DNA from: Marinobacter guineae
Lineage (GTDB): Bacteria > Pseudomonadota > Gammaproteobacteria > Pseudomonadales > Oleiphilaceae
Assembly (NCBI RefSeq): GCF_002744735.1
Contig: NZ_KZ319341.1
Coordinates: forward strand, 421,848 to 485,847
Direction: 5' to 3'
Length of the DNA stretch: 64,000 nucleotides
The position numbers and the translations under genes were made by a program. Shown piece after piece: positions 1 to 64,000 of this stretch. The notes below the pieces were generated by a model. That model did no database searches and had not been told where the DNA came from. It saw only the letters and a program-made list of their open reading frames with translations. Position 1 is the stretch's first letter; each line of letters starts with the position of its first letter.

Positions 1-96
1 AGATGATCCGGAAAGTTTCTACCGCCCTATATATCCCCACTGCTATTCTCAATCAGCACCCCTTCATTGATTGGCGCCGGCGAAACGGAGGTTTCC

Positions 97-1218
97 ATGC
101 CCATCTGCAAGCACCTGATTCTCGCAAGCAGCCTGCTGCTGACGTCTGCCGGCAGCATGGCGAGCCAGACCTTTTCCTCTGACCAGGCGGATTTCCGGCT
201 GGAAACCGTGGCACAGGACCTTGAGCACCCATGGAGTCTTGCCTTTCTGCCGGATGGATCCAGCCTGGTCACCGAGCGGGCCGGTCGGTTGAGAGTTATC
301 CGAGGTGGCCAACTGGTCGACAAGCCGGTCGGCGGCCTCCCTGAGCTCGTTGTATCAGGCCAGGGTGGTTTGCTGGATGTACTCCTGCACCCGGACTTCG
401 AAAAAAATCAGACCCTGTTCCTGAGCTATGCCCACCAAAACCGGAACGGTATGACCACCCGGGTTGCGCGGGCGATTCTCGATGGGAACCAACTGACTGA
501 GGTAGAGGTGATTTTCGAAGCCCTGCCCCGCTCCGGCACCAGCCGCCACTTTGCCGGGCGCATGGAATTTGATCGGGAAGGCAACCTGTACGTGTCCGTG
601 GGGGACCGGGGAGAAATGGACCGCGCCCAGGACACTGAAGATGATGCCGGCGGCGTTCACAGGATTACCACGGACGGCCACCCGGCCCCGGACAATCCCT
701 TCCTTGATGACAGCGGGGTCAACGACTCTTTTTTCACATTCGGCAACCGGAATATCCAGGGCATGACCATCCACCCGGAGACCGGCGAGATCTGGAGCCA
801 TGAGCACGGTCCCCGGGGTGGCGACGAGATCAACATCATCCGGGCGGGAACCAATTATGGCTGGCCGGAGATCACCTACGGGATCGATTACTCGGGGCTT
901 CCCATCACGAGCGAAACCGAGAAAAAAGGTATGGCTCAGCCTTTGCACTATTGGGACCCGTCCATCGCCCCCTCTGGGATGGCCTTTTATACCGGCGAGC
1001 TGTTCCCGCAATGGCAGGGCGATCTTTTTGTCGGCGCACTCAAGATGCGCAAACTGGTTCGACTTGAGCTCGAAGACGGCAAGGTAACTGGGGAAGAGGA
1101 TTTACTGACCGGTCTGGGTGAACGCATCCGTGACGTACGCATGGGCCCGGACGGGGCCCTCTGGCTGTTGACGGATTCACCGAGGGGGAAAGTCTACCGA
1201 ATGGTACCGGTTCAGTGA
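97..1218 (+). CDS. PQQ-dependent periplasmic aldose sugar dehydrogenase (YliI/Asd-like)
   Basis: The 373-residue product matches the size of soluble PQQ-dependent aldose dehydrogenases such as E. coli YliI. These oxidise sugars in the periplasm and pass electrons to the respiratory chain. The first ~22 residues form a Sec signal peptide (MPICKHLILASSLLL..., likely cleavage after SMA). A beta-propeller body follows, with the family motif HEHGPRGGDE near residues 235-245 and recurring W/G-rich blade sequences such as FGNRNIQG. I chose ATG 97 over an upstream in-frame TTG at 67 because GGAGG at 87-91 sits five bases before it and the signal peptide then starts cleanly. The 3' end overlaps the convergent GFA gene by 7 bp. 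Family assignment is firm; the sugar specificity is not visible. Confidence 0.88.
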   Translation: MPICKHLILASSLLLTSAGSMASQTFSSDQADFRLETVAQDLEHPWSLAFLPDGSSLVTERAGRLRVIRGGQLVDKPVGGLPELVVSGQGGLLDVLLHPDFEKNQTLFLSYAHQNRNGMTTRVARAILDGNQLTEVEVIFEALPRSGTSRHFAGRMEFDREGNLYVSVGDRGEMDRAQDTEDDAGGVHRITTDGHPAPDNPFLDDSGVNDSFFTFGNRNIQGMTIHPETGEIWSHEHGPRGGDEINIIRAGTNYGWPEITYGIDYSGLPITSETEKKGMAQPLHYWDPSIAPSGMAFYTGELFPQWQGDLFVGALKMRKLVRLELEDGKVTGEEDLLTGLGERIRDVRMGPDGALWLLTDSPRGKVYRMVPVQ

Positions 1219-1625
1219 GGATCGTTGGTTCGCTCGGTTTTGTCGAACTGTGGCAGTTCGTCGGTAATCTCGAACCAGTCGGATTTTGAGCCGACGAAAA
1301 CGTGGTGGGCCGGCCCCTTGCCCAGGGGTTCGTTGAGCCACCCGACCCGCAGACGGAGAATCCCGGGAATGGCATCAACACGGCTGTAGAGCTGACTGCC
1401 GCAACGGCTGCAGAAGCCCCGAAACTTGCCGGGGCGGGATTCAAACTCGGTAATGTTGTCTTCGCCAGACACAAAACGGAACCGCACCTTCTGTACCGGC
1501 GCACTGGCCGAAAAGGCACTGCCGTGTGCCCGGCGGCACTGGCTGCAGTGACACAGGGCAACTGGGCCGAGGCGGCCATCGTATTCAAATCGGATGTCGC
1601 CACACAGGCAATGGCCGGTGTACAT
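1212..1625 (-). CDS. GFA/CENP-V family zinc protein
   Basis: This 137-residue protein has the cysteine layout of the GFA fold (glutathione-dependent formaldehyde-activating enzyme-like): C6 and C8 in GHCLCG, C25/C27/C30 in CHCSQC, and C72/C75 in CSRCG, which bind structural and catalytic zinc in the family. Most short GFA proteins have no proven substrate; some conjugate glutathione to small electrophiles. It is convergent with the sugar dehydrogenase (7 bp overlap) and divergent from the aldo/keto reductase starting at 1764, with which it may share a promoter region (1626-1763). The name should not be read as proof of formaldehyde activity. Confidence 0.85.
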   Translation of the reverse strand: MYTGHCLCGDIRFEYDGRLGPVALCHCSQCRRAHGSAFSASAPVQKVRFRFVSGEDNITEFESRPGKFRGFCSRCGSQLYSRVDAIPGILRLRVGWLNEPLGKGPAHHVFVGSKSDWFEITDELPQFDKTERTNDPH

Positions 1626-1763
1626 GGTGGGCCCCCAGGGTTGCGGTTCGGAATGGCTTGGAATGATCGAGAGTTGTCAGGCGCCAATGATACCCGGGGG
1701 CTACTTGAAGAACCAGCGTGCCGGCACCACGTTAAAGACACACGATTCGCAAAGGAGGACAGT

Positions 1764-2573
1764 ATGTCATTCAGCGCACTTCCTAAAATCGGAATGGGAA
1801 CTTTCCGGCTCAAGGGCAATGATGCCCGGGACGCCGTAAAGAGTGCCCTTTCCCTGGGCTACCGCCATATTGATACCGCCCAGATGTACGGGAATGAAGC
1901 GGAAGTTGGCGATGGCATCACCTCCAGCGGCATTCCGCGCCGCGAGATTTTTGTCACCACCAAGATTTGGCACGACCAGCTTCACGCCAGTGATCTGATC
2001 AACAGCCTGCACGACAGCCTCGCACGCCTGAAGACCGACCACGTTGATCTGGCGCTGATTCACTGGCCCTCGCCGGACGATGAAGTACCGATGAAAGAGT
2101 ACCTTGGCGCCTTGCGTGATGCCCAGCGGGAAGGCCTTGCAGAGCACATCGGCATTTCCAACTTCACCTGTGCCCAGATGAATCAGGCCAAAGAGATCCT
2201 TGGCGATAACGCGATTCTGACCAACCAGGTGGAAGTCCACCCCTTCCTGGCCAACCGTAAGGTAGTGGAACATGCCAGGAAGCTTGGCATTACCGTTACC
2301 GGCTACATGCCGCTGGCCGTTGGCAAGGTATTGGAAGACGAAACCCTGCAACGCATTGCCCGGGAGCGAAACGCCACCGCGGCACAAATAACCATCGCCT
2401 GGGTCGCCTCAAGAGGCGTGGTTCCCATTCCTTCATCCACTCGCCCAGCGCATCAGAAGGCAAATCTGGACGCACTGGACATCCAGCTGAATGAGGATGA
2501 GATTCGCGCCATCGACGCGCTGGATCGCAACGAGCGGATTGCTAACCCGGGCTTCGCCCCTGCCTGGGACTGA
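1764..2573 (+). CDS. dkgB: aldo/keto reductase, DkgB-like
   Basis: The 269-residue product is a cytoplasmic NADPH-dependent aldo/keto reductase, close in length to E. coli DkgB (2,5-diketo-D-gluconate / methylglyoxal reductase). The AKR catalytic tetrad is visible: D37 and Y42 (HIDTAQMYGNE), K67 (TTKIW) and H100 (ALIHWPS). The C-terminal cofactor site reads VVPIPSSTRP. ATG 1764 is preceded by a strong AAAGGAGGA at 1751-1759; the frame stays open upstream to 1302, but that part is antisense to the GFA gene and has no support. The 3' end overlaps the convergent DUF6064-like gene by 32 bp. The physiological carbonyl substrate is unknown. Confidence 0.88.
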   Translation: MSFSALPKIGMGTFRLKGNDARDAVKSALSLGYRHIDTAQMYGNEAEVGDGITSSGIPRREIFVTTKIWHDQLHASDLINSLHDSLARLKTDHVDLALIHWPSPDDEVPMKEYLGALRDAQREGLAEHIGISNFTCAQMNQAKEILGDNAILTNQVEVHPFLANRKVVEHARKLGITVTGYMPLAVGKVLEDETLQRIARERNATAAQITIAWVASRGVVPIPSSTRPAHQKANLDALDIQLNEDEIRAIDALDRNERIANPGFAPAWD

Positions 2574-3219
2574 ACCAGAACGCGGCGCCGATGCCCATCA
2601 GCGTGGCCATTGGGAGCAACAGCAACCACCAGGTTTTCAGCACCCAGAACATGGCCGCGCTGAACAGGCTCCAAAGTAGCGGCACTATCAGATAGAGCCC
2701 GCGCCAGGAGCCTGTCATCAAGGCGAGGGCCAACATGCCGGTCGCTGCTGTAGTGCCCGGCGCCACACCGAACAGGGCAATGGCCTGCCAGCTGCCGGCC
2801 TCCACCACTGGCAACCAGAGCAACCCGCACACCGCCATCAACCAGCACAAAACCAACGGCCCGTTCCGCAGTCTCCGCTCGTGGACACCGCCAAAGAGCA
2901 CTGCCGCCGCCAACAAACCACCCTGAACCACAAACGCCCAGCCAAACCACCCGGCTGGCCAGTTAATGGGCCCGAAATACCCCACCAGAAACCCGTATCC
3001 ACTGGCTATCCAGGCCATTGACACCAGCCCGAGTGCCATACGCCGGGACCGACCATCCTGCTTCAGAAGGAGTGCCGGTACAGCAATAGCGACCAGCACA
3101 GCCAGTAACTGCCAAGGCCAGATATCCTGATTGATCCTTACGAAAAGCCTCAGAAACACCTGCGGCCCGAACATCACAAAGTCCTGCAACGAGTAGCTCA
3201 GCCAATCGGCGCCGCTCAC
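2542..3219 (-). CDS. multi-pass membrane protein, probably DUF6064 family
   Basis: The 225-residue product is almost entirely hydrophobic, with about six or seven predicted membrane segments rich in Trp and Gly. The N-terminus (DWLSYSLQDFVMFGPQVFLRL) resembles the DUF6064 family, whose function is unknown. It starts with GTG at 3219, overlapping the stop of the upstream Tat-type aldo/keto reductase in a GTGA arrangement, so the two are probably translationally coupled. This suggests a shared membrane or periplasmic process, possibly electron supply to the exported reductase, but that is inference. The DUF label is from memory of the N-terminal pattern. Confidence 0.7.
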   Translation of the reverse strand: MSGADWLSYSLQDFVMFGPQVFLRLFVRINQDIWPWQLLAVLVAIAVPALLLKQDGRSRRMALGLVSMAWIASGYGFLVGYFGPINWPAGWFGWAFVVQGGLLAAAVLFGGVHERRLRNGPLVLCWLMAVCGLLWLPVVEAGSWQAIALFGVAPGTTAATGMLALALMTGSWRGLYLIVPLLWSLFSAAMFWVLKTWWLLLLPMATLMGIGAAFWFSPRQGRSPG

Positions 3220-4151
3220 AGAGACCTCACATAATCCGCCATACGCTGACGCTGCTCCGCATTCGGCAACGCCCCGTATAGCGCCCCCATGTTTTCCTTC
3301 ATGTGCTCAACTCTGGTTGTTGCCGGAATCGCACAAGTCACCGCCGGGTGAGAAATAATGTATTTAAGGAAAAACTCAGCCCAGTTACCCACCCCCGCAT
3401 CACCGGCCCACCCCGGCAGCGGCTCCGACTGGAACCGCCTGAACAGGGAACCACCCTGGAATGGCCGGTTCACGATCACCGCAATCCCCCGCTCCCTGGC
3501 CAAAGGCAACAACCGATCTTCAACTTCACGATCCAGCAGGTTATAGGTCAGCTGCACAAAATCCAGGGGCTCCCGTTTCATGATCTGCTCAAATTCACGA
3601 TGCCGGCGGCCGTGGGAGGTGGTGATCCCGATATACCGAACCTCACCGTCCGCCTTCATAGCCTTCAGGGTCTCAAGATGTCCCTGCCATCCCAACAGGT
3701 TATGCACCTGCAACAGATCAAACCGATCAACGCCCCAGCGCCGGCGAGACTGCTCCGCCTGCTCCCGGGTCTCCGACTCATCCCCGGTCCAGATCTTGGT
3801 GGCAGCAAAAATCCGATCCCGGGCGCCAAGGGCCTCAAGCGCCTCACCAACCACATCCGACGCTGAACCATACATCGGCGAGCCATCCACCACGGTGCCG
3901 CCAAGATCGAAAAACGTTCTCAACACCTCGGTACGCTGTTCCACAAGCTTCGTATCGCCACCCACGTTGAAAGTAATCCAGGTACCCATCCCGATAACAG
4001 GAATGGCTTCGCCCGTTCCGGGAACCCGGCGAGTAATGGGGGATGAAGCGGGAGTTCCAGACGTGTTCGCGAACAGAACCTGAGATTTCAATGCGAGCCC
4101 GGCAAGGCCTGTGTTGATAAGGAATTGTCTTCGATTAAATCGTCGTTCCAT
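3216..4151 (-). CDS. Tat-exported aldo/keto reductase
   Basis: This 311-residue aldo/keto reductase begins with a twin-arginine signal: R7-R8 in NRRQFLINTG, then a hydrophobic stretch to about residue 28, so it is predicted to fold in the cytoplasm and be exported. The AKR core keeps the tetrad D89, Y94 (GSPMYGS), K119 (AATKIW) and H150 (LLQVHN). I chose ATG 4151 because the Tat motif then lies at the true N-terminus; the frame stays open to 4202. The stop overlaps the GTG start of the downstream membrane protein. An exported AKR needs a periplasmic reductant, as NADPH is not available there, which makes this subgroup unusual. Substrate is unknown. Confidence 0.82.
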   Translation of the reverse strand: MERRFNRRQFLINTGLAGLALKSQVLFANTSGTPASSPITRRVPGTGEAIPVIGMGTWITFNVGGDTKLVEQRTEVLRTFFDLGGTVVDGSPMYGSASDVVGEALEALGARDRIFAATKIWTGDESETREQAEQSRRRWGVDRFDLLQVHNLLGWQGHLETLKAMKADGEVRYIGITTSHGRRHREFEQIMKREPLDFVQLTYNLLDREVEDRLLPLARERGIAVIVNRPFQGGSLFRRFQSEPLPGWAGDAGVGNWAEFFLKYIISHPAVTCAIPATTRVEHMKENMGALYGALPNAEQRQRMADYVRSL

Positions 4152-4203
4152 GTCTGCGCTCCCACTCTGACAATACTCAGTGCGAATGGCACACGTTCTC
4201 AAA

Positions 4204-4312
4204 GCGCGGGCGGGTCATCCCTTTGCCAGACCGTGGAGGGCCAGGGATGGCCCGACCGAGCCTACATGGATGTATTTACGGCGTGTCTGGCAAAGGGATG
4301 ACCCGCCCGCGC
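4204..4312 (-). repeat. long-stem conserved-loop hairpin, copy A
   Basis: A perfect 28 bp inverted repeat (left arm 4204-4231, right arm 4285-4312) encloses a 53-nt loop related to the loops of three other hairpins in this window. Read on the minus strand, the loop starts ACGCCGTAAA and contains two mini-hairpins, TACA-TCCA-TGTA and GCCA-TCCC-TGGC, the second extendable to GGGCCA/TGGCCC. The stem sequence is unlike the other copies. The element begins 34 nt after the stop of the GST-fold gene (minus strand), in terminator position, but there is no proper U-tract after it. This is the most diverged of the four copies. Confidence 0.9.
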
Positions 4313-4345
4313 GGCCACCCCATAGCTGACAGTCCTCAAAACAGG

Positions 4346-5116
4346 TCAGTTCCCGTAGTGCGTGTCCAGATACTTGAGAATTCGGGAAGACTCGAACAAA
4401 CCCTCGCCGGTATTGGGATCCTCGAGATAAGGCACCTGAACCCGCTTGTGCACCTGAAAAAACGCATCCCGCTTGCCACCGGGAATCGGCGTATAAGGCC
4501 CGGGCTTAATCCGTTGCTTCGCCGGCCCGATCTCCGACCAATGCTCCTTGGCCAGATTGTGCAGCGTGTAAGGAATCTCCAGCTCACACAGCCGCTCCCT
4601 CACCAAACGGGAAAACGGGCTGCCCTCAAAGCTCCACAGGTGCAAAGGCTGCTCCGGCCGCTTCCCGGGGCTCACTCTCAGCCCCCTCATGGCACTGGCC
4701 ACCGAGGCTACCGAACCCAGAACCGGCTGCCAGACCCGGCCACGGTAATATTTGGGCACCGGCCGCCCGGCATACTGGCGGAACAGATACTCAATAATCT
4801 CCTCGGACTCATACATCACCGTCCCCGTGTTCTGGTCCGCCAGCAACGGGAACTGCTGCTTGCCACCCAGAGCCTCCGCCTGCGCCCGAAACACCGAACC
4901 GCCTTTCGGACAGGGGCGGATTTCAACATCCAGATTCAGGGCGGTCAGGACTTCACGGACCCGGCGGCAGTAGGGACAGCCCTCCATATCGTAGAGCACG
5001 ATCGGCTTTTCCGGCTGAGGTACCGTTTTCACCACCAGGCAGCCGCGCCACGCCGTCAACGACGAGGTGGTGACCGAACCCAGCACGTGAGCGTTATGAG
5101 ACAGCAAATTCGACAT
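4346..5116 (-). CDS. tandem glutaredoxin/GST N-terminal-fold protein
   Basis: The 256-residue protein carries two successive thioredoxin-fold GST_N-like domains and no all-helical GST C-terminal domain. The first (about residues 38-120) has a glutaredoxin-type CPYC at 47-50. The second (about 165-250) starts LHLWSFEGSPFS and lacks the cysteine pair. Each ends with a typical SS/EE-x-I-(I/L)-(E/K)-Y-L segment (YESEEIIEYLF, FESSRILKYL). Similar double-GST_N proteins occur in proteobacteria and plant plastids without settled function; glutathione-linked thiol redox activity is likely. ATG 5116 is chosen after AGAAGG and leaves an amphipathic N-terminus of ~35 residues. The gene runs toward hairpin copy A. 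Confidence 0.78.
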   Translation of the reverse strand: MSNLLSHNAHVLGSVTTSSLTAWRGCLVVKTVPQPEKPIVLYDMEGCPYCRRVREVLTALNLDVEIRPCPKGGSVFRAQAEALGGKQQFPLLADQNTGTVMYESEEIIEYLFRQYAGRPVPKYYRGRVWQPVLGSVASVASAMRGLRVSPGKRPEQPLHLWSFEGSPFSRLVRERLCELEIPYTLHNLAKEHWSEIGPAKQRIKPGPYTPIPGGKRDAFFQVHKRVQVPYLEDPNTGEGLFESSRILKYLDTHYGN

Positions 5117-5416
5117 AAACAAACCTTCTGTTGGAGATCGCACCATTATCACGCAATCTGACGATTTTCCATTGGCTCCCGGGGGCGCGCCGAAAACATT
5201 AATTTTTATCCACCTAACTGCATGATTCGAAAGGGCACTTACATGGCGTCACAAAAATCCAATACAAACAACGACACTACTGCCATTTTTTAACGTCATG
5301 TAGAGCTTTTCTGCATAGTACAACCGGCCAGGATGGGCTATTGTCTATTCATAAGAACTCACTGGACTGCGACGATGGTAATTCCGGGAATGCGACTCTC
5401 TGGCAGAGAAGAAATA
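5117..5416. other. intergenic region between the GST-fold gene and dacB
   Basis: This 300 bp divergent region should contain the promoters for the GST-fold gene (minus) and dacB (plus). It is more AT-rich than the flanking genes around 5195-5300. A weak sigma-70-like pair TTAACG (5290-5295) with CATAGT 18 bases later points toward dacB, but each box matches the consensus at only four of six positions. I see no gene, repeat or strong terminator here. The frame of dacB is open through the right part (from 5333), so a longer N-terminus cannot be fully excluded. Confidence 0.4.
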
Positions 5417-6946
5417 ATGTGGCCTGAATTCAGACGTTCCGCCCTGGCATCACTGGCGGCTTTTGCCCTGATGGCGTCTCCGCTCGCTGCAACCGCCGAG
5501 ACCGAAGGAAAAGGATTCTCCGGTAACCCTCTATGGAGCAACCAGCTCAGAGATTACGCGCAGGAATCGCTCCACAATGAGAATGCCATGAGCATGGCCG
5601 CCATTCCCTTGAATGGCCCGGGCATTAACCAGTACGTCAATGCTGATACGCTTATGAGCCCCGGTTCAATCATGAAGCTGGTTACAACCTTTGCAGCGCT
5701 GGAGGTCCTCGGTCCCAACCATCGCTGGGACACCGATTTCCTGACCGACGGGCCCATGGTCGGCGACACCCTGAAAGGCAATCTTTACGTCCGCTTTGGC
5801 GGTGACCCCAAGCTCACCATTGAGCGGCTCTGGACGACCCTGAGAGATTTGCGGAGCATGGGCATCACCAGAATCGAAGGGGATCTGGTGCTGGATGGCA
5901 GCTACTTTGAAGTCGATGGTGGTTTCCCGACCTTCGAAGACAATGGTGACAATCCCCACGCCCCCTTCCTCGTTGAGCCTTCCGCTTACCTGACCAACCT
6001 GAATCTGATGCACCTTCAGGTGCGAGCGGATGAACGGGGCACCCAGGCCTGGAGCACCCCTTCCCTGGGAGAGATAGTGATCGACAACCGCGTCATCGCA
6101 ACGGCGGAAGGACCATGCCCCTCCCGTCGCAGTTTTGAGTGGGAGCCTATTTTTCATGATAACCAGAGGGTTACGGTGCGGGTAACCGGTGAATTGCCTC
6201 AGGGCTGCCGTACCACGACCTACATGTCCCTGGTTCCCCCTGAGCAGTATACCGCCTCATTGATCCGTTCACTTCTGATGGACATGGGCGTGGTTATTTC
6301 CGGCGGCGACCTCAATGGCGTTACCCCGGACGGAGCGAGGCTGGTCATGAAAACCACTTCGCCGGATCTGGTATCCATGGTGCGAGACATCAATAAATGG
6401 AGCAGCAACGTCATGGCCCGCCAACTGTTGCTCACCATTGGTGCCGAAAACCGACTGGAGGACGAAAACGATGACCGGGTAGCCGGCATTCGGGTGATCT
6501 ACGAATGGCTGGATGACAAAGGCATCAACACCACCGGCATGGTGATCGATAACGGAGCCGGGCTTACCCGCCATGGAAGAATTTCTGCACGACAGGGCGC
6601 ACAGATACTGCAGCACGCCTGGAACAGCGCATACTCGGCGGACCTGATGGCCTCCATGCCCATTATTGCCATGGACGGAACCATGGCCCGTCGCCTCCGC
6701 AATACAGGCATGGATGGAGAAGGCCGCATCAAGACCGGCTATCTGGAGAATGTTAGATCGATCGCTGGCTTTACTCGCGACGCTAACAATACAACCTGGG
6801 CAGTGGTGGGCATGGTCAATAATGATCCGGCCTGGAATGGTCAGGCGGTGCTGGACCGGATTCTGTATTCACTTCATTTCAGACCGCCGACAGGAACTGC
6901 TATTTCACAGGCCGGTTCCGGCTCTTCCGAGACTTCCATACAATGA
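5417..6946 (+). CDS. dacB: D-alanyl-D-alanine carboxypeptidase/endopeptidase (PBP4)
   Basis: The 509-residue product is a class C low-molecular-weight penicillin-binding protein that trims and cleaves peptidoglycan peptides in the periplasm. All three active-site motifs are present: SxxK as S84-I-M-K87 (SPGSIMKLV), SxN as SSN at 329-331 (KWSSNVMAR) and KTG at 439-441 (IKTGYLENV). The long insertion between SxxK and SxN is typical of PBP4. ATG 5417 is chosen because it gives a standard Sec signal peptide (cleavage about ATA, residue 27); earlier in-frame starts would add a poorly hydrophobic extension. The ribosome site is weak (AGAGAAGA). It is a single gene followed by a hairpin. Confidence 0.93.
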   Translation: MWPEFRRSALASLAAFALMASPLAATAETEGKGFSGNPLWSNQLRDYAQESLHNENAMSMAAIPLNGPGINQYVNADTLMSPGSIMKLVTTFAALEVLGPNHRWDTDFLTDGPMVGDTLKGNLYVRFGGDPKLTIERLWTTLRDLRSMGITRIEGDLVLDGSYFEVDGGFPTFEDNGDNPHAPFLVEPSAYLTNLNLMHLQVRADERGTQAWSTPSLGEIVIDNRVIATAEGPCPSRRSFEWEPIFHDNQRVTVRVTGELPQGCRTTTYMSLVPPEQYTASLIRSLLMDMGVVISGGDLNGVTPDGARLVMKTTSPDLVSMVRDINKWSSNVMARQLLLTIGAENRLEDENDDRVAGIRVIYEWLDDKGINTTGMVIDNGAGLTRHGRISARQGAQILQHAWNSAYSADLMASMPIIAMDGTMARRLRNTGMDGEGRIKTGYLENVRSIAGFTRDANNTTWAVVGMVNNDPAWNGQAVLDRILYSLHFRPPTGTAISQAGSGSSETSIQ

Positions 6947-6948
6947 CA

Positions 6949-6971
6949 AAGCCCCGGCAGATCCGGGGCTT
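6949..6971. terminator. bidirectional terminator hairpin between dacB and DUF4397 gene
   Basis: AAGCCCCGG (6949-6957) pairs with CCGGGGCTT (6963-6971) across a 5-nt loop, just after the dacB stop and 27 bp from the stop of the convergent lipoprotein gene. On the minus strand the stem is followed by a short TTTG run; on the plus strand the T-tract is poor, so it probably serves the minus-strand gene better. Confidence 0.7.
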
Positions 6972-6997
6972 CACCAACATTGTAAGTGGCTTCTGAT

Positions 6998-8410
6998 TTA
7001 CTGCACCGAAACGAAGTGATCCATTAACGTTAGTCCAGCAATGTTGCCCGTTTCACCCGGGGCTGCCAGTCGCGCAACGGCGGTGTAAACACCACCGGCA
7101 GCCAAGGTGATATTGCCGGTTTTCAGCAGTTCACTGCCATCCGTTGTTGTAATAAAGACTACATAATCCCCTTCCGCAACCTGCAAGTATCCGGACGACT
7201 CACCGAATTCGAAGTCATCCAGTGCCGGCGCAGCAGTATTAATCTGAGTCGCAGCAGGACCACCCTCAGCAGTCGGTAGGAGATAGACATCCACAACCTG
7301 TGCCTCAAATGCGCCGTGGATCACGCGGAGCTTTGCTGCAGTGGCAATGCTTCGGTTGTCGTCTGGGAATGCAAGTGCCTGCAAACTGCTGCTAGCAATA
7401 GTCCCGGCAGCAATCACGGTTGAAATATCGCCCAACGCCAGATCAAGTGTCGCATCAATAGCCGCCTCAGTTCCATTTGCACCCGTAACAATGATTTGAT
7501 TCTCACCGTTATTAAGACCGACGTAACCGCCAGTCACAGGGTCGGCTGGGACAGTTTGGGTGAATTCCAGATCCTGGACCGCAGCAGGATCGATACCGGG
7601 CGCGCCATTCACGTACAGGTCGACAAGGCCAGCGTCCGCGGAGTTATGAACAGCCCGGATACCGGCACCTGTTCCGGCATCAAGAACCTCTGTTACCTGG
7701 GCTCCACTGAGAATCAGAAGGCTCACGGGCGAATTCCCGTAAACCGTATTGTCGACCGCCCCCACCAAAAGATCCGCTCCCGCGGGAAGTGCAATCTCAC
7801 CACTGTCATACACAACAGCATCTGACCCTGAGGGCGTAACGCGTATCTGATAACTGTCAGCTGCCGGAACTTCCAGGGGACCTATACTTTCCTTGAAGGA
7901 AAAGCTGAACGTTGCTTCAGCAGGAAGGGGATCACCGAACGCAGTCAGGTAAACATCTACCGGACCACCGGCGGCAGCTTCCGCCCCCGGCGATAGGTGG
8001 GCGACCCTGAGACGCGCACTGTTAGCGTCATCCCGGACTCCATCATCGGTCAATATCAGAGGCTCAATCGTTGAGTCGCCAACCTTGCCAACAGCAATCA
8101 CGTCATACTTGGTATCAGAGCGAAGAGACACTCCATCCGCTTCTATTACCGTGGCGGTCTCACCGCCAGGCAACAGTCCGTCGACATCAATCGATGCAGT
8201 GCCTGAATCGGGTTTGAGCACGGCAGCCTGTTTGTAGTCCGCGCCTGACACGACGACGTCTCCATTCACACGGACATTTACGGCAGGCGCATCAGACGAG
8301 GCGTGCAAGATTCGAACATCGGTGCTCGGCGCAGAATCCGAGCCGTCGAAACATCCTGCGAGCAAGACGCTGCCCGCTACAACCATTGGTAGAGCAAAGT
8401 TCGTTTTCAT
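6998..8410 (-). CDS. DUF4397-repeat lipoprotein
   Basis: The 470-residue product starts with a lipoprotein signal peptide (lipobox LLAGC, Cys20). It then carries four beta-rich repeats with the pattern R-h-x-H-x-(S)-x-x-A-x-x-V-D-h-Y-h, starting near residues 33, 134, 252 and 361 (for example VRILHASSDAP, LRVAHLSPG, IRAVHNSAD, LRVIHGAFE). This matches tandem DUF4397 domains, found in exported and surface proteins of marine bacteria with no defined biochemical role. The protein is acidic and poor in Cys and Trp, as expected for a secreted beta protein. ATG 8410 follows GGGGAA. A structural or ligand-binding envelope role is likely but unproven. Confidence 0.82.
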   Translation of the reverse strand: MKTNFALPMVVAGSVLLAGCFDGSDSAPSTDVRILHASSDAPAVNVRVNGDVVVSGADYKQAAVLKPDSGTASIDVDGLLPGGETATVIEADGVSLRSDTKYDVIAVGKVGDSTIEPLILTDDGVRDDANSARLRVAHLSPGAEAAAGGPVDVYLTAFGDPLPAEATFSFSFKESIGPLEVPAADSYQIRVTPSGSDAVVYDSGEIALPAGADLLVGAVDNTVYGNSPVSLLILSGAQVTEVLDAGTGAGIRAVHNSADAGLVDLYVNGAPGIDPAAVQDLEFTQTVPADPVTGGYVGLNNGENQIIVTGANGTEAAIDATLDLALGDISTVIAAGTIASSSLQALAFPDDNRSIATAAKLRVIHGAFEAQVVDVYLLPTAEGGPAATQINTAAPALDDFEFGESSGYLQVAEGDYVVFITTTDGSELLKTGNITLAAGGVYTAVARLAAPGETGNIAGLTLMDHFVSVQ

Positions 8411-8544
8411 TGTTTCTGTTCCCCACTTGCAGAGGTTGATTACCAGGATTGAGTGGTTCGAACCTGCATAATTTCAGTCCCTGAATCATGCGTTATTGCA
8501 ACTTACGAGGTGACAGAAAAATCGGATTTACACTATTTAACAAT

Positions 8545-8805
8545 TCAGTTTGCAGGTGTACTTTTTTCCTCAAACCGGCGCATGGTGAATGCAGTCATTT
8601 TCCCCGCCAAGGGCGCGATGAAGGTTACCAAGGGGAAGGCAACAGCCCAGGCAACTATAAAAGCAGCCATCCAGCGATAAACAAATCCGCTGTCCAGACC
8701 TGTGTTAATGAACGTGATCACACTGGACATCAGCAGGGACATGATGCCGGACATGTAAAAACCGAATACCAACTGGCGTATGCGTGAAATCTTTATTCTG
8801 CTCAT
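8545..8805 (-). CDS. small DUF2798 membrane protein
   Basis: This 86-residue protein has two membrane segments (about residues 12-33 and 46-68) and a short basic C-terminal tail. Its pattern, with LVFGFYMSGIMSLLMS in helix one and WAVAFPLVTFIAP in helix two, matches the DUF2798 family of small inner-membrane proteins of unknown role. It has a good ribosome site (AGGAG) and is divergent from the DUF6279 lipoprotein. The 134 bp between it and the DUF4397 gene hold no recognised feature. Confidence 0.75.
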   Translation of the reverse strand: MSRIKISRIRQLVFGFYMSGIMSLLMSSVITFINTGLDSGFVYRWMAAFIVAWAVAFPLVTFIAPLAGKMTAFTMRRFEEKSTPAN

Positions 8806-8948
8806 GGCGTCTCCTGGTGGGCGGATCGGTACCGGGGTGGTTGCATCTGAACTTGTTCAGCTATCGTAAACTTAAATAACGCTGAGCCTGAAGGATAATG
8901 AGCTTGCAATCTTTTTTCGATACGTCTTTTGACCAAGTCGGGTGATAT

Positions 8949-9827
8949 ATGGATTTCTACGGCCGCAATCCGATTAATGTTTTCTCAAAGGTCGCCTTAT
9001 TGCTGGTACTGGCCGTTGCCCTGGCAGGCTGCAGCTCCACCAAGACAGCCTATCGTTACGCAGACTGGGGCATCGTCTGGTGGGTGGAAGATTATATAGC
9101 CCTCACTAACGCACAGAAGCAACAACTCAACGCCGACATCAACAACCTCAGGCAGTGGCATTGCAGGGCCGAGCTTCCCCGCTATCAGGCCTGGCTGAAT
9201 GAGCTTGAATCCGACGTCTCGGAGGGCCCAGTTGGCAAGGCAACTGTGGCTTACCATCAGGAACAGCTGTTTGGTTTCGTTCCCGGCCTTCTCCAACAGG
9301 TCACTCCAGTTGCCGTCAACCTGCTTTCCAGTCTGAGTGATAAGCAGGTGCATGAGCTTGCTGAAAACATGGAACAGAACCAGCAGAAGATGGAGGAAGA
9401 ATTCCTGGCCGCTTCCCCGAAAGCAACAGCCGAAGCTCGGGCTGACCGCACAGTGGAGCGGGTGGAACGCTGGCTGGGCAGGCTCAATAGTGAACAGCGG
9501 CAGATTGTTGAGACCTGGTCCGCCAATCGCGGGACGCAGACCGAAATCTGGCTTCAGGGCCGCAGAAACTGGCAGCTGGCGCTGCTGGAAGTGCTTGAGC
9601 GAAGGAATGAGCCAACATTCCCGGGGGAACTGGAGAACCTGATCATGAATTCCGAAAAGTTCCGGGGAAAAGCCTATGAAGCCATGATGGCCGAAAGCCG
9701 GCCGGCCATGGCTTCGCTGATGCACGATCTGATCAAGACAGGCGATGCTTCCACCCTGGCGCATCTGCAGAACCGGGCGTCGGAACTGAACAGCGACTTC
9801 GAAAGTCTGACCTGCTCACCGGCGTGA
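8949..9827 (+). CDS. DUF6279 family lipoprotein
   Basis: The 292-residue product has a lipoprotein signal (LAGCSS, Cys28) followed by a mainly alpha-helical, Gln/Glu-rich body. The opening of the mature part, YRYADWGIVWWVEDYIALT, is the hallmark I associate with DUF6279 lipoproteins of Pseudomonas and relatives, whose function is unknown. It starts at ATG 8949 after GGGTGAT and stands alone, divergent from the DUF2798 gene and convergent with an SDR gene. An envelope location, probably the inner leaflet of the outer membrane, follows from the lack of Asp right after the Cys (+2 is Ser). Confidence 0.8.
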   Translation: MDFYGRNPINVFSKVALLLVLAVALAGCSSTKTAYRYADWGIVWWVEDYIALTNAQKQQLNADINNLRQWHCRAELPRYQAWLNELESDVSEGPVGKATVAYHQEQLFGFVPGLLQQVTPVAVNLLSSLSDKQVHELAENMEQNQQKMEEEFLAASPKATAEARADRTVERVERWLGRLNSEQRQIVETWSANRGTQTEIWLQGRRNWQLALLEVLERRNEPTFPGELENLIMNSEKFRGKAYEAMMAESRPAMASLMHDLIKTGDASTLAHLQNRASELNSDFESLTCSPA

Positions 9828-9839
9828 ACCGTGCCATTT

Positions 9840-9867
9840 GGGTCAGATGAAAGCGTTCATCTGACCC
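9840..9867. terminator. nested hairpin between convergent genes
   Basis: GGGTCAGATGAA (9840-9851) pairs perfectly with TTCATCTGACCC (9856-9867) around AGCG. An outer imperfect pairing (GCGTGAACCG near 9822 with CGGTTTCACGC near 9869-9879) extends it into the DUF6279 stop region. It lies between two convergent genes and probably ends transcription in both directions, though there is no clear T-tract. Confidence 0.6.
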
Positions 9868-9892
9868 CGGTTTCACGCTACGCGGTTCACAT

Positions 9893-10663
9893 TCAGATAG
9901 TCAGGTAACCGCCGTCCGCATTGATACAAGCCCCAGTGGTATAGCTGGACGCATCGGAAACCAGATACAGCACCGTACCCGCCATTTCACTCGGATCAGC
10001 CACCCGTTTCATGGGAATGTGGGCCATGGCCTGCTTCTTGATTGCTTCATTGGTAGTCAGGGCGCTGGCGAACTTGGTGTCGGTCAGGCCAGGCAACAAG
10101 GCATTCACACGAATCTTTTGTTGTCCCAGTTCCATGGCAAAAGATTTGGTCATGGAAATCACGGCCGCCTTGGTCACCGAATAGATACCCTGGAAGTGCC
10201 CCGGGTTCACGCCATTCACGGAAGCCACATTGACAATGGAGCCACCGCCAGCCTTTTTCATCATCTGGGCGCCGCGGGCACACATGAAGAAATAGCCACG
10301 GATATTCACGTCCACAGTCTTGTTGAAGGCGCCCAGGTCAGTCTCCTCCACCGGCCCAAAATAGGGGTTGGCTGCGGCGTTATTTACGAGGATATCCAGT
10401 TTTCCGTGGGTTTGTTCAATGTGGGCCCAGATATTTTCGATCTGATCCATTTCCCCGATGTGGCAGGCATAGGCTTCGGCGCTGCCGCCGGCGTCGCGGA
10501 TGCTGCTCGCCACCGCTTCGCAGCCGTCGATCTTGCGGCTGCTGACGATCACATGGGCACCGTAATCCGCCAGGGTGCGGGCGATGTTCTCACCAATGCC
10601 ACGGCTGGCGCCGGTAATCAGGGCAACCCTGCCCGTCAGATCAAACAGGTTTTTGCTACTCAT
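9893..10663 (-). CDS. SDR family oxidoreductase (3-oxoacyl reductase-like)
   Basis: This 256-residue short-chain dehydrogenase has the classical Rossmann cofactor motif TGASRGIG (18-24), the NNAA motif (VNNAAANP), catalytic Ser in NVASVNG and YxxxK in YSVTK, and the C-terminal family segment SSYTTGACINADGGY. Such enzymes reduce or oxidise hydroxy/oxo groups on acyl-CoA, sterol or alcohol substrates. It is the last gene of a minus-strand run, 17 bp after the histidine-phosphatase-like gene, with a GAGGTGA ribosome site. Context suggests a step in acyl-CoA catabolism with the kinase and acyl-CoA dehydrogenase upstream. Exact substrate and cofactor preference are not visible. Confidence 0.85.
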   Translation of the reverse strand: MSSKNLFDLTGRVALITGASRGIGENIARTLADYGAHVIVSSRKIDGCEAVASSIRDAGGSAEAYACHIGEMDQIENIWAHIEQTHGKLDILVNNAAANPYFGPVEETDLGAFNKTVDVNIRGYFFMCARGAQMMKKAGGGSIVNVASVNGVNPGHFQGIYSVTKAAVISMTKSFAMELGQQKIRVNALLPGLTDTKFASALTTNEAIKKQAMAHIPMKRVADPSEMAGTVLYLVSDASSYTTGACINADGGYLTI

Positions 10664-10680
10664 TCATTCACCTCGATTCG

Positions 10681-11370
10681 TTATCGGAATGTCACCAGGG
10701 CGGGATCTTCCGCTTCCAGGTGGCTATAGTTGTTGAAGACGGCCAGATTGCGACGGGGTCCCGAATGAAGAACGCGGGACACACTGGTGTTGGCAATAAC
10801 GTTGTTCATCTCCAGCGCTTTCCTGTCACTCAGATCAAGCAAGTGCTGGGCGATAACGGCGATGGGACCGCCGGAAGTGGACACCAGGGTGTCTCCACCA
10901 TCGGTATATTCAATAAGCTCATCGAGTGCGCTAATCACCCGTGAACGAAACGCCTGCCAGGTTTCGGTGTAGTCGCTATCGAATTCACCACTGACCCACC
11001 GGGCCATGGCTTTCTCAAACGACTGCTGGAATGCCCGGGCCGGTTTCGGGAACGATGCCAGATCCGATGCCATGCGCTGCCGGTCCGCCCATTCCGGCCG
11101 CAAGCGCTCAACCACTTGCATGTGATCAAACTCATTCAGCCCTTCGACCGCCTGCATATCGGGTAATGCGTCACCAAAACCACTGGTGATGGCTTCAACG
11201 GTCTCGCGGTGGCGCTCCATATTGCCGCCAAACACCGCATTGGGCTGCACCTTGCCCACCAGCCATCGACCCAGCACCCGGCCCTGCTCCCACCCGCGGG
11301 GAGAAAGCTGGTCGTAGTTGTCTTTGCCGAAACTGGCCTGGCCGTGGCGAACCAGATAAATCGTTGCCAT
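10681..11370 (-). CDS. histidine phosphatase-fold protein (PGAM superfamily)
   Basis: The 229-residue product begins MATIYLVRHGQ, the RHG phosphohistidine motif of the PGAM/acid phosphatase superfamily (catalytic His9). The segment that normally contains the second catalytic His (SHGG) reads STSGGPIAV here, so that residue is replaced and activity may be altered or the subgroup may use another residue. ATG 11370 overlaps the stop of the upstream kinase gene by one base (TAATG), so the two are translated together. A frame extension to 11403 lies inside the kinase gene and is not supported. A role opposite or linked to the coupled phosphotransferase is likely; the substrate is unknown. Confidence 0.8.
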   Translation of the reverse strand: MATIYLVRHGQASFGKDNYDQLSPRGWEQGRVLGRWLVGKVQPNAVFGGNMERHRETVEAITSGFGDALPDMQAVEGLNEFDHMQVVERLRPEWADRQRMASDLASFPKPARAFQQSFEKAMARWVSGEFDSDYTETWQAFRSRVISALDELIEYTDGGDTLVSTSGGPIAVIAQHLLDLSDRKALEMNNVIANTSVSRVLHSGPRRNLAVFNNYSHLEAEDPALVTFR

Positions 11371-12434
11371 TACAGGGAGCTCTCCGAGATCAGTCGCTGG
11401 CACCGCTTCTCCAGGTAATTGGCGGCATGACCAAAGGCCGCAAAACGCTTGTCCCTGGTCTGGCCATGATAGAAGCGATAATAGATCTGCTGGACGATGG
11501 CCGCCAGGCGGAACAGTCCGTAGATTTCGTAGTAATCGAAGTTATCAACGTAGAAGCCGGACTTCTCCATGTAGTAATCCACCACTTCCTTGCGCGTCAG
11601 CATCCCCGGGCGGTGTGTGGGCTGTCGGCGTAGCATCTGGAACGGGCCCTCGTCATCCGCCTCGATCCAGTAGGCCAGACTGTTACCCAGATCCATCAGC
11701 GGGTCACCAATGGTGGCCATTTCCCAGTCGAGCACACCGATGACTTCAAACGGGTTGCCCGGATTCAGCACCACGTTGTCGAAGCGGAAATCGTTATGAA
11801 TCACCACCTGGGCGGTGTCCTCCGGCATCTTGTCGTTGAGCCAGCTCACCACCGCTTCGAAGTCCCCGACATCATCCGTGCGTGCCTTGCGAAACCGATC
11901 ACTCCAGCCGTCTATCTGGCGCTGAACGTAACCGGCGCCCTTGCCCAGCGTGTCCAGGCCCGCCGCCCTGGCATCCACCTGATGCAGGTCCACCAGTTTG
12001 TCGATCACGTTCAGGCAAAGCTTGCGGGTATCCGCCTTGCTGAGCTCAAAGTCCTTCGGGAAATCCTGGCGCAGGATGATGCCTTTGAGGCGTTCCATTA
12101 CGTAGAAATCGCAGCCAAGAATGTCATGATCATCACAAATGGCAATAATGTTGGGCACATAGGGATAGACCGGCTTCAGCGCCTGCATCACCCTGGCCTC
12201 ACGAAGCATGTCATGGGCCGATTTGGCTATCTTGCCAAACGGCGGCCGGCGCAGAACGTAGGAACGTTCACCATAGTCCACCTGATAGGTCAGATTGGAA
12301 GCACCACCCGGATACTGGCGAATCTCGGGCTCACCCTGCAGATCCGGTATGGCCTGCTTCATGAACTGGTCCACTGCGCCGGTGTCCAGTTCCTCGCCTT
12401 CGCGGATGTCCACGGCCTGGTCGATCTGGGTCAT
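11370..12434 (-). CDS. APH-like phosphotransferase (ACAD10/11 kinase-domain type)
   Basis: The 354-residue protein belongs to the aminoglycoside-phosphotransferase/choline-kinase fold. The Brenner catalytic motif reads HNDFRFDN and the metal-binding motif DWEMATIGDP. The N-terminal region (PGGASNLTYQVDYG) is the glycine loop. This branch resembles the kinase domains of ACAD10/ACAD11 and the LvaA-type kinases, which phosphorylate 4-hydroxyacyl-CoA, rather than antibiotic-resistance enzymes. Its neighbours, two SDRs and an acyl-CoA dehydrogenase, support that reading. It starts at ATG 12434 after GGAGAG, 48 bp after the upstream SDR, and is coupled to the phosphatase-fold gene. It should not be annotated as a resistance gene. 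Confidence 0.85.
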   Translation of the reverse strand: MTQIDQAVDIREGEELDTGAVDQFMKQAIPDLQGEPEIRQYPGGASNLTYQVDYGERSYVLRRPPFGKIAKSAHDMLREARVMQALKPVYPYVPNIIAICDDHDILGCDFYVMERLKGIILRQDFPKDFELSKADTRKLCLNVIDKLVDLHQVDARAAGLDTLGKGAGYVQRQIDGWSDRFRKARTDDVGDFEAVVSWLNDKMPEDTAQVVIHNDFRFDNVVLNPGNPFEVIGVLDWEMATIGDPLMDLGNSLAYWIEADDEGPFQMLRRQPTHRPGMLTRKEVVDYYMEKSGFYVDNFDYYEIYGLFRLAAIVQQIYYRFYHGQTRDKRFAAFGHAANYLEKRCQRLISESSL

Positions 12435-12482
12435 TCAGGACTCTCCTCTTGAATCTTTTTTATCGGGCGGTAACGGCCCGAA

Positions 12483-13301
12483 TCAGGCTTTGCTACCACC
12501 CATCTTGCTCATCCAGCGCTTGCTTTCCTGGTGCATCAGCCAGTCAAAAGCCCAGGGTGCATGGCGTTTTACCATCCACATACGACGCTCCCTGGCATGG
12601 GGCAGCACCCAGAAAGTCTTATCTTTCACCGAACGGAAGATATCCTCGGCGACATCTTCAGCAGTAATAGTGGAGCGCTTCATCAGCTTGTTCACGTTCT
12701 GCTGGATACCGGGAATATCGGAGCGCATGCTGCTGGTCAGGTTGGTCTGGAAGAACGCCGGGCACACACAGCTCACGTGAATGCCGGATTCCCGAAGCTC
12801 CTGGCTCAAAGTCTCTGACAGGGCAATAACCCCGGCCTTGGTGACATTGTAGCTGTCCATCAACGGCGCCAGCATCAGGCCGGCCATGGAGGCCACATTC
12901 ACAAACGCACCAGAACCCTGTTGCTTGAACTGCGGCGTAAACGCCTTGCAGCCCCGGACCACACCCAGCACGTTGATATCCAGAATCCACTCCCAATCGG
13001 TCATGGTGGTGTCTTCAATGGAACCGGCAGAAGCAACACCGGCGTTGTTCACCACCACATCGACACCACCCCACTTCTTGACCAGATCATCCCGGACTTT
13101 CTCAAAATCGGTCAGCCTGCGGACGTCACACTCCATGAAATAACCTTCGCCGCCAGCCGCATTGATCTCTTTCTCAACACCAACGCCCTGCTCCGGGTTA
13201 ATGTCGCCGATGCAGACCCTGGCGCCTTCTCTGGCGTATCTCAATGCAATCGCCCGACCGAGACCACTGGCCCCGCCGGTTATGAATATTCTCTGTGTCA
13301 T
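12483..13301 (-). CDS. SDR family oxidoreductase
   Basis: This 272-residue short-chain dehydrogenase shows TGGASGLG near residues 8-15 for cofactor binding, VVNNAGVAS, catalytic Ser in NVASMAGL and the YNVTK active-site pair. The C-terminus is longer than in the other SDR and ends in a basic, Trp-rich tail (RMWMVKRHAPWAFDWL), a feature of acyl-chain or membrane-associated SDRs. It starts at ATG 13301 after GGAGAG and leads the minus-strand run SDR-kinase-phosphatase-SDR. The 407 bp upstream hold two structured hairpins, so its leader RNA may contain copy B if it is transcribed from the acyl-CoA dehydrogenase. Substrate is unknown. Confidence 0.85.
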   Translation of the reverse strand: MTQRIFITGGASGLGRAIALRYAREGARVCIGDINPEQGVGVEKEINAAGGEGYFMECDVRRLTDFEKVRDDLVKKWGGVDVVVNNAGVASAGSIEDTTMTDWEWILDINVLGVVRGCKAFTPQFKQQGSGAFVNVASMAGLMLAPLMDSYNVTKAGVIALSETLSQELRESGIHVSCVCPAFFQTNLTSSMRSDIPGIQQNVNKLMKRSTITAEDVAEDIFRSVKDKTFWVLPHARERRMWMVKRHAPWAFDWLMHQESKRWMSKMGGSKA

Positions 13302-13351
13302 CGCTGTTTCTCTCCGTTACGTTTGGAGTTCGTATTCTTTTTTTGGTGCAA

Positions 13352-13464
13352 GAGCTGCTGCCGGGAGGGGCTTTCCAAAACACGCTGTGAATACGTCCAT
13401 GTACGCTCTGCTCCGCCATCCATGGCTCCGCAAGGTTTTGGAAAGCCCCTCCCGGCAGCAGCTC
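13352..13464 (+). repeat. long-stem conserved-loop hairpin, copy B
   Basis: A perfect 30 bp inverted repeat (13352-13381 and 13435-13464) encloses a 53-nt loop (13382-13434) nearly identical to that of copy D. The loop contains TACG-TCCA-TGTA and GCCA-TCCA-TGGC mini-hairpins. The outer stem (GAGCTGCTGCCGGGAGGGG...) differs from the other copies, while the loop-proximal TTCCAAAAC is shared with copy D. Unlike the other three copies it does not directly follow a gene stop. Confidence 0.92.
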
Positions 13465-13579
13465 CCCGATTTCTGAGTCAGCCGGAACCAGGTTCTTGCA
13501 AAGGTCTAACAACTTTTGTTTTTGAGAGTCCGCACCAATTGCACAAAAAGCACCCCGGAAATCCACTCACAAGTCAGAA

Positions 13580-13689
13580 GGAGCCGGCGGGAAGGGGGTT
13601 CTGAAACTGTGCGGAGCCATGGATGGCGAAGCCCAAGCGCCACATGGATGTGCTTGAGCGTGTTTCAGAACCCCCTTCCCGCCGGCTCC
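13580..13689 (-). repeat. long-stem conserved-loop hairpin, copy C
   Basis: A perfect 28 bp inverted repeat (13580-13607 and 13662-13689) encloses a 54-nt loop. Read on the minus strand the loop has CACA-TCCA-TGTG and GCCA-TCCA-TGGC mini-hairpins; the first differs from copies A, B and D by a paired T-A to C-G change. It begins 20 nt after the stop of the acyl-CoA dehydrogenase, the same spacing and relative orientation as copy D after its gene. Confidence 0.92.
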
Positions 13690-13708
13690 CGCCCCCGAAG
13701 TTCGAGAT

Positions 13709-14920
13709 TCAGTTTTTATATTTACGGAGTTCCAGCCTGGCCACCATGGCCCGGTGAACCTCGTCAGGCCCGTCGGCCAACCGCAAAACACGAGCATAGG
13801 CGAACAATTGCGTCAGCGGGAAGTCGTCATCGCTGACACCGGCACCACCATGAATCTGAATGGCCTGATCGACAATGGTCTGCAGCATGGACGGAACCAC
13901 CGCCTTGATCATCGAGACCTCCTGCAGCGCCCCCATAATGCCCTTGGTATCCAACGCCCAGGCGCATTTGAGAGTCAGCAAACGCGCCTGCTCAATGGAC
14001 ATGCGGGCATTGGCAATGATGTCCGGATTGCCACCCAGTTTGGCGATCGGACGCCCGAACGCTTCCCTGGTTGTCGCCCGCCTGATCAACAATTCCAATG
14101 TGCGCTCTGCTGCACCGATAGCTCGCATGCAATGGTGGACGCGCCCTGGTCCCAAACGGCCCTGGGCAATTTCAAAACCACGGCCGGGGCCGGCGATGAA
14201 TGCACTCCTGGGCAGGCGAACATTGTCGAAGAGCACTTCACCGTGGCCATACGGCTCGTCGTATTCACCGAATACCGGGAGCATTCGTTCGATTTTTACC
14301 CCCGGGGCGTCCAGCGGTACCAACACCATGGAATGACGGCGGTGCTTGTGGGCATCCGGATCGGTCAGGCCCATGAAAATGGCCACCCTGCAATCCGGGT
14401 GGCCGATGCCGGTGCTCCACCACTTGCGGCCGTTCAAAACCACTTCGTCGCCCTCAACAACGGCGGTTGCTTCCATATTGGTGGCATCGGACGAAGCCAC
14501 CGCCGGTTCGGTCATGCAGAACGCGGAACGGATTTCGCCGCTGAGCAGCCGGGGCAGCCATTCGGCTTTCTGCTCTTCAGAGCCGTAGTGAATCAGCACT
14601 TCCATATTGCCAGTGTCCGGCGCATTGCAGTTGAAGATTTCCGGTGCAATGAAACTGCGGCCGGTTTCCTCTGCAATGAGGGCATAGTCAGAATTCAGCA
14701 GGCCACAACCGTATTTCTCATCCGGAAAGAACATGTTCCACAAGCCCCGGGCTTTGGCCTTCTCTTTCAGTTCCCGGATGATCGGCAGCACAACCCAGCG
14801 GTTATCCAGAGACGCCAGCTCTTTGTGGTACTGCGCCTCGATCGGAAAAACCTCATCCTTCATGAAGTTCTTCACGCGGTTGAGGTAATCCTGGCCTTTC
14901 TCGGAAATATTGAAATCCAT
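13709..14920 (-). CDS. acyl-CoA dehydrogenase family protein (ACAD10/11-like)
   Basis: The 403-residue product is an FAD flavoprotein of the acyl-CoA dehydrogenase fold: N-terminal helical domain, middle beta domain with FCMTEPAVASSDATN and RKWWSTGIGH, and C-terminal helical domain ending in QIHGGAGVSDDDFPL and a short basic tail. Family enzymes form trans-2-enoyl-CoA; ACAD10/11-like members instead process phosphorylated 4-hydroxyacyl-CoA. The adjacent kinase supports this second possibility. ATG 14920 follows AGGAT. It is divergent from a LysR regulator, probably its controller, and is followed after 20 nt by hairpin copy C. Confidence 0.88.
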   Translation of the reverse strand: MDFNISEKGQDYLNRVKNFMKDEVFPIEAQYHKELASLDNRWVVLPIIRELKEKAKARGLWNMFFPDEKYGCGLLNSDYALIAEETGRSFIAPEIFNCNAPDTGNMEVLIHYGSEEQKAEWLPRLLSGEIRSAFCMTEPAVASSDATNMEATAVVEGDEVVLNGRKWWSTGIGHPDCRVAIFMGLTDPDAHKHRRHSMVLVPLDAPGVKIERMLPVFGEYDEPYGHGEVLFDNVRLPRSAFIAGPGRGFEIAQGRLGPGRVHHCMRAIGAAERTLELLIRRATTREAFGRPIAKLGGNPDIIANARMSIEQARLLTLKCAWALDTKGIMGALQEVSMIKAVVPSMLQTIVDQAIQIHGGAGVSDDDFPLTQLFAYARVLRLADGPDEVHRAMVARLELRKYKN

Positions 14921-15064
14921 CGCCGTATCCTCGCTGACAATCGCACCTTCGGGTGCATGGAATAATTACGTTGAGACCAGTCTAGGGATGACTTAACTAT
15001 TACGCGACTGAATTATTCTTATCGTTTATTATTAGCCAAACTTATTCCAAAGCGGACGTTAATC
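14921..15064. promoter_or_regulatory. divergent control region of acyl-CoA dehydrogenase and lysR genes
   Basis: This 144 bp AT-rich gap contains an 8 bp perfect inverted repeat, TGGAATAA (14958-14965) and TTATTCCA (15042-15049), and a nested GAATAAT (14960-14966)/ATTATTC (15012-15018) pair. Such symmetric AT-rich half-sites suit LysR-type binding. Near the dehydrogenase start a GCACC-TTCG-GGTGC hairpin (14943-14956) lies in its leader. The assignment as an operator is inference from position. Confidence 0.45.
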
Positions 15065-15958
15065 ATGGCCCTGAATCGCCTGGACCTGAACCTGCTGCAC
15101 GTTTTCGACACCATCTACCGGGAAGGCAGCCTGACCCGCGCCGCAAAGGCGCTGCACCTGACACAGCCGGCGGTCAGCCACTCCCTGTCCCGACTGCGGG
15201 ATCACTTTGATGATCCTCTGTTTACCCGTCAGGGCAATCAGATGGTGCCAACACCCCTGGCCCGGCGGTTCCTGGAGTCCATGCGCCCGGGGCTAACCCA
15301 GATTCAGGGCGCGGTAAACCAGTTCCATGCTTTCGACCCTGCAACTCAGCGCAAGACCTATTCGCTGGGATTGAGGGACATTCTGGAATCTACCTTTCTG
15401 CCCCGGTTGATGAAGCGTCTGGACGCCTATCCGGAGCTGGAGATTGTCAGCCAGCGGACCGCGCGGCGCGATATGGAGACACAATTGGCCGCCGGCAAAC
15501 TGGATTTTTCGGTGGATGTGCTGCTGCCGGTCAGTAACCAGACCGCCCACGAATTACTCCGTCGGGACCGCCTGGTCGTGCTGGCACGGGACGGCCACTC
15601 GCTGACTGCAAAGACAATGGATATGGAGGGTTACCTGTCTGCGAAGCACATTCTGGTGTCCTCACGCACCGAGGGACCAGGCATTGAGGACTTTGAGCTG
15701 TCCAGACTGGGTGTGCAGCGCAGTATCAGGCTGAGGTGCCAGCATTACTACGCGGCTTGCCGGGTAGTTGAGGATACCGACCTGCTGCTGACCATGCCGG
15801 AAGCCTACGCCCGAATCATCGCCGAGAGGGCAAATATCCGGATTATGGATCCGCCAGTGGATCTGCCATCCATTGACGTGCATCTATACTGGCACAAAGC
15901 CTATGAGAGAGAGCCTGCGCTGATCTGGTTCCGGGAACAACTCAAGGCAGTCAGCTGA
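15065..15958 (+). CDS. LysR family transcriptional regulator
   Basis: The 297-residue product has the standard LysR layout: an N-terminal winged helix-turn-helix (LNLLHVFDTIYREGSLTRAA..., about residues 6-65) and a C-terminal periplasmic-binding-protein-like effector domain (about 90-295). The HTH recognition part includes LTQPAVSHSLSRLRDHF. It is transcribed away from the acyl-CoA dehydrogenase gene, the usual arrangement for a LysR protein controlling its neighbour, so it probably regulates the cluster 9893-14920 in response to a pathway acid or acyl compound. The effector cannot be told from sequence. Confidence 0.9.
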   Translation: MALNRLDLNLLHVFDTIYREGSLTRAAKALHLTQPAVSHSLSRLRDHFDDPLFTRQGNQMVPTPLARRFLESMRPGLTQIQGAVNQFHAFDPATQRKTYSLGLRDILESTFLPRLMKRLDAYPELEIVSQRTARRDMETQLAAGKLDFSVDVLLPVSNQTAHELLRRDRLVVLARDGHSLTAKTMDMEGYLSAKHILVSSRTEGPGIEDFELSRLGVQRSIRLRCQHYYAACRVVEDTDLLLTMPEAYARIIAERANIRIMDPPVDLPSIDVHLYWHKAYEREPALIWFREQLKAVS

Positions 15959-15961
15959 CCG

Positions 15962-16318
15962 CTAATACGCACCCACGGCCATCAGAAACCCGAAAAAGCC
16001 GATCCCGGTAATGGCAAGGGCCGCCAGAACAATGCCGAAGCCCCACCAGATCGCAGCGGCATCGGAAATACCGACGCCATGCCCCCGCAAAGTTCGGTAG
16101 AAGGCCCAGGGCCCAAGAACAAACGCACCCACGACAGCGAAAACAAGCCCGACACTGATGCCGGCAAAGGTCCAGGTGGCAAGCACCATGGCACGATCTT
16201 TTGCCTGATCGGTCACACCATGGTGTTCCAGGAACTTCTTGCAGAAAAACCAGAGCAAAGCGAACAGGACAATAACAAATACCAGTCCGCCAACAATCGT
16301 TATGACTCGGTAGAGCAC
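15962..16318 (-). CDS. small membrane protein, three predicted TM helices
   Basis: This 118-residue hydrophobic protein has helices at about residues 5-27, 46-70 and 90-113 and a charged loop after the first (FLEHHGVTDQAKDRAM). I do not recognise a family. It starts with GTG at 16318 and ends three bases beyond the stop of the convergent LysR gene. The upstream EAL gene ends 29 bp before it on the same strand, so the two may be co-transcribed. Confidence 0.6.
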   Translation of the reverse strand: MLYRVITIVGGLVFVIVLFALLWFFCKKFLEHHGVTDQAKDRAMVLATWTFAGISVGLVFAVVGAFVLGPWAFYRTLRGHGVGISDAAAIWWGFGIVLAALAITGIGFFGFLMAVGAY

Positions 16319-16347
16319 AGGGTTAATCCTGTCAGTTTAAATATGGT

Positions 16348-17118
16348 TCAGGCCGGAAACTCAGGCTCCGGGAGACACTCAAAACCTGGCTTGGCAAACA
16401 GGTAGCCCTGATACAGGCTGATCCCCTGGGAGCGTAACCAGAAGTACTCTTCCTTGGTTTCAACGCCCTCGGCAATGATCTGGCCGCCCAGCTGTCTCAT
16501 CATGGTGATGATTCCTGCCACAACTGCTTGCTTGTTAGGCTCCTGATGAATATTACGTATCAAACCCATATCCAGTTTAAGAAGGTCCGGCGGACTGGCC
16601 ATCATGATGTTGTAGCGGGAAAAACCGGCACCAAAATCATCAATGGCAGTGCTGAACCCCATCTCCTTGTAAGCTTCGATAATGGACACCAGATGGTCAA
16701 CGGATGTTGAGTTCAGATGTTCGTCTTCAGTTAGCTCGAAAATGATCTTGCGAGTATCGAAATTGTAAGTCTTTGCCGCGGCAAGAGTGGTCCGGATACA
16801 GTACTCAGCACGGTAGACCGCGTTGGGCATGAAATTAATGCTGAGCATAGGTTCCATCTTGAGCTTTGCGGCAAGCTTCACGGCCTTTACGCGACACACC
16901 TGATCAAACGCGTAACGATTTCGTTCATTTACCCTGGAAAGAATACTCATGGCGCCCTGCCCTTCAGGCCCCCGCACCAGAGCTTCGTAGGCAAAAACAG
17001 ACGTGTTGAGCACGTCTACAATCGGCTGGAACGCAAAGGTAAAGGAAAAATCCAGTCCCGCTCCACAGGCACATTGCTCACAATGGGATTCATCAAACAG
17101 TACGGCGGGTTGGTTCAC
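16348..17118 (-). CDS. stand-alone EAL-domain c-di-GMP phosphodiesterase
   Basis: The 256-residue protein is a single EAL domain that would hydrolyse c-di-GMP. Catalytic and metal residues look complete: EALVRG, INFMPN, FELTEDEH, AIDDFGAGFS, LLKLD, IIAEGVE and the C-terminal QGYLFAKP. The first 25 residues contain a cysteine cluster (CEQCACGAG) that may bind metal or sense redox state. It has no membrane segment or receiver domain. The start is GTG 17118 with AGGAG eight bases upstream. It is divergent from the tartrate-dehydrogenase-like gene. Output process is unknown. Confidence 0.88.
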   Translation of the reverse strand: MNQPAVLFDESHCEQCACGAGLDFSFTFAFQPIVDVLNTSVFAYEALVRGPEGQGAMSILSRVNERNRYAFDQVCRVKAVKLAAKLKMEPMLSINFMPNAVYRAEYCIRTTLAAAKTYNFDTRKIIFELTEDEHLNSTSVDHLVSIIEAYKEMGFSTAIDDFGAGFSRYNIMMASPPDLLKLDMGLIRNIHQEPNKQAVVAGIITMMRQLGGQIIAEGVETKEEYFWLRSQGISLYQGYLFAKPGFECLPEPEFPA

Positions 17119-17311
17119 TTCAACTCCTGAACTTCAAATCTGGCGATTTTGCTACGTCAATAAGACGTATTTTCAATTCACTATAGCCTCGATCCCTTCC
17201 CTGGTAAAACCACTTTTGGTTAAAGCACGTGAAACGCTGGCATCCCCGGTTTACATGACTAAACTGGGGTTTGTTGCTTATACGAGTCTGTTTACAAAAG
17301 GAGTCTCCCGA

Positions 17312-18466
17312 ATGGCCGAAACTACCCGAATCGCTGTCACCCCGGGCGATGGCATTGGCCCAGAAGTGGTGGCCGAAGCTGTGCGTTGCCTGGAAACCCT
17401 GCGTGCCAAGCACAGCCTTGCCATTGAGTGGACGCGATTCCCCTGGCCTTCCCATGCCTGGCATGAGGAACACGGAGAATCCATGCCGCAGGATGCGCTG
17501 GAACAGTTGCAAAAATACGATGCCATTCTGCTGGGCGCTTTGGGCGATCCGGGCCCTATGGATGACCCGGAACGCTACCTGCTGCCCGACAGCATCTCCC
17601 TGGCGCCGCTTCTGGATATGCGCAAGGGCTTTGACCAGTGGGTCTGCGAGCGCCCGGCGAGGCTGCTTCCCGGCGCCCGCCAGTATCTGGCGGATGAACG
17701 CGCCAAAGACATCGACATGCTGGTGATCCGGGAAAACTCCGAGGGGGAATACGTCAGCCAGGGTGGCCGCTTGCGAAAGGGCACTCCCGATGAAGTGGCG
17801 ACCCAGATGGAGGTGTTTACCCGAAAAGCCACAGACCGGATCATCCGGTATGGCTTTGAACAGGCCCGAATCCGGGCTACAGACCGGGTTAACGAAGGCC
17901 GGACCCGCACTTTCCGTACTCTGGATGGCCGAACCTGCGAAAGCCAGGTATGCCTGGTCACCAAGCGGAATGCCCTGCGCTATTGGGGCGACATGTACAC
18001 CGAAGCCTTTGAAGATATCAGCAAGGAGTACCCGGATGTGGCTACCCACCATGAACTGGTGGACGCCGCCTGCATGAAGTTTGTACAGAGCCCCTGGGCC
18101 TTTGATGTGGTGGTTGCCAGCAACTTACAGGGCGATATTCTTACCGACCTTGCAGCCGTGCTTTCAGGTGGCATGGGCGTCGCGCCCTCGTGCAACCTGA
18201 ACCCCACAGACCCGGATATGCCTTCCATGTTCGAGCCCACCCACGGCAGCGCGCCGGACATTGCGGGCCAGGGCCTCGCGGACCCGACCGCCATGCTGTT
18301 CACCACGGCGCGCATGCTGGAATGGCTGGGCCGAAAAGACCCAGCAATTGCTGCCGCTGGCAAGGAACTGTTCGATGCGGTTGCAGCAGATCTTGCGGAG
18401 AACTCCGGAACCCGGCGGGGCACTCATGAGATCGGGGCAGCGATCTGCAAGCGCCTGTCTGCGTGA
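17312..18466 (+). CDS. isocitrate/isopropylmalate-family dehydrogenase, tartrate dehydrogenase-like
   Basis: The 384-residue product belongs to the beta-decarboxylating dehydrogenases that oxidise a hydroxyacid with NAD and decarboxylate it with Mg/Mn. It starts RIAVTPGDGIGPEVV and keeps ENSEGEY, the Lys/Asp metal-site segment ASNLQGDILTD and GSAPDIAGQG. The substrate loop (DSISLAPLLDMRKGFDQWV) resembles the tartrate/malate dehydrogenase branch more than LeuB or Icd, so D-malate or tartrate is plausible. ATG 17312 follows AAAGGAG at 17296-17302. The frame runs open to 17003 but that part lies opposite the EAL gene. It is monocistronic. Confidence 0.8.
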   Translation: MAETTRIAVTPGDGIGPEVVAEAVRCLETLRAKHSLAIEWTRFPWPSHAWHEEHGESMPQDALEQLQKYDAILLGALGDPGPMDDPERYLLPDSISLAPLLDMRKGFDQWVCERPARLLPGARQYLADERAKDIDMLVIRENSEGEYVSQGGRLRKGTPDEVATQMEVFTRKATDRIIRYGFEQARIRATDRVNEGRTRTFRTLDGRTCESQVCLVTKRNALRYWGDMYTEAFEDISKEYPDVATHHELVDAACMKFVQSPWAFDVVVASNLQGDILTDLAAVLSGGMGVAPSCNLNPTDPDMPSMFEPTHGSAPDIAGQGLADPTAMLFTTARMLEWLGRKDPAIAAAGKELFDAVAADLAENSGTRRGTHEIGAAICKRLSA

Positions 18467-18498
18467 AACCGTCCCCCTGATCCGGAAGCCTGCATCTT

Positions 18499-18527
18499 CG
18501 TGGCCAGACCCAGAGTACCTGGCCACG
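18499..18527. terminator. hairpin between convergent genes
   Basis: CGTGGCCAG (18499-18507) pairs with CTGGCCACG (18519-18527) around an 11-nt loop, followed by GATTT on the plus strand. It sits between the dehydrogenase (stop 18466) and the DUF1439 gene (stop 18531) and probably ends the former. Confidence 0.6.
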
Positions 18528-18530
18528 GAT

Positions 18531-19103
18531 TTACTCGTCCGCCATAACAAACTCAAGCCGACCCGGCGCCACCCGAACATCCACCGGCATCATGCCAAAC
18601 ATTCGCTGGGCAAAATCGGTCTCGTCAAGACGGTACACCGGCATGGTTTCCAGCATCTGGGCGACAAGCCGCATCACCGTGTCGGTAACCGGCTTCAGGT
18701 CCCCTTTGAAAAACGGTGAATCAATGCTGCTGTCCAGCAACTGCAGTCGCCTGATGAAGATCGCTTTTTCCGTACTGTCGTAAACTGGAGCTCCTTCCAC
18801 CTTCAGGGCAATATCCACTGGCAACTTTGCCATCAGTGCGTTCAGAGCCACCTGCCCCCGCAAATCGATCACGACCACGTCCCGGCCATCCGGACCCAGG
18901 GTAATGTCGGCGTCGTCAAGGCTCAGGCTCAGTGGCGAACCGCTGCTCAACTGCTGGCGGTCGAACTCACTGACCACGTCCTGAAGGTGGCTCTCCAGCT
19001 CACCTTCGGAAATGGAGTAGGGGGACATGCTGGCACAGCCGCTTGTCAGTGCCAGTGCCAGAATCAGAAGGGCCCAAAGGCCTCTCAGGGGTGTCATGTT
19101 CAT
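18531..19103 (-). CDS. DUF1439 family lipoprotein
   Basis: The 190-residue product has a lipoprotein signal with the lipobox LTSGC, then a compact alpha/beta domain that looks like DUF1439 (lipid-binding-like envelope lipoproteins such as YceB, of unknown role). I chose ATG 19103 (MNMTPLRG) after GGAGA; an in-frame ATG six bases later is equally possible. The frame extends upstream to 19142 but would bury the signal peptide. It is a single gene on the minus strand, convergent with the tartrate-dehydrogenase-like gene. Confidence 0.75.
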   Translation of the reverse strand: MNMTPLRGLWALLILALALTSGCASMSPYSISEGELESHLQDVVSEFDRQQLSSGSPLSLSLDDADITLGPDGRDVVVIDLRGQVALNALMAKLPVDIALKVEGAPVYDSTEKAIFIRRLQLLDSSIDSPFFKGDLKPVTDTVMRLVAQMLETMPVYRLDETDFAQRMFGMMPVDVRVAPGRLEFVMADE

Positions 19104-19190
19104 CGGGGTTTCTCCAGAGAATATAACTATATCCTGCGGCACAGAGGTAGCCCGGGCAAGACCGGTGGGTTAATGATTGGTCAGAAACGG

Positions 19191-19220
19191 CCCGGGCCGG
19201 TTAGTCGTTCTCGGCCCGGG
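19191..19220 (-). terminator. GC-rich hairpin overlapping the stop of the CPXCG gene
   Basis: CCCGGGCCG (19191-19199) pairs with CGGCCCGGG (19212-19220). The stop codon of the CPXCG protein lies in the loop. There is no T-tract after it, so termination is only likely from position and strength. Confidence 0.4.
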
Positions 19221-19392
19221 CATCTACGTGAGGCGTGAGGTTGTCGTCAAAGACGACGCGCAACAGAATGGGCTGGCAGCAGACCTGGCAGTCCTCGACA
19301 TACTCCTGTTCAGGCACCGACGGGTCTACGCTGACTTCCAGCATCTCCCAGCAGTACGGGCACTGAATGAGAACCGAGTCCAGGGCTGGCAT
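19201..19392 (-). CDS. CPXCG-motif cysteine-rich small protein
   Basis: The 63-residue protein carries two cysteine pairs, CPYC near residue 11 and CQVC near residue 35 followed by a further Cys-Gln-Pro, the pattern of the small CPXCG zinc-binding family. Its function is unknown; a zinc ribbon role is likely. It has a GAGGTGA ribosome site and starts 9 bp after the aminotransferase stop, so the two form an operon. The family is common next to unrelated genes in Pseudomonas-type genomes. Confidence 0.8.
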   Translation of the reverse strand: MPALDSVLIQCPYCWEMLEVSVDPSVPEQEYVEDCQVCCQPILLRVVFDDNLTPHVDARAEND

Positions 19393-19401
19393 GGCGTCAC
19401 C

Positions 19402-20628
19402 TCAGAACTGTTGTTTTGCCATCCAGGGAATGATTCGGTCAAACGCCTGCTCGAGCTTCTCGCAAGTGGTGGAGAAACTGATCCGCACAGCGTTGGTACA
19501 ACCTTCCCCGAAAGCATCGCCCGGCACCAGACAGACGCCGGTTTCCTTCAGCATCCGCAGGGCAAGATCCGAACCGTCTACATGGGGAGGCAGGTCCGGG
19601 AATGCGAAAAAGGCGCCGCCGGGCTTATATCCGGTCATGTAGGGAGTCTGGTCTATCAGTTCAACCACCTTGTCCCTACGCTCCCGGTAGATATCCACCA
19701 TATCCCGCACACACTGCTGGTCGCCCGTCAGCGCGGCCACACCTGCGAACTGGGACGGTGTATTGGCTACCGATGTGGTAAACATATGATAACGGCGCAG
19801 CGACTTGATGGCCGCCTGGCTCGAAATCACCCAGCCGATCCGCAAGCCCGCCATGCTGTAGGTTTTCGAGAAGCTGCTGATGCACATGATGTTGTCCAGA
19901 TCCATCGAGCAGTTCAGCACACTGGCGAAATCGTCGTCGTCAAAAATCAGGTGGTCGTACACCTCATCGGCATACACCTGAATCCCGCGGTAGGCGCACT
20001 CCTCTAGAATGGTCTCCACCGTGCTGCGTGGGTAGACCGCGCCGGTCGGGTTGTTCGGGTTGTTCAGGATGAGGGCAAAAGTACGCGAGCCCATGGCACG
20101 GATGACTTCGTCAGGATCCAACTGGTGATTGTTCTCAGCCCGGGTTGGTACAAACTTCACCTCGCCGCCGTTCATCCGGATCAGAGGGGCGTACAGCAGG
20201 AACGACGGGTCAGTCACGATAAACTGCCTGCCCGGCGCAGACGTGGCGGAAATGGCGAGGTACATGGCCTCGGTGGCGCCACTGGTGACCAGGATGTTGT
20301 CCCGGGTCAGCTTCCGGTTGTAACGCTTGCCGTAGTAGTCACGCAGCGCCACCAGCAGCTCCGGCAGTCCGGCATCCATGGTATAGCCGGTCTGACCCGC
20401 GTTCAGGGCATCAATATAGGCATCAATAATATGCTTGGGTGTCGGCAGATCCGGCTGACCGATGGAAAGATGAATCACATCCTTCATGGTGGCCGCCATG
20501 TTCACCATACGACGGATGCCCGGCACTGGAACCGCCTGCATGGCAGGGTTCCAACTGGCCTTGGTCTTCCGGTACTTCACTTTACGCGGTTTGGTCTGGC
20601 CGGTTTCTTTGTTGGCGGCTTCTGCCAT
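19402..20628 (-). CDS. class I/II pyridoxal phosphate aminotransferase
   Basis: The 408-residue product is a fold-type I PLP aminotransferase. The PLP lysine lies in SSFSKTYSMAGLRIGW, the substrate-binding aspartate region in NNPNNPTGAVY, and the PLP phosphate contact in TSGATEAMYL. It has a Lys-rich N-terminal extension of about 35 residues before the domain. ATG 20628 is chosen after AGGAGG. The amino donor and acceptor cannot be told; aspartate/alanine-type subgroups fit best. It is divergent from the D-2-hydroxyacid dehydrogenase (240 bp apart), which may act on the matching 2-oxo acid, though this is inference. Confidence 0.85.
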   Translation of the reverse strand: MAEAANKETGQTKPRKVKYRKTKASWNPAMQAVPVPGIRRMVNMAATMKDVIHLSIGQPDLPTPKHIIDAYIDALNAGQTGYTMDAGLPELLVALRDYYGKRYNRKLTRDNILVTSGATEAMYLAISATSAPGRQFIVTDPSFLLYAPLIRMNGGEVKFVPTRAENNHQLDPDEVIRAMGSRTFALILNNPNNPTGAVYPRSTVETILEECAYRGIQVYADEVYDHLIFDDDDFASVLNCSMDLDNIMCISSFSKTYSMAGLRIGWVISSQAAIKSLRRYHMFTTSVANTPSQFAGVAALTGDQQCVRDMVDIYRERRDKVVELIDQTPYMTGYKPGGAFFAFPDLPPHVDGSDLALRMLKETGVCLVPGDAFGEGCTNAVRISFSTTCEKLEQAFDRIIPWMAKQQF

Positions 20629-20868
20629 AAACACCTCCTGCAAACGGGGCTGATAAAATCCACTCCTGCAGGTTAGTCAGTAAAGAGGGGCTCTACAAGA
20701 CAAAACGTCATAAAGATGATGTATGTGGAGGTAGGTGAAAGTACCGCCATAACCGCCGTTGCAGGCAAATCATGCGCGCAGCAAGTTGACCAGACCGGGC
20801 CTGCCGACCAGACTGTAAATATCCCTCACGGGCAATCACCAGTCGCACATCAAAAAGGCGGAGGCTTA

Positions 20869-21852
20869 ATGACTCAGCACAGCAAACCTGTTGTAACCGT
20901 TCTCACCGCACCGGGAGAACAGGAACCGCCGGGAATGGACGCACTCAGGGCCCGCGCGGATGTGCGTTTTGCCTGTGACGAACCAACGCTCCGGGAAACC
21001 CTGCCCGGTACCGAAATCATGATGGTGACGGACTTTCGCACCGAAGCCCTGGCTGCCGCCTGGCACACAGCCGACAAGCTAGAATGGATCCATGCCACCA
21101 GTGCCGGGGTTGATGCCCTGATGTTCCCGGACCTGATCAAGGGTGATGTAACGGTTACCAATGCCCGCGGCATCTTCGACCGCACCATCGCCGAATACGT
21201 GCTCTGTACCATTCTGATGTTCGCCAAGGATTTCCCGAGTTCCATCAGGCTGCAGATGAAACACCAATGGAAGCATCGGGATACGGAACGAGCGGAAGGC
21301 AAGCAGGTTCTGGTGGTGGGCGCCGGTTCCATCGGCCGCCAGATTGGCCGCCTGGTCAGTGCCGCTGGTTTGAAGGCCCACGGTATTGCCCGCAAACCAA
21401 GGCGTGATGACCCGGATTTTGTTGCCGTGCATGGCAACGACGATCTGTACGAACAGCTCGGCCACGCCGACTTTGTGGTGATTGCCGCCCCGCTGACACC
21501 GCAGACGGAGGGCCTGTTTAATGAGAAGGCCTTCAAAGCCATGAAGAACTCTGCACGCCTGATCAACATCGGCCGCGGCCCGATCGTTAAAACCGACGAC
21601 CTGGTTGCCGCACTGAGGAATGGCGACATCGCCGGAGCCGGGCTGGATGTGTTCGAGGAGGAACCATTGACGGAAGATCATCCGCTCTGGGACATGGAGA
21701 ACGTGACCATGACCGCCCATATGGCAGGTGACTTCATTGGTTGGAAGCGGGCGTTGACTGATCAGTTCCTGGAGAATTTTGACCGGTGGCACAAGGGAGA
21801 AGAGCTCTTCAACCTGGTCGACAAGGAACTGGGGTACGCCGGCAGCAAGTAA
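20869..21852 (+). CDS. D-2-hydroxyacid dehydrogenase
   Basis: The 327-residue protein belongs to the D-isomer-specific 2-hydroxyacid dehydrogenases, which reduce 2-oxo acids with NAD(P)H. The Rossmann motif reads VVGAGSIGRQIG, the catalytic Arg region NIGRGPIVKTDDL, the Glu in DVFEEEPL and the His in TMTAHMAG. The GAGSIG form and short catalytic domain resemble the glyoxylate/hydroxypyruvate reductase B-like or Ddh branch. ATG 20869 follows GGCGGAGG; upstream in-frame codons lack support. Hairpin copy D begins 20 nt after its stop. Confidence 0.85.
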   Translation: MTQHSKPVVTVLTAPGEQEPPGMDALRARADVRFACDEPTLRETLPGTEIMMVTDFRTEALAAAWHTADKLEWIHATSAGVDALMFPDLIKGDVTVTNARGIFDRTIAEYVLCTILMFAKDFPSSIRLQMKHQWKHRDTERAEGKQVLVVGAGSIGRQIGRLVSAAGLKAHGIARKPRRDDPDFVAVHGNDDLYEQLGHADFVVIAAPLTPQTEGLFNEKAFKAMKNSARLINIGRGPIVKTDDLVAALRNGDIAGAGLDVFEEEPLTEDHPLWDMENVTMTAHMAGDFIGWKRALTDQFLENFDRWHKGEELFNLVDKELGYAGSK

Positions 21853-21871
21853 CTGTGGTGTGACAGACACC

Positions 21872-21984
21872 GGAGCGAGCGGCGGGGCAGCATTCCAAAA
21901 CACGCTGTGAATACGTCCCTGTACGCTCGGCTCCGCCATCCATGGCTCCGCACGGTTTTGGAATGCTGCCCCGCCGCTCACTCC
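21872..21984 (+). repeat. long-stem conserved-loop hairpin, copy D
   Basis: A 30 bp inverted repeat (21872-21901 and 21955-21984) with a single mismatch at 21876 encloses a 53-nt loop (21902-21954) that differs from the copy B loop at only a few positions. The stem differs in its outer part but shares TTCCAAAAC next to the loop with copy B. It starts 20 nt after the stop of the D-2-hydroxyacid dehydrogenase and is followed by a separate classical terminator at 22020, so it is not the only terminator here. Confidence 0.92.
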
Positions 21985-22019
21985 TCAATGCTAAATTTTT
22001 TAACTTCATCAGTACAAAA

Positions 22020-22043
22020 AACGGGAGCCCGAAGGCTCCCGTT
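22020..22043. terminator. bidirectional rho-independent terminator
   Basis: AACGGGAGCC (22020-22029) pairs with GGCTCCCGTT (22034-22043) around the stable CGAA loop. A T-rich run follows on the plus strand and an A-run precedes it, giving a U-tract on the minus strand too. It serves the convergent dehydrogenase and response-regulator genes. Confidence 0.9.
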
Positions 22044-22068
22044 TTCTATTCATAAGCAAAGCTGAGCA

Positions 22069-22734
22069 TCAGCTACCAGACAACGACTGATCCGAAGGAT
22101 CAATCTCCATCTGCTGAATTGCAATCACCGCCTGAGTGCGGTTACGAACACCCAGTTTCCGGAACACCGCCGTAATATGCGCCTTGATGGTCGCCTCTGA
22201 AACATCCAGATCATAGGCAATCTGCTTGTTCAGAAGCCCCTCGGCCAGCATACCCAGCACTCGGAACTGTTGCGGTGTCAGCGACGCCAGTTTTTCTGAA
22301 AAGTCCGTGGCGTCCGAGTGCATCCGCTCGATCTTGTCCGCCACACCTGGCGGCAACCAGACATCCCCTTCCAGGACGGCCTGAATGGCCTCAGTGATGG
22401 TGGGCAACGGTGCCGACTTCGGAATGAAGCCGGAGGCACCGTAGTCAATCGAGCGGCGCATCACCTGCAATTCCTCGGAACCCGACACAACCACCACCGG
22501 CAGCCCCGGGTATTGCCCGCGCATAAACACGAGCCCCGAGAAGCCATGGGCACCCGGCATATTGAGATCCAGCAAGACCAGATCCGCGTCCGGGTGCGAC
22601 TCTACCGCCGCCTGCAGCGCCTTGATGCTGTCGACTTCAACCGTCTCGGCATCCGGCACCGCCTGACTGACCGCCTGCTTCAGTGCTGCTCGAAACAGTG
22701 GGTGATCATCAGCGACGATAATAGTTTGTGCCAT
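22069..22734 (-). CDS. LuxR-type response regulator linked to acetate metabolism (ErdR/CrbR-like)
   Basis: The 221-residue protein has an N-terminal receiver domain with phosphoacceptor D56 (VLLDLNMPG) and acidic pair D9-D10, and a C-terminal LuxR/FixJ HTH (LTPQQFRVLGMLAEGLLNKQIAYD...). It lies 44 bp after acs on the same strand. In Pseudomonas and Vibrio, the related ErdR/CrbR proteins respond to the MxtR/CrbS sensor kinase and activate acs; gene order here fits that system. The cognate large sensor kinase is not in this window. It has an AAGGAA ribosome site. Confidence 0.85.
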   Translation of the reverse strand: MAQTIIVADDHPLFRAALKQAVSQAVPDAETVEVDSIKALQAAVESHPDADLVLLDLNMPGAHGFSGLVFMRGQYPGLPVVVVSGSEELQVMRRSIDYGASGFIPKSAPLPTITEAIQAVLEGDVWLPPGVADKIERMHSDATDFSEKLASLTPQQFRVLGMLAEGLLNKQIAYDLDVSEATIKAHITAVFRKLGVRNRTQAVIAIQQMEIDPSDQSLSGS

Positions 22735-22778
22735 TCAACAGATTCCTTACAGGTGCTAAGCCCGATTAATAGCGGGCT

Positions 22779-24728
22779 TTACTTGTTTGCACGACCGCTG
22801 ATCAGATCATCCACCACGCCAGGGTCCGCCAGAGTGGAGGTGTCGCCCAGCTGATCGTGCTCGTTTGACGCAATCTTACGCAAAATCCTGCGCATTATCT
22901 TGCCAGATCGGGTTTTGGGTAATCCGGGTGCCCACTGAATCACGTCCGGAGAAGCGATGGGACCAATTTCCTTACGCACCCACTGGACCAGTTCCTTCTT
23001 CAACTCATCGGATGGCTCTTCACCGTGAACCAGGGTGACGTAGACATAGATGCCCTGCCCCTTGATCTCGTGTGGGTAGCCAACAACAGCCGCTTCCGCA
23101 ACCTTGTCGTGGGAGACCAGTGCGCTTTCAACTTCCGCGGTACCCAGACGGTGACCGGAAACGTTCAGAACGTCATCGACCCGGCCAGTAATCCAGTAGT
23201 AGCCATCTTCATCGCGACGGGCGCCGTCACCGGTGAAGTACATGCCTTTGTAGGTGCTGAAGTAGGTCTGGACAAAACGCTCATGATCACCATAGATCGT
23301 GCGCATCTGGCCAGGCCAGCTGTCCAGGATAACCAGGTTACCTTCGGTTTTGCCTTCCAGGATATTGCCATCGTTATCCACCAGAGCAGGCTGGACACCG
23401 AAGAAGGGAACCGTGGCGGAACCCGGCTTCAGATCAATAGCGCCAGGCAGCGGGGAAATCAGGATCCCGCCGGTCTCGGTCTGCCACCAGGTGTCCACAA
23501 TGGGGCACTTGCTGTTACCAATAACGCGGTGGTACCACTCCCAGGCTTCCGGATTGATCGGCTCGCCCACGGAACCCAGCAGTTTCAGGCTATCGCGTTT
23601 GGTGCCGTCCATGCAGGACTCACCTTCCGCCATCAGGGCACGGATCGCGGTCGGCGCGGTGTAAAGAATGTTCACCTTGTGTTTGTCGACTACCTGGCCC
23701 ATGCGGGAACTGTCCGGGTAGTTGGGCACACCCTCAAACAGAACGGTTACGGCACCATTGGCCAGCGGGCCGTACAGGATGTAGCTGTGGCCGGTAACCC
23801 AGCCAAAGTCTGCGGTACACCAATACACGTCGCCATCGTGGTAATCGAACACGTACTCGTGGGTCATGGACGTGTAGACCATGTAACCGCCAGTGGTATG
23901 CAGAACGCCCTTTGGCGCACCGGTGGAGCCGGAAGTGTACAGCATGAACAGCGGATCCTCGGCGTTCATGGGCTCCGGCGGGCAGTCGGCCGACGCAGTC
24001 TTCATCAGATCTTCATAACGCGCGTCGCGGGCATCGTTCCAGGGCACTTCGGAGTTACCGGTGCGGGTTACAACAACCACTTTTTCAACGCTGGCGGCGT
24101 CTTCGTTCTTCAGGGCCGCATCCACGTTCTTCTTCAGCGGAATCTTGCGCCCGCCGCGAACACCTTCATCGGAAGTGATCACGAAACGGGATTTACCGTT
24201 AACAATCCGGGCACCCAGTGCTTCTGGAGAGAAACCGCCGAATACAACGGAGTGAATCGCCCCTATGCGGGCGCAGGCCAGCATGGCAACAGCCGTTTCC
24301 ACGATCATCGGCATGTAGATGGTCACAACGTCGCCCTTCTTCACGCCCAGATCTTTCAGGACGTTGGCAAACTTGCTGGTTTCTTCGTGCAGTTCGCGGT
24401 AGGTGACTTTGCGGGAGTCGGCAGGATCATCACCTTCAAAGATGATAGCTGTCTGGTCCCCACGCTTTTCCAGATGACGGTCCAGGCAGTTGGCGGATGC
24501 GTTCAGCTGGCCATCTTCAAACCACTTAATGGACAGATTGTTGTAATCGTAGCTCGTGTTCTTCACCTTGGTGTAAGGCTTGATCCAGTCAAGGCGTTTG
24601 CCGTGCTCACCCCAGAAAGTATCCGGGTCTTCAACTGACTGACGATACATTTCTTCATACTGTTCCCGGTTCAGAAGGGCCCGATTGGCCACTTCCGGGC
24701 TCACCGGATATACCTGTTTATCAGTCAT
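22779..24728 (-). CDS. acs: acetate--CoA ligase
   Basis: The 649-residue acetyl-CoA synthetase activates acetate to acetyl-CoA through acetyl-AMP, feeding the glyoxylate and TCA cycles. The adenylate-forming motif is [11 protein letters not shown], the middle motif [17 protein letters not shown], and the C-terminal catalytic Lys that is usually regulated by acetylation lies in [12 protein letters not shown]. Length matches E. coli Acs (652). ATG 24728 has a GGGGGAG ribosome site. It is followed by its probable regulator. A long open frame on the opposite strand is only a shadow. Confidence 0.96.
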
Positions 24729-25038
24729 TGTGCTCCCCCTTTGTCAGAGTCTGTTGTCATTGTCGGTTTTTGGAATTCTGAGCGCTGGGACCTCTCCGGT
24801 CCTCTAGACGGATAGTCGTAGTTCAACATGTGTGCCACTACACAATGAATTAGACTAACGTCCTAATGCGCCTGAACTTTTGGCCAAAACTGGCCGCTAA
24901 CCCACAAGAAAACAAGGGTTATTTGTGCCGAACGAGAAGCTCTTTAAAGGATAGTTCTATCGGGGCCAATGGCAAACCGGTAAGGGAAACTGGCAACATT
25001 GGAAGGCGGCCCGGCCGCAGCGACCGGGCTCAGGTTTT
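24729..25038 (-). promoter_or_regulatory. acs upstream region with a 12 bp palindrome
   Basis: This 310 bp gap between acs and the fatty acyl-CoA reductase holds no gene. It contains a perfect palindrome TTTTGGCCAAAA (24878-24889) about 150 bp before the acs start, a possible activator site. Near the reductase end a GCCCGG/CCGGGC hairpin (25009-25029) is followed by Ts on the plus strand only, the wrong strand for either gene, so I do not call it a terminator. Confidence 0.45.
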
Positions 25039-26574
25039 TTACGCCGCTTTCTTGCGGGTCTTTGCCGAACGAAGGCTGTAGACCTTACGCTCCTTCAGGG
25101 CATACCGGTTGAGCCCGGCAAGGTGAATCTTGCGCAGGTAAACCGCCCAGTCGATCTGGCGGGCATCGACCGGGAACAGCACTTTGTCCAGCTCTCCCAT
25201 ACGCGAGGCCAGAGCCAGCAGGTCATCGTTGCGGAAGATGTAATCCGGCGCCGTGTAGAAGCCAAAAATGGTTGCCAGAGAGCGAGTGGTATCCAGATTC
25301 CGAAGCACTTTCAATTCCCGGTTCTGGCCCAACATTTTCAACACCTTCCCGGTAATGCTAAGGGGAATGCGCACGCCACCGACCACGGCATCAAAAAGCC
25401 TGCGATTTACGGCAATGAACGGCTTGGTCGGCTGCCGATAGAACAGCTGATCGTATTCCGCGTAATTGACTCTGGATTCCGCCATCAGGTGATCAATGAA
25501 TTCGCCCAGGGAAACCGGGTTGGAGCTGCCGCTGCAACACTGGTAAATTCGGTGACGCGGGGATTTCCCTATCGCCTCGGCGGTGGCCAGGATGATGGCG
25601 TTGGCCACCAGATCCACGGGAATAACATCAATGACCCCTGAGCGCTTGCCCGGGAACAGCGTGACCTTCTCACGGGCATAGGCAAGGATAATGGCATCTG
25701 CCACCTTTACACCTTCAATCCAGCCGGGTGCAGGCTCCTCTAGGGCGCTTTCAATAATTGAGGGACGCAAAATGGTCAATGCCCTACCCGACAGTGCCTT
25801 CATCAGAAGCTGCTCACCCAGCCATTTGGTGAAGGTGTAGGTGTCACTCCAGCCATAGTGATTGGCTTCACGAATGCCCAGGTCCACCAGTTTCTTTTCC
25901 AGCATCTTTCCAGAATACCGTGACCGGACATCGGCAATCTTGTCTTCTAGCAACCGGACCAGCTCGCCAATCTCGTAATAGCCCTCCGTGCTGCGGGGAA
26001 TGGACTCGCCCGCAGGCTTGATCACCGATTCGGTAATCTGGCCGGCATTCATACCGTTAACGTAGCAGGTGGAAACCTGAAGCACTGCCAGTGACTTGTT
26101 CTGGCGCGCCAGCTCGGCAACGTTTTCCAGGCACCGGGTGTTGATCGCCAGGGCTTTGTCCAGCTCTTCACGGAAGTTGACACTGGCGGCTGAGTTGATC
26201 ACCGCATCAATGCCGCTGGCCAGCTTGCGAAAGCGATCACCGGACAAGCCGAACAGTGGCTCTGTGACTTCACCGGTAACGCAATACACCCGCTCCTCAA
26301 TGAAAGTTTCGAAAGCCTCGTTATCCTCCTGGCGAAGGCGATCAAATACCGACGATGTAGCAATTTCATCGAGAAAACGCCCCCGGGCATCCGGGTGGCG
26401 CTTGTTACCACGGATCAGCAGGTGAACGCCGCCGATATCGGGAACGGCGCGAATAAGCTTTTCCAGTACCACCTTGCCGAGAAAACCGGTGGTGCCGGTG
26501 ATCAGTACGTGCCTTCCGCGGAGCTGTTCCAGCACCTTTGAAGATGCACCGGGATTCAGCTGCTGTGTTGCCAT
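25039..26574 (-). CDS. alcohol-forming fatty acyl-CoA reductase
   Basis: The 511-residue enzyme matches the Marinobacter-type fatty acyl-CoA/acyl-ACP reductase that reduces acyl-CoA by four electrons with NADPH to a fatty alcohol, the alcohol partner for wax esters. It has an N-terminal extended-SDR domain with GTTGFLGKVV (NADPH site) and YTFTK (YxxxK active site near residue 240), and a C-terminal sterile/FAR_C domain with TIFGFYTAPDYIFRND. The tail is strongly basic (SAKTRKKAA). ATG 26574 (MATQQLNPG) follows AAGGAG; upstream in-frame starts are not needed. No wax ester synthase gene lies in the window. Confidence 0.92.
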   Translation of the reverse strand: MATQQLNPGASSKVLEQLRGRHVLITGTTGFLGKVVLEKLIRAVPDIGGVHLLIRGNKRHPDARGRFLDEIATSSVFDRLRQEDNEAFETFIEERVYCVTGEVTEPLFGLSGDRFRKLASGIDAVINSAASVNFREELDKALAINTRCLENVAELARQNKSLAVLQVSTCYVNGMNAGQITESVIKPAGESIPRSTEGYYEIGELVRLLEDKIADVRSRYSGKMLEKKLVDLGIREANHYGWSDTYTFTKWLGEQLLMKALSGRALTILRPSIIESALEEPAPGWIEGVKVADAIILAYAREKVTLFPGKRSGVIDVIPVDLVANAIILATAEAIGKSPRHRIYQCCSGSSNPVSLGEFIDHLMAESRVNYAEYDQLFYRQPTKPFIAVNRRLFDAVVGGVRIPLSITGKVLKMLGQNRELKVLRNLDTTRSLATIFGFYTAPDYIFRNDDLLALASRMGELDKVLFPVDARQIDWAVYLRKIHLAGLNRYALKERKVYSLRSAKTRKKAA

Positions 26575-26795
26575 GGGAGAACTCCTTCTCATTTCAATGC
26601 GTCGCCGGCGCATACCTGCCGGCAGAGGAAAGTTTGCGAATCAGATACACCAGATCCACTGCATATTGCGGGCCACGATTCAGATTAATGCTCAATCCTT
26701 GCACAACTTTGGTGACAGAGCGGTGACACACTGCAAAGTTACGCTACAAAAAGTGCTAATAAAATGACGGAAAAGGAGGTAGGTTTTACTGCCTA
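26575..26795 (-). promoter_or_regulatory. fatty acyl-CoA reductase upstream region with composite repeat
   Basis: In this 221 bp gap an inverted repeat AACTTTG (26705-26711)/CAAAGTT (26734-26740) encloses two direct GGTGACA copies (26711-26717 and 26722-26728) 11 bp apart, one helical turn. It lies about 130-165 bp before the reductase start and just after the MinD-like gene, a good place for an operator. No regulator is identified. Confidence 0.4.
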
Positions 26796-28121
26796 TCAGG
26801 ATCGGCCCTGATCATTGCCCGAGAGTGATCGCAGAAGCTGATCCAGGGAAATATCCGCGGGCTGCTCCTTCAACACGCGCACCAGACGATCCTGCTCTCC
26901 AAAACTGACGCGGTCGTAAAAGGGCTCGCGCAGAACCGAAGAAGCAGGTTCCGGTTTCTTTGTTTCTCGTGGGGGAGGCGAAATCTGGTCCGCAAGCTCC
27001 CGCAGGTGAGTGGCCAGGTGGCTCTTACGCTCCGGATTGAGGTTTTCCCACTGAAACGACCCGAGCCCGGTCTGAACGATTTCAATGACATCGCTGTCCA
27101 GCGTGCGCCCCAGAAGTGCAAAAAGCCGGGTAAATGCTTCATAACGCAGCATCGGGTCGACCGGCGTCTGGGCGAAAACCGCCTCCAGTTGGCTCACCGC
27201 ATTCAGGCACTGCGTTTTAACATCTGGAGCTTCCTCTTCCGCCACATTCCCGGGCGCAGATGCCGGGGCTGGTATAGCTACCGGCGCCCGGCGAGACACC
27301 TTGTGCCAGTATGCTGCGATACCGGCCTTTCGTCTGGGAAGCTGGGAGAGCCGTACATTCAGCATATCCGCGAGGGTATGAAATTGACGGCAGGATGGGT
27401 CTGACACCGGTAACAGCGCAACGGGCTTCTGGTTCAGAACTGACTGGCGGAGAGTTTCGTCCCGCCATATTCCGCCCATATAATGCAGCGAGATCTCCAG
27501 ATGGCGCTGTGCGGCTGCATCAAGGCGCTGGAAAACGGAGCGGGCCTGGCTGGCCCCCTGGGCCATGTTGACAAGAATGCTGGGGGTTCGGTTATAGCCC
27601 CTGCGCCGGAGGACCTTGATCAGGGAGAAGGCATCTGTCAGGGATGCAGGATCCGGGGTTACCACCATGCAGGCCAGCTCCGTGGCTGCAATCATATGCA
27701 GCCCGGCGGCCTGTAAACCCGCCGCGGTGTCGGTAATCACATAGTCGTAACGGGTTTCAAGATTGTAGAGCGCCCGGAGTATGCGCAGGCTTTCGGCCGG
27801 CCCCATATCCATACATTCCTGGACGCCGGAGGCACCCGGAACAATGTGAAGACCGTAGTCGGTCTCCAGAATGATGTCCTCAAGCCGACACTCCCCGGCC
27901 ATCACGTTGGCAAGGGTTTTACGAGGATAGAGGCCCACCATGATGCTGACGTTAGCCAGATCGGTGTCACCATCCAGAAGCAAAACCCGTTTATCCTGTC
28001 TCGCCAGGGTAAGCGCCAGGTTCAAGGCGACCGAGGTCTTGCCCACGCCACCCTTACCTCCGGTAATAGCGATGGTTCGGGGTTGGTTCGGATTGTGCTT
28101 TACAGGTTCTTTGGCAGTCAT
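26796..28121 (-). CDS. MinD/ParA-family ATPase (FlhG-like N-terminal domain)
   Basis: The 441-residue product has a deviant Walker A GGKGGVGKTS (21-30), a switch region LLLDGDTDLANV and ITDTAAGL, the MinD/FlhG signature set. After about residue 265 it continues with a Pro/Ala linker and a C-terminal helical region rich in charged residues, with no family I recognise. MinD-like proteins position cell-pole or membrane systems; FlhG-like ones control flagellar number. No flagellar genes lie nearby, so the target is unclear. It is divergent from the HDOD-kinase gene. ATG 28121 is preceded directly by an in-frame GTG. Confidence 0.8.
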   Translation of the reverse strand: MTAKEPVKHNPNQPRTIAITGGKGGVGKTSVALNLALTLARQDKRVLLLDGDTDLANVSIMVGLYPRKTLANVMAGECRLEDIILETDYGLHIVPGASGVQECMDMGPAESLRILRALYNLETRYDYVITDTAAGLQAAGLHMIAATELACMVVTPDPASLTDAFSLIKVLRRRGYNRTPSILVNMAQGASQARSVFQRLDAAAQRHLEISLHYMGGIWRDETLRQSVLNQKPVALLPVSDPSCRQFHTLADMLNVRLSQLPRRKAGIAAYWHKVSRRAPVAIPAPASAPGNVAEEEAPDVKTQCLNAVSQLEAVFAQTPVDPMLRYEAFTRLFALLGRTLDSDVIEIVQTGLGSFQWENLNPERKSHLATHLRELADQISPPPRETKKPEPASSVLREPFYDRVSFGEQDRLVRVLKEQPADISLDQLLRSLSGNDQGRS

Positions 28122-28206
28122 CACCGGTAATCTAGGTCCCTGATTTTACGGTTGCGGGCTATTTAACCTGTCAAAATTCTACACATATCACGAATCAGAT
28201 AATATA

Positions 28207-28235
28207 TTGCTCAAAAAAACAGCAATAAGTATTTA
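28207..28235 (+). promoter_or_regulatory. possible sigma-70 promoter for the HDOD-kinase operon
   Basis: TTGCTC (28207-28212), a 17 bp AT-rich spacer and TATTTA (28230-28235) lie in the AT-rich divergent gap 43 bp before ATG 28278. The boxes match the consensus at four and four to five positions. This is a pattern match only. Confidence 0.35.
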
Positions 28236-28277
28236 ATAACGACGTATTATTGTCTAAGCTCTTTTCGGACAACAAGA

Positions 28278-30314
28278 ATGAACGATCCGTCAGCCACTGA
28301 CTTTTTTTATCGCACGGCAGGTAAGCCTATGCACGTTTCGCCTGATTTACAGCTTCCGAGCCTCCCGGAGGTGACCCTGCGGGCGCTCGATGCATGTCAT
28401 CAGGACGAAAGCTACCGAAAGATCAGCGAGATCGTATCCGCCGACACAGCCCTGGTAAGCCGCATACTGGCCATCGCCAATTCTGCACTATATGGCCCTT
28501 CAACCCCGATCCGGTCAGTAGATCAGGCCCTGTTAAGGCTGGGTACCCGGCGATTCCATACACTTGTCCTGACCGCAGCCCTGCGCCAGCTCCTGTTTGA
28601 ACTCGGGGGTGACGAGTGGCAGCAACTCAGGGATTTCTGGCGGCACTCACTGACCACGGCATTGACCGCACGGGCACTTGCCACCCTGACCCGCTACCCG
28701 GAGCCTGACGAAGCATTCATGTTGGGCATGCTTCACAACATCGGTGAACTGATTGCTATTAAAACGCCAGCGACCGAAACGAAGCAACACTATCTTGATC
28801 ATCAATCCGACATTGCCGCCGAGCTTGTGTCTTCGTGGGGCCTGGGGCCAATGGCGGCCGATGCCATGCGCTACCAGCAGGCACTCCCTTCGGAACTGCG
28901 GGATGCCGGGCACCTGGTGAAGCTGATCAGCCTGGCTACCCGTCTTGCTCTGTCCGATGCTGCAGGCATTGCGGCGGCCGGTACGGTATTCGGGCTGAAT
29001 GAGGAGCTCACCCGTGAGATCAATCGCCGGATCGGGCATGAGGTGTCCGGCATGGCGGCATCCCTTGGCATCCCACTGGATGAGGAATACAACGGCGAGA
29101 ACGCATCCAGGCAACTGAAGCAGACCATTCTGCGCCAGGCCATGGCCAGCCAGGCGATCAACCTTGCCGATGTAACCGGTGAAACCAAGGACATCCTCGC
29201 CGAAACCGTCAACAGTCTGACCCTGATCACAGGCCTCCCCGCACTGTGTTTTGGACATGCCGGGGACAATCTGGTGCTCCTGTCCGGAACCATTGGCGAT
29301 ATTCCGGACCTGGCGGTGACTGCCAAACCTGGCGGCAGCGTTCTGACCGAGGCCTTTATTTCAGGACTGCCCGTCACCCTCGGGGAGCGATCACCAACCG
29401 TACTCGACCGGCAGCTGCTATCCTTGTTACATACCCCGTCGCTTTTGGCCGTTCCGGTCGTCAATGGCGACGACTGCCCAGGAGTCTTTGCCCTTGGCAC
29501 CGACAACGACCAGTTGCAGACCACACTGGAGCTGGCGGGTATTTTCACTCGCCAGCTGTCAACTGTACTCGCTAACCGGCCTCTCCCGGACGGAAAAGCC
29601 GCAGCTGACGACAAACAGCTGGACCAGGAAATAGCCCGTGACCAGCTACGCAAACAGGTTCATGAGGTCAGCAATCCCCTGACCATCATCCGGCAGTATA
29701 TTTATCAGCTCAGAGGCCGGCTGGAGGATGCCGGGGTTAAACAGGAACTGGACGTCATCCGGGATGAGCTTGACCGGGCGGGTAACCTTTTATTGCAGAT
29801 GAGCCACACGGACGCCACGGAACACAATTCGGATAGTGTTGAACTGAATCCAGAGCTGGAAAGCCTGGCCCGGATTCTGGAAGATAGCCTGTTCAGTTCC
29901 GACAATCGCAATCTGAAGTTAACGCTTTGCAGCCAGCCATCACTGGTTGCCGCTGGCACCACCCGGATTCGCCAGGTTGTGATCAATCTGGTCCGCAATG
30001 CGGCCGAGAGTCTTCCGGATGAAGGTGGTACCGTAGAGGTCCGCACGTCTTGCCCGGTGTGGCAGAATCAGCGCACATGGGTAGAACTGGAGATCACGGA
30101 CACGGGTACCGGAATACCCGATGAAGTCAGGGACACCCTGTTTTCACCAGTAAGGACCACAAAAGGAGAGGGCCACAGCGGTTTGGGCCTGAGCATTGTG
30201 AAACAGCTTGTTGATGACATGGAGGGCATCATAGCTTGTCGCACGGGACAGGAAGGCACCACCTTCAGGATTCTGTTCCCGGCGGCCAGCCATAAAAAAA
30301 ACGAGACCGACTGA
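28278..30314 (+). CDS. HDOD-GAF-like sensor histidine kinase
   Basis: The 678-residue protein joins an N-terminal HDOD domain (about 18-230, with ADTALVSRILAIANSALYG and GMLHNIGELI) to a GAF-like segment (about 270-430) and a C-terminal kinase. The phosphoacceptor His462 lies in VHEVSNPLTII; the ATPase domain has NLVRNAAESL, DTGTGIPDE and GHSGLGLSIV. It has no membrane segment, so it should sense a cytoplasmic signal. ATG 28278. It is followed 24 bp later by a REC-PAS-GGDEF-EAL protein that is its likely partner. HDOD function is poorly defined in general. Confidence 0.87.
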   Translation: MNDPSATDFFYRTAGKPMHVSPDLQLPSLPEVTLRALDACHQDESYRKISEIVSADTALVSRILAIANSALYGPSTPIRSVDQALLRLGTRRFHTLVLTAALRQLLFELGGDEWQQLRDFWRHSLTTALTARALATLTRYPEPDEAFMLGMLHNIGELIAIKTPATETKQHYLDHQSDIAAELVSSWGLGPMAADAMRYQQALPSELRDAGHLVKLISLATRLALSDAAGIAAAGTVFGLNEELTREINRRIGHEVSGMAASLGIPLDEEYNGENASRQLKQTILRQAMASQAINLADVTGETKDILAETVNSLTLITGLPALCFGHAGDNLVLLSGTIGDIPDLAVTAKPGGSVLTEAFISGLPVTLGERSPTVLDRQLLSLLHTPSLLAVPVVNGDDCPGVFALGTDNDQLQTTLELAGIFTRQLSTVLANRPLPDGKAAADDKQLDQEIARDQLRKQVHEVSNPLTIIRQYIYQLRGRLEDAGVKQELDVIRDELDRAGNLLLQMSHTDATEHNSDSVELNPELESLARILEDSLFSSDNRNLKLTLCSQPSLVAAGTTRIRQVVINLVRNAAESLPDEGGTVEVRTSCPVWQNQRTWVELEITDTGTGIPDEVRDTLFSPVRTTKGEGHSGLGLSIVKQLVDDMEGIIACRTGQEGTTFRILFPAASHKKNETD

Positions 30315-30338
30315 CGCAGAAACAACGGACACAGACCG

Positions 30339-32516
30339 ATGGCACCTGAACTCACTGATCAGCCTTTCAGTCACGGGTTAACGGCACGGATACTGGTGGC
30401 GGATGACGAACCCCGCCTGCTCGACACACTGGCCTCGCTGCTGCGCAGTCGTGGTTACGACGTATCAGAAGCCCATGGTGGCAGGAAAGCCTGCGAATTG
30501 ATCGACCAGCAGGGGTTCGACCTGGCGCTACTGGATCTGCGAATGCCGGACGTGACCGGGTTTGACGTTATGGCCCACCTTGCCAAAGGACAACCGGAAT
30601 GCGGCGTGATCGTTGTCAGCGGCGAAAGTTCCTTCAGTTCCGTCAGCCGGGCACTGCGACGGGGCGCCCTGGATTATATCCGCAAACCATTTGATCCCGA
30701 GGAATTACTGGCGACTGTCGAAAGCGTCATCGGCAAAAAATCCCTCCTCAAAGCCCACGAACACATCCAGTTGCGGCTTGAGAAATCCGAGGCCCTGCAC
30801 CGGTACATCGTCAACAGCTCTCCTGATATTGTCTTCATGCTCGATCAGGAGGGCCACTTCTGCTTTATAAACAGCAAGGTCGAAAGTTTGCTGGGATACC
30901 AGCCTTCGGAACTTTGCGGTCAGCATTTCCGGCATATCCTTGACGATCGGGATGTCACCCGGGGAACCATGGCCCTGAAGGGGCCCAACATCACTGCAGA
31001 CAACCCCCGAACCCTGGAAGTCCGCCTGAAAACCCGCGGCAGCCGCCGGGCAACCCGCCATTTCGAGATTACCGCCTTTCCCATTGATCCTCAGACCTGG
31101 CCTCACTCCGGGGCAACCCAGGGGGGTGGCAACGGTAACGGCGCTCAATATTACGGTACCGCCAGGGATGTGACCGAACGGAAAGAGGCCGAGGCGTTTA
31201 TTAACTTCCAGGCCTACCACGACCTGCTCACCCGCCTGCCAAACCGGGCCCTGTTCAAAGACCGTCTCGAACTGGCGATCACACATGCCAAGCGCGGCGG
31301 CCAGAAACTGGCGGTGATGTTCCTTGATCTGGATCGTTTCAAGGTCATCAACGATACCCTGGGGCACGCCATGGGGGATCGTTTGCTTCAGGCAGTAACG
31401 CACCGGCTGGAAAAATGCCTTCGCAAGGGCGACACCCTGTCCCGGTTCGGCGGTGATGAATTCACCCTGTTGCTGCCATCCATCCACAACCATGAGGATG
31501 CGAGGCAAATTGCAAAAAAGCTGATCGATGCACTTCGAGCGCCTTTCCAACTGGGCGACCATGAAGTGTTTGTCGGCGTAAGCATCGGTATCTCCATCTT
31601 CCCGGAGGCTGGCGAGACCATGGATCATCTGATCCAGAACGCCGATATTGCCATGTACCACGTGAAGGCCAAGGGCAAGGACAGCTATCGTTTCTATTCC
31701 GAAAGCATGAGCATCGATACTGCCAACCGGCTGAATCTGGAACGGGATCTGCGCCAGGCGCTGGAGCGTGATGAGCTGCGGGTTTTCTATCAACCTCAGG
31801 TGTGCTCCAAAACCAACCGAGTGGTTGGGCTGGAGGCACTGGTACGCTGGCAGCACCCGGAAAGAGGCCTGCTCTATCCCCGGGATTTCCTGCCACTGGC
31901 AGAGGAAACCAAGCTTATTGGCCAACTCAGTGAGCGTGTTCTCGACCAGGCCTGCCAGGATGTCGGGCGTTGGATTCGTTCAGGCCATTCGGATCTCCGC
32001 CTGGCGGTCAACCTGTCCCCCATCCAGGTGGAGCACCCCCGGTTTGTGGAGACCCTGATGCAACAGGTCGAGGCTCACAAATTCCCGGCCGGCAACCTGG
32101 AGATTGAAATCACCGAAAATGTGATCATGAATGATCTGGAGCAGATCAGCCAGAAGCTCCGCGAACTCGCCTCCTTCGGAGTACGAATTGCAATTGATGA
32201 CTTCGGCACCGGCTACTCCTCCCTGAACTACCTGCACCGCCTTCCCATACACACCCTGAAGGTGGATCAGTCCTTCGTAAAGGCCATTCGCAGCGGCGAC
32301 GACGGCGCCTGCATCGTGAATGCCATTGTGGCCATGGCCCACGGCCTAAAGCTCGAGATTGTTGCGGAAGGTGTGGAAACCGACGAACAGCTTGAGTATC
32401 TCAGAAGCCTTGGTTGTCATCAGGTTCAGGGCTTCTTCTACGGCCCTGCACGGCCCGCGGCCGAAATTGCGAAAACCCTCGGAATCACCAGAGCCCGGGC
32501 AGCCTCGTTCGGTTAG
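30339..32516 (+). CDS. REC-PAS-GGDEF-EAL response regulator
   Basis: The 725-residue protein has a receiver domain (about 15-130, phosphoacceptor D66 in LALLDLRMPD), a PAS domain (about 150-275), a GGDEF domain with intact GGDEF (371-375) preceded by an RxxD inhibitory site (RKGD, five residues before), and an EAL domain with E499-A-L501, ENV-type metal residues, AIDDFGTGYSS and IVAEGVET. Both domains look active, so it may make or break c-di-GMP depending on phosphorylation. It is the second gene of an operon with the HDOD-kinase, 24 bp apart, which makes a two-component c-di-GMP pair. Confidence 0.92.
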   Translation: MAPELTDQPFSHGLTARILVADDEPRLLDTLASLLRSRGYDVSEAHGGRKACELIDQQGFDLALLDLRMPDVTGFDVMAHLAKGQPECGVIVVSGESSFSSVSRALRRGALDYIRKPFDPEELLATVESVIGKKSLLKAHEHIQLRLEKSEALHRYIVNSSPDIVFMLDQEGHFCFINSKVESLLGYQPSELCGQHFRHILDDRDVTRGTMALKGPNITADNPRTLEVRLKTRGSRRATRHFEITAFPIDPQTWPHSGATQGGGNGNGAQYYGTARDVTERKEAEAFINFQAYHDLLTRLPNRALFKDRLELAITHAKRGGQKLAVMFLDLDRFKVINDTLGHAMGDRLLQAVTHRLEKCLRKGDTLSRFGGDEFTLLLPSIHNHEDARQIAKKLIDALRAPFQLGDHEVFVGVSIGISIFPEAGETMDHLIQNADIAMYHVKAKGKDSYRFYSESMSIDTANRLNLERDLRQALERDELRVFYQPQVCSKTNRVVGLEALVRWQHPERGLLYPRDFLPLAEETKLIGQLSERVLDQACQDVGRWIRSGHSDLRLAVNLSPIQVEHPRFVETLMQQVEAHKFPAGNLEIEITENVIMNDLEQISQKLRELASFGVRIAIDDFGTGYSSLNYLHRLPIHTLKVDQSFVKAIRSGDDGACIVNAIVAMAHGLKLEIVAEGVETDEQLEYLRSLGCHQVQGFFYGPARPAAEIAKTLGITRARAASFG

Positions 32517-32698
32517 ACAATTATCGATTGTCGGACATTCAGATATAAAACCGCGATCTGGTTTGCAAAGTATTGCAGTTCGTTACTTTGTGTATCCGGA
32601 AATGCGCATTACTGCACATATTTCTCCCACCCTGTTCTCTAAGCTCAAATCCATCAGGCGTTGACCACCGGAATGCCCGACAGCCTGTCGGGCCAAAA

Positions 32699-33403
32699 AT
32701 GATAAAAACGGTGGCGGCATCCAAGGAACAAGAACAGGCAGCAGTCATCATGCGCGACAAGTACAAATACATTGGGCCCGTCTACGATTTCCTGAGCAAC
32801 CTCTACAGCGGAAAGAATATCCACCGCTGCAAAACCGCCATGCTGGACGTTGAGACCGTCAAACCCGGAGACCGGATTCTGTTTGCCGGCGTTGGCCATG
32901 GCCGGGACGCCATCCGTGCAGCCGAACTGGGCGCGGACGTTACCGTTGTAGACCTCTCAGAAACCATGTTGCGCAAGTTTGGCGAAGCCCAGAAGAAAGA
33001 GGCCCCCCACCTGACCATTCGCCGTATCCACAGCGACATCATGACAGTGGACGAGTTCGAGCAATACGACATGGTGGTGGCCAACTTCTTCCTCAACGTA
33101 TTTGATGAAGACATGATGGTCCGCGTCCTGGAGCACCTGATTCGCCTGGGCAAGCCAGAGGCCAGAGTGGTTGTCGGCGACTTCTGCTACCCCACCGGGA
33201 ACATCCTCTCCCGGATGTTCAAGAAGCTGTACTGGTACATGGCCGTATTCACTTTCTGGCTGTTTGCCAACAACGCATTCCACAAGATCTACAACTACCC
33301 AGAACACATGCAGCGCCTTGGCCTCCAGGTCACCGAGAAGAAGCATTTCAAGCTCCTGAACATGAACTGCTACTGGTCCATTCTCGGGCGCAAGCAGGCC
33401 TGA
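32699..33403 (+). CDS. class I SAM-dependent methyltransferase
   Basis: The 234-residue form has the SAM-binding motif FAGVGHGRDA and the downstream acidic DVTVVDLSETM. The remainder is not close to a named methyltransferase. A hydrophobic patch (YWYMAVFTFWLFAN) near the C-terminus suggests membrane contact and a lipid substrate. The start is uncertain: ATG 32699 and ATG 32750 (MRDKYKYIGPVYDF) are both possible and neither has a strong ribosome site. It lies 49 bp before the DUF2156 gene, probably co-transcribed. A lipid-modification role for the pair is inference. Confidence 0.72.
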   Translation: MIKTVAASKEQEQAAVIMRDKYKYIGPVYDFLSNLYSGKNIHRCKTAMLDVETVKPGDRILFAGVGHGRDAIRAAELGADVTVVDLSETMLRKFGEAQKKEAPHLTIRRIHSDIMTVDEFEQYDMVVANFFLNVFDEDMMVRVLEHLIRLGKPEARVVVGDFCYPTGNILSRMFKKLYWYMAVFTFWLFANNAFHKIYNYPEHMQRLGLQVTEKKHFKLLNMNCYWSILGRKQA

Positions 33404-33452
33404 GTTCCGTCGCTCAAGGATCATCCAACAAAAACAATCGGGGAGCAGCAGC

Positions 33453-34460
33453 ATGTCGGATCAGATACTCGCACTGGACAGAATCGGCACACTGGATAGC
33501 GGTTCGTTCACCTTCAGCGAACGGGTTGGCTATCTGAAGAAATTCGGAACCCACTCCCAGTCCTTTTCAACGCTCCAGCCGGGCATGCAGTATTTTGATG
33601 TGCCGGGCATGGGCTATATCGCCTACATGCGAAAATGGGGCGGGACATTTGTCCTCTCGGATCCGGTTTGTGCGCCGGGCGATTTCGGCAGGCTACTGGA
33701 AAGTTTTCATCAACGCTTCCCGAGCGCCAGTTACATTCAGGTATCAAAGCCAGTGGTGGATTTTCTGCATCTGCGCTTTGGTCTCTACGGTACCCAGTTC
33801 GGCAGTGAATCCCGAATCGATCTTGCACGGTGGTCGCTCAGCGGGAAAAAGAAACAGATCCTCAGAACCGCGCTGAACCAGGCGGAAAAGACCGGCATTA
33901 CCGTCATGGAACGCTTCAGCGACGATCATACCCGGGAAATCTCCGAGGCCTGGATACGGACCCGAAAGTGTAAAAGCAATGAGATCCGCTTCCTGATCCG
34001 GCCCATGGAAATGGAATACCGGGAGAATGAACGGCACTTTTACGCCTACCAGGATGGCAGGGCCGTCGGCTTTATCTACTTTGATCCGATTTACCGTAAC
34101 AACGAAATCATCAGCTACGTGCCCAACATTTCCCGGGCCAATGCCGATTTTCGCCAGGGTATTTTCTACACCCTAATGGCCCATGCCATGGACGTTTTCA
34201 AAGCCGAAGGCGTGCCCTACCTGGATCTGGGACTGATTCCCCTGTCTCTCGATCCGGCGACTGAACATCAAGAAAGCCGCCTGCTCAAAGGCCTGCTGCA
34301 CGGGCTCTATGAGAAAGGCAACTTCCTTTACAACTTCAAAGGGCTGGAGTTCACCAAGTCACGCTTTCGGGGAGACAACTTCAAGACCTACTGCTGCCAC
34401 AAGCGGTCTATTCCGGCGTTGGAATTTCTCGCCATGTTCAAGCTGACCCGGCTTCTTTAG
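33453..34460 (+). CDS. DUF2156 / phosphatidylglycerol lysyltransferase C-terminal-like protein
   Basis: The 335-residue product resembles the DUF2156 GNAT-like catalytic domain of MprF/LPG-synthase proteins, without their membrane flippase. Double-GNAT features are visible: YIQVSKPVVDFLHLRFG in the first half and RAVGFIYFDPIYRNNEIISY, then YTLMAHAMDVFKAEG and YLDLGLIPLS in the second. It may transfer an aminoacyl or acyl group to a lipid or small molecule; the substrate is unknown. It starts at ATG 33453 after GGGGAG and its end overlaps the convergent murI by 23 bp. It pairs with the preceding methyltransferase. Confidence 0.78.
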   Translation: MSDQILALDRIGTLDSGSFTFSERVGYLKKFGTHSQSFSTLQPGMQYFDVPGMGYIAYMRKWGGTFVLSDPVCAPGDFGRLLESFHQRFPSASYIQVSKPVVDFLHLRFGLYGTQFGSESRIDLARWSLSGKKKQILRTALNQAEKTGITVMERFSDDHTREISEAWIRTRKCKSNEIRFLIRPMEMEYRENERHFYAYQDGRAVGFIYFDPIYRNNEIISYVPNISRANADFRQGIFYTLMAHAMDVFKAEGVPYLDLGLIPLSLDPATEHQESRLLKGLLHGLYEKGNFLYNFKGLEFTKSRFRGDNFKTYCCHKRSIPALEFLAMFKLTRLL

Positions 34461-35301
34461 GCGCCGGGGGCTCGGCGGGCCAGTCTCCTCTCACCAGCTG
34501 CACGCACAAGCCCAGTTCAGACATGAACCGGGCGATACCTTCGGGCGCTGAACCCGAAAAAAGTGCGGCACTGACTGGCGAAGGTGCGGGTTCAGCGACC
34601 GGACGCCCGGCATCGACCAGCTGATTTGTCTGTGCCAATAGCCACGCTACTCGGCGAGCGATCGCCTCTCCGGAATCCATCCAGAACCGGACTGAAGGAA
34701 GGCTCTGCTTCAGGCTCTCCAGTAACAACGGATAATGGGTGCAACCCAGTACCACCGTATCTACCCCGGCCTCACGAAAAGCCGTCATGGCATCCGTCAG
34801 CTCCTCGACCGGAACCACGCCGCCGCAAACCAGATCTTCCGCCCAGCGCACCAGGCTGGGATGCCCGATACGCTCCACCAGGCAATCGCCGGCGAATTCC
34901 TCAATCAGCCTGTCCAGATAAGGTCTCCGAACGGTGGCCGGCGTTGCCAGGAGTCCGATACGACGATTCCGGGTTTTCGCTGCCGCGGGCTTGATCGCGG
35001 GCACCACGCCCACCACTGGCACCGACGTCATTGCTCGCAAATGGGGCAAGACCACGGTACTGGCCGTATTACAGGCCACCACGATGACATCGGAGGGGTA
35101 TTGCTCAAGGGCACGGGCAATCAGGGTACAGCAGCGGTCGATGACCACCGTTTCGGGCTTGTCACCGTAGGGAAATCCGGCGTTATCCGCCAGGTAGACC
35201 AGGTCTACCCCCGGCAGGTGCCGGTGAATGCAGGAGGCAACACTCAGACCACCGATGCCGGAATCGAATACCAGAATCCTTGGCGGCATCTGATCGCTCA
35301 A
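34438..35301 (-). CDS. murI: glutamate racemase
   Basis: The 287-residue enzyme makes D-glutamate for peptidoglycan. The two catalytic cysteines lie in VVACNTAST and VLGCTHYPLL, and the substrate loop in FDSGIGGLS. The start is likely TTG at 35301: GGAGG lies eight bases before it, and TTGA overlaps the nudC stop by four bases, giving translational coupling. An ATG at 35289 (MPPRILVFDSG) is possible but lacks a well-placed ribosome site. It is convergent with the DUF2156 gene. Confidence 0.93.
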   Translation of the reverse strand: MSDQMPPRILVFDSGIGGLSVASCIHRHLPGVDLVYLADNAGFPYGDKPETVVIDRCCTLIARALEQYPSDVIVVACNTASTVVLPHLRAMTSVPVVGVVPAIKPAAAKTRNRRIGLLATPATVRRPYLDRLIEEFAGDCLVERIGHPSLVRWAEDLVCGGVVPVEELTDAMTAFREAGVDTVVLGCTHYPLLLESLKQSLPSVRFWMDSGEAIARRVAWLLAQTNQLVDAGRPVAEPAPSPVSAALFSGSAPEGIARFMSELGLCVQLVRGDWPAEPPAPKEAGSA

Positions 35302-36113
35302 ACCGGAATGCCTCCCCGGGAAATTTCCTTTTCCATCGCCCGAATCAGACGTCCTGCAATCGTGCTTTCCGGGGGCACCGGTGGGGTGTCACCGGGTAAA
35401 AACCAGTCGGCATCCGCGAGCTCGTCTTCCTGCAACACCAGGTCCCCTCCGGCGTAATCAGCGAAGAATCCAACCATCAGCTGGTGCGGGAAGGGCCAAG
35501 GCTGAGACGCGTGGTATCGGATATTGGTCACATCCAGGCCGGTCTCCTCTTTCACCTCCCGGCAAACCGCACCCTCCAGACTCTCTCCCGGCTCAACAAA
35601 TCCGGCAATCAGACTGTAGAAGTGGCGTTTGACCCGTGACGACCTGGCCAGCAGCAGACGATCATCCCGACGAATAACGACAATAACGCAGGGGGCGAGC
35701 CTCGGGTACCAGGGAATCCCGCAGGGTTCACACCATTTGGCACGTTCCCGGGGATGAAAGCCGGTTTCCTCACCGCAGCGCCCGCAATACTGATGGTCCC
35801 GCCACCACTGCCAGACCTGGAAACCAGTACTCAGCATATCCGCAGGGGCATCGCTCATCATTAGCAGAGCATCCCTTAGAGGAATGATCTCCTGGTCTTC
35901 GACAACACTTTCCGGCAATTCGGTCACGAATACATCACGACCGTCGAAGGTTCCCAAAGAGACGGCACCGGACAGGAGATCCCCGAATAGCGCGCTGCCA
36001 CGGGGGTGCAGCCAGCCGTTATCCGGCTTCACCACGCCCGACCCCGAAAACGCCAGAATCAGGTCGTTCTGATCCGGCGGCATGTTTGTCCAGCCGGGTT
36101 TCCACTGAGTCAT
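35298..36113 (-). CDS. nudC: NAD(+) diphosphatase (RNA NAD-decapping hydrolase)
   Basis: The 271-residue Nudix hydrolase splits NAD(H) and removes NAD caps from RNA. It has a zinc ribbon (CGRCG ... CEPCG), a Nudix box GFVEPGESLEGAVCREVKEE (shown in part) and the NudC signature SQPWPFPHQLM. I chose ATG 36113 (MTQWKPG); earlier in-frame starts add a non-conserved stretch. It is coupled to murI downstream. Confidence 0.92.
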   Translation of the reverse strand: MTQWKPGWTNMPPDQNDLILAFSGSGVVKPDNGWLHPRGSALFGDLLSGAVSLGTFDGRDVFVTELPESVVEDQEIIPLRDALLMMSDAPADMLSTGFQVWQWWRDHQYCGRCGEETGFHPRERAKWCEPCGIPWYPRLAPCVIVVIRRDDRLLLARSSRVKRHFYSLIAGFVEPGESLEGAVCREVKEETGLDVTNIRYHASQPWPFPHQLMVGFFADYAGGDLVLQEDELADADWFLPGDTPPVPPESTIAGRLIRAMEKEISRGGIPV

Positions 36114-36265
36114 CGAGACCACCATTTGATGTGCTGCCTGAGTGATTATAAGGCCTGGCTGAAATGTACCACATTGCCTCACTGGCCAAGAATGCAACCT
36201 CGACTTTCCGCTCTGTACTCAACCAAGTAAACTTGGCACCTGTCTTTTCAACGGAGTTGCACTCT

Positions 36266-38734
36266 ATGCGTCTTTACCAGGGCATTCGCAGCCTGATCCT
36301 GACCCTTTTGCGCAAGATACTGTTTATCTGGGTCCGGACAGATGTCAGCGGCAACAGCGTTGACGCCCTCGCCCTGGATCCGGACAAGCCGGTATGTTAC
36401 GTGCTGCAATACAGCTCCCTCTCCGGCCGGCTGGTTCTGGAACAGGAAGTTATCCGGGCCGGATTGCCCGGAGCGGCAGAAGCACTGCCGGTTAAAAATG
36501 GGCCATCGCATTCATTCTTTTTTCTATACCGCCGGATTGGCGGCTTTTTCCGGGGACGCCAGGCACCGGCGCCCACCAGCGAGTTCCAGGCCCTGGTTCA
36601 CTACGGCCTCGAACACCCGGATCAGGACGTCCAGATCGTTCCGGTTTCCCTGTTTTGGGGCCGCTCCCCGGACAAGGAGAAATCCCTGGTAAAACTGTTG
36701 CTGTCTGACACCTGGTCCATTGCCGGCAGGCTGCAGAAGCTTCTGATCATTATGGTCCACGGCCGCAACACATACGTCCAGTTCAATCAGCCCCTTTCGC
36801 TCAAACAGGTCATTGATGAATACCGCCATAACGAAGAGCGCGCCAACCGTAAACTGGCCCGGATACTCAGAACCCACTTCCGTCGGGTACGCCAGGCTGT
36901 CCTGGGACCGGACCTCTCCCACCGCCGCACCCTCGTCGCAGGTCTGGTGCGGACCCAGGCAGTAAAGGAAGCGATTCGGGAAACGGCCGCCAAAGACGAT
37001 ATTCCGCCGGAAAAGGTTCGCGCCAAAGCCTACAGGTATGCCGACGAAATTGCCGCCAGCATGTCTGTCGTCACCATTCGCGTTCTTGAGGTGGTGCTGT
37101 CCCGGCTGTGGAACCGGATCTACAAAGGCATTGCCATCAATAACATCCGGGTGGTGAAAGAGGTCGCCCAGGACAATGCAGTCGTTTACGTGCCCTGCCA
37201 TCGTTCCCACATCGACTATCTGCTGCTGTCCTACGTGCTCTACAAGAACGGCCTGATGCCACCCCACATTGCGGCAGGAATCAACCTCAACATGCCCATC
37301 GTGGGTCCTGTCCTGCGCCGGGGCGGCGCCTTTTTCATGCGCCGCAGTTTCAAGGACAACCCGCTGTACGCCACCGTTTTCAACGAATACATGCATGTGA
37401 TGTTTTCCCGGGGATATTCGGTGGAATACTTTGTCGAGGGCGGCCGAAGCCGAACAGGGCGGATGCTGCAACCCCGCCCAGGCATGCTGGCGATGACCGT
37501 CCGCAGCTTCCTCCGGGACCACCGCAAGCCCATTGTTTTTGTGCCGGTTTACATTGGCTACGAAAAGGTTATGGAGGGGCGCTCGTATCTTGGTGAACTA
37601 CGCGGCAAGAAAAAAGAAAAAGAGAGTGTCTTCGGGTTGGCCAAAACGGCGCGCAAACTGAGCAATTCCTTTGGTCGCGTGGCGGTAAATTTCGGTGAGG
37701 CCATTCACCTTTCCGAAGTTCTGGATGATGTCCACGACAGCTGGCGCGAGGAAGCCTACGACGCCGGGTACCGCCCAGCCTGGCTTAACACGGCCGTATC
37801 CGAGCTCGCATTCCGGGTAGCCTCCAACATCAATGCCTCTGTCGCGGTTAATCCAATTGGCATGGCAGCGACGGTTCTGCTCGGGACCGAGCGCCTGGCC
37901 ATGGACGAAGGCCAGCTGATCCGGCTGATGGATCAGTACGTCGCCCTGCTTAAAGCCTTCCCCTATGCCGAGACGGTCACCCTGCCTGAAGGCAGCGGTA
38001 AAGACTGGGTGGCATACTGCGAGGGCATGGGGCTGATCAACCGCCAGCCCCAGAAGCTGGGCGACATCATCGCCCTGGAAGGCAGCAATGCGATTCTGAT
38101 GACCTACTACCGTAACAATATCCAGCACCTGTTCGCGCTGCCGTCGCTGATTGCCAGCCTCTTTGAGAACAAGGATTCCCTGAGGCGCGAGAAAATCGTG
38201 TTCCTGGCCAGCGTGGCCTATCCCTATCTGCAATCCGAGCTGTTCCTGAAGTACCAGCCGGATGAGACCGAAACCGTCATCAATCAGTGGATCGATGTTC
38301 TGATCGCCCAGGGTTTGCTGAAGCCTCTGGACGGCGACCGGATCGGCCGACCGGGCGAAGGCACCGAAGCCATGCTGAGACTTCGGGTGCTGTCACGTTT
38401 CATCATCCAGACCGTCGAGCGCTACCACATCGCGCTCGGTATCCTCCGGAAATACGGCTCGGGCAAGATCAGTGCAGCGGAACTGGAAGAGCAGAGCGCG
38501 CTGCTTGCCGAACGCATGTCGATCCTGTTTGGCCTGAATGCCCCGGAGTTCTTCGACAAGAGTCTGTTCCGGAATTTCATCGCCAACATGCAGAAGAACG
38601 GCGTGATCACCACCGATGACAACGGCTTGTTGTGTTATGGCGGGGGTCTTGACGAGGTGGCAGAAGACGCACGGCTGGTGCTGAGCGTCGAGAAGCGACA
38701 GGCGATTCAACAGGTTACGATGATGGGAGCCTGA
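36266..38734 (+). CDS. plsB: glycerol-3-phosphate 1-O-acyltransferase
   Basis: The 822-residue membrane-associated enzyme acylates sn-glycerol-3-phosphate, the first step of phospholipid synthesis. The acyltransferase motif I is H312-x4-D317 (HRSHID), followed by motif II GGAFFMRRSFKDN and motif III FVEGGRSRTG. Length is near E. coli PlsB (807). ATG 36266 (MRLYQGIRS) follows ACGGAG nine bases before; the frame is open up to 36164 but that part is opposite nudC. It is divergent from nudC and stands alone. Confidence 0.95.
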   Translation: MRLYQGIRSLILTLLRKILFIWVRTDVSGNSVDALALDPDKPVCYVLQYSSLSGRLVLEQEVIRAGLPGAAEALPVKNGPSHSFFFLYRRIGGFFRGRQAPAPTSEFQALVHYGLEHPDQDVQIVPVSLFWGRSPDKEKSLVKLLLSDTWSIAGRLQKLLIIMVHGRNTYVQFNQPLSLKQVIDEYRHNEERANRKLARILRTHFRRVRQAVLGPDLSHRRTLVAGLVRTQAVKEAIRETAAKDDIPPEKVRAKAYRYADEIAASMSVVTIRVLEVVLSRLWNRIYKGIAINNIRVVKEVAQDNAVVYVPCHRSHIDYLLLSYVLYKNGLMPPHIAAGINLNMPIVGPVLRRGGAFFMRRSFKDNPLYATVFNEYMHVMFSRGYSVEYFVEGGRSRTGRMLQPRPGMLAMTVRSFLRDHRKPIVFVPVYIGYEKVMEGRSYLGELRGKKKEKESVFGLAKTARKLSNSFGRVAVNFGEAIHLSEVLDDVHDSWREEAYDAGYRPAWLNTAVSELAFRVASNINASVAVNPIGMAATVLLGTERLAMDEGQLIRLMDQYVALLKAFPYAETVTLPEGSGKDWVAYCEGMGLINRQPQKLGDIIALEGSNAILMTYYRNNIQHLFALPSLIASLFENKDSLRREKIVFLASVAYPYLQSELFLKYQPDETETVINQWIDVLIAQGLLKPLDGDRIGRPGEGTEAMLRLRVLSRFIIQTVERYHIALGILRKYGSGKISAAELEEQSALLAERMSILFGLNAPEFFDKSLFRNFIANMQKNGVITTDDNGLLCYGGGLDEVAEDARLVLSVEKRQAIQQVTMMGA

Positions 38735-38774
38735 GGCTCTTGATTGGACTGAGGGCTTCTCCCAGGCTAACGGT

Positions 38775-39608
38775 TTACTGGGGCGGCAGGGCCTTGATGG
38801 AATAGACATCGTAGCGGCTGCTTTTGCCCTCGGTGCGGGTGGTTGGCTCCGGCCCGGCAATTGCCGGCGCTTTTCGCGGCCGCTTGACCACCACCCGATA
38901 ACGTGCGGCTGCAAGAGCCGCGGTAAGCAGCGACCCGGAATCATCGTCGTCACCGACAACCGTCCGGAACACCTGCATTTCCTTTTTGACCAGGGCCGAC
39001 TTATCCCGGTGCGGAAACATCGGGTCCAGATAGATTACATCCGCGGCCTCACCACCAGCCCGTTCAAGCCAATCAATACTGCTGCCTTCCATCAACTGCA
39101 TGCGTTCAACGATTGCCGCGCAGTCCACGTTCAGAGCGGCACGGGCCAGGCCATCCGCCAGGAGCGCATGGATCACCGGATTGCGCTCAAACAGCGTTAC
39201 CCGGCACCCCAGAGCGGCCAGGATAAACGCATCCTGGCCAAGCCCGGCCGTGGCATCGACAATATGCAGGTTGGCGCGGGTTTTCTGCAGGCCGACAGCC
39301 TTGGCAACCAGCTGACCTGCCCCTCCGCCATGTTCACGCCGATAACCCATCTTGCCGGTAACGAATTCCGCCCGCACCGGCCCGGGCGCTCCCTTACCGG
39401 TAACTTGCAGGCCCAGGCCCTGCTCATCCAGGAACAACAGAACCGGGAAGTCGCGAACGTCCCTGGGTCGCACCACGCCCAGATTCTCCAGTAACAGTGA
39501 CTCGGCCAGAGACTCGGCCTGAAACCTGTCCCCCAGTGGACTTCGGGCAATGGCAATGGTTTGGTGCCAGTCGGGGGGCATTACAAAAGAAGCAGAAGAA
39601 TCAGGCAT
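38775..39608 (-). CDS. rsmJ: 16S rRNA (guanine(1516)-N(2))-methyltransferase
   Basis: The 277-residue product methylates G1516 of 16S rRNA with SAM. Family motifs are [14 protein letters not shown] (SAM loop) and [11 protein letters not shown] (catalytic DPxF). It is slightly longer than E. coli RsmJ (250). ATG 39608 overlaps the stop of the upstream hypothetical gene by one base (TGATG), so both are co-translated. Confidence 0.92.
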
Positions 39609-39970
39609 CAGACCAGAATATCAATTCCGGCCAGGCTGCCGCCGTTACTGGCTTCCTGACCGGCGGCCGCAACGGAAGCAAATGTCGACAGGGCCCGGGC
39701 GGCGGGCAAGGAGACTTCATCAGCCCGGAAACGTTCGAGACGGGCATCTTCGGAAGCACGCCTGGCTTCGACTCTGCGCTCGATACTTTCGGTGGGGTTT
39801 CGCTCACTGGTCAAACCCTGGCGGCCATCGGCAAGATCACGACGAGCTGATTCGCCCGTTTTCTCAGGCGATGAAGCGGGAGCGCGTGCGACATCACTGC
39901 GCTCGCGGACCTGGCTGTTATTGCCGGTCTGCGAAGCGAAATTGTTGCCCGGATTGATACCGCCAATCAT
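39608..39970 (-). CDS. hypothetical protein coupled to rsmJ
   Basis: This 120-residue protein is highly charged and Ala/Arg/Glu-rich, with a predicted disordered N-terminal half and a helical C-terminal half ending [11 protein letters not shown] do not recognise a family. The TGATG overlap with rsmJ and a stable frame support a real gene. Secreted or flagellar-associated small proteins of pseudomonads can end in similar G-I-D-hydrophobic tails, but this is a weak clue. Confidence 0.65.
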
Positions 39971-40085
39971 GTTCAGGTACCGATGGCTGGATGACAGGAA
40001 AACTTTAGATGGAAGTATGGAAGATTATTGCCCGGAAGAAAAGACAGCTGTTCAGTCTTCACTCAGGCCTGGGTGATCGAACAGG

Positions 40086-40781
40086 CTACCGACCGGGCAA
40101 CTTTTTCCAGGCCACTTCGTCGCGGATATACACCGGTTGGGCCTGCTCCGCCGGAACCGCCTTACCCTGCCGGAACGCGATAGCGGCCAACCGGGCAACC
40201 CAGGAGGCGCGAAGCACCAAAGCCTCGTCGACTGTTTCTACCTGCCCGGTTATTGCGGAGGGCATTCCGGAGCGATACTGCCAGCCCTGCCCAACGCCAT
40301 ACCAGTAATCGGGCCCCGACGGGAGAGTAACGTTTGCAGGAGGACACACATGCTCTTCACCCAGCAAAACCGGAAGACCGGCACGACACTCGAAACAGCC
40401 CCAGTAGACCTCCCCCATGCGGGCATCAAAGGCCACGGCGATACCGCTGTTCTCGGGAACAGCCAGGGTTTCGATCGCGCCAAGAGCAACCGCTTCAAGA
40501 GAAGAAACCGGTACCACCGGAATATCCAGCCCCCAGGCTAGCCCCTGTACCACCCCGGTTGCGATACGCAGGCCGGTAAAGGAACCTGGGCCACAGGCAA
40601 ACGCCAGGGCATCCAGATCGGCAGGCACAAGGTCCTGCGCCAGGAGCAGCTCCCGTACCATCGGCATCAGCAGCCGGGTGTGGCCTCGCGGGGCAAGCTC
40701 AAAACGTTCAGAGATCTCGCCATCAACAAGAAGGGCTGCGGAGCAGCCCTCTGATGACGTATCCAGTGCCAGCAGTTTCAC
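40086..40781 (-). CDS. tsaB: tRNA threonylcarbamoyladenosine biosynthesis protein TsaB
   Basis: The 231-residue ASKHA-fold protein works with TsaD and TsaE to make t6A in tRNAs reading ANN codons. It opens MKLLALDTSSEGCSAAL and has the dimer-interface segment FACGPGSFTGLRIATG. The start is GTG 40781 with TGAGG upstream. It lies 34 bp after adk, probably an operon. The 115 bp downstream to the next gene hold nothing I recognise. Confidence 0.93.
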   Translation of the reverse strand: MKLLALDTSSEGCSAALLVDGEISERFELAPRGHTRLLMPMVRELLLAQDLVPADLDALAFACGPGSFTGLRIATGVVQGLAWGLDIPVVPVSSLEAVALGAIETLAVPENSGIAVAFDARMGEVYWGCFECRAGLPVLLGEEHVCPPANVTLPSGPDYWYGVGQGWQYRSGMPSAITGQVETVDEALVLRASWVARLAAIAFRQGKAVPAEQAQPVYIRDEVAWKKLPGR

Positions 40782-40815
40782 GCGTGTGAAAACCTCAGGT
40801 CAGGATGCCGTGGAT

Positions 40816-41490
<675 letters not shown>

Positions 41491-41583
41491 TCATTATCGT
41501 TTGAAAAGCTGTGGCAAAAACCCCCGCCTTTGCGACAGCCTCTCCTATCCGGAACAGGTGTTAGCCGGAATCAGCGAGGGCGC

Positions 41584-41612
41584 ATTATACGAAGTCAGCC
41601 ACCTCAGAGAAA
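41584..41612 (-). promoter_or_regulatory. candidate adk promoter
   Basis: On the minus strand a perfect TATAAT (41584-41589) lies 17 bp after TTTCTC (41607-41612), about 115 bp upstream of adk. The -10 box is ideal, the -35 weak. The rest of the 202 bp gap 41470-41671 shows no gene. Confidence 0.45.
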
Positions 41613-41671
41613 GTCGACCTCCGTATCATGCACCGGAAGTGCGCATTTCCCCCGCAAACAACGCCAGGATG

Positions 41672-43042
41672 TCAGGATGACAGGGAGCTGGCCAAGGCGT
41701 CCAGATCCGGAGCCACCCGGTCAATTTCTGCTTTGAGTTCATCCAGCATATTTGGCTGCAGGCCCAGTCCTTCCACCAGCGCTGGCACATCGTCGGGATT
41801 GAACTCATCACCGATGCCGCGTTCTTTGAGCAAGGCATTCGACAGCTGCACCATCAACACATAATTTTCATGCTCACCATGATAGCCGGGCTGCTGATGA
41901 ACGCCGGCTGCCTTGACCACTGGATCAGGCAACTGCCACAGGCGATGGAGGATTCCGCCAATGGCACCATGGCCCACAGCAAGAATTTCCTGCCCATCCC
42001 CCTGGCCGAATACCTGCTGCTCAAGGGAATGCATGCTGGCTTCAGGGTTGGCTTCACGGAGCTGATTAAGCTCATCAAATTCGGAGGGGAACAGGTGCCC
42101 CACCAGCAACAGGCCAAAGTTATGTAGCAGCCCGCACAGATAACCAAGGCCTTTCTCGGCACCGCATTTTGGTGCAATGGTCTGGCACAGAAACGCACAA
42201 TACAGCGAGTGGCACCAGAAATTATCCATACCCAGCATCCCCTGGCGGGGCACCTCAAATGCCCTGACAGACGCGATACCGAGGGCAATATGGGCGACGC
42301 GATCAAAGCCGAGCACTCGGGTTACCGCTTCCTGCACCGAATTGATCTGGCCGGGATAATTGAACAGGGCAGATCGGGCATAACGCATGATCTGGGCCGT
42401 CAGACTCGGGTCAAACTCAATGAGCTCGGCCAGCTCGCGGGCGGTGGCATCGGTATTTGCGGTCAGCCGGAGAATGCGCAGGGCAAGGGCTGGCATTGGT
42501 GGCAGGCGGTAGAGTTTCTGGAGTTTGTCGGCCACTTCCTCCAGGGTCAGCGCCTCACGGTTGCCATTTCCCGGCCCACGGATGACCAGATGCCCTTCCC
42601 TGGCACCCTCCAGCGCCAACCTGAGGGACCGGCCATCCATTTCTACCAGAGAGTGATCGGTACCGCTGGAGAAAAGCACCCTCTCCGCCTTGAGGACATC
42701 TTCATCCACCACCACCGGAAGCTCATAAGCCTGGCCTACAGGTGGAGTAAATCCCGGATCACAATCCGCGAAAAGGCGCATGGTCTGACGAGCGGTCAGA
42801 GGTTGCAACCGGCGACTGGTCAATTGATGAACCGCATCCAGGTCCAGAGAGCTATCGAACTTGTGGACGGCCATCATCACTCCGTTGATATCAATCAACA
42901 ATGTTCCCCGGATAAAATCCGCCTGGGGCAACCCTGAGGCGATTACCGCTGAATCCAGGCTGGTAACCTGATCAATCGGCAACTCCTGAAAACCAATGCC
43001 CTTGCGGGCCAGAAAACGCTCCAATCGTGCAGCCAGTGCCAC
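41672..43042 (-). CDS. YbaK-HDOD fusion protein
   Basis: The 456-residue protein combines an N-terminal YbaK/ProX-like aminoacyl-tRNA deacylase domain (about residues 1-155, opening ARLERFLARKGIGFQELP) with a C-terminal HDOD domain (about 175-380, with IEFDPSLTAQIMRYARSALF and CGLLHNFGLLLVGHLFP). The first domain clears mischarged tRNA in its stand-alone form; the key Lys and Gly residues would need alignment to judge activity. The combination suggests a sensory protein. It starts with GTG 43042 after AGGAG. It lies 58 bp after ppc, so may be co-transcribed. Confidence 0.85.
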   Translation of the reverse strand: MALAARLERFLARKGIGFQELPIDQVTSLDSAVIASGLPQADFIRGTLLIDINGVMMAVHKFDSSLDLDAVHQLTSRRLQPLTARQTMRLFADCDPGFTPPVGQAYELPVVVDEDVLKAERVLFSSGTDHSLVEMDGRSLRLALEGAREGHLVIRGPGNGNREALTLEEVADKLQKLYRLPPMPALALRILRLTANTDATARELAELIEFDPSLTAQIMRYARSALFNYPGQINSVQEAVTRVLGFDRVAHIALGIASVRAFEVPRQGMLGMDNFWCHSLYCAFLCQTIAPKCGAEKGLGYLCGLLHNFGLLLVGHLFPSEFDELNQLREANPEASMHSLEQQVFGQGDGQEILAVGHGAIGGILHRLWQLPDPVVKAAGVHQQPGYHGEHENYVLMVQLSNALLKERGIGDEFNPDDVPALVEGLGLQPNMLDELKAEIDRVAPDLDALASSLSS

Positions 43043-43100
43043 AGCTTACTCCTGTTATCCAACGTCAGCGGTCGGGCTACCCGACCTCCATCCAGCACTA

Positions 43101-45746
43101 TTAGCCGGTGTTGCGCATGCCCGCAGAGATACCCGCCATGGTCACTTTCAGGGCCCGCTCTACCAGCTCAGGCACTTCGCCTTTGCCCTCACTTTCCCGA
43201 TCACGTCTGAGCAACTCGGCCTGCAAATAATGCAGCGGATCCGTGTAGGGATTACGCACCCGCATGGAGTGGGCGAACACCGGTTCGTCCTCCAGCAAGT
43301 CGTTCTGCTCCTTGAGCTCAAGAAGCCGCTGAATGCAACCCATAAGTCGCGCTCTCAAGCTTTCGCCGAGAGCTTTGAGTTTCTCGTCATCCAGCAAGGT
43401 CTGCTCATAATAGCTGGCAATGCGCAAATCTGCTTTTGCCAGCACCATTTCCAGCATATCCACATAGGTGCGGAAGAACGGCCAGCCCTGCATCATCTCT
43501 CTGAGGACGGGGAGCCGATTATCCCGAGCTGCCTCTTCCAGAGCCACATCACTGCCAAGCCAGCTGGGCAACATCAGCCGCATCTGGGTCCAGGCGAAAA
43601 TCCAGGGAATAGCCCGGAGACTCTCCACGCCACCGGTCGCTTTTCTGCGTGCCGGCCGGCTGCCAAGCGCCAGTTTACCCAGGGCCTGCTCCGGCGTGAC
43701 CTGGCGAAAATAGGGTACAAAATCCGGATTCTCCCGGACCACGTCCCGGTATGCCTTTAGGGAGCGCTCAGTGAGCCAGTCCATGGTTTCACGCCAACTG
43801 TCCTCCGGCTTCGGTGGCGGGGCCAGGGTCGCCTCGATAACCGCTGTGGTGTAAAGGGTCAGGCTCTGCACCGCCAGCCTGGGCAAACCGAACTTGAAGC
43901 GGATCATTTCACCCTGCTCGGTAATCCGGAAACTGCCGTTTACCGAGCCCGGCGGCTGGGACAAAATCGCCCGATTGGCCGGACCACCGCCACGACCGAC
44001 GGTGCCGCCACGACCATGGAACAGAGTCAGGTGCACACCGTACTGGTTCGCAACGTGGGTGAGCTTCTCCTGGGCCTGATACTGCGCCCAGGCGGCCATG
44101 AGCTGGCCGGCATCCTTGGAGGAATCGGAGTAACCAATCATGACTTCCTGGCGACCCTGGCAATATTCCCGGTACCACTCCACCTCATACAGAGCAGCCA
44201 TACTTTCCGGCGCGCCACGCAGGTCGTCCAGGGTTTCAAACAGGGGCACCACCCGCATCGGGTATTTCATTCCGGATTCCCGCAGTAGCAGAATCACGCT
44301 CAGTACGTCGGATGGCTTGCTGGCCATGGAGATTACGTAGGAACCCAAAGCCTGGGGGGTCTGCTGAGCCACGACCTCACAGGTAGCAAGCACCTCCGCA
44401 ACCGACTCCGAGAGTTCCCAGTTCCGGGGCACCATTGGCCGGCGGCCCTGAAGCTCTTGCACCAGAAATGCCTGACGCTCCTGCTCGGACCAGGACAGGT
44501 AATCCCCCAAACCAAGATAATCCACCATCTCGGCCACCGCTTCGGCATGACGACTAGCCTCCTGGCGAATATCCAGCCGGATCAGAGGAAGGCCGAAGGT
44601 GTGGGCCCGGCGAATTGTGTCGAGCAGCGGGCCATTGGCAATTGTTTCCAGGCCGCAATCAACCAGAGACCGGTAACAGAGCTCCAGAGGCCCGGTAAAG
44701 CCCTCGTTTTCGAATAAAATTCCGGTGTTATCCGCCGGTTCGCCGTTAATGCTCGCTTCGGCCCACTCTCGAGTTTTAATCAGCCGGTCACGGAGTTCGG
44801 CGAGGACATGCCGATAGGGTTCCCGGGAACCACCAGCAACTGCCATCAGCTCATCGCTTGCCTGCCACATGGACAGCTCGGCTCTCAATGCCTGAATATC
44901 CCTCAGGTATAGATCCGCAGCCATCCAGCGCCCCAGCAGGAAAACCTTGCGGGTAACTTTATGGGTCACGTTCGGATTACCGTCGCGGTCGCCCCCCATC
45001 CAGGACGCAATCCGGATTGGAGACGCCTGCAAGGGCAGCCCATTACCAGTAGCCCCCTCCAAGGAGGTGTCGAGGCTTCTCAGAAACTGCGGTAACGCCT
45101 GCCAGAGGCTGTTTTCAATCACCGCAAATCCCCATTTGGCTTCATCCACTGCTGTTGGCCGCTCATGGCGAATCTCGTCGGTATGCCAGGCTTCTGTAAC
45201 CAGCTGGGACAGGCGGTTCGCAATTTCCTCGCTCTCCGCGGGCATCAGGTCGTCATGGTCCAGCCTGGCCAGGCAATCCGACATTTCATCGTATTTCATG
45301 ATCAGTGTGCGGCGGGCCACTTCGGTGGGATGAGCGGTCAGAACAAATTCGATCCGCAGATCGGCAACCCGCTTGTGGAGCTCCTCCGGACTGATGCCCC
45401 CGGTTTTCAGGCGATCAAAAACCTCACTCAGAGATTCAACCATGAGATCAGACTGATGGCCTCGTTTACGCCGTATGCCATGGTATTGCTCAGCCAGGTT
45501 GGCGAGGTTCAGAAACTGGTTGAAAGCCCGGGTAACCGGCAGGAGCTCGTCATCGCGCAGCTTGCCCAGCAAGCTCACCAGCCTCTGGCCCGAGCCACTT
45601 TCGTGAAGGCGGTCCGCCTTTGCCGCGGCCCGGATTTCCTCGATCAACTCATAACAATCCTGCCCGGGGTATCGTCGTATGCTCTGGCCCAGCAGCTCGC
45701 CCAACATTCGCACGTTTTCTCGGAGATCGGGGTGTAACTCAGTCAC
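43101..45746 (-). CDS. ppc: phosphoenolpyruvate carboxylase
   Basis: The 881-residue enzyme carboxylates PEP to oxaloacetate, refilling the TCA cycle. The catalytic His motif is TAHPTEVARRT, and the loop motifs are GYSDSSKDAG and FHGRGGTVGRGGGP; the C-terminus ends SAGMRNTG, as in nearly all PEPC. I chose GTG 45746 (VTELHPDLREN) after AAAAGGA because it agrees with the family N-terminus and length (E. coli 883); the frame is open ten codons further. Confidence 0.96.
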   Translation of the reverse strand: MTELHPDLRENVRMLGELLGQSIRRYPGQDCYELIEEIRAAAKADRLHESGSGQRLVSLLGKLRDDELLPVTRAFNQFLNLANLAEQYHGIRRKRGHQSDLMVESLSEVFDRLKTGGISPEELHKRVADLRIEFVLTAHPTEVARRTLIMKYDEMSDCLARLDHDDLMPAESEEIANRLSQLVTEAWHTDEIRHERPTAVDEAKWGFAVIENSLWQALPQFLRSLDTSLEGATGNGLPLQASPIRIASWMGGDRDGNPNVTHKVTRKVFLLGRWMAADLYLRDIQALRAELSMWQASDELMAVAGGSREPYRHVLAELRDRLIKTREWAEASINGEPADNTGILFENEGFTGPLELCYRSLVDCGLETIANGPLLDTIRRAHTFGLPLIRLDIRQEASRHAEAVAEMVDYLGLGDYLSWSEQERQAFLVQELQGRRPMVPRNWELSESVAEVLATCEVVAQQTPQALGSYVISMASKPSDVLSVILLLRESGMKYPMRVVPLFETLDDLRGAPESMAALYEVEWYREYCQGRQEVMIGYSDSSKDAGQLMAAWAQYQAQEKLTHVANQYGVHLTLFHGRGGTVGRGGGPANRAILSQPPGSVNGSFRITEQGEMIRFKFGLPRLAVQSLTLYTTAVIEATLAPPPKPEDSWRETMDWLTERSLKAYRDVVRENPDFVPYFRQVTPEQALGKLALGSRPARRKATGGVESLRAIPWIFAWTQMRLMLPSWLGSDVALEEAARDNRLPVLREMMQGWPFFRTYVDMLEMVLAKADLRIASYYEQTLLDDEKLKALGESLRARLMGCIQRLLELKEQNDLLEDEPVFAHSMRVRNPYTDPLHYLQAELLRRDRESEGKGEVPELVERALKVTMAGISAGMRNTG

Positions 45747-45850
45747 ATTGACGTCCTTTTGAATTGACGGAGGCAAAGTAAACTTACGATACTAAGGAAC
45801 AGTCGAGAAAGTCTATTGGCGATTCAAGCCTCTAGCTATAAGGAGTCATC

Positions 45851-46093
45851 ATGAAGGTTACTGACCTGCCCAAACACTGGGAAAAGCAAAAGGAGCCCGT
45901 GGAACGCACGCACGATTACAATTTGCGCCTTCCATTGGAGGATGCTGCACGGGTGGCTGCACTGGCCGAGCTATACCCGGACCGCAGTGAGAGCGATATC
46001 CTGAACGATATGATTGGTGCGGCTCTGGACGATCTGGTTCGCCAGAGTCCGCTGAAGGACAGACTGGAAGGAAAGGACAAGACAGGCAAATAG
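45851..46093 (+). CDS. small helical protein, paralogue of the next gene
   Basis: This 80-residue protein opens MKVTDLPKHWEK and has LRLPLEDAARVAALAELYP followed by ILNDMIGAALDDL. The same layout appears in the convergent gene at 46119-46463 (KIKDLVNYWDK, HHKRLEKLAALYP, DLMRDLISAALDEME), so the two are paralogues, this one lacking the C-terminal third. Pseudomonas genomes have similar small proteins with a 'pilin assembly' label whose basis I cannot confirm. It has AGGAG six bases upstream. Confidence 0.75.
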   Translation: MKVTDLPKHWEKQKEPVERTHDYNLRLPLEDAARVAALAELYPDRSESDILNDMIGAALDDLVRQSPLKDRLEGKDKTGK

Positions 46094-46098
46094 GCAAC

Positions 46099-46120
46099 GA
46101 CGGGCAATTAACTGCCCGTC
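46099..46120. terminator. hairpin between the two paralogous genes
   Basis: GACGGGCA (46099-46106) pairs with TGCCCGTC (46113-46120) around ATTAAC. It lies in the 26 bp gap between convergent genes and includes the first two bases of the minus-strand stop. No T-tract follows on either strand, so function rests on position. Confidence 0.55.
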
Positions 46121-46463
46121 AGGCTACTGATTCCAGCTGGCGAGCCTTGAGACGCTGAATGTGCTTCTGGCTCAGACTGACAAACCTCGGAGTCAGGCCC
46201 TGATCCTCGTAGATCTCAAAACCATCCTCGTCATAAGCCACCACTTTGGTGCCCTGAACATAAGGGAAGCTGGTTTCCATCTCATCCAGTGCTGCGGAAA
46301 TCAGATCCCGCATCAGATCCTGGGATGACTTCATTGGATAGAGCGCTGCGAGCTTTTCGAGGCGCTTGTGATGCTGGTCAGACAACGCTGTGAAATAAGC
46401 GTCTCGGGTAAGCCGACCACGAGCATGCTTGTCCCAGTAGTTGACCAGATCTTTGATTTTCAT
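46119..46463 (-). CDS. small helical protein, longer paralogue
   Basis: The 114-residue protein shares the N-terminal two thirds with the 45851-46093 product and adds a C-terminal extension with YVQGTKVVAYDEDGFEIYED and LTPRFVSLSQKHIQRLKARQ. Its function is unknown; the conserved W-x-K opening and AALxP motif suggest a small regulatory or assembly protein. ATG 46463 is chosen after GAAGG; the frame is open to 46505. It is convergent with its paralogue. Confidence 0.75.
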   Translation of the reverse strand: MKIKDLVNYWDKHARGRLTRDAYFTALSDQHHKRLEKLAALYPMKSSQDLMRDLISAALDEMETSFPYVQGTKVVAYDEDGFEIYEDQGLTPRFVSLSQKHIQRLKARQLESVA

Positions 46464-46602
46464 GGTGCCTTCACTCCTGCATCTTATTGATACCGCACGG
46501 CGCACGAAAACTGTGCGTCCGTTTCCGGAAGTGTAGACGAAGCCATCGCTCCGGGGGCCAGAAAATTGGTAACGGATTGTACCTACCGGCAGGCTTTGTC
46601 AG

Positions 46603-47457
46603 TCAGCCATTTCCGCCCCGCTCCACGCCTTTGACCGCCTGCCAGACGGCATCCAGCGCCTCCAGCGATTCTTCGTCCATGTTGCGTCCCTCACGCTCAA
46701 GCACCCGTTCAATCGCCCGGAAGCGGGCATCAAATTTGTGGTTGGTTCGTTTGAGGGCCTGCTCAGGATTGACTTTCATGAACCGTGCCAGGTTTACACA
46801 GACAAACAGGAGATCGCCCAGCTCATCTTCCACGGCATCGGGATCTCCCTTACCTGATTGCGCCGCTCCCCAGGCTTCCTTGAGCTCGTCGATCTCTTCA
46901 TGGAGCTTGTCGAACACGGGGCCGATATCCGGCCAGTCAAAGCCGTGGCGGGCGGCACGTTTCTGGAGCTTTTCAGCCCGGGCCATAGCCGGCAGGGTTC
47001 GGGCAATGCCATCAAGCCGACTGGATGGCTCATTGGTCTCCGGTGCGGGTGCCAGTGCCCTCTCTTCCGCCTTGATGCGCTCCCAGCTTTCCTTGATCCA
47101 GCCTTCATCCGGCCGGTTATCCGGGTCGATACAGCTTTCCAGTGTCCCCTCGGGAAAGACGTGTGGGTGCCGACGTACCAGTTTCCGGACCAGATGATCG
47201 ACCACACCGTCAAAATCAAAATGCCCGTCTTCCCGTCCGATCTGGGCGTAGAAGATCACCTGGAACAGAAGGTCGCCCAATTCATCCTTCAAATGCGGGT
47301 AATCCTCGCGTTCGATGGCATCGGCGACTTCGTAGGCCTCTTCAAGGGTGTGGGGCACAATGGTCTTGTAGGTCTGTCGGGTGTCCCACGGGCAGCCGGT
47401 CTCCGGATCCCGGAGCCGGGCCATCAGGGTTTTCAGGTCGTCCATGGTGTAGCTCAT
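46603..47457 (-). CDS. mazG: nucleoside triphosphate pyrophosphohydrolase MazG
   Basis: The 284-residue protein has two MazG domains that cleave NTPs to NMP and pyrophosphate. The first starts RLRDPETGCPWDTRQTY and has EEAYEVADAIE and ELGDLLFQ; the second has EEIDELKEAWG and EDELGDLLF. In E. coli MazG lowers ppGpp-linked stress. It overlaps the relA stop by four bases (ATGA), so the pair is coupled. Confidence 0.94.
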   Translation of the reverse strand: MSYTMDDLKTLMARLRDPETGCPWDTRQTYKTIVPHTLEEAYEVADAIEREDYPHLKDELGDLLFQVIFYAQIGREDGHFDFDGVVDHLVRKLVRRHPHVFPEGTLESCIDPDNRPDEGWIKESWERIKAEERALAPAPETNEPSSRLDGIARTLPAMARAEKLQKRAARHGFDWPDIGPVFDKLHEEIDELKEAWGAAQSGKGDPDAVEDELGDLLFVCVNLARFMKVNPEQALKRTNHKFDARFRAIERVLEREGRNMDEESLEALDAVWQAVKGVERGGNG

Positions 47458-49691
47458 CCGCGCTTACGCCTTACATCAATGATATTGGGCAGGTTACGGA
47501 TCTGCGCCAGCAAACGGGCCAACTGCTCCAGACTGGAAATTTCCACAGTCAATAACATAGTGGCCGTGTTTTCATCCTTGTTACTCAGGGTATTCAGTGC
47601 CAGAACATCACTCTTGGACGAGGACAGAACCTGGGTAATGTCCCTCAGTAATCCGGACCGGTCGTAGGCTTCAATCTCGACGTCCACCGGGTAGACAGCC
47701 GCCGGCCGCCCACCCCAGCTCACCTCGATTATCCGGTTCGGTTCAAACTCCCGCAGATTCAGGAACGTCAGGCAATCCTGACGGTGCACCGTCACCCCGC
47801 GCCCTACCGTGATATAGCCACCGATGGCATCTCCGGGCAAGGGCTTGCAGCATTTCGCTACCTGGGTTTTTAGCTTGCCTACGCCAACAATCTGGATATC
47901 GGATTCGGTGTCGTAAGGCTTGCGCCGCTGGGAGCTGAGCTTGAGGTCCAGTTGCTCGGATTTCGGCTCCAGCATCTGCTGGGCAACGTTGGCGACATGG
48001 GTCGGGCGCAGATCGCCGGCACCAACGGCGGCAAACATGTCCTCGGCGCTGTGGTAATTCACCTTCGCTGCCAACTCGCCCAGATCCACGTCGTAAAGCG
48101 ACAGGCGTCTGAATTCGTCTTCAAGGATAGCCCGGCCGTCAATGATATTGCGGCCGCGATCCTGTTGCTTGAACCAGTGCGTCACCTTGGCCCGGGCCCG
48201 GGAGGTCTGGATGTAGCCGAGGCTCGGGTTCAGCCAGTCCCGGCTGGGGGACGGATTGTTGGAGGTCAGGACAAACACCTGGTCCCCGGTTCTCAGTGGA
48301 TAGGTCAGCGGCACGATACGGCTGTTCACCCGCGCTCCGCGGCAGGCATGGCCGATCTCGGTATGGACCCGATAGGCGAAATCCACCGGGGTCGCACCCT
48401 GGGGCAGATCCACCACATGGCCCTCGGGCGTGAATACGTATACCCGGTCCGATGTCACATCGGATTTCAGATGGTCCGCCAGCCCGGACAGGTCGCCAAG
48501 CTCTTCCTGCCACTCAAGAACCTGGCGCAGCCAGTTAATCTTGGCATCGTACCCAGTGGACTTGTTGCCTTTGTCCGTGCCCTTGTACAGCCAGTGGGCA
48601 CACACGCCCAGCTCCGCTTCCTCGTGCATCTTGTGAGTACGGATCTGGACTTCCATGACCTTGCCTTCCGGCCCGATCACCGCCGTATGCAGCGACTGGT
48701 ACCCGTTTTCCTTGGGGTTGGCAATATAGTCGTCGAACTCGTTCGGGATATGGCGCCACAGGGTATGGACGATCCCGAGTGCGGCATAGCAGTCCCGAAC
48801 TTCCGGCACCAGAATTCGAACCGCACGGACGTCATACACCTGGGAAAAGTCGATACCCTTGCGCCGCATCTTCCGCCAGATGCTGTAGATGTGCTTGGCC
48901 CGGCCGGAGAGCTCGCCCTCGATGCCGAATGCTTTCAGCTCTGTCTGCAGGGTCTCAAGCACCCGCTTGATGTAGCCTTCCCGGTCCAGGCGCTTTTCAT
49001 CAAGCAGCTTGGCAATCTTTTTGTAGGCAGACCCGTGCAGGTAGCGGAAGGACAGATCCTCCAGCTCCCATTTGATGTGGCCTATGCCAAGGCGATGGGC
49101 AAGCGGGGCATAAATATCGAACACTTCCCGGGCGACACGCATGCGCTTCTCTTCGGTGCCATTCTTGACGGCCCGGATGGCACAGGTTCGCTCTGCGAGC
49201 TTGATCAGGGCAACACGCACGTCGTCAATCATGGTAACGAGCATCTTGCGAACGTTGTCCAGCTGGCCTTCACTCTGCCCCAGCACATTGCCCTTAAGCG
49301 GGTGATGAATGGAGGAAATCGCCGCCATTTGCTGAACGCCGTTGATCAGGCCTGCGACCTCATCGCCAAATTCCTTGCGGATATCTTCAAGAGGAACCCG
49401 TTCCTCACGAACTGCCCGATACAGAATCGCGGCCACGAGGCTGGCCTGGTCCAGATGCAGCTCCGCCAGCACCTGGGCCATTTCGATACCAATACGAAAA
49501 CTGCTGGAACCGGGCGCCCACAGGCGGTCTTCCCGGAACGCCTGCAGATCAATTTCAGCCGCCTTTTCGCAGGCTCGCCGGAACTGGTCAACGTTTTCCA
49601 GATGTGTTTGCGAGGCAATCTGGTGTACCCAGCCCTCAATATCCACCTGGCCGTCGCCAGTCATTGCGTAGTCTTCGCGAACTTTTACCAT
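47454..49691 (-). CDS. relA: GTP pyrophosphokinase (ppGpp synthetase I)
   Basis: The 745-residue ribosome-associated enzyme makes (p)ppGpp during amino-acid starvation. Its hydrolase-like N-terminal region lacks the HD pair (AILYRAVREERVPL where SpoT has an HD), as expected for RelA. The synthetase has YDVRAVRI and PKENGYQSLHTAVIG; then come a TGS domain (VYVFTPEGHVVDL), and a C-terminal ACT domain (YDRSGLLRDITQVLS). Length equals E. coli RelA (744). ATG 49691. It is followed by mazG in overlap and preceded by rlmD. Confidence 0.96.
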   Translation of the reverse strand: MVKVREDYAMTGDGQVDIEGWVHQIASQTHLENVDQFRRACEKAAEIDLQAFREDRLWAPGSSSFRIGIEMAQVLAELHLDQASLVAAILYRAVREERVPLEDIRKEFGDEVAGLINGVQQMAAISSIHHPLKGNVLGQSEGQLDNVRKMLVTMIDDVRVALIKLAERTCAIRAVKNGTEEKRMRVAREVFDIYAPLAHRLGIGHIKWELEDLSFRYLHGSAYKKIAKLLDEKRLDREGYIKRVLETLQTELKAFGIEGELSGRAKHIYSIWRKMRRKGIDFSQVYDVRAVRILVPEVRDCYAALGIVHTLWRHIPNEFDDYIANPKENGYQSLHTAVIGPEGKVMEVQIRTHKMHEEAELGVCAHWLYKGTDKGNKSTGYDAKINWLRQVLEWQEELGDLSGLADHLKSDVTSDRVYVFTPEGHVVDLPQGATPVDFAYRVHTEIGHACRGARVNSRIVPLTYPLRTGDQVFVLTSNNPSPSRDWLNPSLGYIQTSRARAKVTHWFKQQDRGRNIIDGRAILEDEFRRLSLYDVDLGELAAKVNYHSAEDMFAAVGAGDLRPTHVANVAQQMLEPKSEQLDLKLSSQRRKPYDTESDIQIVGVGKLKTQVAKCCKPLPGDAIGGYITVGRGVTVHRQDCLTFLNLREFEPNRIIEVSWGGRPAAVYPVDVEIEAYDRSGLLRDITQVLSSSKSDVLALNTLSNKDENTATMLLTVEISSLEQLARLLAQIRNLPNIIDVRRKRG

Positions 49692-49748
49692 ATCAGTCTT
49701 GTTGTTCCTGATGGTTTACACAGCCATCCCTGACTGCCCACGACATCT

Positions 49749-51098
49749 TCAGCCGGAATCCCGCTCGAAAAGCGCGATGGATTCCACATGGGTGGTGTGG
49801 GGAAACATGTCCATCACACCCGCGCGTACCAAGCGATAGCCGTTACGCACCATAACGCCGGCGTCCCGCGCCAGCGTCGCCGGATTGCAGGACACATAAA
49901 CAATTTTCCTGGCGCCGAACGCCGTGAGGTACTTGCAGATTTCCTCAGCGCCCGAGCGGGGCGGATCGATGAGGATCTTGTCAAAACCTTCCTTTGCCCA
50001 GCCCTGGCCGGTAAAGTCCCCGTGCAGGTCGGTACCGTGAAAAGCGACATTGTCCAGACCATTAAGTTCCGCGTTTTCCTGGCCGCGAACCACCATGGCC
50101 TCATCCCCTTCCACGCCTACAACCTGCGCGCCCTTCCTGGCCAGTGGCAGGGTAAAATTGCCAAGGCCGCAAAACAGGTCCAGTACCCGCTCCTCTGGCT
50201 CAACATCCAGCCACTCGACCGCCCTGTGTACCATCGCCCGGTTAATGCCTGCATTGACCTGGGTAAAATCCATGGGATGAAACCGCATGGTCAGGTCGAA
50301 TTCTTCCAGCCGGTAACTCAGGCGCTCGTCATCCCGGCCAGCGGATTCTGGCCAGATCCGGTGCACGGTATCCGGCCCCTTGGGCTGCAGGTAAATATGC
50401 AAATCGTGGGCCTGACCAAAGGCAATGAGCTTCTCCCGGTCACCCGCCGATAGCTCATCCATGTTCCGGAACACCATCACCGCCACATCATCACCACAAG
50501 CCACTTCCACCTGGGCAATCCGGCTGTATGCCTCCAGATCATGAAGCATGTTGCGCAGGGGCAGCACCCGCTCCCCGATGCGCGGATCCAGCACAACGCA
50601 ACGATCTATGTCGGTCAGGAAGCTGTTGCGCTTCTCCCGGAAACCCACCAGAACGGACTCCCGGGCCTTCACGTAACGGACCCCAAGGCGCGCCTTGCGG
50701 CGATAGCCCAGGCTGCTTTCCGAGCGCAGGGGTTCGACCCATTCTTCAGGCTCAATGCCCCCAAAGTGAGCAAAATGCTCACGCAGGGTGTTTTCCTTGA
50801 ACTGTATCTGGGCGTCACCACTCATGTGCTGAAGGCTGCAGCCCCCGCACAGGTCGGCGAACTCGCACGGCGGTGTCTGCCGGTCCGGCGCAGCTTCCAG
50901 CACCTGCTCGGTTCGTAACTCATCGAATTTGCTACGACTGGATACTACTTTGGCCATGACCGTTTCCCCGGGCAGGGCGCCATCCACAAACTGGGTCTTG
51001 CCGTCCTGACGGGCGATTCCCCGGCCATCGTGGCTCAGGGTTTCAATTTCACAGCGCACAGGCTCTTTGGGAAGAACCTTCCTGCGTCGTCTGCTCAT
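49749..51098 (-). CDS. rlmD: 23S rRNA (uracil(1939)-C(5))-methyltransferase
   Basis: The 449-residue enzyme methylates U1939 of 23S rRNA. It has an N-terminal TRAM domain, an iron-sulfur cluster of four cysteines ([10 protein letters not shown] ... C), the SAM region [15 protein letters not shown], and the catalytic Cys in [12 protein letters not shown] with DPPRSG. ATG 51098 (MSRRRRKV) is chosen; a TTG at 51104 is possible. It lies 26 bp after cysM, and relA follows 57 bp later. Confidence 0.94.
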
Positions 51099-51124
51099 AC
51101 TCAAGTCTCTTGGTGAAAACGGAT

Positions 51125-52018
51125 TCAGGCGCCGGGAAACACACCGGTGGACAAATAGCGGTCGCCGCGGTCACAGATAATGGCCACGATGATGGCATTT
51201 TCAACCTGCTGCGACAGTTTCAGAGCGGCGGCAATGGAACCGCCCGAGGATACCCCACAAAAGATACCTTCTTCTGAGGCAAGGGCCCTCATGGTGGTCT
51301 CGGCCTCTTCCTGCCCGATATCCAGTACCTGGTCCACTCGGGCAGCATCGTAGATTTTCGGCAGGTAGGCCTCCGGCCAGCGCCGGATTCCGGGGATGGA
51401 TGCGCCCTCTTTCGGCTGCAGACCAATAATGCGAATATCCGGGTTACGTTCCTTGAGGTACCGGGAAACGCCCATGATGGTGCCAGTGGTACCCATGGAA
51501 CTGACAAAGTGGGTGACACGCCCCTCAGTTTGCTCCCAGATTTCCGGGCCTGTCGTCCGGTAGTGCGCCAGCGGGTTATCCTGGTTGCTGAACTGGTCCA
51601 GTACCTTGCCCTTGCCTTCTGCTTCCATCTTCAGGGCCAGGTCGCGTGCGGTTTCCATGCCCTCTTCTTTAGAGACCGTGACGATCTCCGCACCGTAGGC
51701 GCGCATGGAGGCCCGTCGCTCTTCACTCATATTGGCAGGCATGATCAGCACCATGCGGTAGCCCTTTATTGCTGCAGCCATGGCGAGTGCTATACCGGTA
51801 TTGCCACTGGTTGCCTCGATCAGGGTATCCCCGGGTTTGATTTCACCGCGGCGTTCCGCCTCCTGGATCATACTGATGGCCGGGCGATCCTTCACCGAGC
51901 CGGCAGGATTGTTGCCTTCCAGTTTGGCCAGGATAATGTTGCTGGTCTCACCGGGGAGACGCTGGAGGCGAACCAGAGGGGTGTGCCCGACATAATCTGC
52001 AATGGTGGAAAAGTTCAT
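51125..52018 (-). CDS. cysM: cysteine synthase B
   Basis: The 297-residue PLP enzyme makes cysteine from O-acetylserine and sulfide or thiosulfate. The PLP Lys lies in [13 protein letters not shown], the phosphate loop in [13 protein letters not shown], and [12 protein letters not shown] contacts the cofactor. Length matches CysM rather than CysK. ATG 52018 leads a minus-strand run cysM-rlmD-relA-mazG. It is divergent from barA. Confidence 0.93.
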
Positions 52019-52200
52019 ATGATAACCCTATGGTACACTTTTGGTTTCGCATGATACGCGTTATCGGCCCGGTCTCCCAATACAGCTTCTCGCTATATCC
52101 ATGACCGGTGGCTATATCCCCCAGGGGAATTTCCGGTGCTGCCGGGACTGATACCTCAGTTATCCACTTCCAGATCATCTATGCTTAACAGGGAAGTTTT

Positions 52201-52216
52201 CCGTACCTGAGTACGG
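52201..52216 (+). promoter_or_regulatory. leader hairpin before barA
   Basis: CCGTAC (52201-52206), CTGA and GTACGG (52211-52216) form a tight hairpin 27 nt before ATG 52244, extendable by flanking TTTT/AAAA with a two-base bulge. It may be an operator or a leader structure affecting translation of the barA message. Confidence 0.4.
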
Positions 52217-52243
52217 ACAAAAGCAATAATTCAGGAACATGGT

Positions 52244-55120
52244 ATGCGACGTTGGGGCATTCGCAAGAAAGTTTTGGTGGTAACCCTGGTTCCCACGCTT
52301 CTGACTACCTTGATGCTGGGGCTCTTTTTCACCTACAGCTGGGTCACCAATATTGAAAGCCTGCTCAGGGACCGTGGCGAATCACTGTCACGCCAGTTGG
52401 CGGCGGGTTCGGAATACGGTCTGTTCACCGCCAACCGGAGCCTTCTCAGCAGCCTCTCCAATGCCCTTCTTGAAGAGCAGGACGTTCGCTCAATCACCTT
52501 TTTTAGCAGCGACGGCTCACGCCTGCTGCACACCGGGCCGGGCAGTTCTGACACCGTGAAAACCGACGAGCTGACAGCGGAGCGAGCGACACGAATCTTC
52601 CGGGAGGACAGCACCCGTTTCATTACCCCGGTTTTCCTTCAGGACCTGATGATTGAGAGCATGATGGACCCGGATGCCCGCCAGTCCATGTCCGGCCTGC
52701 GGGAACCGCTTGGCTGGGTTGTTGTGGAGATGTCCCACATCCGAACCGAGAAGGAGACCTACAAGGCGCTGCTGATTTCCCTGCTGCTGGTACTCGGTGG
52801 CGTTATCCTCAGTATGGCCATTGCCCTGAGGCTTAGCCGCGCATTCACCAACCCGGTATTCGAACTGAATGCAGCCGTTGCCAAGCTCAAGGAAGGAAAG
52901 CTGGATACCCGTGTTTACACCGGGGCAGGCCCTGAATTCGAGCAGCTTGAATCGGGGCTCAATGCCATGGCTGAGGAACTGAGCAAGGCCCAGGCCGAGA
53001 TGCAGCAGAACATTGACCAGGCCACCGAAGACCTGCGGGAAACCCTGGAAACCATCGAAATCCAGAACATTGAGCTCGACTTTGCCCGGAAAGAGGCTCT
53101 GGAGGCGAGCCGGATCAAATCGGAATTCCTGGCCAATATGTCCCACGAAATCCGCACGCCGCTCAATGGAATTATCGGTTTCACCGAACTGCTGCTGAAA
53201 AGCCCGCTGCCGAGGCAGCAGAGGGACCACCTGAGCACGATCCGGAAGTCCTCGGAAATCCTGCTGACGATCATCAACGATATACTGGACTTCTCCAAGA
53301 TCGAGGCCGGAAAACTCATTCTCGACCGGGTACCGTTCCAGTTACGGGATATCGTCGAGGAGGTCATGGTGATGCTGGCACCGGCCGCCCATGCTAAAAA
53401 CCTGGATCTGGTACCCCTTGTCTATACCGATGTACCGGACAACATCATGGGCGACCCGTTGCGGGTCAAACAGGTCATCACCAACCTGGTCAATAACGCC
53501 ATCAAGTTTACCCAGACGGGTGAAGTGGTTCTCCGAGCAAGCCTGGAAGAAGAAGAGAAAGACACCAATCGGGTCACCCTCCGCCTGAGCATTTCCGATT
53601 CCGGCGTGGGCCTTTCCCGGGCCCAGCAGCAATCCCTGTTCAATGCCTTCAGTCAGGCGGACGCATCCACTGCCCGCCAATATGGCGGTACCGGCCTCGG
53701 CCTGGCCATATCCAAGCGGCTGGTCGAGGAAATGGGCGGCAAGATCGGGCTCGATAGTGAGCTGGGCAAGGGCTCGACCTTCTGGTTTACCCTGACATCG
53801 GAGCTGGCAACCAGCGGTGAAGCCATCGCACCGAGGGATGCGCTGCGTGGTGAGCGGGTTATCTACCTTGAGCAACAAAAAACCACGGGCCTGGCGGTAG
53901 AACACCTGCTGCGCGACTGGGGCATGGTGGTTGACCGGGTGACGTCACCCGGAGCCCTGCAGGAGCAGATCGAGGAAGCCCAGAAAAGCCAGTCGGGGTA
54001 TGCCGTGGCCATTGTTGGCATTACCCGCCACCTGCTCAATTCCAGCCAGTACTGCGGGCTGGTGCGCACCCTGGAAATCGAACGGGATTGCCGGACACTG
54101 CTGTTGACTCCAACGCTTGAAACCCACGAAACCCCACTCTCGGCTCTGGCCAGCGGTCACCTGACCAAACCGGTGTGCCGCGACGCCCTTTACGACGAGC
54201 TCTTGCTTCTGGTGCATGGCATCGACTCCGCGGGACGCACCACTGTGGAATATGAAACTGCCGGACATCTGCTGTCCACTGGCGACGTGCCCAGAGTTCT
54301 CGCCGTGGATGACAACGACGCCAACCTGAAACTGGTCCTTACCCTGCTCGAAGACTGCCAACTGGAAGCCGAAGGGGCATCCAGTGGATTTGAAGCCCTC
54401 AGCAAGGCCAGGCAGAAACCCTTCGACCTGATATTCATGGACCTTCAGATGCCGGGCATGGATGGCGTTGAAACGGCTGCCCGGTTAAGGGAGATGGATA
54501 CCGGCGATCACCGGACTACGATCATTGCTCTTACCGCACATGCATTGGCCGAGGAGCAGGAGAGGCTGACCAGGCAGGGATTCGACGGCTACATGCCGAA
54601 ACCCATCAGCAGCAGCCAACTCACCGAAATCATTCACGAGTACACCGGCTATGTCTGCCCGAGTATGGCCGGCACCGGGCGAACCCGGATACCGGAAGTC
54701 CGGGACACCCGCCGCGCCCTGCGTCCGTCAACACGCCAGATGCAACAGGACTGCATGAGTGTTGATGAGAGCATTCAGTTGGCGGCCGGCAAAGCGGACC
54801 TGGCCGAGGAACTGTTCAGCATGCTGCTGGAGCAGGTCCACGTCGATCTGGAACGGGTATCAGAATTCTGGGTAAACCAGTGCATGGATGAGCTGCTGGA
54901 GTGCGTTCACAAACTCCATGGTGCTACCCGCTACTGCGGTGTTCCGGAACTTCGAACCGCGGCCAACCGGCTGGAAACAGCCATCAAGTGCTCCGCACCG
55001 GATATGGAACAACAGAAAGACCAGCTCCTTTCCGCCATGGAGCGCCTGCAGATCTGGAGCGAACAGACCGACTGGCAGCAGCTGTTTCGCGAACGGCACC
55101 AGGCCGCCGAAACCTCCTGA
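52244..55120 (+). CDS. barA: hybrid sensor histidine kinase BarA/GacS
   Basis: The 958-residue tripartite kinase controls the Gac/Rsm (Csr) pathway by phosphorylating GacA/UvrY. It has an N-terminal TM helix (about 10-33), a periplasmic sensor region, a second TM (about 178-200) and HAMP. The histidine kinase has His301 in [11 protein letters not shown] and a full ATPase domain ([30 protein letters not shown]), then a degenerate receiver-like segment (about 535-660), a receiver with D733 ([13 protein letters not shown]) and an HPt domain with His892 ([10 protein letters not shown]). The gene stands between cysM and pdxJ. Its response regulator and RsmA are outside the window. Confidence 0.95.
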
Positions 55121-55130
55121 GCCTGCCTGA

Positions 55131-55871
55131 TCAGGCCCGGGGCCGAGCCTGATCAAGAATGGCTTTCATATCTCGGACTGCCTCCTTCAAGCCGGTGAAG
55201 ACGGCGCGGGCAATAATGGCATGGCCAATATTCAGTTCGTTGATGCCCTGAATCGCGGCCACTCGTTCGGTGTTATGATAGTGCAGGCCATGGCCGGCGT
55301 TCACAATCAGCCCCCTCTTGCGCGCATAGGCGACAGCATCGGCAATAGTCTTGAAAGCCACCTCCTCCGCCTCGCCAGTGCCGGATTCTGCATATTCGCC
55401 GGTATGCAGCTCCACCACCGGGGCACCGCAGCGAACCGCAGCATCAATTTGCACCGGGTCCGGATCAATAAACAGTGACACCTCGGCGCCGATCCGGGCG
55501 AGGCGTTCACAGGCCTTTGCCACCCTGGATTCCTGGCCATCGACATCCAGACCACCTTCGGTGGTCAGCTCTTCCCGTTTTTCCGGCACCAGACAAACAC
55601 ACTCCGGCCGCACCTGCTCTGCAAACGCCAGCATGGCATCGGTAACGGCCATTTCGAGGTTCATCTTGGTTTGCAGTACTTCTTTCAGGAGCAGCACGTC
55701 CCGGTCCTGGATATGACGCCGATCTTCCCTCGGATGGATGGTGATGCCATCTGCACCCGCTTCCTCTGCCATCAGCGCCGCCTGTACCGGGTCCGGATAC
55801 CGGGTTCCCCGCGCCTGCCGGAGGGTGGCAACGTGATCAATATTGACGCCAAGCAGAACTCTAGGATTCAT
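55131..55871 (-). CDS. pdxJ: pyridoxine 5'-phosphate synthase
   Basis: The 246-residue TIM-barrel enzyme condenses 1-deoxyxylulose 5-phosphate with aminoacetone phosphate derivative to give PNP. Motifs are [15 protein letters not shown] at the N-terminus, [13 protein letters not shown], and [10 protein letters not shown] near the end. Length matches E. coli PdxJ (243). It overlaps recO by 11 bp and is the last gene of the lepA operon; barA ends 10 bp beyond it, convergent. Confidence 0.96.
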
Positions 55872-56589
55872 GTGATTCTCCCCGAAGGTGAGTGAAAAGG
55901 CTGCGACTGTTCAGGGGCCGCCCCTGCAGAAGGTAATCGGTGAGCACCCGCATAACCCGCTTGGACACCCTGCGACAGGTATCCGATTGAAAATCCTCCC
56001 GGGCCAGGGCTAACAACACCTCCCCCGGTAGACTTTGCAGGCGTACTCCGGGCGAGACCCCGGACACAATGCCCTGCTCCGGATCATAACAATACTGCTG
56101 GCTGGCCTCGACGGGTTGCCGCGTGTCAGTGGTGACATCCCAGGCAAAGCCGTAGCCCAGGGCATATGCGAACGCCAGTTCGAAGTGCCGGAGCACCGGC
56201 TCGACATCTGTTGTGCCTGACAGCTGGCCGATGGCATCGATGTAGGCCGCAAACAGAGTCGGGTGTGGATCAGAAGCCGGAAGAACCCGCTGCAGCAGTT
56301 CATTGAGGTAAAGACCACTGTACAGGGAGATAGTCCGGGTCAACGCCGGGCCACTGCGCACATCCACCTGGGTAAGTGTTTTCAGGTCACCCCGACCCAC
56401 CCAGTCCATAACCAACGGCTGGAAAGGCTGAAGTTGGGCTTTCAGGGGACTCTTGGCGCTATTGGCGCCCTTGGCGATCACGGTCATGCGGCCGTGATTC
56501 AGGGTGAACACATCAACCATGAGGCTGGTTTCCCGCCATGGGCGGCGGTGAAGGACATAGGCGGGCTCTTGCAACTCAGGCCCTCTCAT
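55861..56589 (-). CDS. recO: DNA repair protein RecO
   Basis: The 242-residue protein supports RecF-pathway loading of RecA on gaps. It has an N-terminal OB fold ([21 protein letters not shown]) and a helical C-terminal domain; the family zinc cysteines are absent, as in other gammaproteobacteria. ATG 56589 lies 7 bp after the era stop; its 3' end overlaps pdxJ by 11 bp. Confidence 0.93.
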
Positions 56590-56596
56590 ACCCGCC

Positions 56597-57514
56597 TCAG
56601 AGGTCGTTCATGCCCAGGCTTTTGAGTGCCCGGTCGCTGTCGGCCCAGCCACGCTTTACCTTCACCCAGAGCCGCAGCATGATTTTGCTATCGAACATAC
56701 GCTCCATATCTGCACGCGCCTCCTGTCCGATACGGCGCATCCGTTCGCCCTTGTCCCCGATCATGATCTTTTTCTGACCTTCTCGTTCTACCAGGATGAG
56801 CGCAGAAATGTGCAGGGTCTTGCCCTCGCGCTTAAACTCTTCGATTTCAACCGCTACCGAGTACGGCAGCTCTGCACCCAATTGCCGGGTGATTTTTTCC
56901 CGGACAATTTCGGAGGCAAGAAAGCGTTCGCTGCGATCGGTGATCTGGTCATCCGGGTAGAAATGGATACTCTCCGGCAGGAAACGGCCCACCGCCTCTT
57001 CAAGAGGCTTCAGGTTGGTTTCCTTGAGGGCTGAAAGCGGAATAATCTCTGCGAACTCACGCTTTTTCGAGACCATATCCAGGTGTGGCAGCAGGCTTTC
57101 CCGCTTCTCGATCTTGTCGACCTTATTGACCGCCAGGATAACCGGGCATTTCAGCTTGCTGAGTTTCTCCAGTACCATTTCATCGGCAGTGGTCCAGGCC
57201 AGCTGATCCACTACAAAAACCACGACATCCACGTCAATCAATGCCGACGTGGCCGCCTTGTTCATATAGCGGTTCAGGGCCCGGGGTTCTTCTTCGTGCA
57301 TGCCTGGCGTATCTACATAAATCGCCTGGACTGGGCCGACGGTCTTGATCCCAAGCACCTGATGCCGGGTCGTCTGGGGCTTGCGGGAGGTAATACTCAG
57401 CTTCTGCCCGAGAATATGATTCAGCAAGGTGGATTTACCCACATTCGGGCGACCGACGATGGCCACAAAACCGCAGCGACTGTCCGGATTCTCCGGACGG
57501 GTGATATCGTTCAT
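56597..57514 (-). CDS. era: GTPase Era
   Basis: The 305-residue GTPase helps 16S rRNA maturation and 30S assembly. The G1 motif is [13 protein letters not shown]3 DTPGMH, G4 NKVDK, and the C-terminal KH domain contains [17 protein letters not shown], which binds the 3' end of 16S rRNA. The start overlaps the rnc stop by one base (TAATG). Confidence 0.96.
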
Positions 57515-58203
57515 TACTGGTTCTCCACGCCCAGTTCTTTCAGGGCGTTACGGGCTGCCTGCTGCTCGGCCACGCGGCGGCTGCTGCCGGTCCCGGTGGT
57601 TTTTCGATCCAGCGAAGGCAGCGCACAGGATACGTGGAAGGTCTGGTTGTGAGCTTCACCGTCCACGGTAATCACATCGTACCTCGGCAGCGGAAACTGC
57701 CGGGACTGAAGGTACTCCTGAAGACGGGTTTTCGGGTCTTTCTGGGTGTCCTGAAGGTCCAGTTTCTCCAGACGGTGTTCGAACCAGCGCAATACCTGCT
57801 CACGGCAGGTGTGAAAGTCGCTGTCCAGATAAATGGCACCGATGATGGATTCCACCGCATCGGCCAGAATCGACTCCCGACGGAACCCGCCGCTTTTCAG
57901 CTCACCAGACCCCAGGCGCAGGTAATTGCCAAGCTGGAACTCCCGGCCAATTTCCGCCAGCGTGACACCCTTGACCATGCGAGCACGAAGCCGGCTTAGC
58001 TGCCCTTCCCGGGCTTTTTCAAAATGGAGGTACAGGTATTCTGCAATGACCATGTTCACAATGGAATCACCAAGGAACTCAAGGCGCTCGTTATTCTGGT
58101 TCCCGTAACTCCGGTGGGTAAGCGCCAGCAAAAGCCGCTCCGGCGATTGGAACTGATAGCCTATGCGGCGCTGTAACTGATCCAGATCCGGTTGTGAACT
58201 CAC
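57514..58203 (-). CDS. rnc: ribonuclease III
   Basis: The 229-residue enzyme cleaves double-stranded RNA, including rRNA precursors. The signature [17 protein letters not shown] carries the metal residues, and a double-stranded RNA-binding domain fills the last ~70 residues ([12 protein letters not shown] onward). The start is GTG 58203, overlapping the DUF4845 stop (GTGA). As in many proteobacteria it is coupled to era. Long hairpins such as those at 4204-21984 are potential substrates if transcribed. Confidence 0.96.
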
Positions 58204-58589
58204 TTGCCCTTCATCTCATATTCATGCTTGAAGTGAACGACCGTATCCACGTTACTGAACAGGTTATTACGCACTTCGTAATCAACGTTTATAACGACAA
58301 ATTCGCCGTCTTTCTCAACGGAAATGTTTTTGGCATCAAAGCCCCGGACATTGTTTACACTGAGGCGCTTGTTAATCAGCGTGCGCACCTGCGCCGGCCC
58401 CATCTGCGAGAGACCCTCGGTGCCATCAAGGCTTTCCAGCGCCTCCTGGATGGTAACGTCATCCAGGTAAGCGGGACCGAGCTTGATCACCAGAGTCAGC
58501 AAGCCACCAAAAAACAGCACCATAACCATCATCGTCAGTGCCGAGGCACCCCTTTGACGGCTCATGCCGGAAAGTTTGTTTTTCTTCAT
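58200..58589 (-). CDS. DUF4845 single-pass membrane protein
   Basis: The 129-residue protein has one N-terminal membrane segment (about 18-40, [20 protein letters not shown]) and a soluble C-terminal domain, as in DUF4845. The family sits between lepB and rnc in many gammaproteobacteria and has no known function. The initial stretch resembles a pilin-like signal anchor. It is coupled to rnc by a 4 bp overlap. ATG 58589. Confidence 0.88.
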
Positions 58590-58615
58590 TATGCCTGCAC
58601 TCCAGATAGTCCGAG

Positions 58616-59413
58616 TTACTCGATTCCGCCGACACGATCAAAGGATGGCAGACTGGTCAGGGATTTCCAGTGCATCCAGATTGCAAAGGCCTTGCCGACT
58701 ACCAGCTCGTCAGGGACCATGCCCCAGTAGCGGCTGTCGTTGCTGTTATCGCGATTATCGCCCATGACAAAATAGTGGCCCTCGGGCACCTGCCATTCGC
58801 CTTCACCACTTCCACCGGGGCGGCCCAGAGTCAGGTAGATGTCGTGTTCAACCTGGCCAAGATCTTCCCGGCGCAACTCCATGGGCGGCAGCCTCGCGAT
58901 AAATCGGGTCTCCACAAGCTCGCCGTTGATGAATAGCTGCTTGTCCTGATACCGGATGCGGTCGCCTGGCTCGCCAATGACCCGCTTGATGTAGTTGGTC
59001 TCGCCATCTTTCGGGTACTTGAACACCATCACATCGCCCCGCTGAGGATCATCAACAGTCAGGACCTTGGTGCCCGCGACGGGCAACCGAAGCCCGTAAG
59101 CGTACTTGTTGACCAGAATAAAATCCCCGACCTCAAGCGTTGGCAACATGGAGCCGGACGGAATCTGGAACGGCTCCACCAGAAAGGATCGCAGTACCAG
59201 CACAATCGCCAGCACCGGGAAAAAAGAACGGCTGAGATCAACGAGGTATGGCTCTTTGGGTTCGTCTTCTTCACCGGCTGAGCCACCTGCAGCGTTGTCA
59301 CCGGCACGGGAACCAGCGAGGCGACGCTCTCGAAGAAACAGCTTGTCAGCCAGCCAGATCAGACCCGTTGCAAAGGTCAGTACCACCAGAACCAGGGGAA
59401 AATCGATATCCAT
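58616..59413 (-). CDS. lepB: signal peptidase I
   Basis: The 265-residue inner-membrane protease removes signal peptides from exported proteins. A TM helix is at residues 4-22 and a second hydrophobic segment near 55-75. The catalytic Ser lies in PSGSMLPTLEVGD and the Lys in GDVMVFKYPKDGE; box E reads VMGDNRDNSNDSRYWG. ATG 59413 lies 12 bp after the lepA stop. Confidence 0.96.
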   Translation of the reverse strand: MDIDFPLVLVVLTFATGLIWLADKLFLRERRLAGSRAGDNAAGGSAGEEDEPKEPYLVDLSRSFFPVLAIVLVLRSFLVEPFQIPSGSMLPTLEVGDFILVNKYAYGLRLPVAGTKVLTVDDPQRGDVMVFKYPKDGETNYIKRVIGEPGDRIRYQDKQLFINGELVETRFIARLPPMELRREDLGQVEHDIYLTLGRPGGSGEGEWQVPEGHYFVMGDNRDNSNDSRYWGMVPDELVVGKAFAIWMHWKSLTSLPSFDRVGGIE

Positions 59414-59425
59414 CCAGGGGGCCTT

Positions 59426-61228
59426 TTAGTTATCCACTTTCAGTACGGCAAGAAACGCTTCCTGAGGCACCTCGACATTACCCAGTTGCTTCATACGCTT
59501 TTTACCTTCTTTCTGCTTCTGCAGCAGTTTCTTCTTCCGGCTGACGTCGCCACCATAACACTTGGCGGTTACATTCTTGCGCAGCGCCTTCACAGTAACC
59601 CGCGATACCACCTGGTTTCCGATGGCGGCCTGAATGGCAATATCAAACATCTGCCGCGGAATCAGTTCCTTCATCTTCTCGATCAGCTGACGCCCCTTGC
59701 GATGCGCCTGTTCCTTATGGACGATCAGCGCCAGCGCATCCACCCGCTCACCATTGATCAGCACATCCAGCCGTACCAGGTTGGCGGTCTGGAAACGGGT
59801 GAAATGGTAATCCAGCGAGGCAAAGCCACGGCTGGCGGACTTGATGCGGTCGAAGAAATCCATCACCACTTCCGCCATGGGCAGCTCATAGGTAACCTGA
59901 ACCTGGGTCGACATGAAATGCATGTTCTTCTGAACGCCCCGCTTCTCCTCACACAGGGCAATCACGTTACCGAGATGCTCCTGGGGCACCAGAATGTTCG
60001 CTTCCACCATCGGCTCTCGCATTTCCTCAATAGAGCCAATATCCGGAAGGCTTGACGGGTTGTCCACCGACAAGGTCTCACCTTGCTTGGTAACCACCTC
60101 ATAGATCACCGTAGGCGCGGTGGTAATCAGGTCGATGTCGTATTCCCGCTCCAGCCGCTCCTGGATGATTTCCATGTGCAACATACCGAGAAAACCGCAA
60201 CGGAAACCAAAACCAAGGGCGTCCGAGCTTTCGGGCTCGAAGAACAGGGAGGCATCGTTCAGGGTCAGTTTTTCCAGCGCATCCCGAAAATCGTTGTAAT
60301 CGTCAGCACTCACCGGAAACAGACCAGCGTATACCTGCGGTTTGACCTTCTTGAAGCCAGGCAGCATGGGTGTTTCAGCAGCAAACTTCTGGTGCACGAT
60401 GGTATCGCCGACCGGCGCACCATGAATATCCTTGATACCGGCCACGACAAAGCCGACGTCGCCGGCTTCCAGCACGTCCGTATCGGTTGGCTTGGGATTG
60501 AAAATCCCGACCTTGTCCGCGTTCCAGGCTTTGCCGGTGGACTTGATGACGATCCTGTCGCCCTTTTTCAGGGTGCCTTCGGTCACTCTGACAAGGGATA
60601 CGACGCCCAGGTAATTATCGAACCAAGAATCAATGATCAGCGCTTGCAGAGGCGCGCTGCGATCGCCTTTGGGTGGTGGAATCTTTTTGATCAGGTCTTC
60701 CAGCACATCTTCCACGCCCATGCCGCTTTTGGCGCTGCAGCGCACGGCATCAGACGCCTCGATACCAATGATGTCCTCAATTTCCGCCGCCACCCGCTCC
60801 GGCTCGGCCTGGGGCAGGTCCATCTTGTTCAGGACTGGCACCACTTCCAGCCCCTGCTCAATGGCGGTATAGCAGTTGGCCACTGACTGCGCTTCCACAC
60901 CCTGCCCGGCGTCCACCACCAGCAACGCCCCTTCGCAGGCGTAAAGCGAACGCGACACTTCGTAGGAGAAATCCACATGGCCCGGTGTATCGATAAAGTT
61001 CAGCTTGTATATCTGGCCATCCCGGGCTTTGTAATTGAGCGTGACACTCTGGGCCTTGATGGTAATCCCTCGCTCACGCTCAAGATCCATGGAGTCCAGG
61101 ACCTGTTCTGCCATTTCACGATTGGTCAGGCCACCACAGAGCTGGATGAAACGGTCTGCAAGTGTGGATTTACCATGGTCGATGTGGGCGATAATGGAAA
61201 AGTTACGGATTCGGCTCAGTTCAGTCAC
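59426..61228 (-). CDS. lepA: translation elongation factor 4 (LepA)
   Basis: The 600-residue GTPase acts on stalled or mistranslocated ribosomes. G1 is [14 protein letters not shown]3 DTPGHVDF, G4 NKMDLP; the C-terminal domain unique to LepA ends [19 protein letters not shown] chose GTG 61228 (TELSRIRNF) to match the family start; a TTG at 61234 is also possible and neither has a clear ribosome site. It leads the operon lepA-lepB-DUF4845-rnc-era-recO-pdxJ. Confidence 0.96.
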
Positions 61229-61332
61229 AGACAATAAATACTCAGTTAAGACGAAGGTTTGAGCCCGGAGAGGCCACGACCCGGACCCGGGAACGGCGTG
61301 ATTTTACCGGTTACCGGCCGCCATTGCCATGA

Positions 61333-64000
61333 TCAGGAAATCAGCGGCCTTTCGTACTGCCGGATCAGGAAGCCAATCAAGGCATCCTCGTCCAGCGGGT
61401 AACTGAACAGGTTGCCCTGACACTGGGCACAACCGTGGGATTTCAGGAAGCTCAGTTGCTGCGGCGTTTCCACGCCCTCGGCCACCACCGTGAGGTGGAG
61501 CTTGCGAGCCAGGGCAATAACAGCCGAGGCAACATCGGTGGCGCTTACGTTGTAGGGTATGTCGCGAATAAATCGGTGGTCGATCTTGATGACATCCAGC
61601 GGCAGTTGTTGCAACGCGACCAGCGAACAGGAGCCGGTGCCGAAATCATCGAGAATCAGGCACACGCCCAGATCGTGGAGCGAAACCAGCAACTCGCGCA
61701 GCATTCTCGGGTCTTCGTTGAGCAGCTCGGCTGGCATTTCCAGCTCCAGGCGCTCAGGCGACACGCCTGTCTCGGTAATTACCTGCCGGATCATGTCCAG
61801 GAAGCCGGAGTCCGTCAACTGGCGCACCGACAGGTTTACCGCCATCTTCAAGGATTCGAAACCGGCCCGCTCAAGGGCCTGAACCTGGATACAGGCCTGG
61901 CGAAGCGCAATCTCGCCGAGGCGCACGATGAGACCGGTCTCTTCCGCCAGCCCGATAAACTGCTGGGCCGATACCAGCCCTTTCTCGGGATGGTGCCAGC
62001 GCAGGAATGCCTCCACGCCGATCACCCGCTCGCTGGCCAGATCAATCTTGGGCTGGTAATGCAGAACAAAGCGGTCGCCATCCAGAGCCGTTGCCAACTC
62101 CTCCTGCTGCAACAGCCTGCGGGCCGCCTTGATATTCATGGCGGGAGTGAAGAACTGGAAGGTATTCCGGCCCAGCTCCTTGGCCCGGTACATGGCCAGG
62201 TCCGCATACTTCATCAGGGTTCCGGCGTCTTCGCTGTCGTGAGGGATCATGGTAATGCCGATACTGACGGTGATGCCGACCTCATGATCGTTAAGGCGCA
62301 TGCGCTGGCACAGTCTGCGCAGAATGGTCTCTGCCACCTTGCCGGCGGCGTCCGGACCGCTGATCCGGGACAGCAGGACAACAAATTCGTCGCCTCCAAG
62401 CCGGGCAACCGAATCCTCTTCGCGAACGCAGCCCACCAGCCACTGCGCCACCTGGCACAGTAGCTCATCGCCGGAATCATGCCCGAGGGTATCGTTGATG
62501 CGCTTGAATCCGTCCAGATCCAGGAACATCAGGGCGGCCGGCTCCCCGCTGCGACGACTGCGGCTCACCACATGATTGAGACGATCCCGGAACAGCTGCC
62601 GATTTGCCAGTCCGGTCAGGGGGTCGTAGAAGGCCAGGCGGTGCAGCTCGGACTGGGCAGCTTTCAGCTGGGTCAGATCCCGGAGACTGAGGACAACGCC
62701 GTTAACGCCTGGCACCGACAGCATCGCCGTAAAAGTGCCTTCCATATCCCGCCAGCGGCCCTCGGCATCACGAATCCGGACCCGGATAACAGGCATTTGT
62801 TTACCCGGCGCGGTCACAGAGTCATCAAAGCCCTTTTTTAACTGGGGCCAGTCATCTCCATGAACCAGCTCTTCAAAGCTCAGGGCCTGCACCTGGTCCG
62901 GTTCAAAACCCAGAATGTCCAGGCTCGACGGACTGGCATAGAGAGCCTGCCCTGCGCGGTCCATCACCAACGTGACGTTGGCAGCCCCTTCGGTAATGGC
63001 CCGGTAGCGTCCAGCACTTATCTGGGCCATCAGTCGTGAGCGGATAAGAGCCAGTACAAACAGGAACAAGAGCACGCTGATAACCAGGCCCGAACCAAGC
63101 ACGATGGGCGGTCGGGGATCCGATGCCAGAAAGTCGAACGCCGGTGTGGAACGGGTCTGAAGTAACCAGTCACGCCCGCCATGGCTGATCGTCTGGCTCA
63201 TTTCGAAACTGAACTCGTTATCAAGCGATCCCAGGTTCGAGCCATACATCAGATTCTGGCGCTCGGCGACGCCGGCATCATAGATCCGGACGTCGAGAAA
63301 GGGCGATATCAGGCCAACGATCCCGTCAATCAGGTTGTTCATGCGGAACGCACTGAACACGTAACCCGCCAGCATCATGCGGCGCTCGGCCCGGATCTCG
63401 GGAACCTCGCCGCCCTGAAACACGGGGTAATACATCAGAAAGCTTGCCTGGTCCTCTCCGAGTTCTTCCTGAACCAGCACGACTTTGGCGGTTACGGTGG
63501 GAATGGCATCATCACGGGCCCGCTCCATGGCCCGGCGATGGACCGGGTCACTAAAAGCATCGTAGCCCAAGGCGCGACGATTACGCTCGGTTCCCGGTTC
63601 CAGGTAGACCATGGGGTAATAATAGGGACCGGTTCCGAGCGGCTTTACCAGGTAATTGGGAACACCGTTGGCCCGAACCGATGATATGTGCTCGGCCATC
63701 TGCCGCACGCCAATTCGACGGACATAGCCAATTCCCTGTATACCCGGGTAATAACGGTTGATATCAACCTTGTCGACGTATTCTCGCCACTGGTCCCGGG
63801 ACACATCGCCAGCCACGGCGAAAAGCCCGGCGCTTCCGGCCAGTACCTGCTCATAATTCAGGAGGCGTTCTTCGATGGCCGATTTCAACTGCAGCGACTG
63901 GGTACGGAATCTGGCTTCGGTGCGGTCTTCAACAAGCCTGATCGAGACCTGCCAAAGCAGAATAGTAACAGCAACCGCCACCGCAAAAATCAGCCACCCT
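61333..64000 (-). CDS. CHASE-PAS-GGDEF-EAL c-di-GMP protein (5' end beyond window)
   Basis: The visible part is about 888 residues; the frame stays open through the window edge and the first codons encode a TM helix (GWLIFAVAVAVTILLWQ), so the start lies outside. Domains are a periplasmic CHASE domain (about 45-260), a second TM (about 295-315), a PAS domain, a GGDEF domain with intact GGDEF and an RxxD site (REED), and an EAL domain. The EAL signature reads EAF, but other residues such as LILDDFGTG and VVAEGVET are kept, so phosphodiesterase activity is possible but may be reduced. It probably senses an extracellular ligand. The 104 bp to lepA contain its 3' region and the lepA promoter. Confidence 0.9.
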   Translation of the reverse strand, partial: GWLIFAVAVAVTILLWQVSIRLVEDRTEARFRTQSLQLKSAIEERLLNYEQVLAGSAGLFAVAGDVSRDQWREYVDKVDINRYYPGIQGIGYVRRIGVRQMAEHISSVRANGVPNYLVKPLGTGPYYYPMVYLEPGTERNRRALGYDAFSDPVHRRAMERARDDAIPTVTAKVVLVQEELGEDQASFLMYYPVFQGGEVPEIRAERRMMLAGYVFSAFRMNNLIDGIVGLISPFLDVRIYDAGVAERQNLMYGSNLGSLDNEFSFEMSQTISHGGRDWLLQTRSTPAFDFLASDPRPPIVLGSGLVISVLLFLFVLALIRSRLMAQISAGRYRAITEGAANVTLVMDRAGQALYASPSSLDILGFEPDQVQALSFEELVHGDDWPQLKKGFDDSVTAPGKQMPVIRVRIRDAEGRWRDMEGTFTAMLSVPGVNGVVLSLRDLTQLKAAQSELHRLAFYDPLTGLANRQLFRDRLNHVVSRSRRSGEPAALMFLDLDGFKRINDTLGHDSGDELLCQVAQWLVGCVREEDSVARLGGDEFVVLLSRISGPDAAGKVAETILRRLCQRMRLNDHEVGITVSIGITMIPHDSEDAGTLMKYADLAMYRAKELGRNTFQFFTPAMNIKAARRLLQQEELATALDGDRFVLHYQPKIDLASERVIGVEAFLRWHHPEKGLVSAQQFIGLAEETGLIVRLGEIALRQACIQVQALERAGFESLKMAVNLSVRQLTDSGFLDMIRQVITETGVSPERLELEMPAELLNEDPRMLRELLVSLHDLGVCLILDDFGTGSCSLVALQQLPLDVIKIDHRFIRDIPYNVSATDVASAVIALARKLHLTVVAEGVETPQQLSFLKSHGCAQCQGNLFSYPLDEDALIGFLIRQYERPLIS

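Follow-up and report, generated by a model that had tools for sequence, protein, structure and literature searches.

The four long hairpins in this stretch of the Marinobacter guineae genome are, judged by sequence and layout, copies of a high-copy lineage of the Rfam family RF01731 (TwoAYGGAY) taken in a broad sense, and they might act as dispersed CsrA-binding RNA modules, a reading to which we give an even chance. Four inverted repeats of 28–30 bp around loops of 53–54 nt, three with perfectly complementary arms and one with a single mismatch, had been described in the original prediction within the 64,000 nucleotides analyzed here (the window), and their coordinates, lengths and pairing held. 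In a scan of the window for inverted repeats with spacers ≤ 100 nt, the best score was 30 and four places reached at least 20; the top score among 50 dinucleotide-preserving shuffles was 14, with nothing at 20 or above, so complementarity is well in excess of shuffled sequence. Element A (4204..4312; 5′ arm 4204..4231, 3′ arm 4285..4312) has its GGA strand, i.e., the strand on which the loops read GGA, on the plus strand, with a 28-bp stem (100% paired) and a 53-nt core carrying the hexaloops AGGGAT and ATGGAT (model match G000:C3:426066-426144, plus strand, G000 being the own genome of 4.46 Mb), and is flanked by an aldo/keto reductase gene and a glutathione-S-transferase-like gene. Element B (13352..13464, GGA strand minus; 30-bp stem, 100% paired), whose 53-nt core (13382..13434, minus) holds two ANGGAN hexaloops, and element C (13580..13689, GGA strand plus; 28-bp stem, 100% paired, 54-nt core) form a close pair (13352..13689) with GGA strands pointing outward, in a gap with an acyl-CoA dehydrogenase gene on one side and a short-chain dehydrogenase gene on the other. 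Element D (21872..21984, GGA strand minus; 30-bp stem with one mismatch, 97% paired; 53-nt core) is flanked by a 2-hydroxyacid dehydrogenase gene and a LuxR-type response regulator gene; naming this regulator GacA was unsupported, the top model being ErdR, itself below its cut-off. The loops align with each other, as had been predicted, once all are set on one strand (A and C plus, B and D minus).

A covariance model was built from ten copies, all set on the GGA strand (CCATGGATGG...TACATGGATGTA), and its matches within the 64-kb window were A, B, C, and D and none else. In the own genome it found at least 123 places at E ≤ 1, at least 121 of them at E < 0.01; 150 candidates were scored, so both are minimum counts. 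This bears out the earlier guess of many genomic copies. From the 123 matches 119 were extracted (four were left out), and a further ten with a stem < 15 bp were left out of the stem counts, resulting in 109 copies. In a sample of 38 genomes, copies were present in all 25 Marinobacter genomes (own included; 3 to at least 124 each) as well as in 3 of the 13 genomes from other families of the same order (26, 34, and 6 copies), and searching the exact core pattern in the genome collection returned Marinobacter alone among the 80 loci listed. No match to 89 bases of B was found in plasmids and phages (blastn, E 0.001).

The original prediction had known of no described family with such a layout, and in this respect it failed: in RF01731, too, an outer stem of weak consensus encloses two GGA hairpins, and it does match the elements, though this is seen by genome-wide search only. 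Comparing the window with Rfam at Rfam's own cut-offs reported nothing; with E-value thresholds, RF01731 reached 27.5 bits at B and 28.1 bits at C within the window search and 33.2 (C), 27.5 (B), and 24.7 bits (D, with A not listed) genome-wide, against a cut-off of 43. Genome-wide, 51 of its 52 matches at E ≤ 10 were elements on the GGA strand (23/23 at E ≤ 0.01 and 46/46 at E ≤ 1) and a single one exceeded the cut-off, at 43.9 bits, while in 14 control genomes there was a match in one and none over the cut-off. From these statistical matches and the common layout (two GGA hairpins on the same strand, closed by a long outer stem with weak sequence conservation) we take the elements to belong to the described family. 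The Marinobacter copies differ from it in that nearly all score below the cut-off, loop position 2 can be any base and not Y alone (Y in 62/104 copies for hairpin 1 and 58/104 for hairpin 2), the stem is almost mismatch-free, and copies range from 3 to at least 124 per genome. Tandem G·A pairs in one stem are named as a TwoAYGGAY feature in the passages on this motif in PMC4333381; a GGA/GGA internal loop, which may or may not correspond to them, was seen in hairpin 1 of 8/10 aligned copies. Among 274 genomes of the class, RF01731 was present at E ≤ 1e−4 in 16 (own included), five of which had at least nine matches. Close (−)(+) pairs, a trait common to RF01731 and the elements, were seen in the Gammaproteobacteria G342 (two) and G231 (one), with starts 225–277 nt apart. 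At 29 RF01731 loci of other genomes, a script measured outer stems of 26–40 bp in five and 6–15 bp in four and left 20 unparsed; the long outer stems of L243, L244, and L246 were judged by eye. Matches to microRNA families were taken as chance hits of long hairpins, far below their cut-offs, though the bit scores of some exceed that of RF01731.

Outer stems ≥ 15 bp occur in 109/119 extracted copies, and 90 copies have one of 26–30 bp. Its pairing is nearly complete: 2920 of 2977 stem positions are Watson-Crick, 37 are G·T and 20 are others (including three A·C), with 64/109 stems perfect. The sequence, on the other hand, is nearly free. For 83 copies in three loop-length classes, stem positions 10–22 are 0.41–0.47 identical versus 0.43–0.51 expected from column composition, whereas the loops are 0.79–0.94 identical; the arms have a positional composition, the 5′ arm being G-rich. 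The claim of locus-specific stems thus stands for positions 10–22 and needs refining for the innermost ~10 bp next to the loop, an inner stem partly common to copies (consensus TTCCAAAAC). Weak flank motifs (CACC, CTCC, or CCCC and then an A-rich stretch right after the stem; AGGC ~12–24 nt after the stem) were also seen. Elements A–D fold with high stability (z −9 to −11).

The few imperfections of these stems are informative about the strand that folds. Selection on one folded strand would tolerate G·T (G·U) and not A·C on that strand, selection on the opposite strand predicts the reverse, and a cause acting on double-stranded DNA predicts equality. On the GGA strand, G·T outnumbers A·C by 37:3 in the 109 stems of the own genome (an alternative own set of 148 elements holds re-detections), by 31:1 among the 68 elements taken from named Marinobacter loci, and by 34:1 among 79 from further relatives, the latter two groups sharing loci by descent and some genomes, so that their ratios are not independent. 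The binomial p is ≤ 2e−8 for each of the three sets, with related copies being non-independent. That imperfections are G·T and rarely A·C argues that the folded GGA strand is under selection. By gene context the ratios are 8:0 (codirectional, sense), 11:0 (codirectional, antisense), 9:0 (divergent), and 9:3 (convergent), and among the one-sided changes at locus B 9:4, these last two ratios being less lopsided. Taken alone, the asymmetry would fit folded single-stranded DNA as well as RNA, of which we infer RNA. A stem without function, in which fold-back template switching during replication copies arm onto arm and so keeps palindromes perfect, would be in line with the 64 perfect stems and with the 84 both-sided versus 16 one-sided changes relative to G000 at locus B; being strand-symmetric, however, it predicts equal G·T and A·C, and it does not account for the conservation of the core. 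Given the asymmetry, such copying cannot be the only cause, and we regard this explanation as highly improbable.

How pairing is kept could be followed at orthologous loci. For the B/C gap, 61 Marinobacter genomes matched and the best 30 loci were compared; at locus B, 11 of 13 distinct sequences were used, G055 and G014 (shifted by one base pair) being left out. In these 11 orthologs, all with one core type, mean identity is 68% in the arms and 93% in the core, and both sides have changed in 17 of the 30 outer-stem pairs. When all 42 pairs of the structure are counted, pairing is kept in 96.8% of cells versus 84.0% in shuffles, and the covariation score is 0.425 versus 0.167, a level that no shuffle out of 500 attained. 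Further pair types were no more numerous than in shuffles (81/500 had at least as many), and 7/11 sequences leave pair 7-107 unpaired. The stems thus diverge in situ and remain paired. Of the original prediction, a dispersed family with a conserved inside and locus-specific complementary stems is borne out.

The inside and the outside of an element do not always travel together. Another core type lies between B-type arms in G054, G019, and G001, another core type occupies C in G059, G045, G048, and G066, and at locus 326 the sister genomes G009 and G023 have common outer arm ends and unlike core types. Cores thus appear, on sequence comparison, to have been swapped between loci, which core exchange would explain: a contiguous central segment (core plus inner stem) moved as one piece keeps both arms complementary, and would give the same inside with a different outside. 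Copies are also gained and lost over time. When 12 G009 elements were looked up in G023, seven were absent, two had the same core, one had another core between similar arms, one site had an unlike element and one a core-less hairpin. At 323 and 324 at least, among the seven empty sites, G023 seems to have lost a copy, as G000 has the element there. D is absent from the orthologous gap of both G009 and G023, with neither arm visible. At the site of G009 locus 329, the hairpin of G023 (L352) is long and has no GGA core.

Such turnover is what a mobile DNA repeat of the REP/BIME or MITE kind would produce, in which the GGA strand would fold as single-stranded DNA during transposition and the core would be the structure recognized by the enzyme, with no cellular function needed. 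REP/BIME and REPIN-RAYT repeats are intergenic, present in many copies, palindromic, and often met as inverted pairs, and REP units have 20–40 nt; the elements share the first four traits and, at ~110 nt, differ in the last. Their placement is in line with mobility: no copy lies wholly within a called gene (0/119) and five overlap a called gene end, one of them by 83 nt; one and the same gap can contain unlike elements, one of them with opposite orientation (G022, D locus); and close pairs have their GGA strands outward in 19/19 cases in the own genome and in 13/13 on the closed chromosome of G066, although some pairs are shared by descent (at least the B/C pair is inherited in common). These pairs are not duplicated hairpins, stems within 15 pairs being 0.53 identical versus 0.49 overall. 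Like MITEs, the elements are short and non-coding, with inverted repeats and presence/absence variation, but the inverted repeats are locus-specific, with outer arms unrelated between copies beyond composition, which sets them apart from MITEs with conserved terminal repeats; the plasmid and phage search was empty as stated, and no target-site duplication was clear by eye at the seven empty G023 sites, where flanks have diverged. A REP/RAYT family was rejected, as the own genome has no Y1/RAYT gene (PF01797); G008, G009, G022, and G024 (77 to at least 124 copies) likewise gave no match, and G004, with 22 PF01797 matches, has seven elements. The elements also differ from REP repeats in being conserved inside and not at the ends. 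A mobile repeat further sits badly with copies whose pairing at an orthologous locus has been kept despite their age, with a G·T/A·C asymmetry also seen in relatives, and with absences that look like losses. Replication gave no clear bias either, with 57–58 versus 49–50 elements on leading versus lagging strands in G066 by three choices of turning points (2/20 GC-skew segments having the other sign inside an arm or being near zero). Overall, mobile DNA seems to us an unlikely account. Along the G066 chromosome, element density is high at 0.9–1.5 Mb and 2.2–2.8 Mb, with sparse zones at 3.7–4.4 Mb and 0–0.6 Mb, round the terminus presumed from GC skew.

Gene context was taken from heuristic gene calls, with 108 copies having a stem ≥ 20 bp. 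The 74 single copies lie between convergent (25), codirectional (33), or divergent genes (16), and no preference for the transcribed strand was seen, codirectional singles being 17 GGA-sense and 16 antisense; this absence of orientation relative to genes also suits a mobile repeat. In 49/74 the gene boundary closest to the copy is a stop codon (24 sense, 25 antisense), and the copies between convergent genes have a median distance of 21 nt to each gene. Hairpins at mRNA 3′ ends, protecting or terminating transcripts from either side with an incidental core, would predict such positions, and the very stable stems of A–D fit as well. An intrinsic terminator was nevertheless rejected, as TTTTT occurs within the first 15 nt after the stem in 0/108 copies. 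Between D and its convergent gene there is moreover a separate, ordinary G+C hairpin with an A-run on one side and a T-run on the other (22016..22045), also present in G009 and G023, both without D, which is likely the real terminator there. Since the 3′-end explanation also leaves the invariant ANGGAN loops and the strand-specific G·T tolerance unexplained, we consider it quite improbable. A sigma-70 scan put 30/108 5′ flanks above threshold. Composition shuffles gave 29–38, the opposite strand gave 32 at the 3′ flank and 23 at the 5′ flank, and fewer passed in regions further upstream (15) and in the 3′ flank read along the same strand (14). An own sigma-70 promoter was thus rejected, there being no GGA-specific signal versus shuffles, yet not a clean zero. 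With no orientation preference and no clear promoter, there is no sign of GGA-strand transcription in copies antisense to both neighbors, and these still show the G·T:A·C asymmetry (11:0).

The conserved core hints at a function. In 104 of the 109 stem-bearing copies it contains two A-N-G-G-A-N hexaloops (five copies fall outside the pattern); all 104 keep the A, G, G, and A of both loops, with the variable N being T in 62, G in 30, and A in 12 for hairpin 1 and T in 52, G in 43, C in 6, and A in 3 for hairpin 2, and with the two hairpins starting 23–25 nt apart. Both hairpins are supported by covariation in 166 cores from the own and related genomes (e.g., one pair is U-A in 101 and C-G in 55, another C-G in 84 and U-A in 78), and two of the listed core pairs are weaker, with 137/166 and 153/166 paired. 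According to the sections on RsmE and CsrA in PMC7652899, RsmE contacts A and GGA of ANGGAN hexaloops while N varies, and a CsrA dimer bridges two sites 10–63 nt apart with an optimum above 18; for the flaA leader, the relevant part of PMC4894983 gives two hexaloops with a spacing of 21 nt. By sequence and covariation, the copies present such a pair of sites, with ANGGA in a hairpin hexaloop and both sites within 10–63 nt. RF01731 shares the Rfam clan CL00106 with CsrB, and CsrB/RsmZ-type sRNAs (RF00018), as far as their descriptions go, likewise carry GGA in hairpin loops; csrB of E. coli occupies a single locus (369 nt), whereas the elements are many dispersed two-site units with a long closing stem and no clear promoter of their own. 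CsrA binding was proposed for TwoAYGGAY in 2014, with validation then in progress (motif passages of PMC4333381). One csrA is present in the own genome, and csrA was found in 21/21 element-bearing genomes tested (1–3 matches each), which is weak support, being counted in element-bearing genomes alone. Given loops like those contacted by RsmE, the common clan, the 2014 proposal and the presence of csrA, binding of CsrA is probably the function of the core, and the most likely candidate. Against it stand the absence of a strand preference and of a GGA-specific promoter signal, the minimum-energy fold of B and C, in which both hairpins pair together and the GGA is hidden, and the isolated 55-nt core of B, which folds no better than shuffles (z 0.62).

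If the elements are CsrA-binding modules, the functional form would most likely be RNA of the GGA strand, in which the outer stem of 26–30 bp, nearly free in sequence and kept in pairing, would present the two short ANGGAN-loop hairpins, 23–25 nt apart, so that one CsrA/RsmA dimer could bind both loops of a copy. Each transcribed copy would then be a one-dimer CsrA site or decoy, and more than 100 copies might jointly buffer CsrA or label the transcripts in which they lie, while the central segment (core plus inner stem) would be exchanged between loci. The binding itself might serve as a decoy, in local control or for release by RNase III. We regard the decoy role as possible though doubtful. 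A bolder version, in which the dispersed hairpins (more than 100) form a self-spreading regulatory RNA and a CsrA sink, their cores exchanged as a unit between locus-own co-evolving stems and their number (3 to at least 124) setting the level of free CsrA, strikes us as unlikely; in it, RNase III may cut the long perfect stem and so free the core. The family match, the copy number, the strand-specific structural constraint, the change in both arms and the presence/absence variation are observed irrespective of any binding.

RF01731 was termed a "relatively unexplored motif" in 2025 (in the lines on it in PMC11661157). A literature search returned no paper on such Marinobacter repeats or on dispersed TwoAYGGAY, and no later test of the 2014 link to CsrA. 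As far as this search reaches, an RF01731 lineage in the form of an interspersed repeat with more than 100 copies is new here, and so are the strand-specific constraint on stems whose sequence is nearly free, the outward pairing and the apparent core exchange. Marinobacter genomes with 3 to more than 100 copies, together with the strand-specific constraint and the natural presence/absence pairs, make the CsrA idea directly testable and hint that structured RNAs may take on the behavior of interspersed repeats.

Several variants and other repeats were seen along the way. Five G000 copies lack the 3′ arm (C1:255584, C1:843531, C1:957039, C1:995562, and C5:91017; L098, L046, L061, L059, and L094); they share a different, conserved 3′ end that includes a small separate hairpin (TTATGAAGC..GCTTCATGCG), have GGG in place of GGA in the second loop, and may be fused to, or form, a second repeat family. 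An enlarged core with an extra ATGGAC/ATGGAT hairpin and a CAGGAGC stretch occurs at C1:837938 of G000 (L097) and at the D locus of G066 (L291), and three own-genome matches of 94–95 nt outside the extracted 119 (C2:466277, C1:206851, and C2:1009259) may be of this kind. In the D-locus gap of G007, G003, G024, G017, and G010 (L278–L282) there is another repeat, GTAGGTCGGATTAGCC..GGCGTAATCCGAC with variants, single or in inverted pairs, and AATCCGACCTAC-like stretches resembling it flank some own-genome elements. Finally, the hairpin GGGTCAGATGAA / TTCATCTGACCCC at 9823-9884 of the window, with variants near the D locus of relatives (L285, L286, and L289), is another interspersed hairpin.
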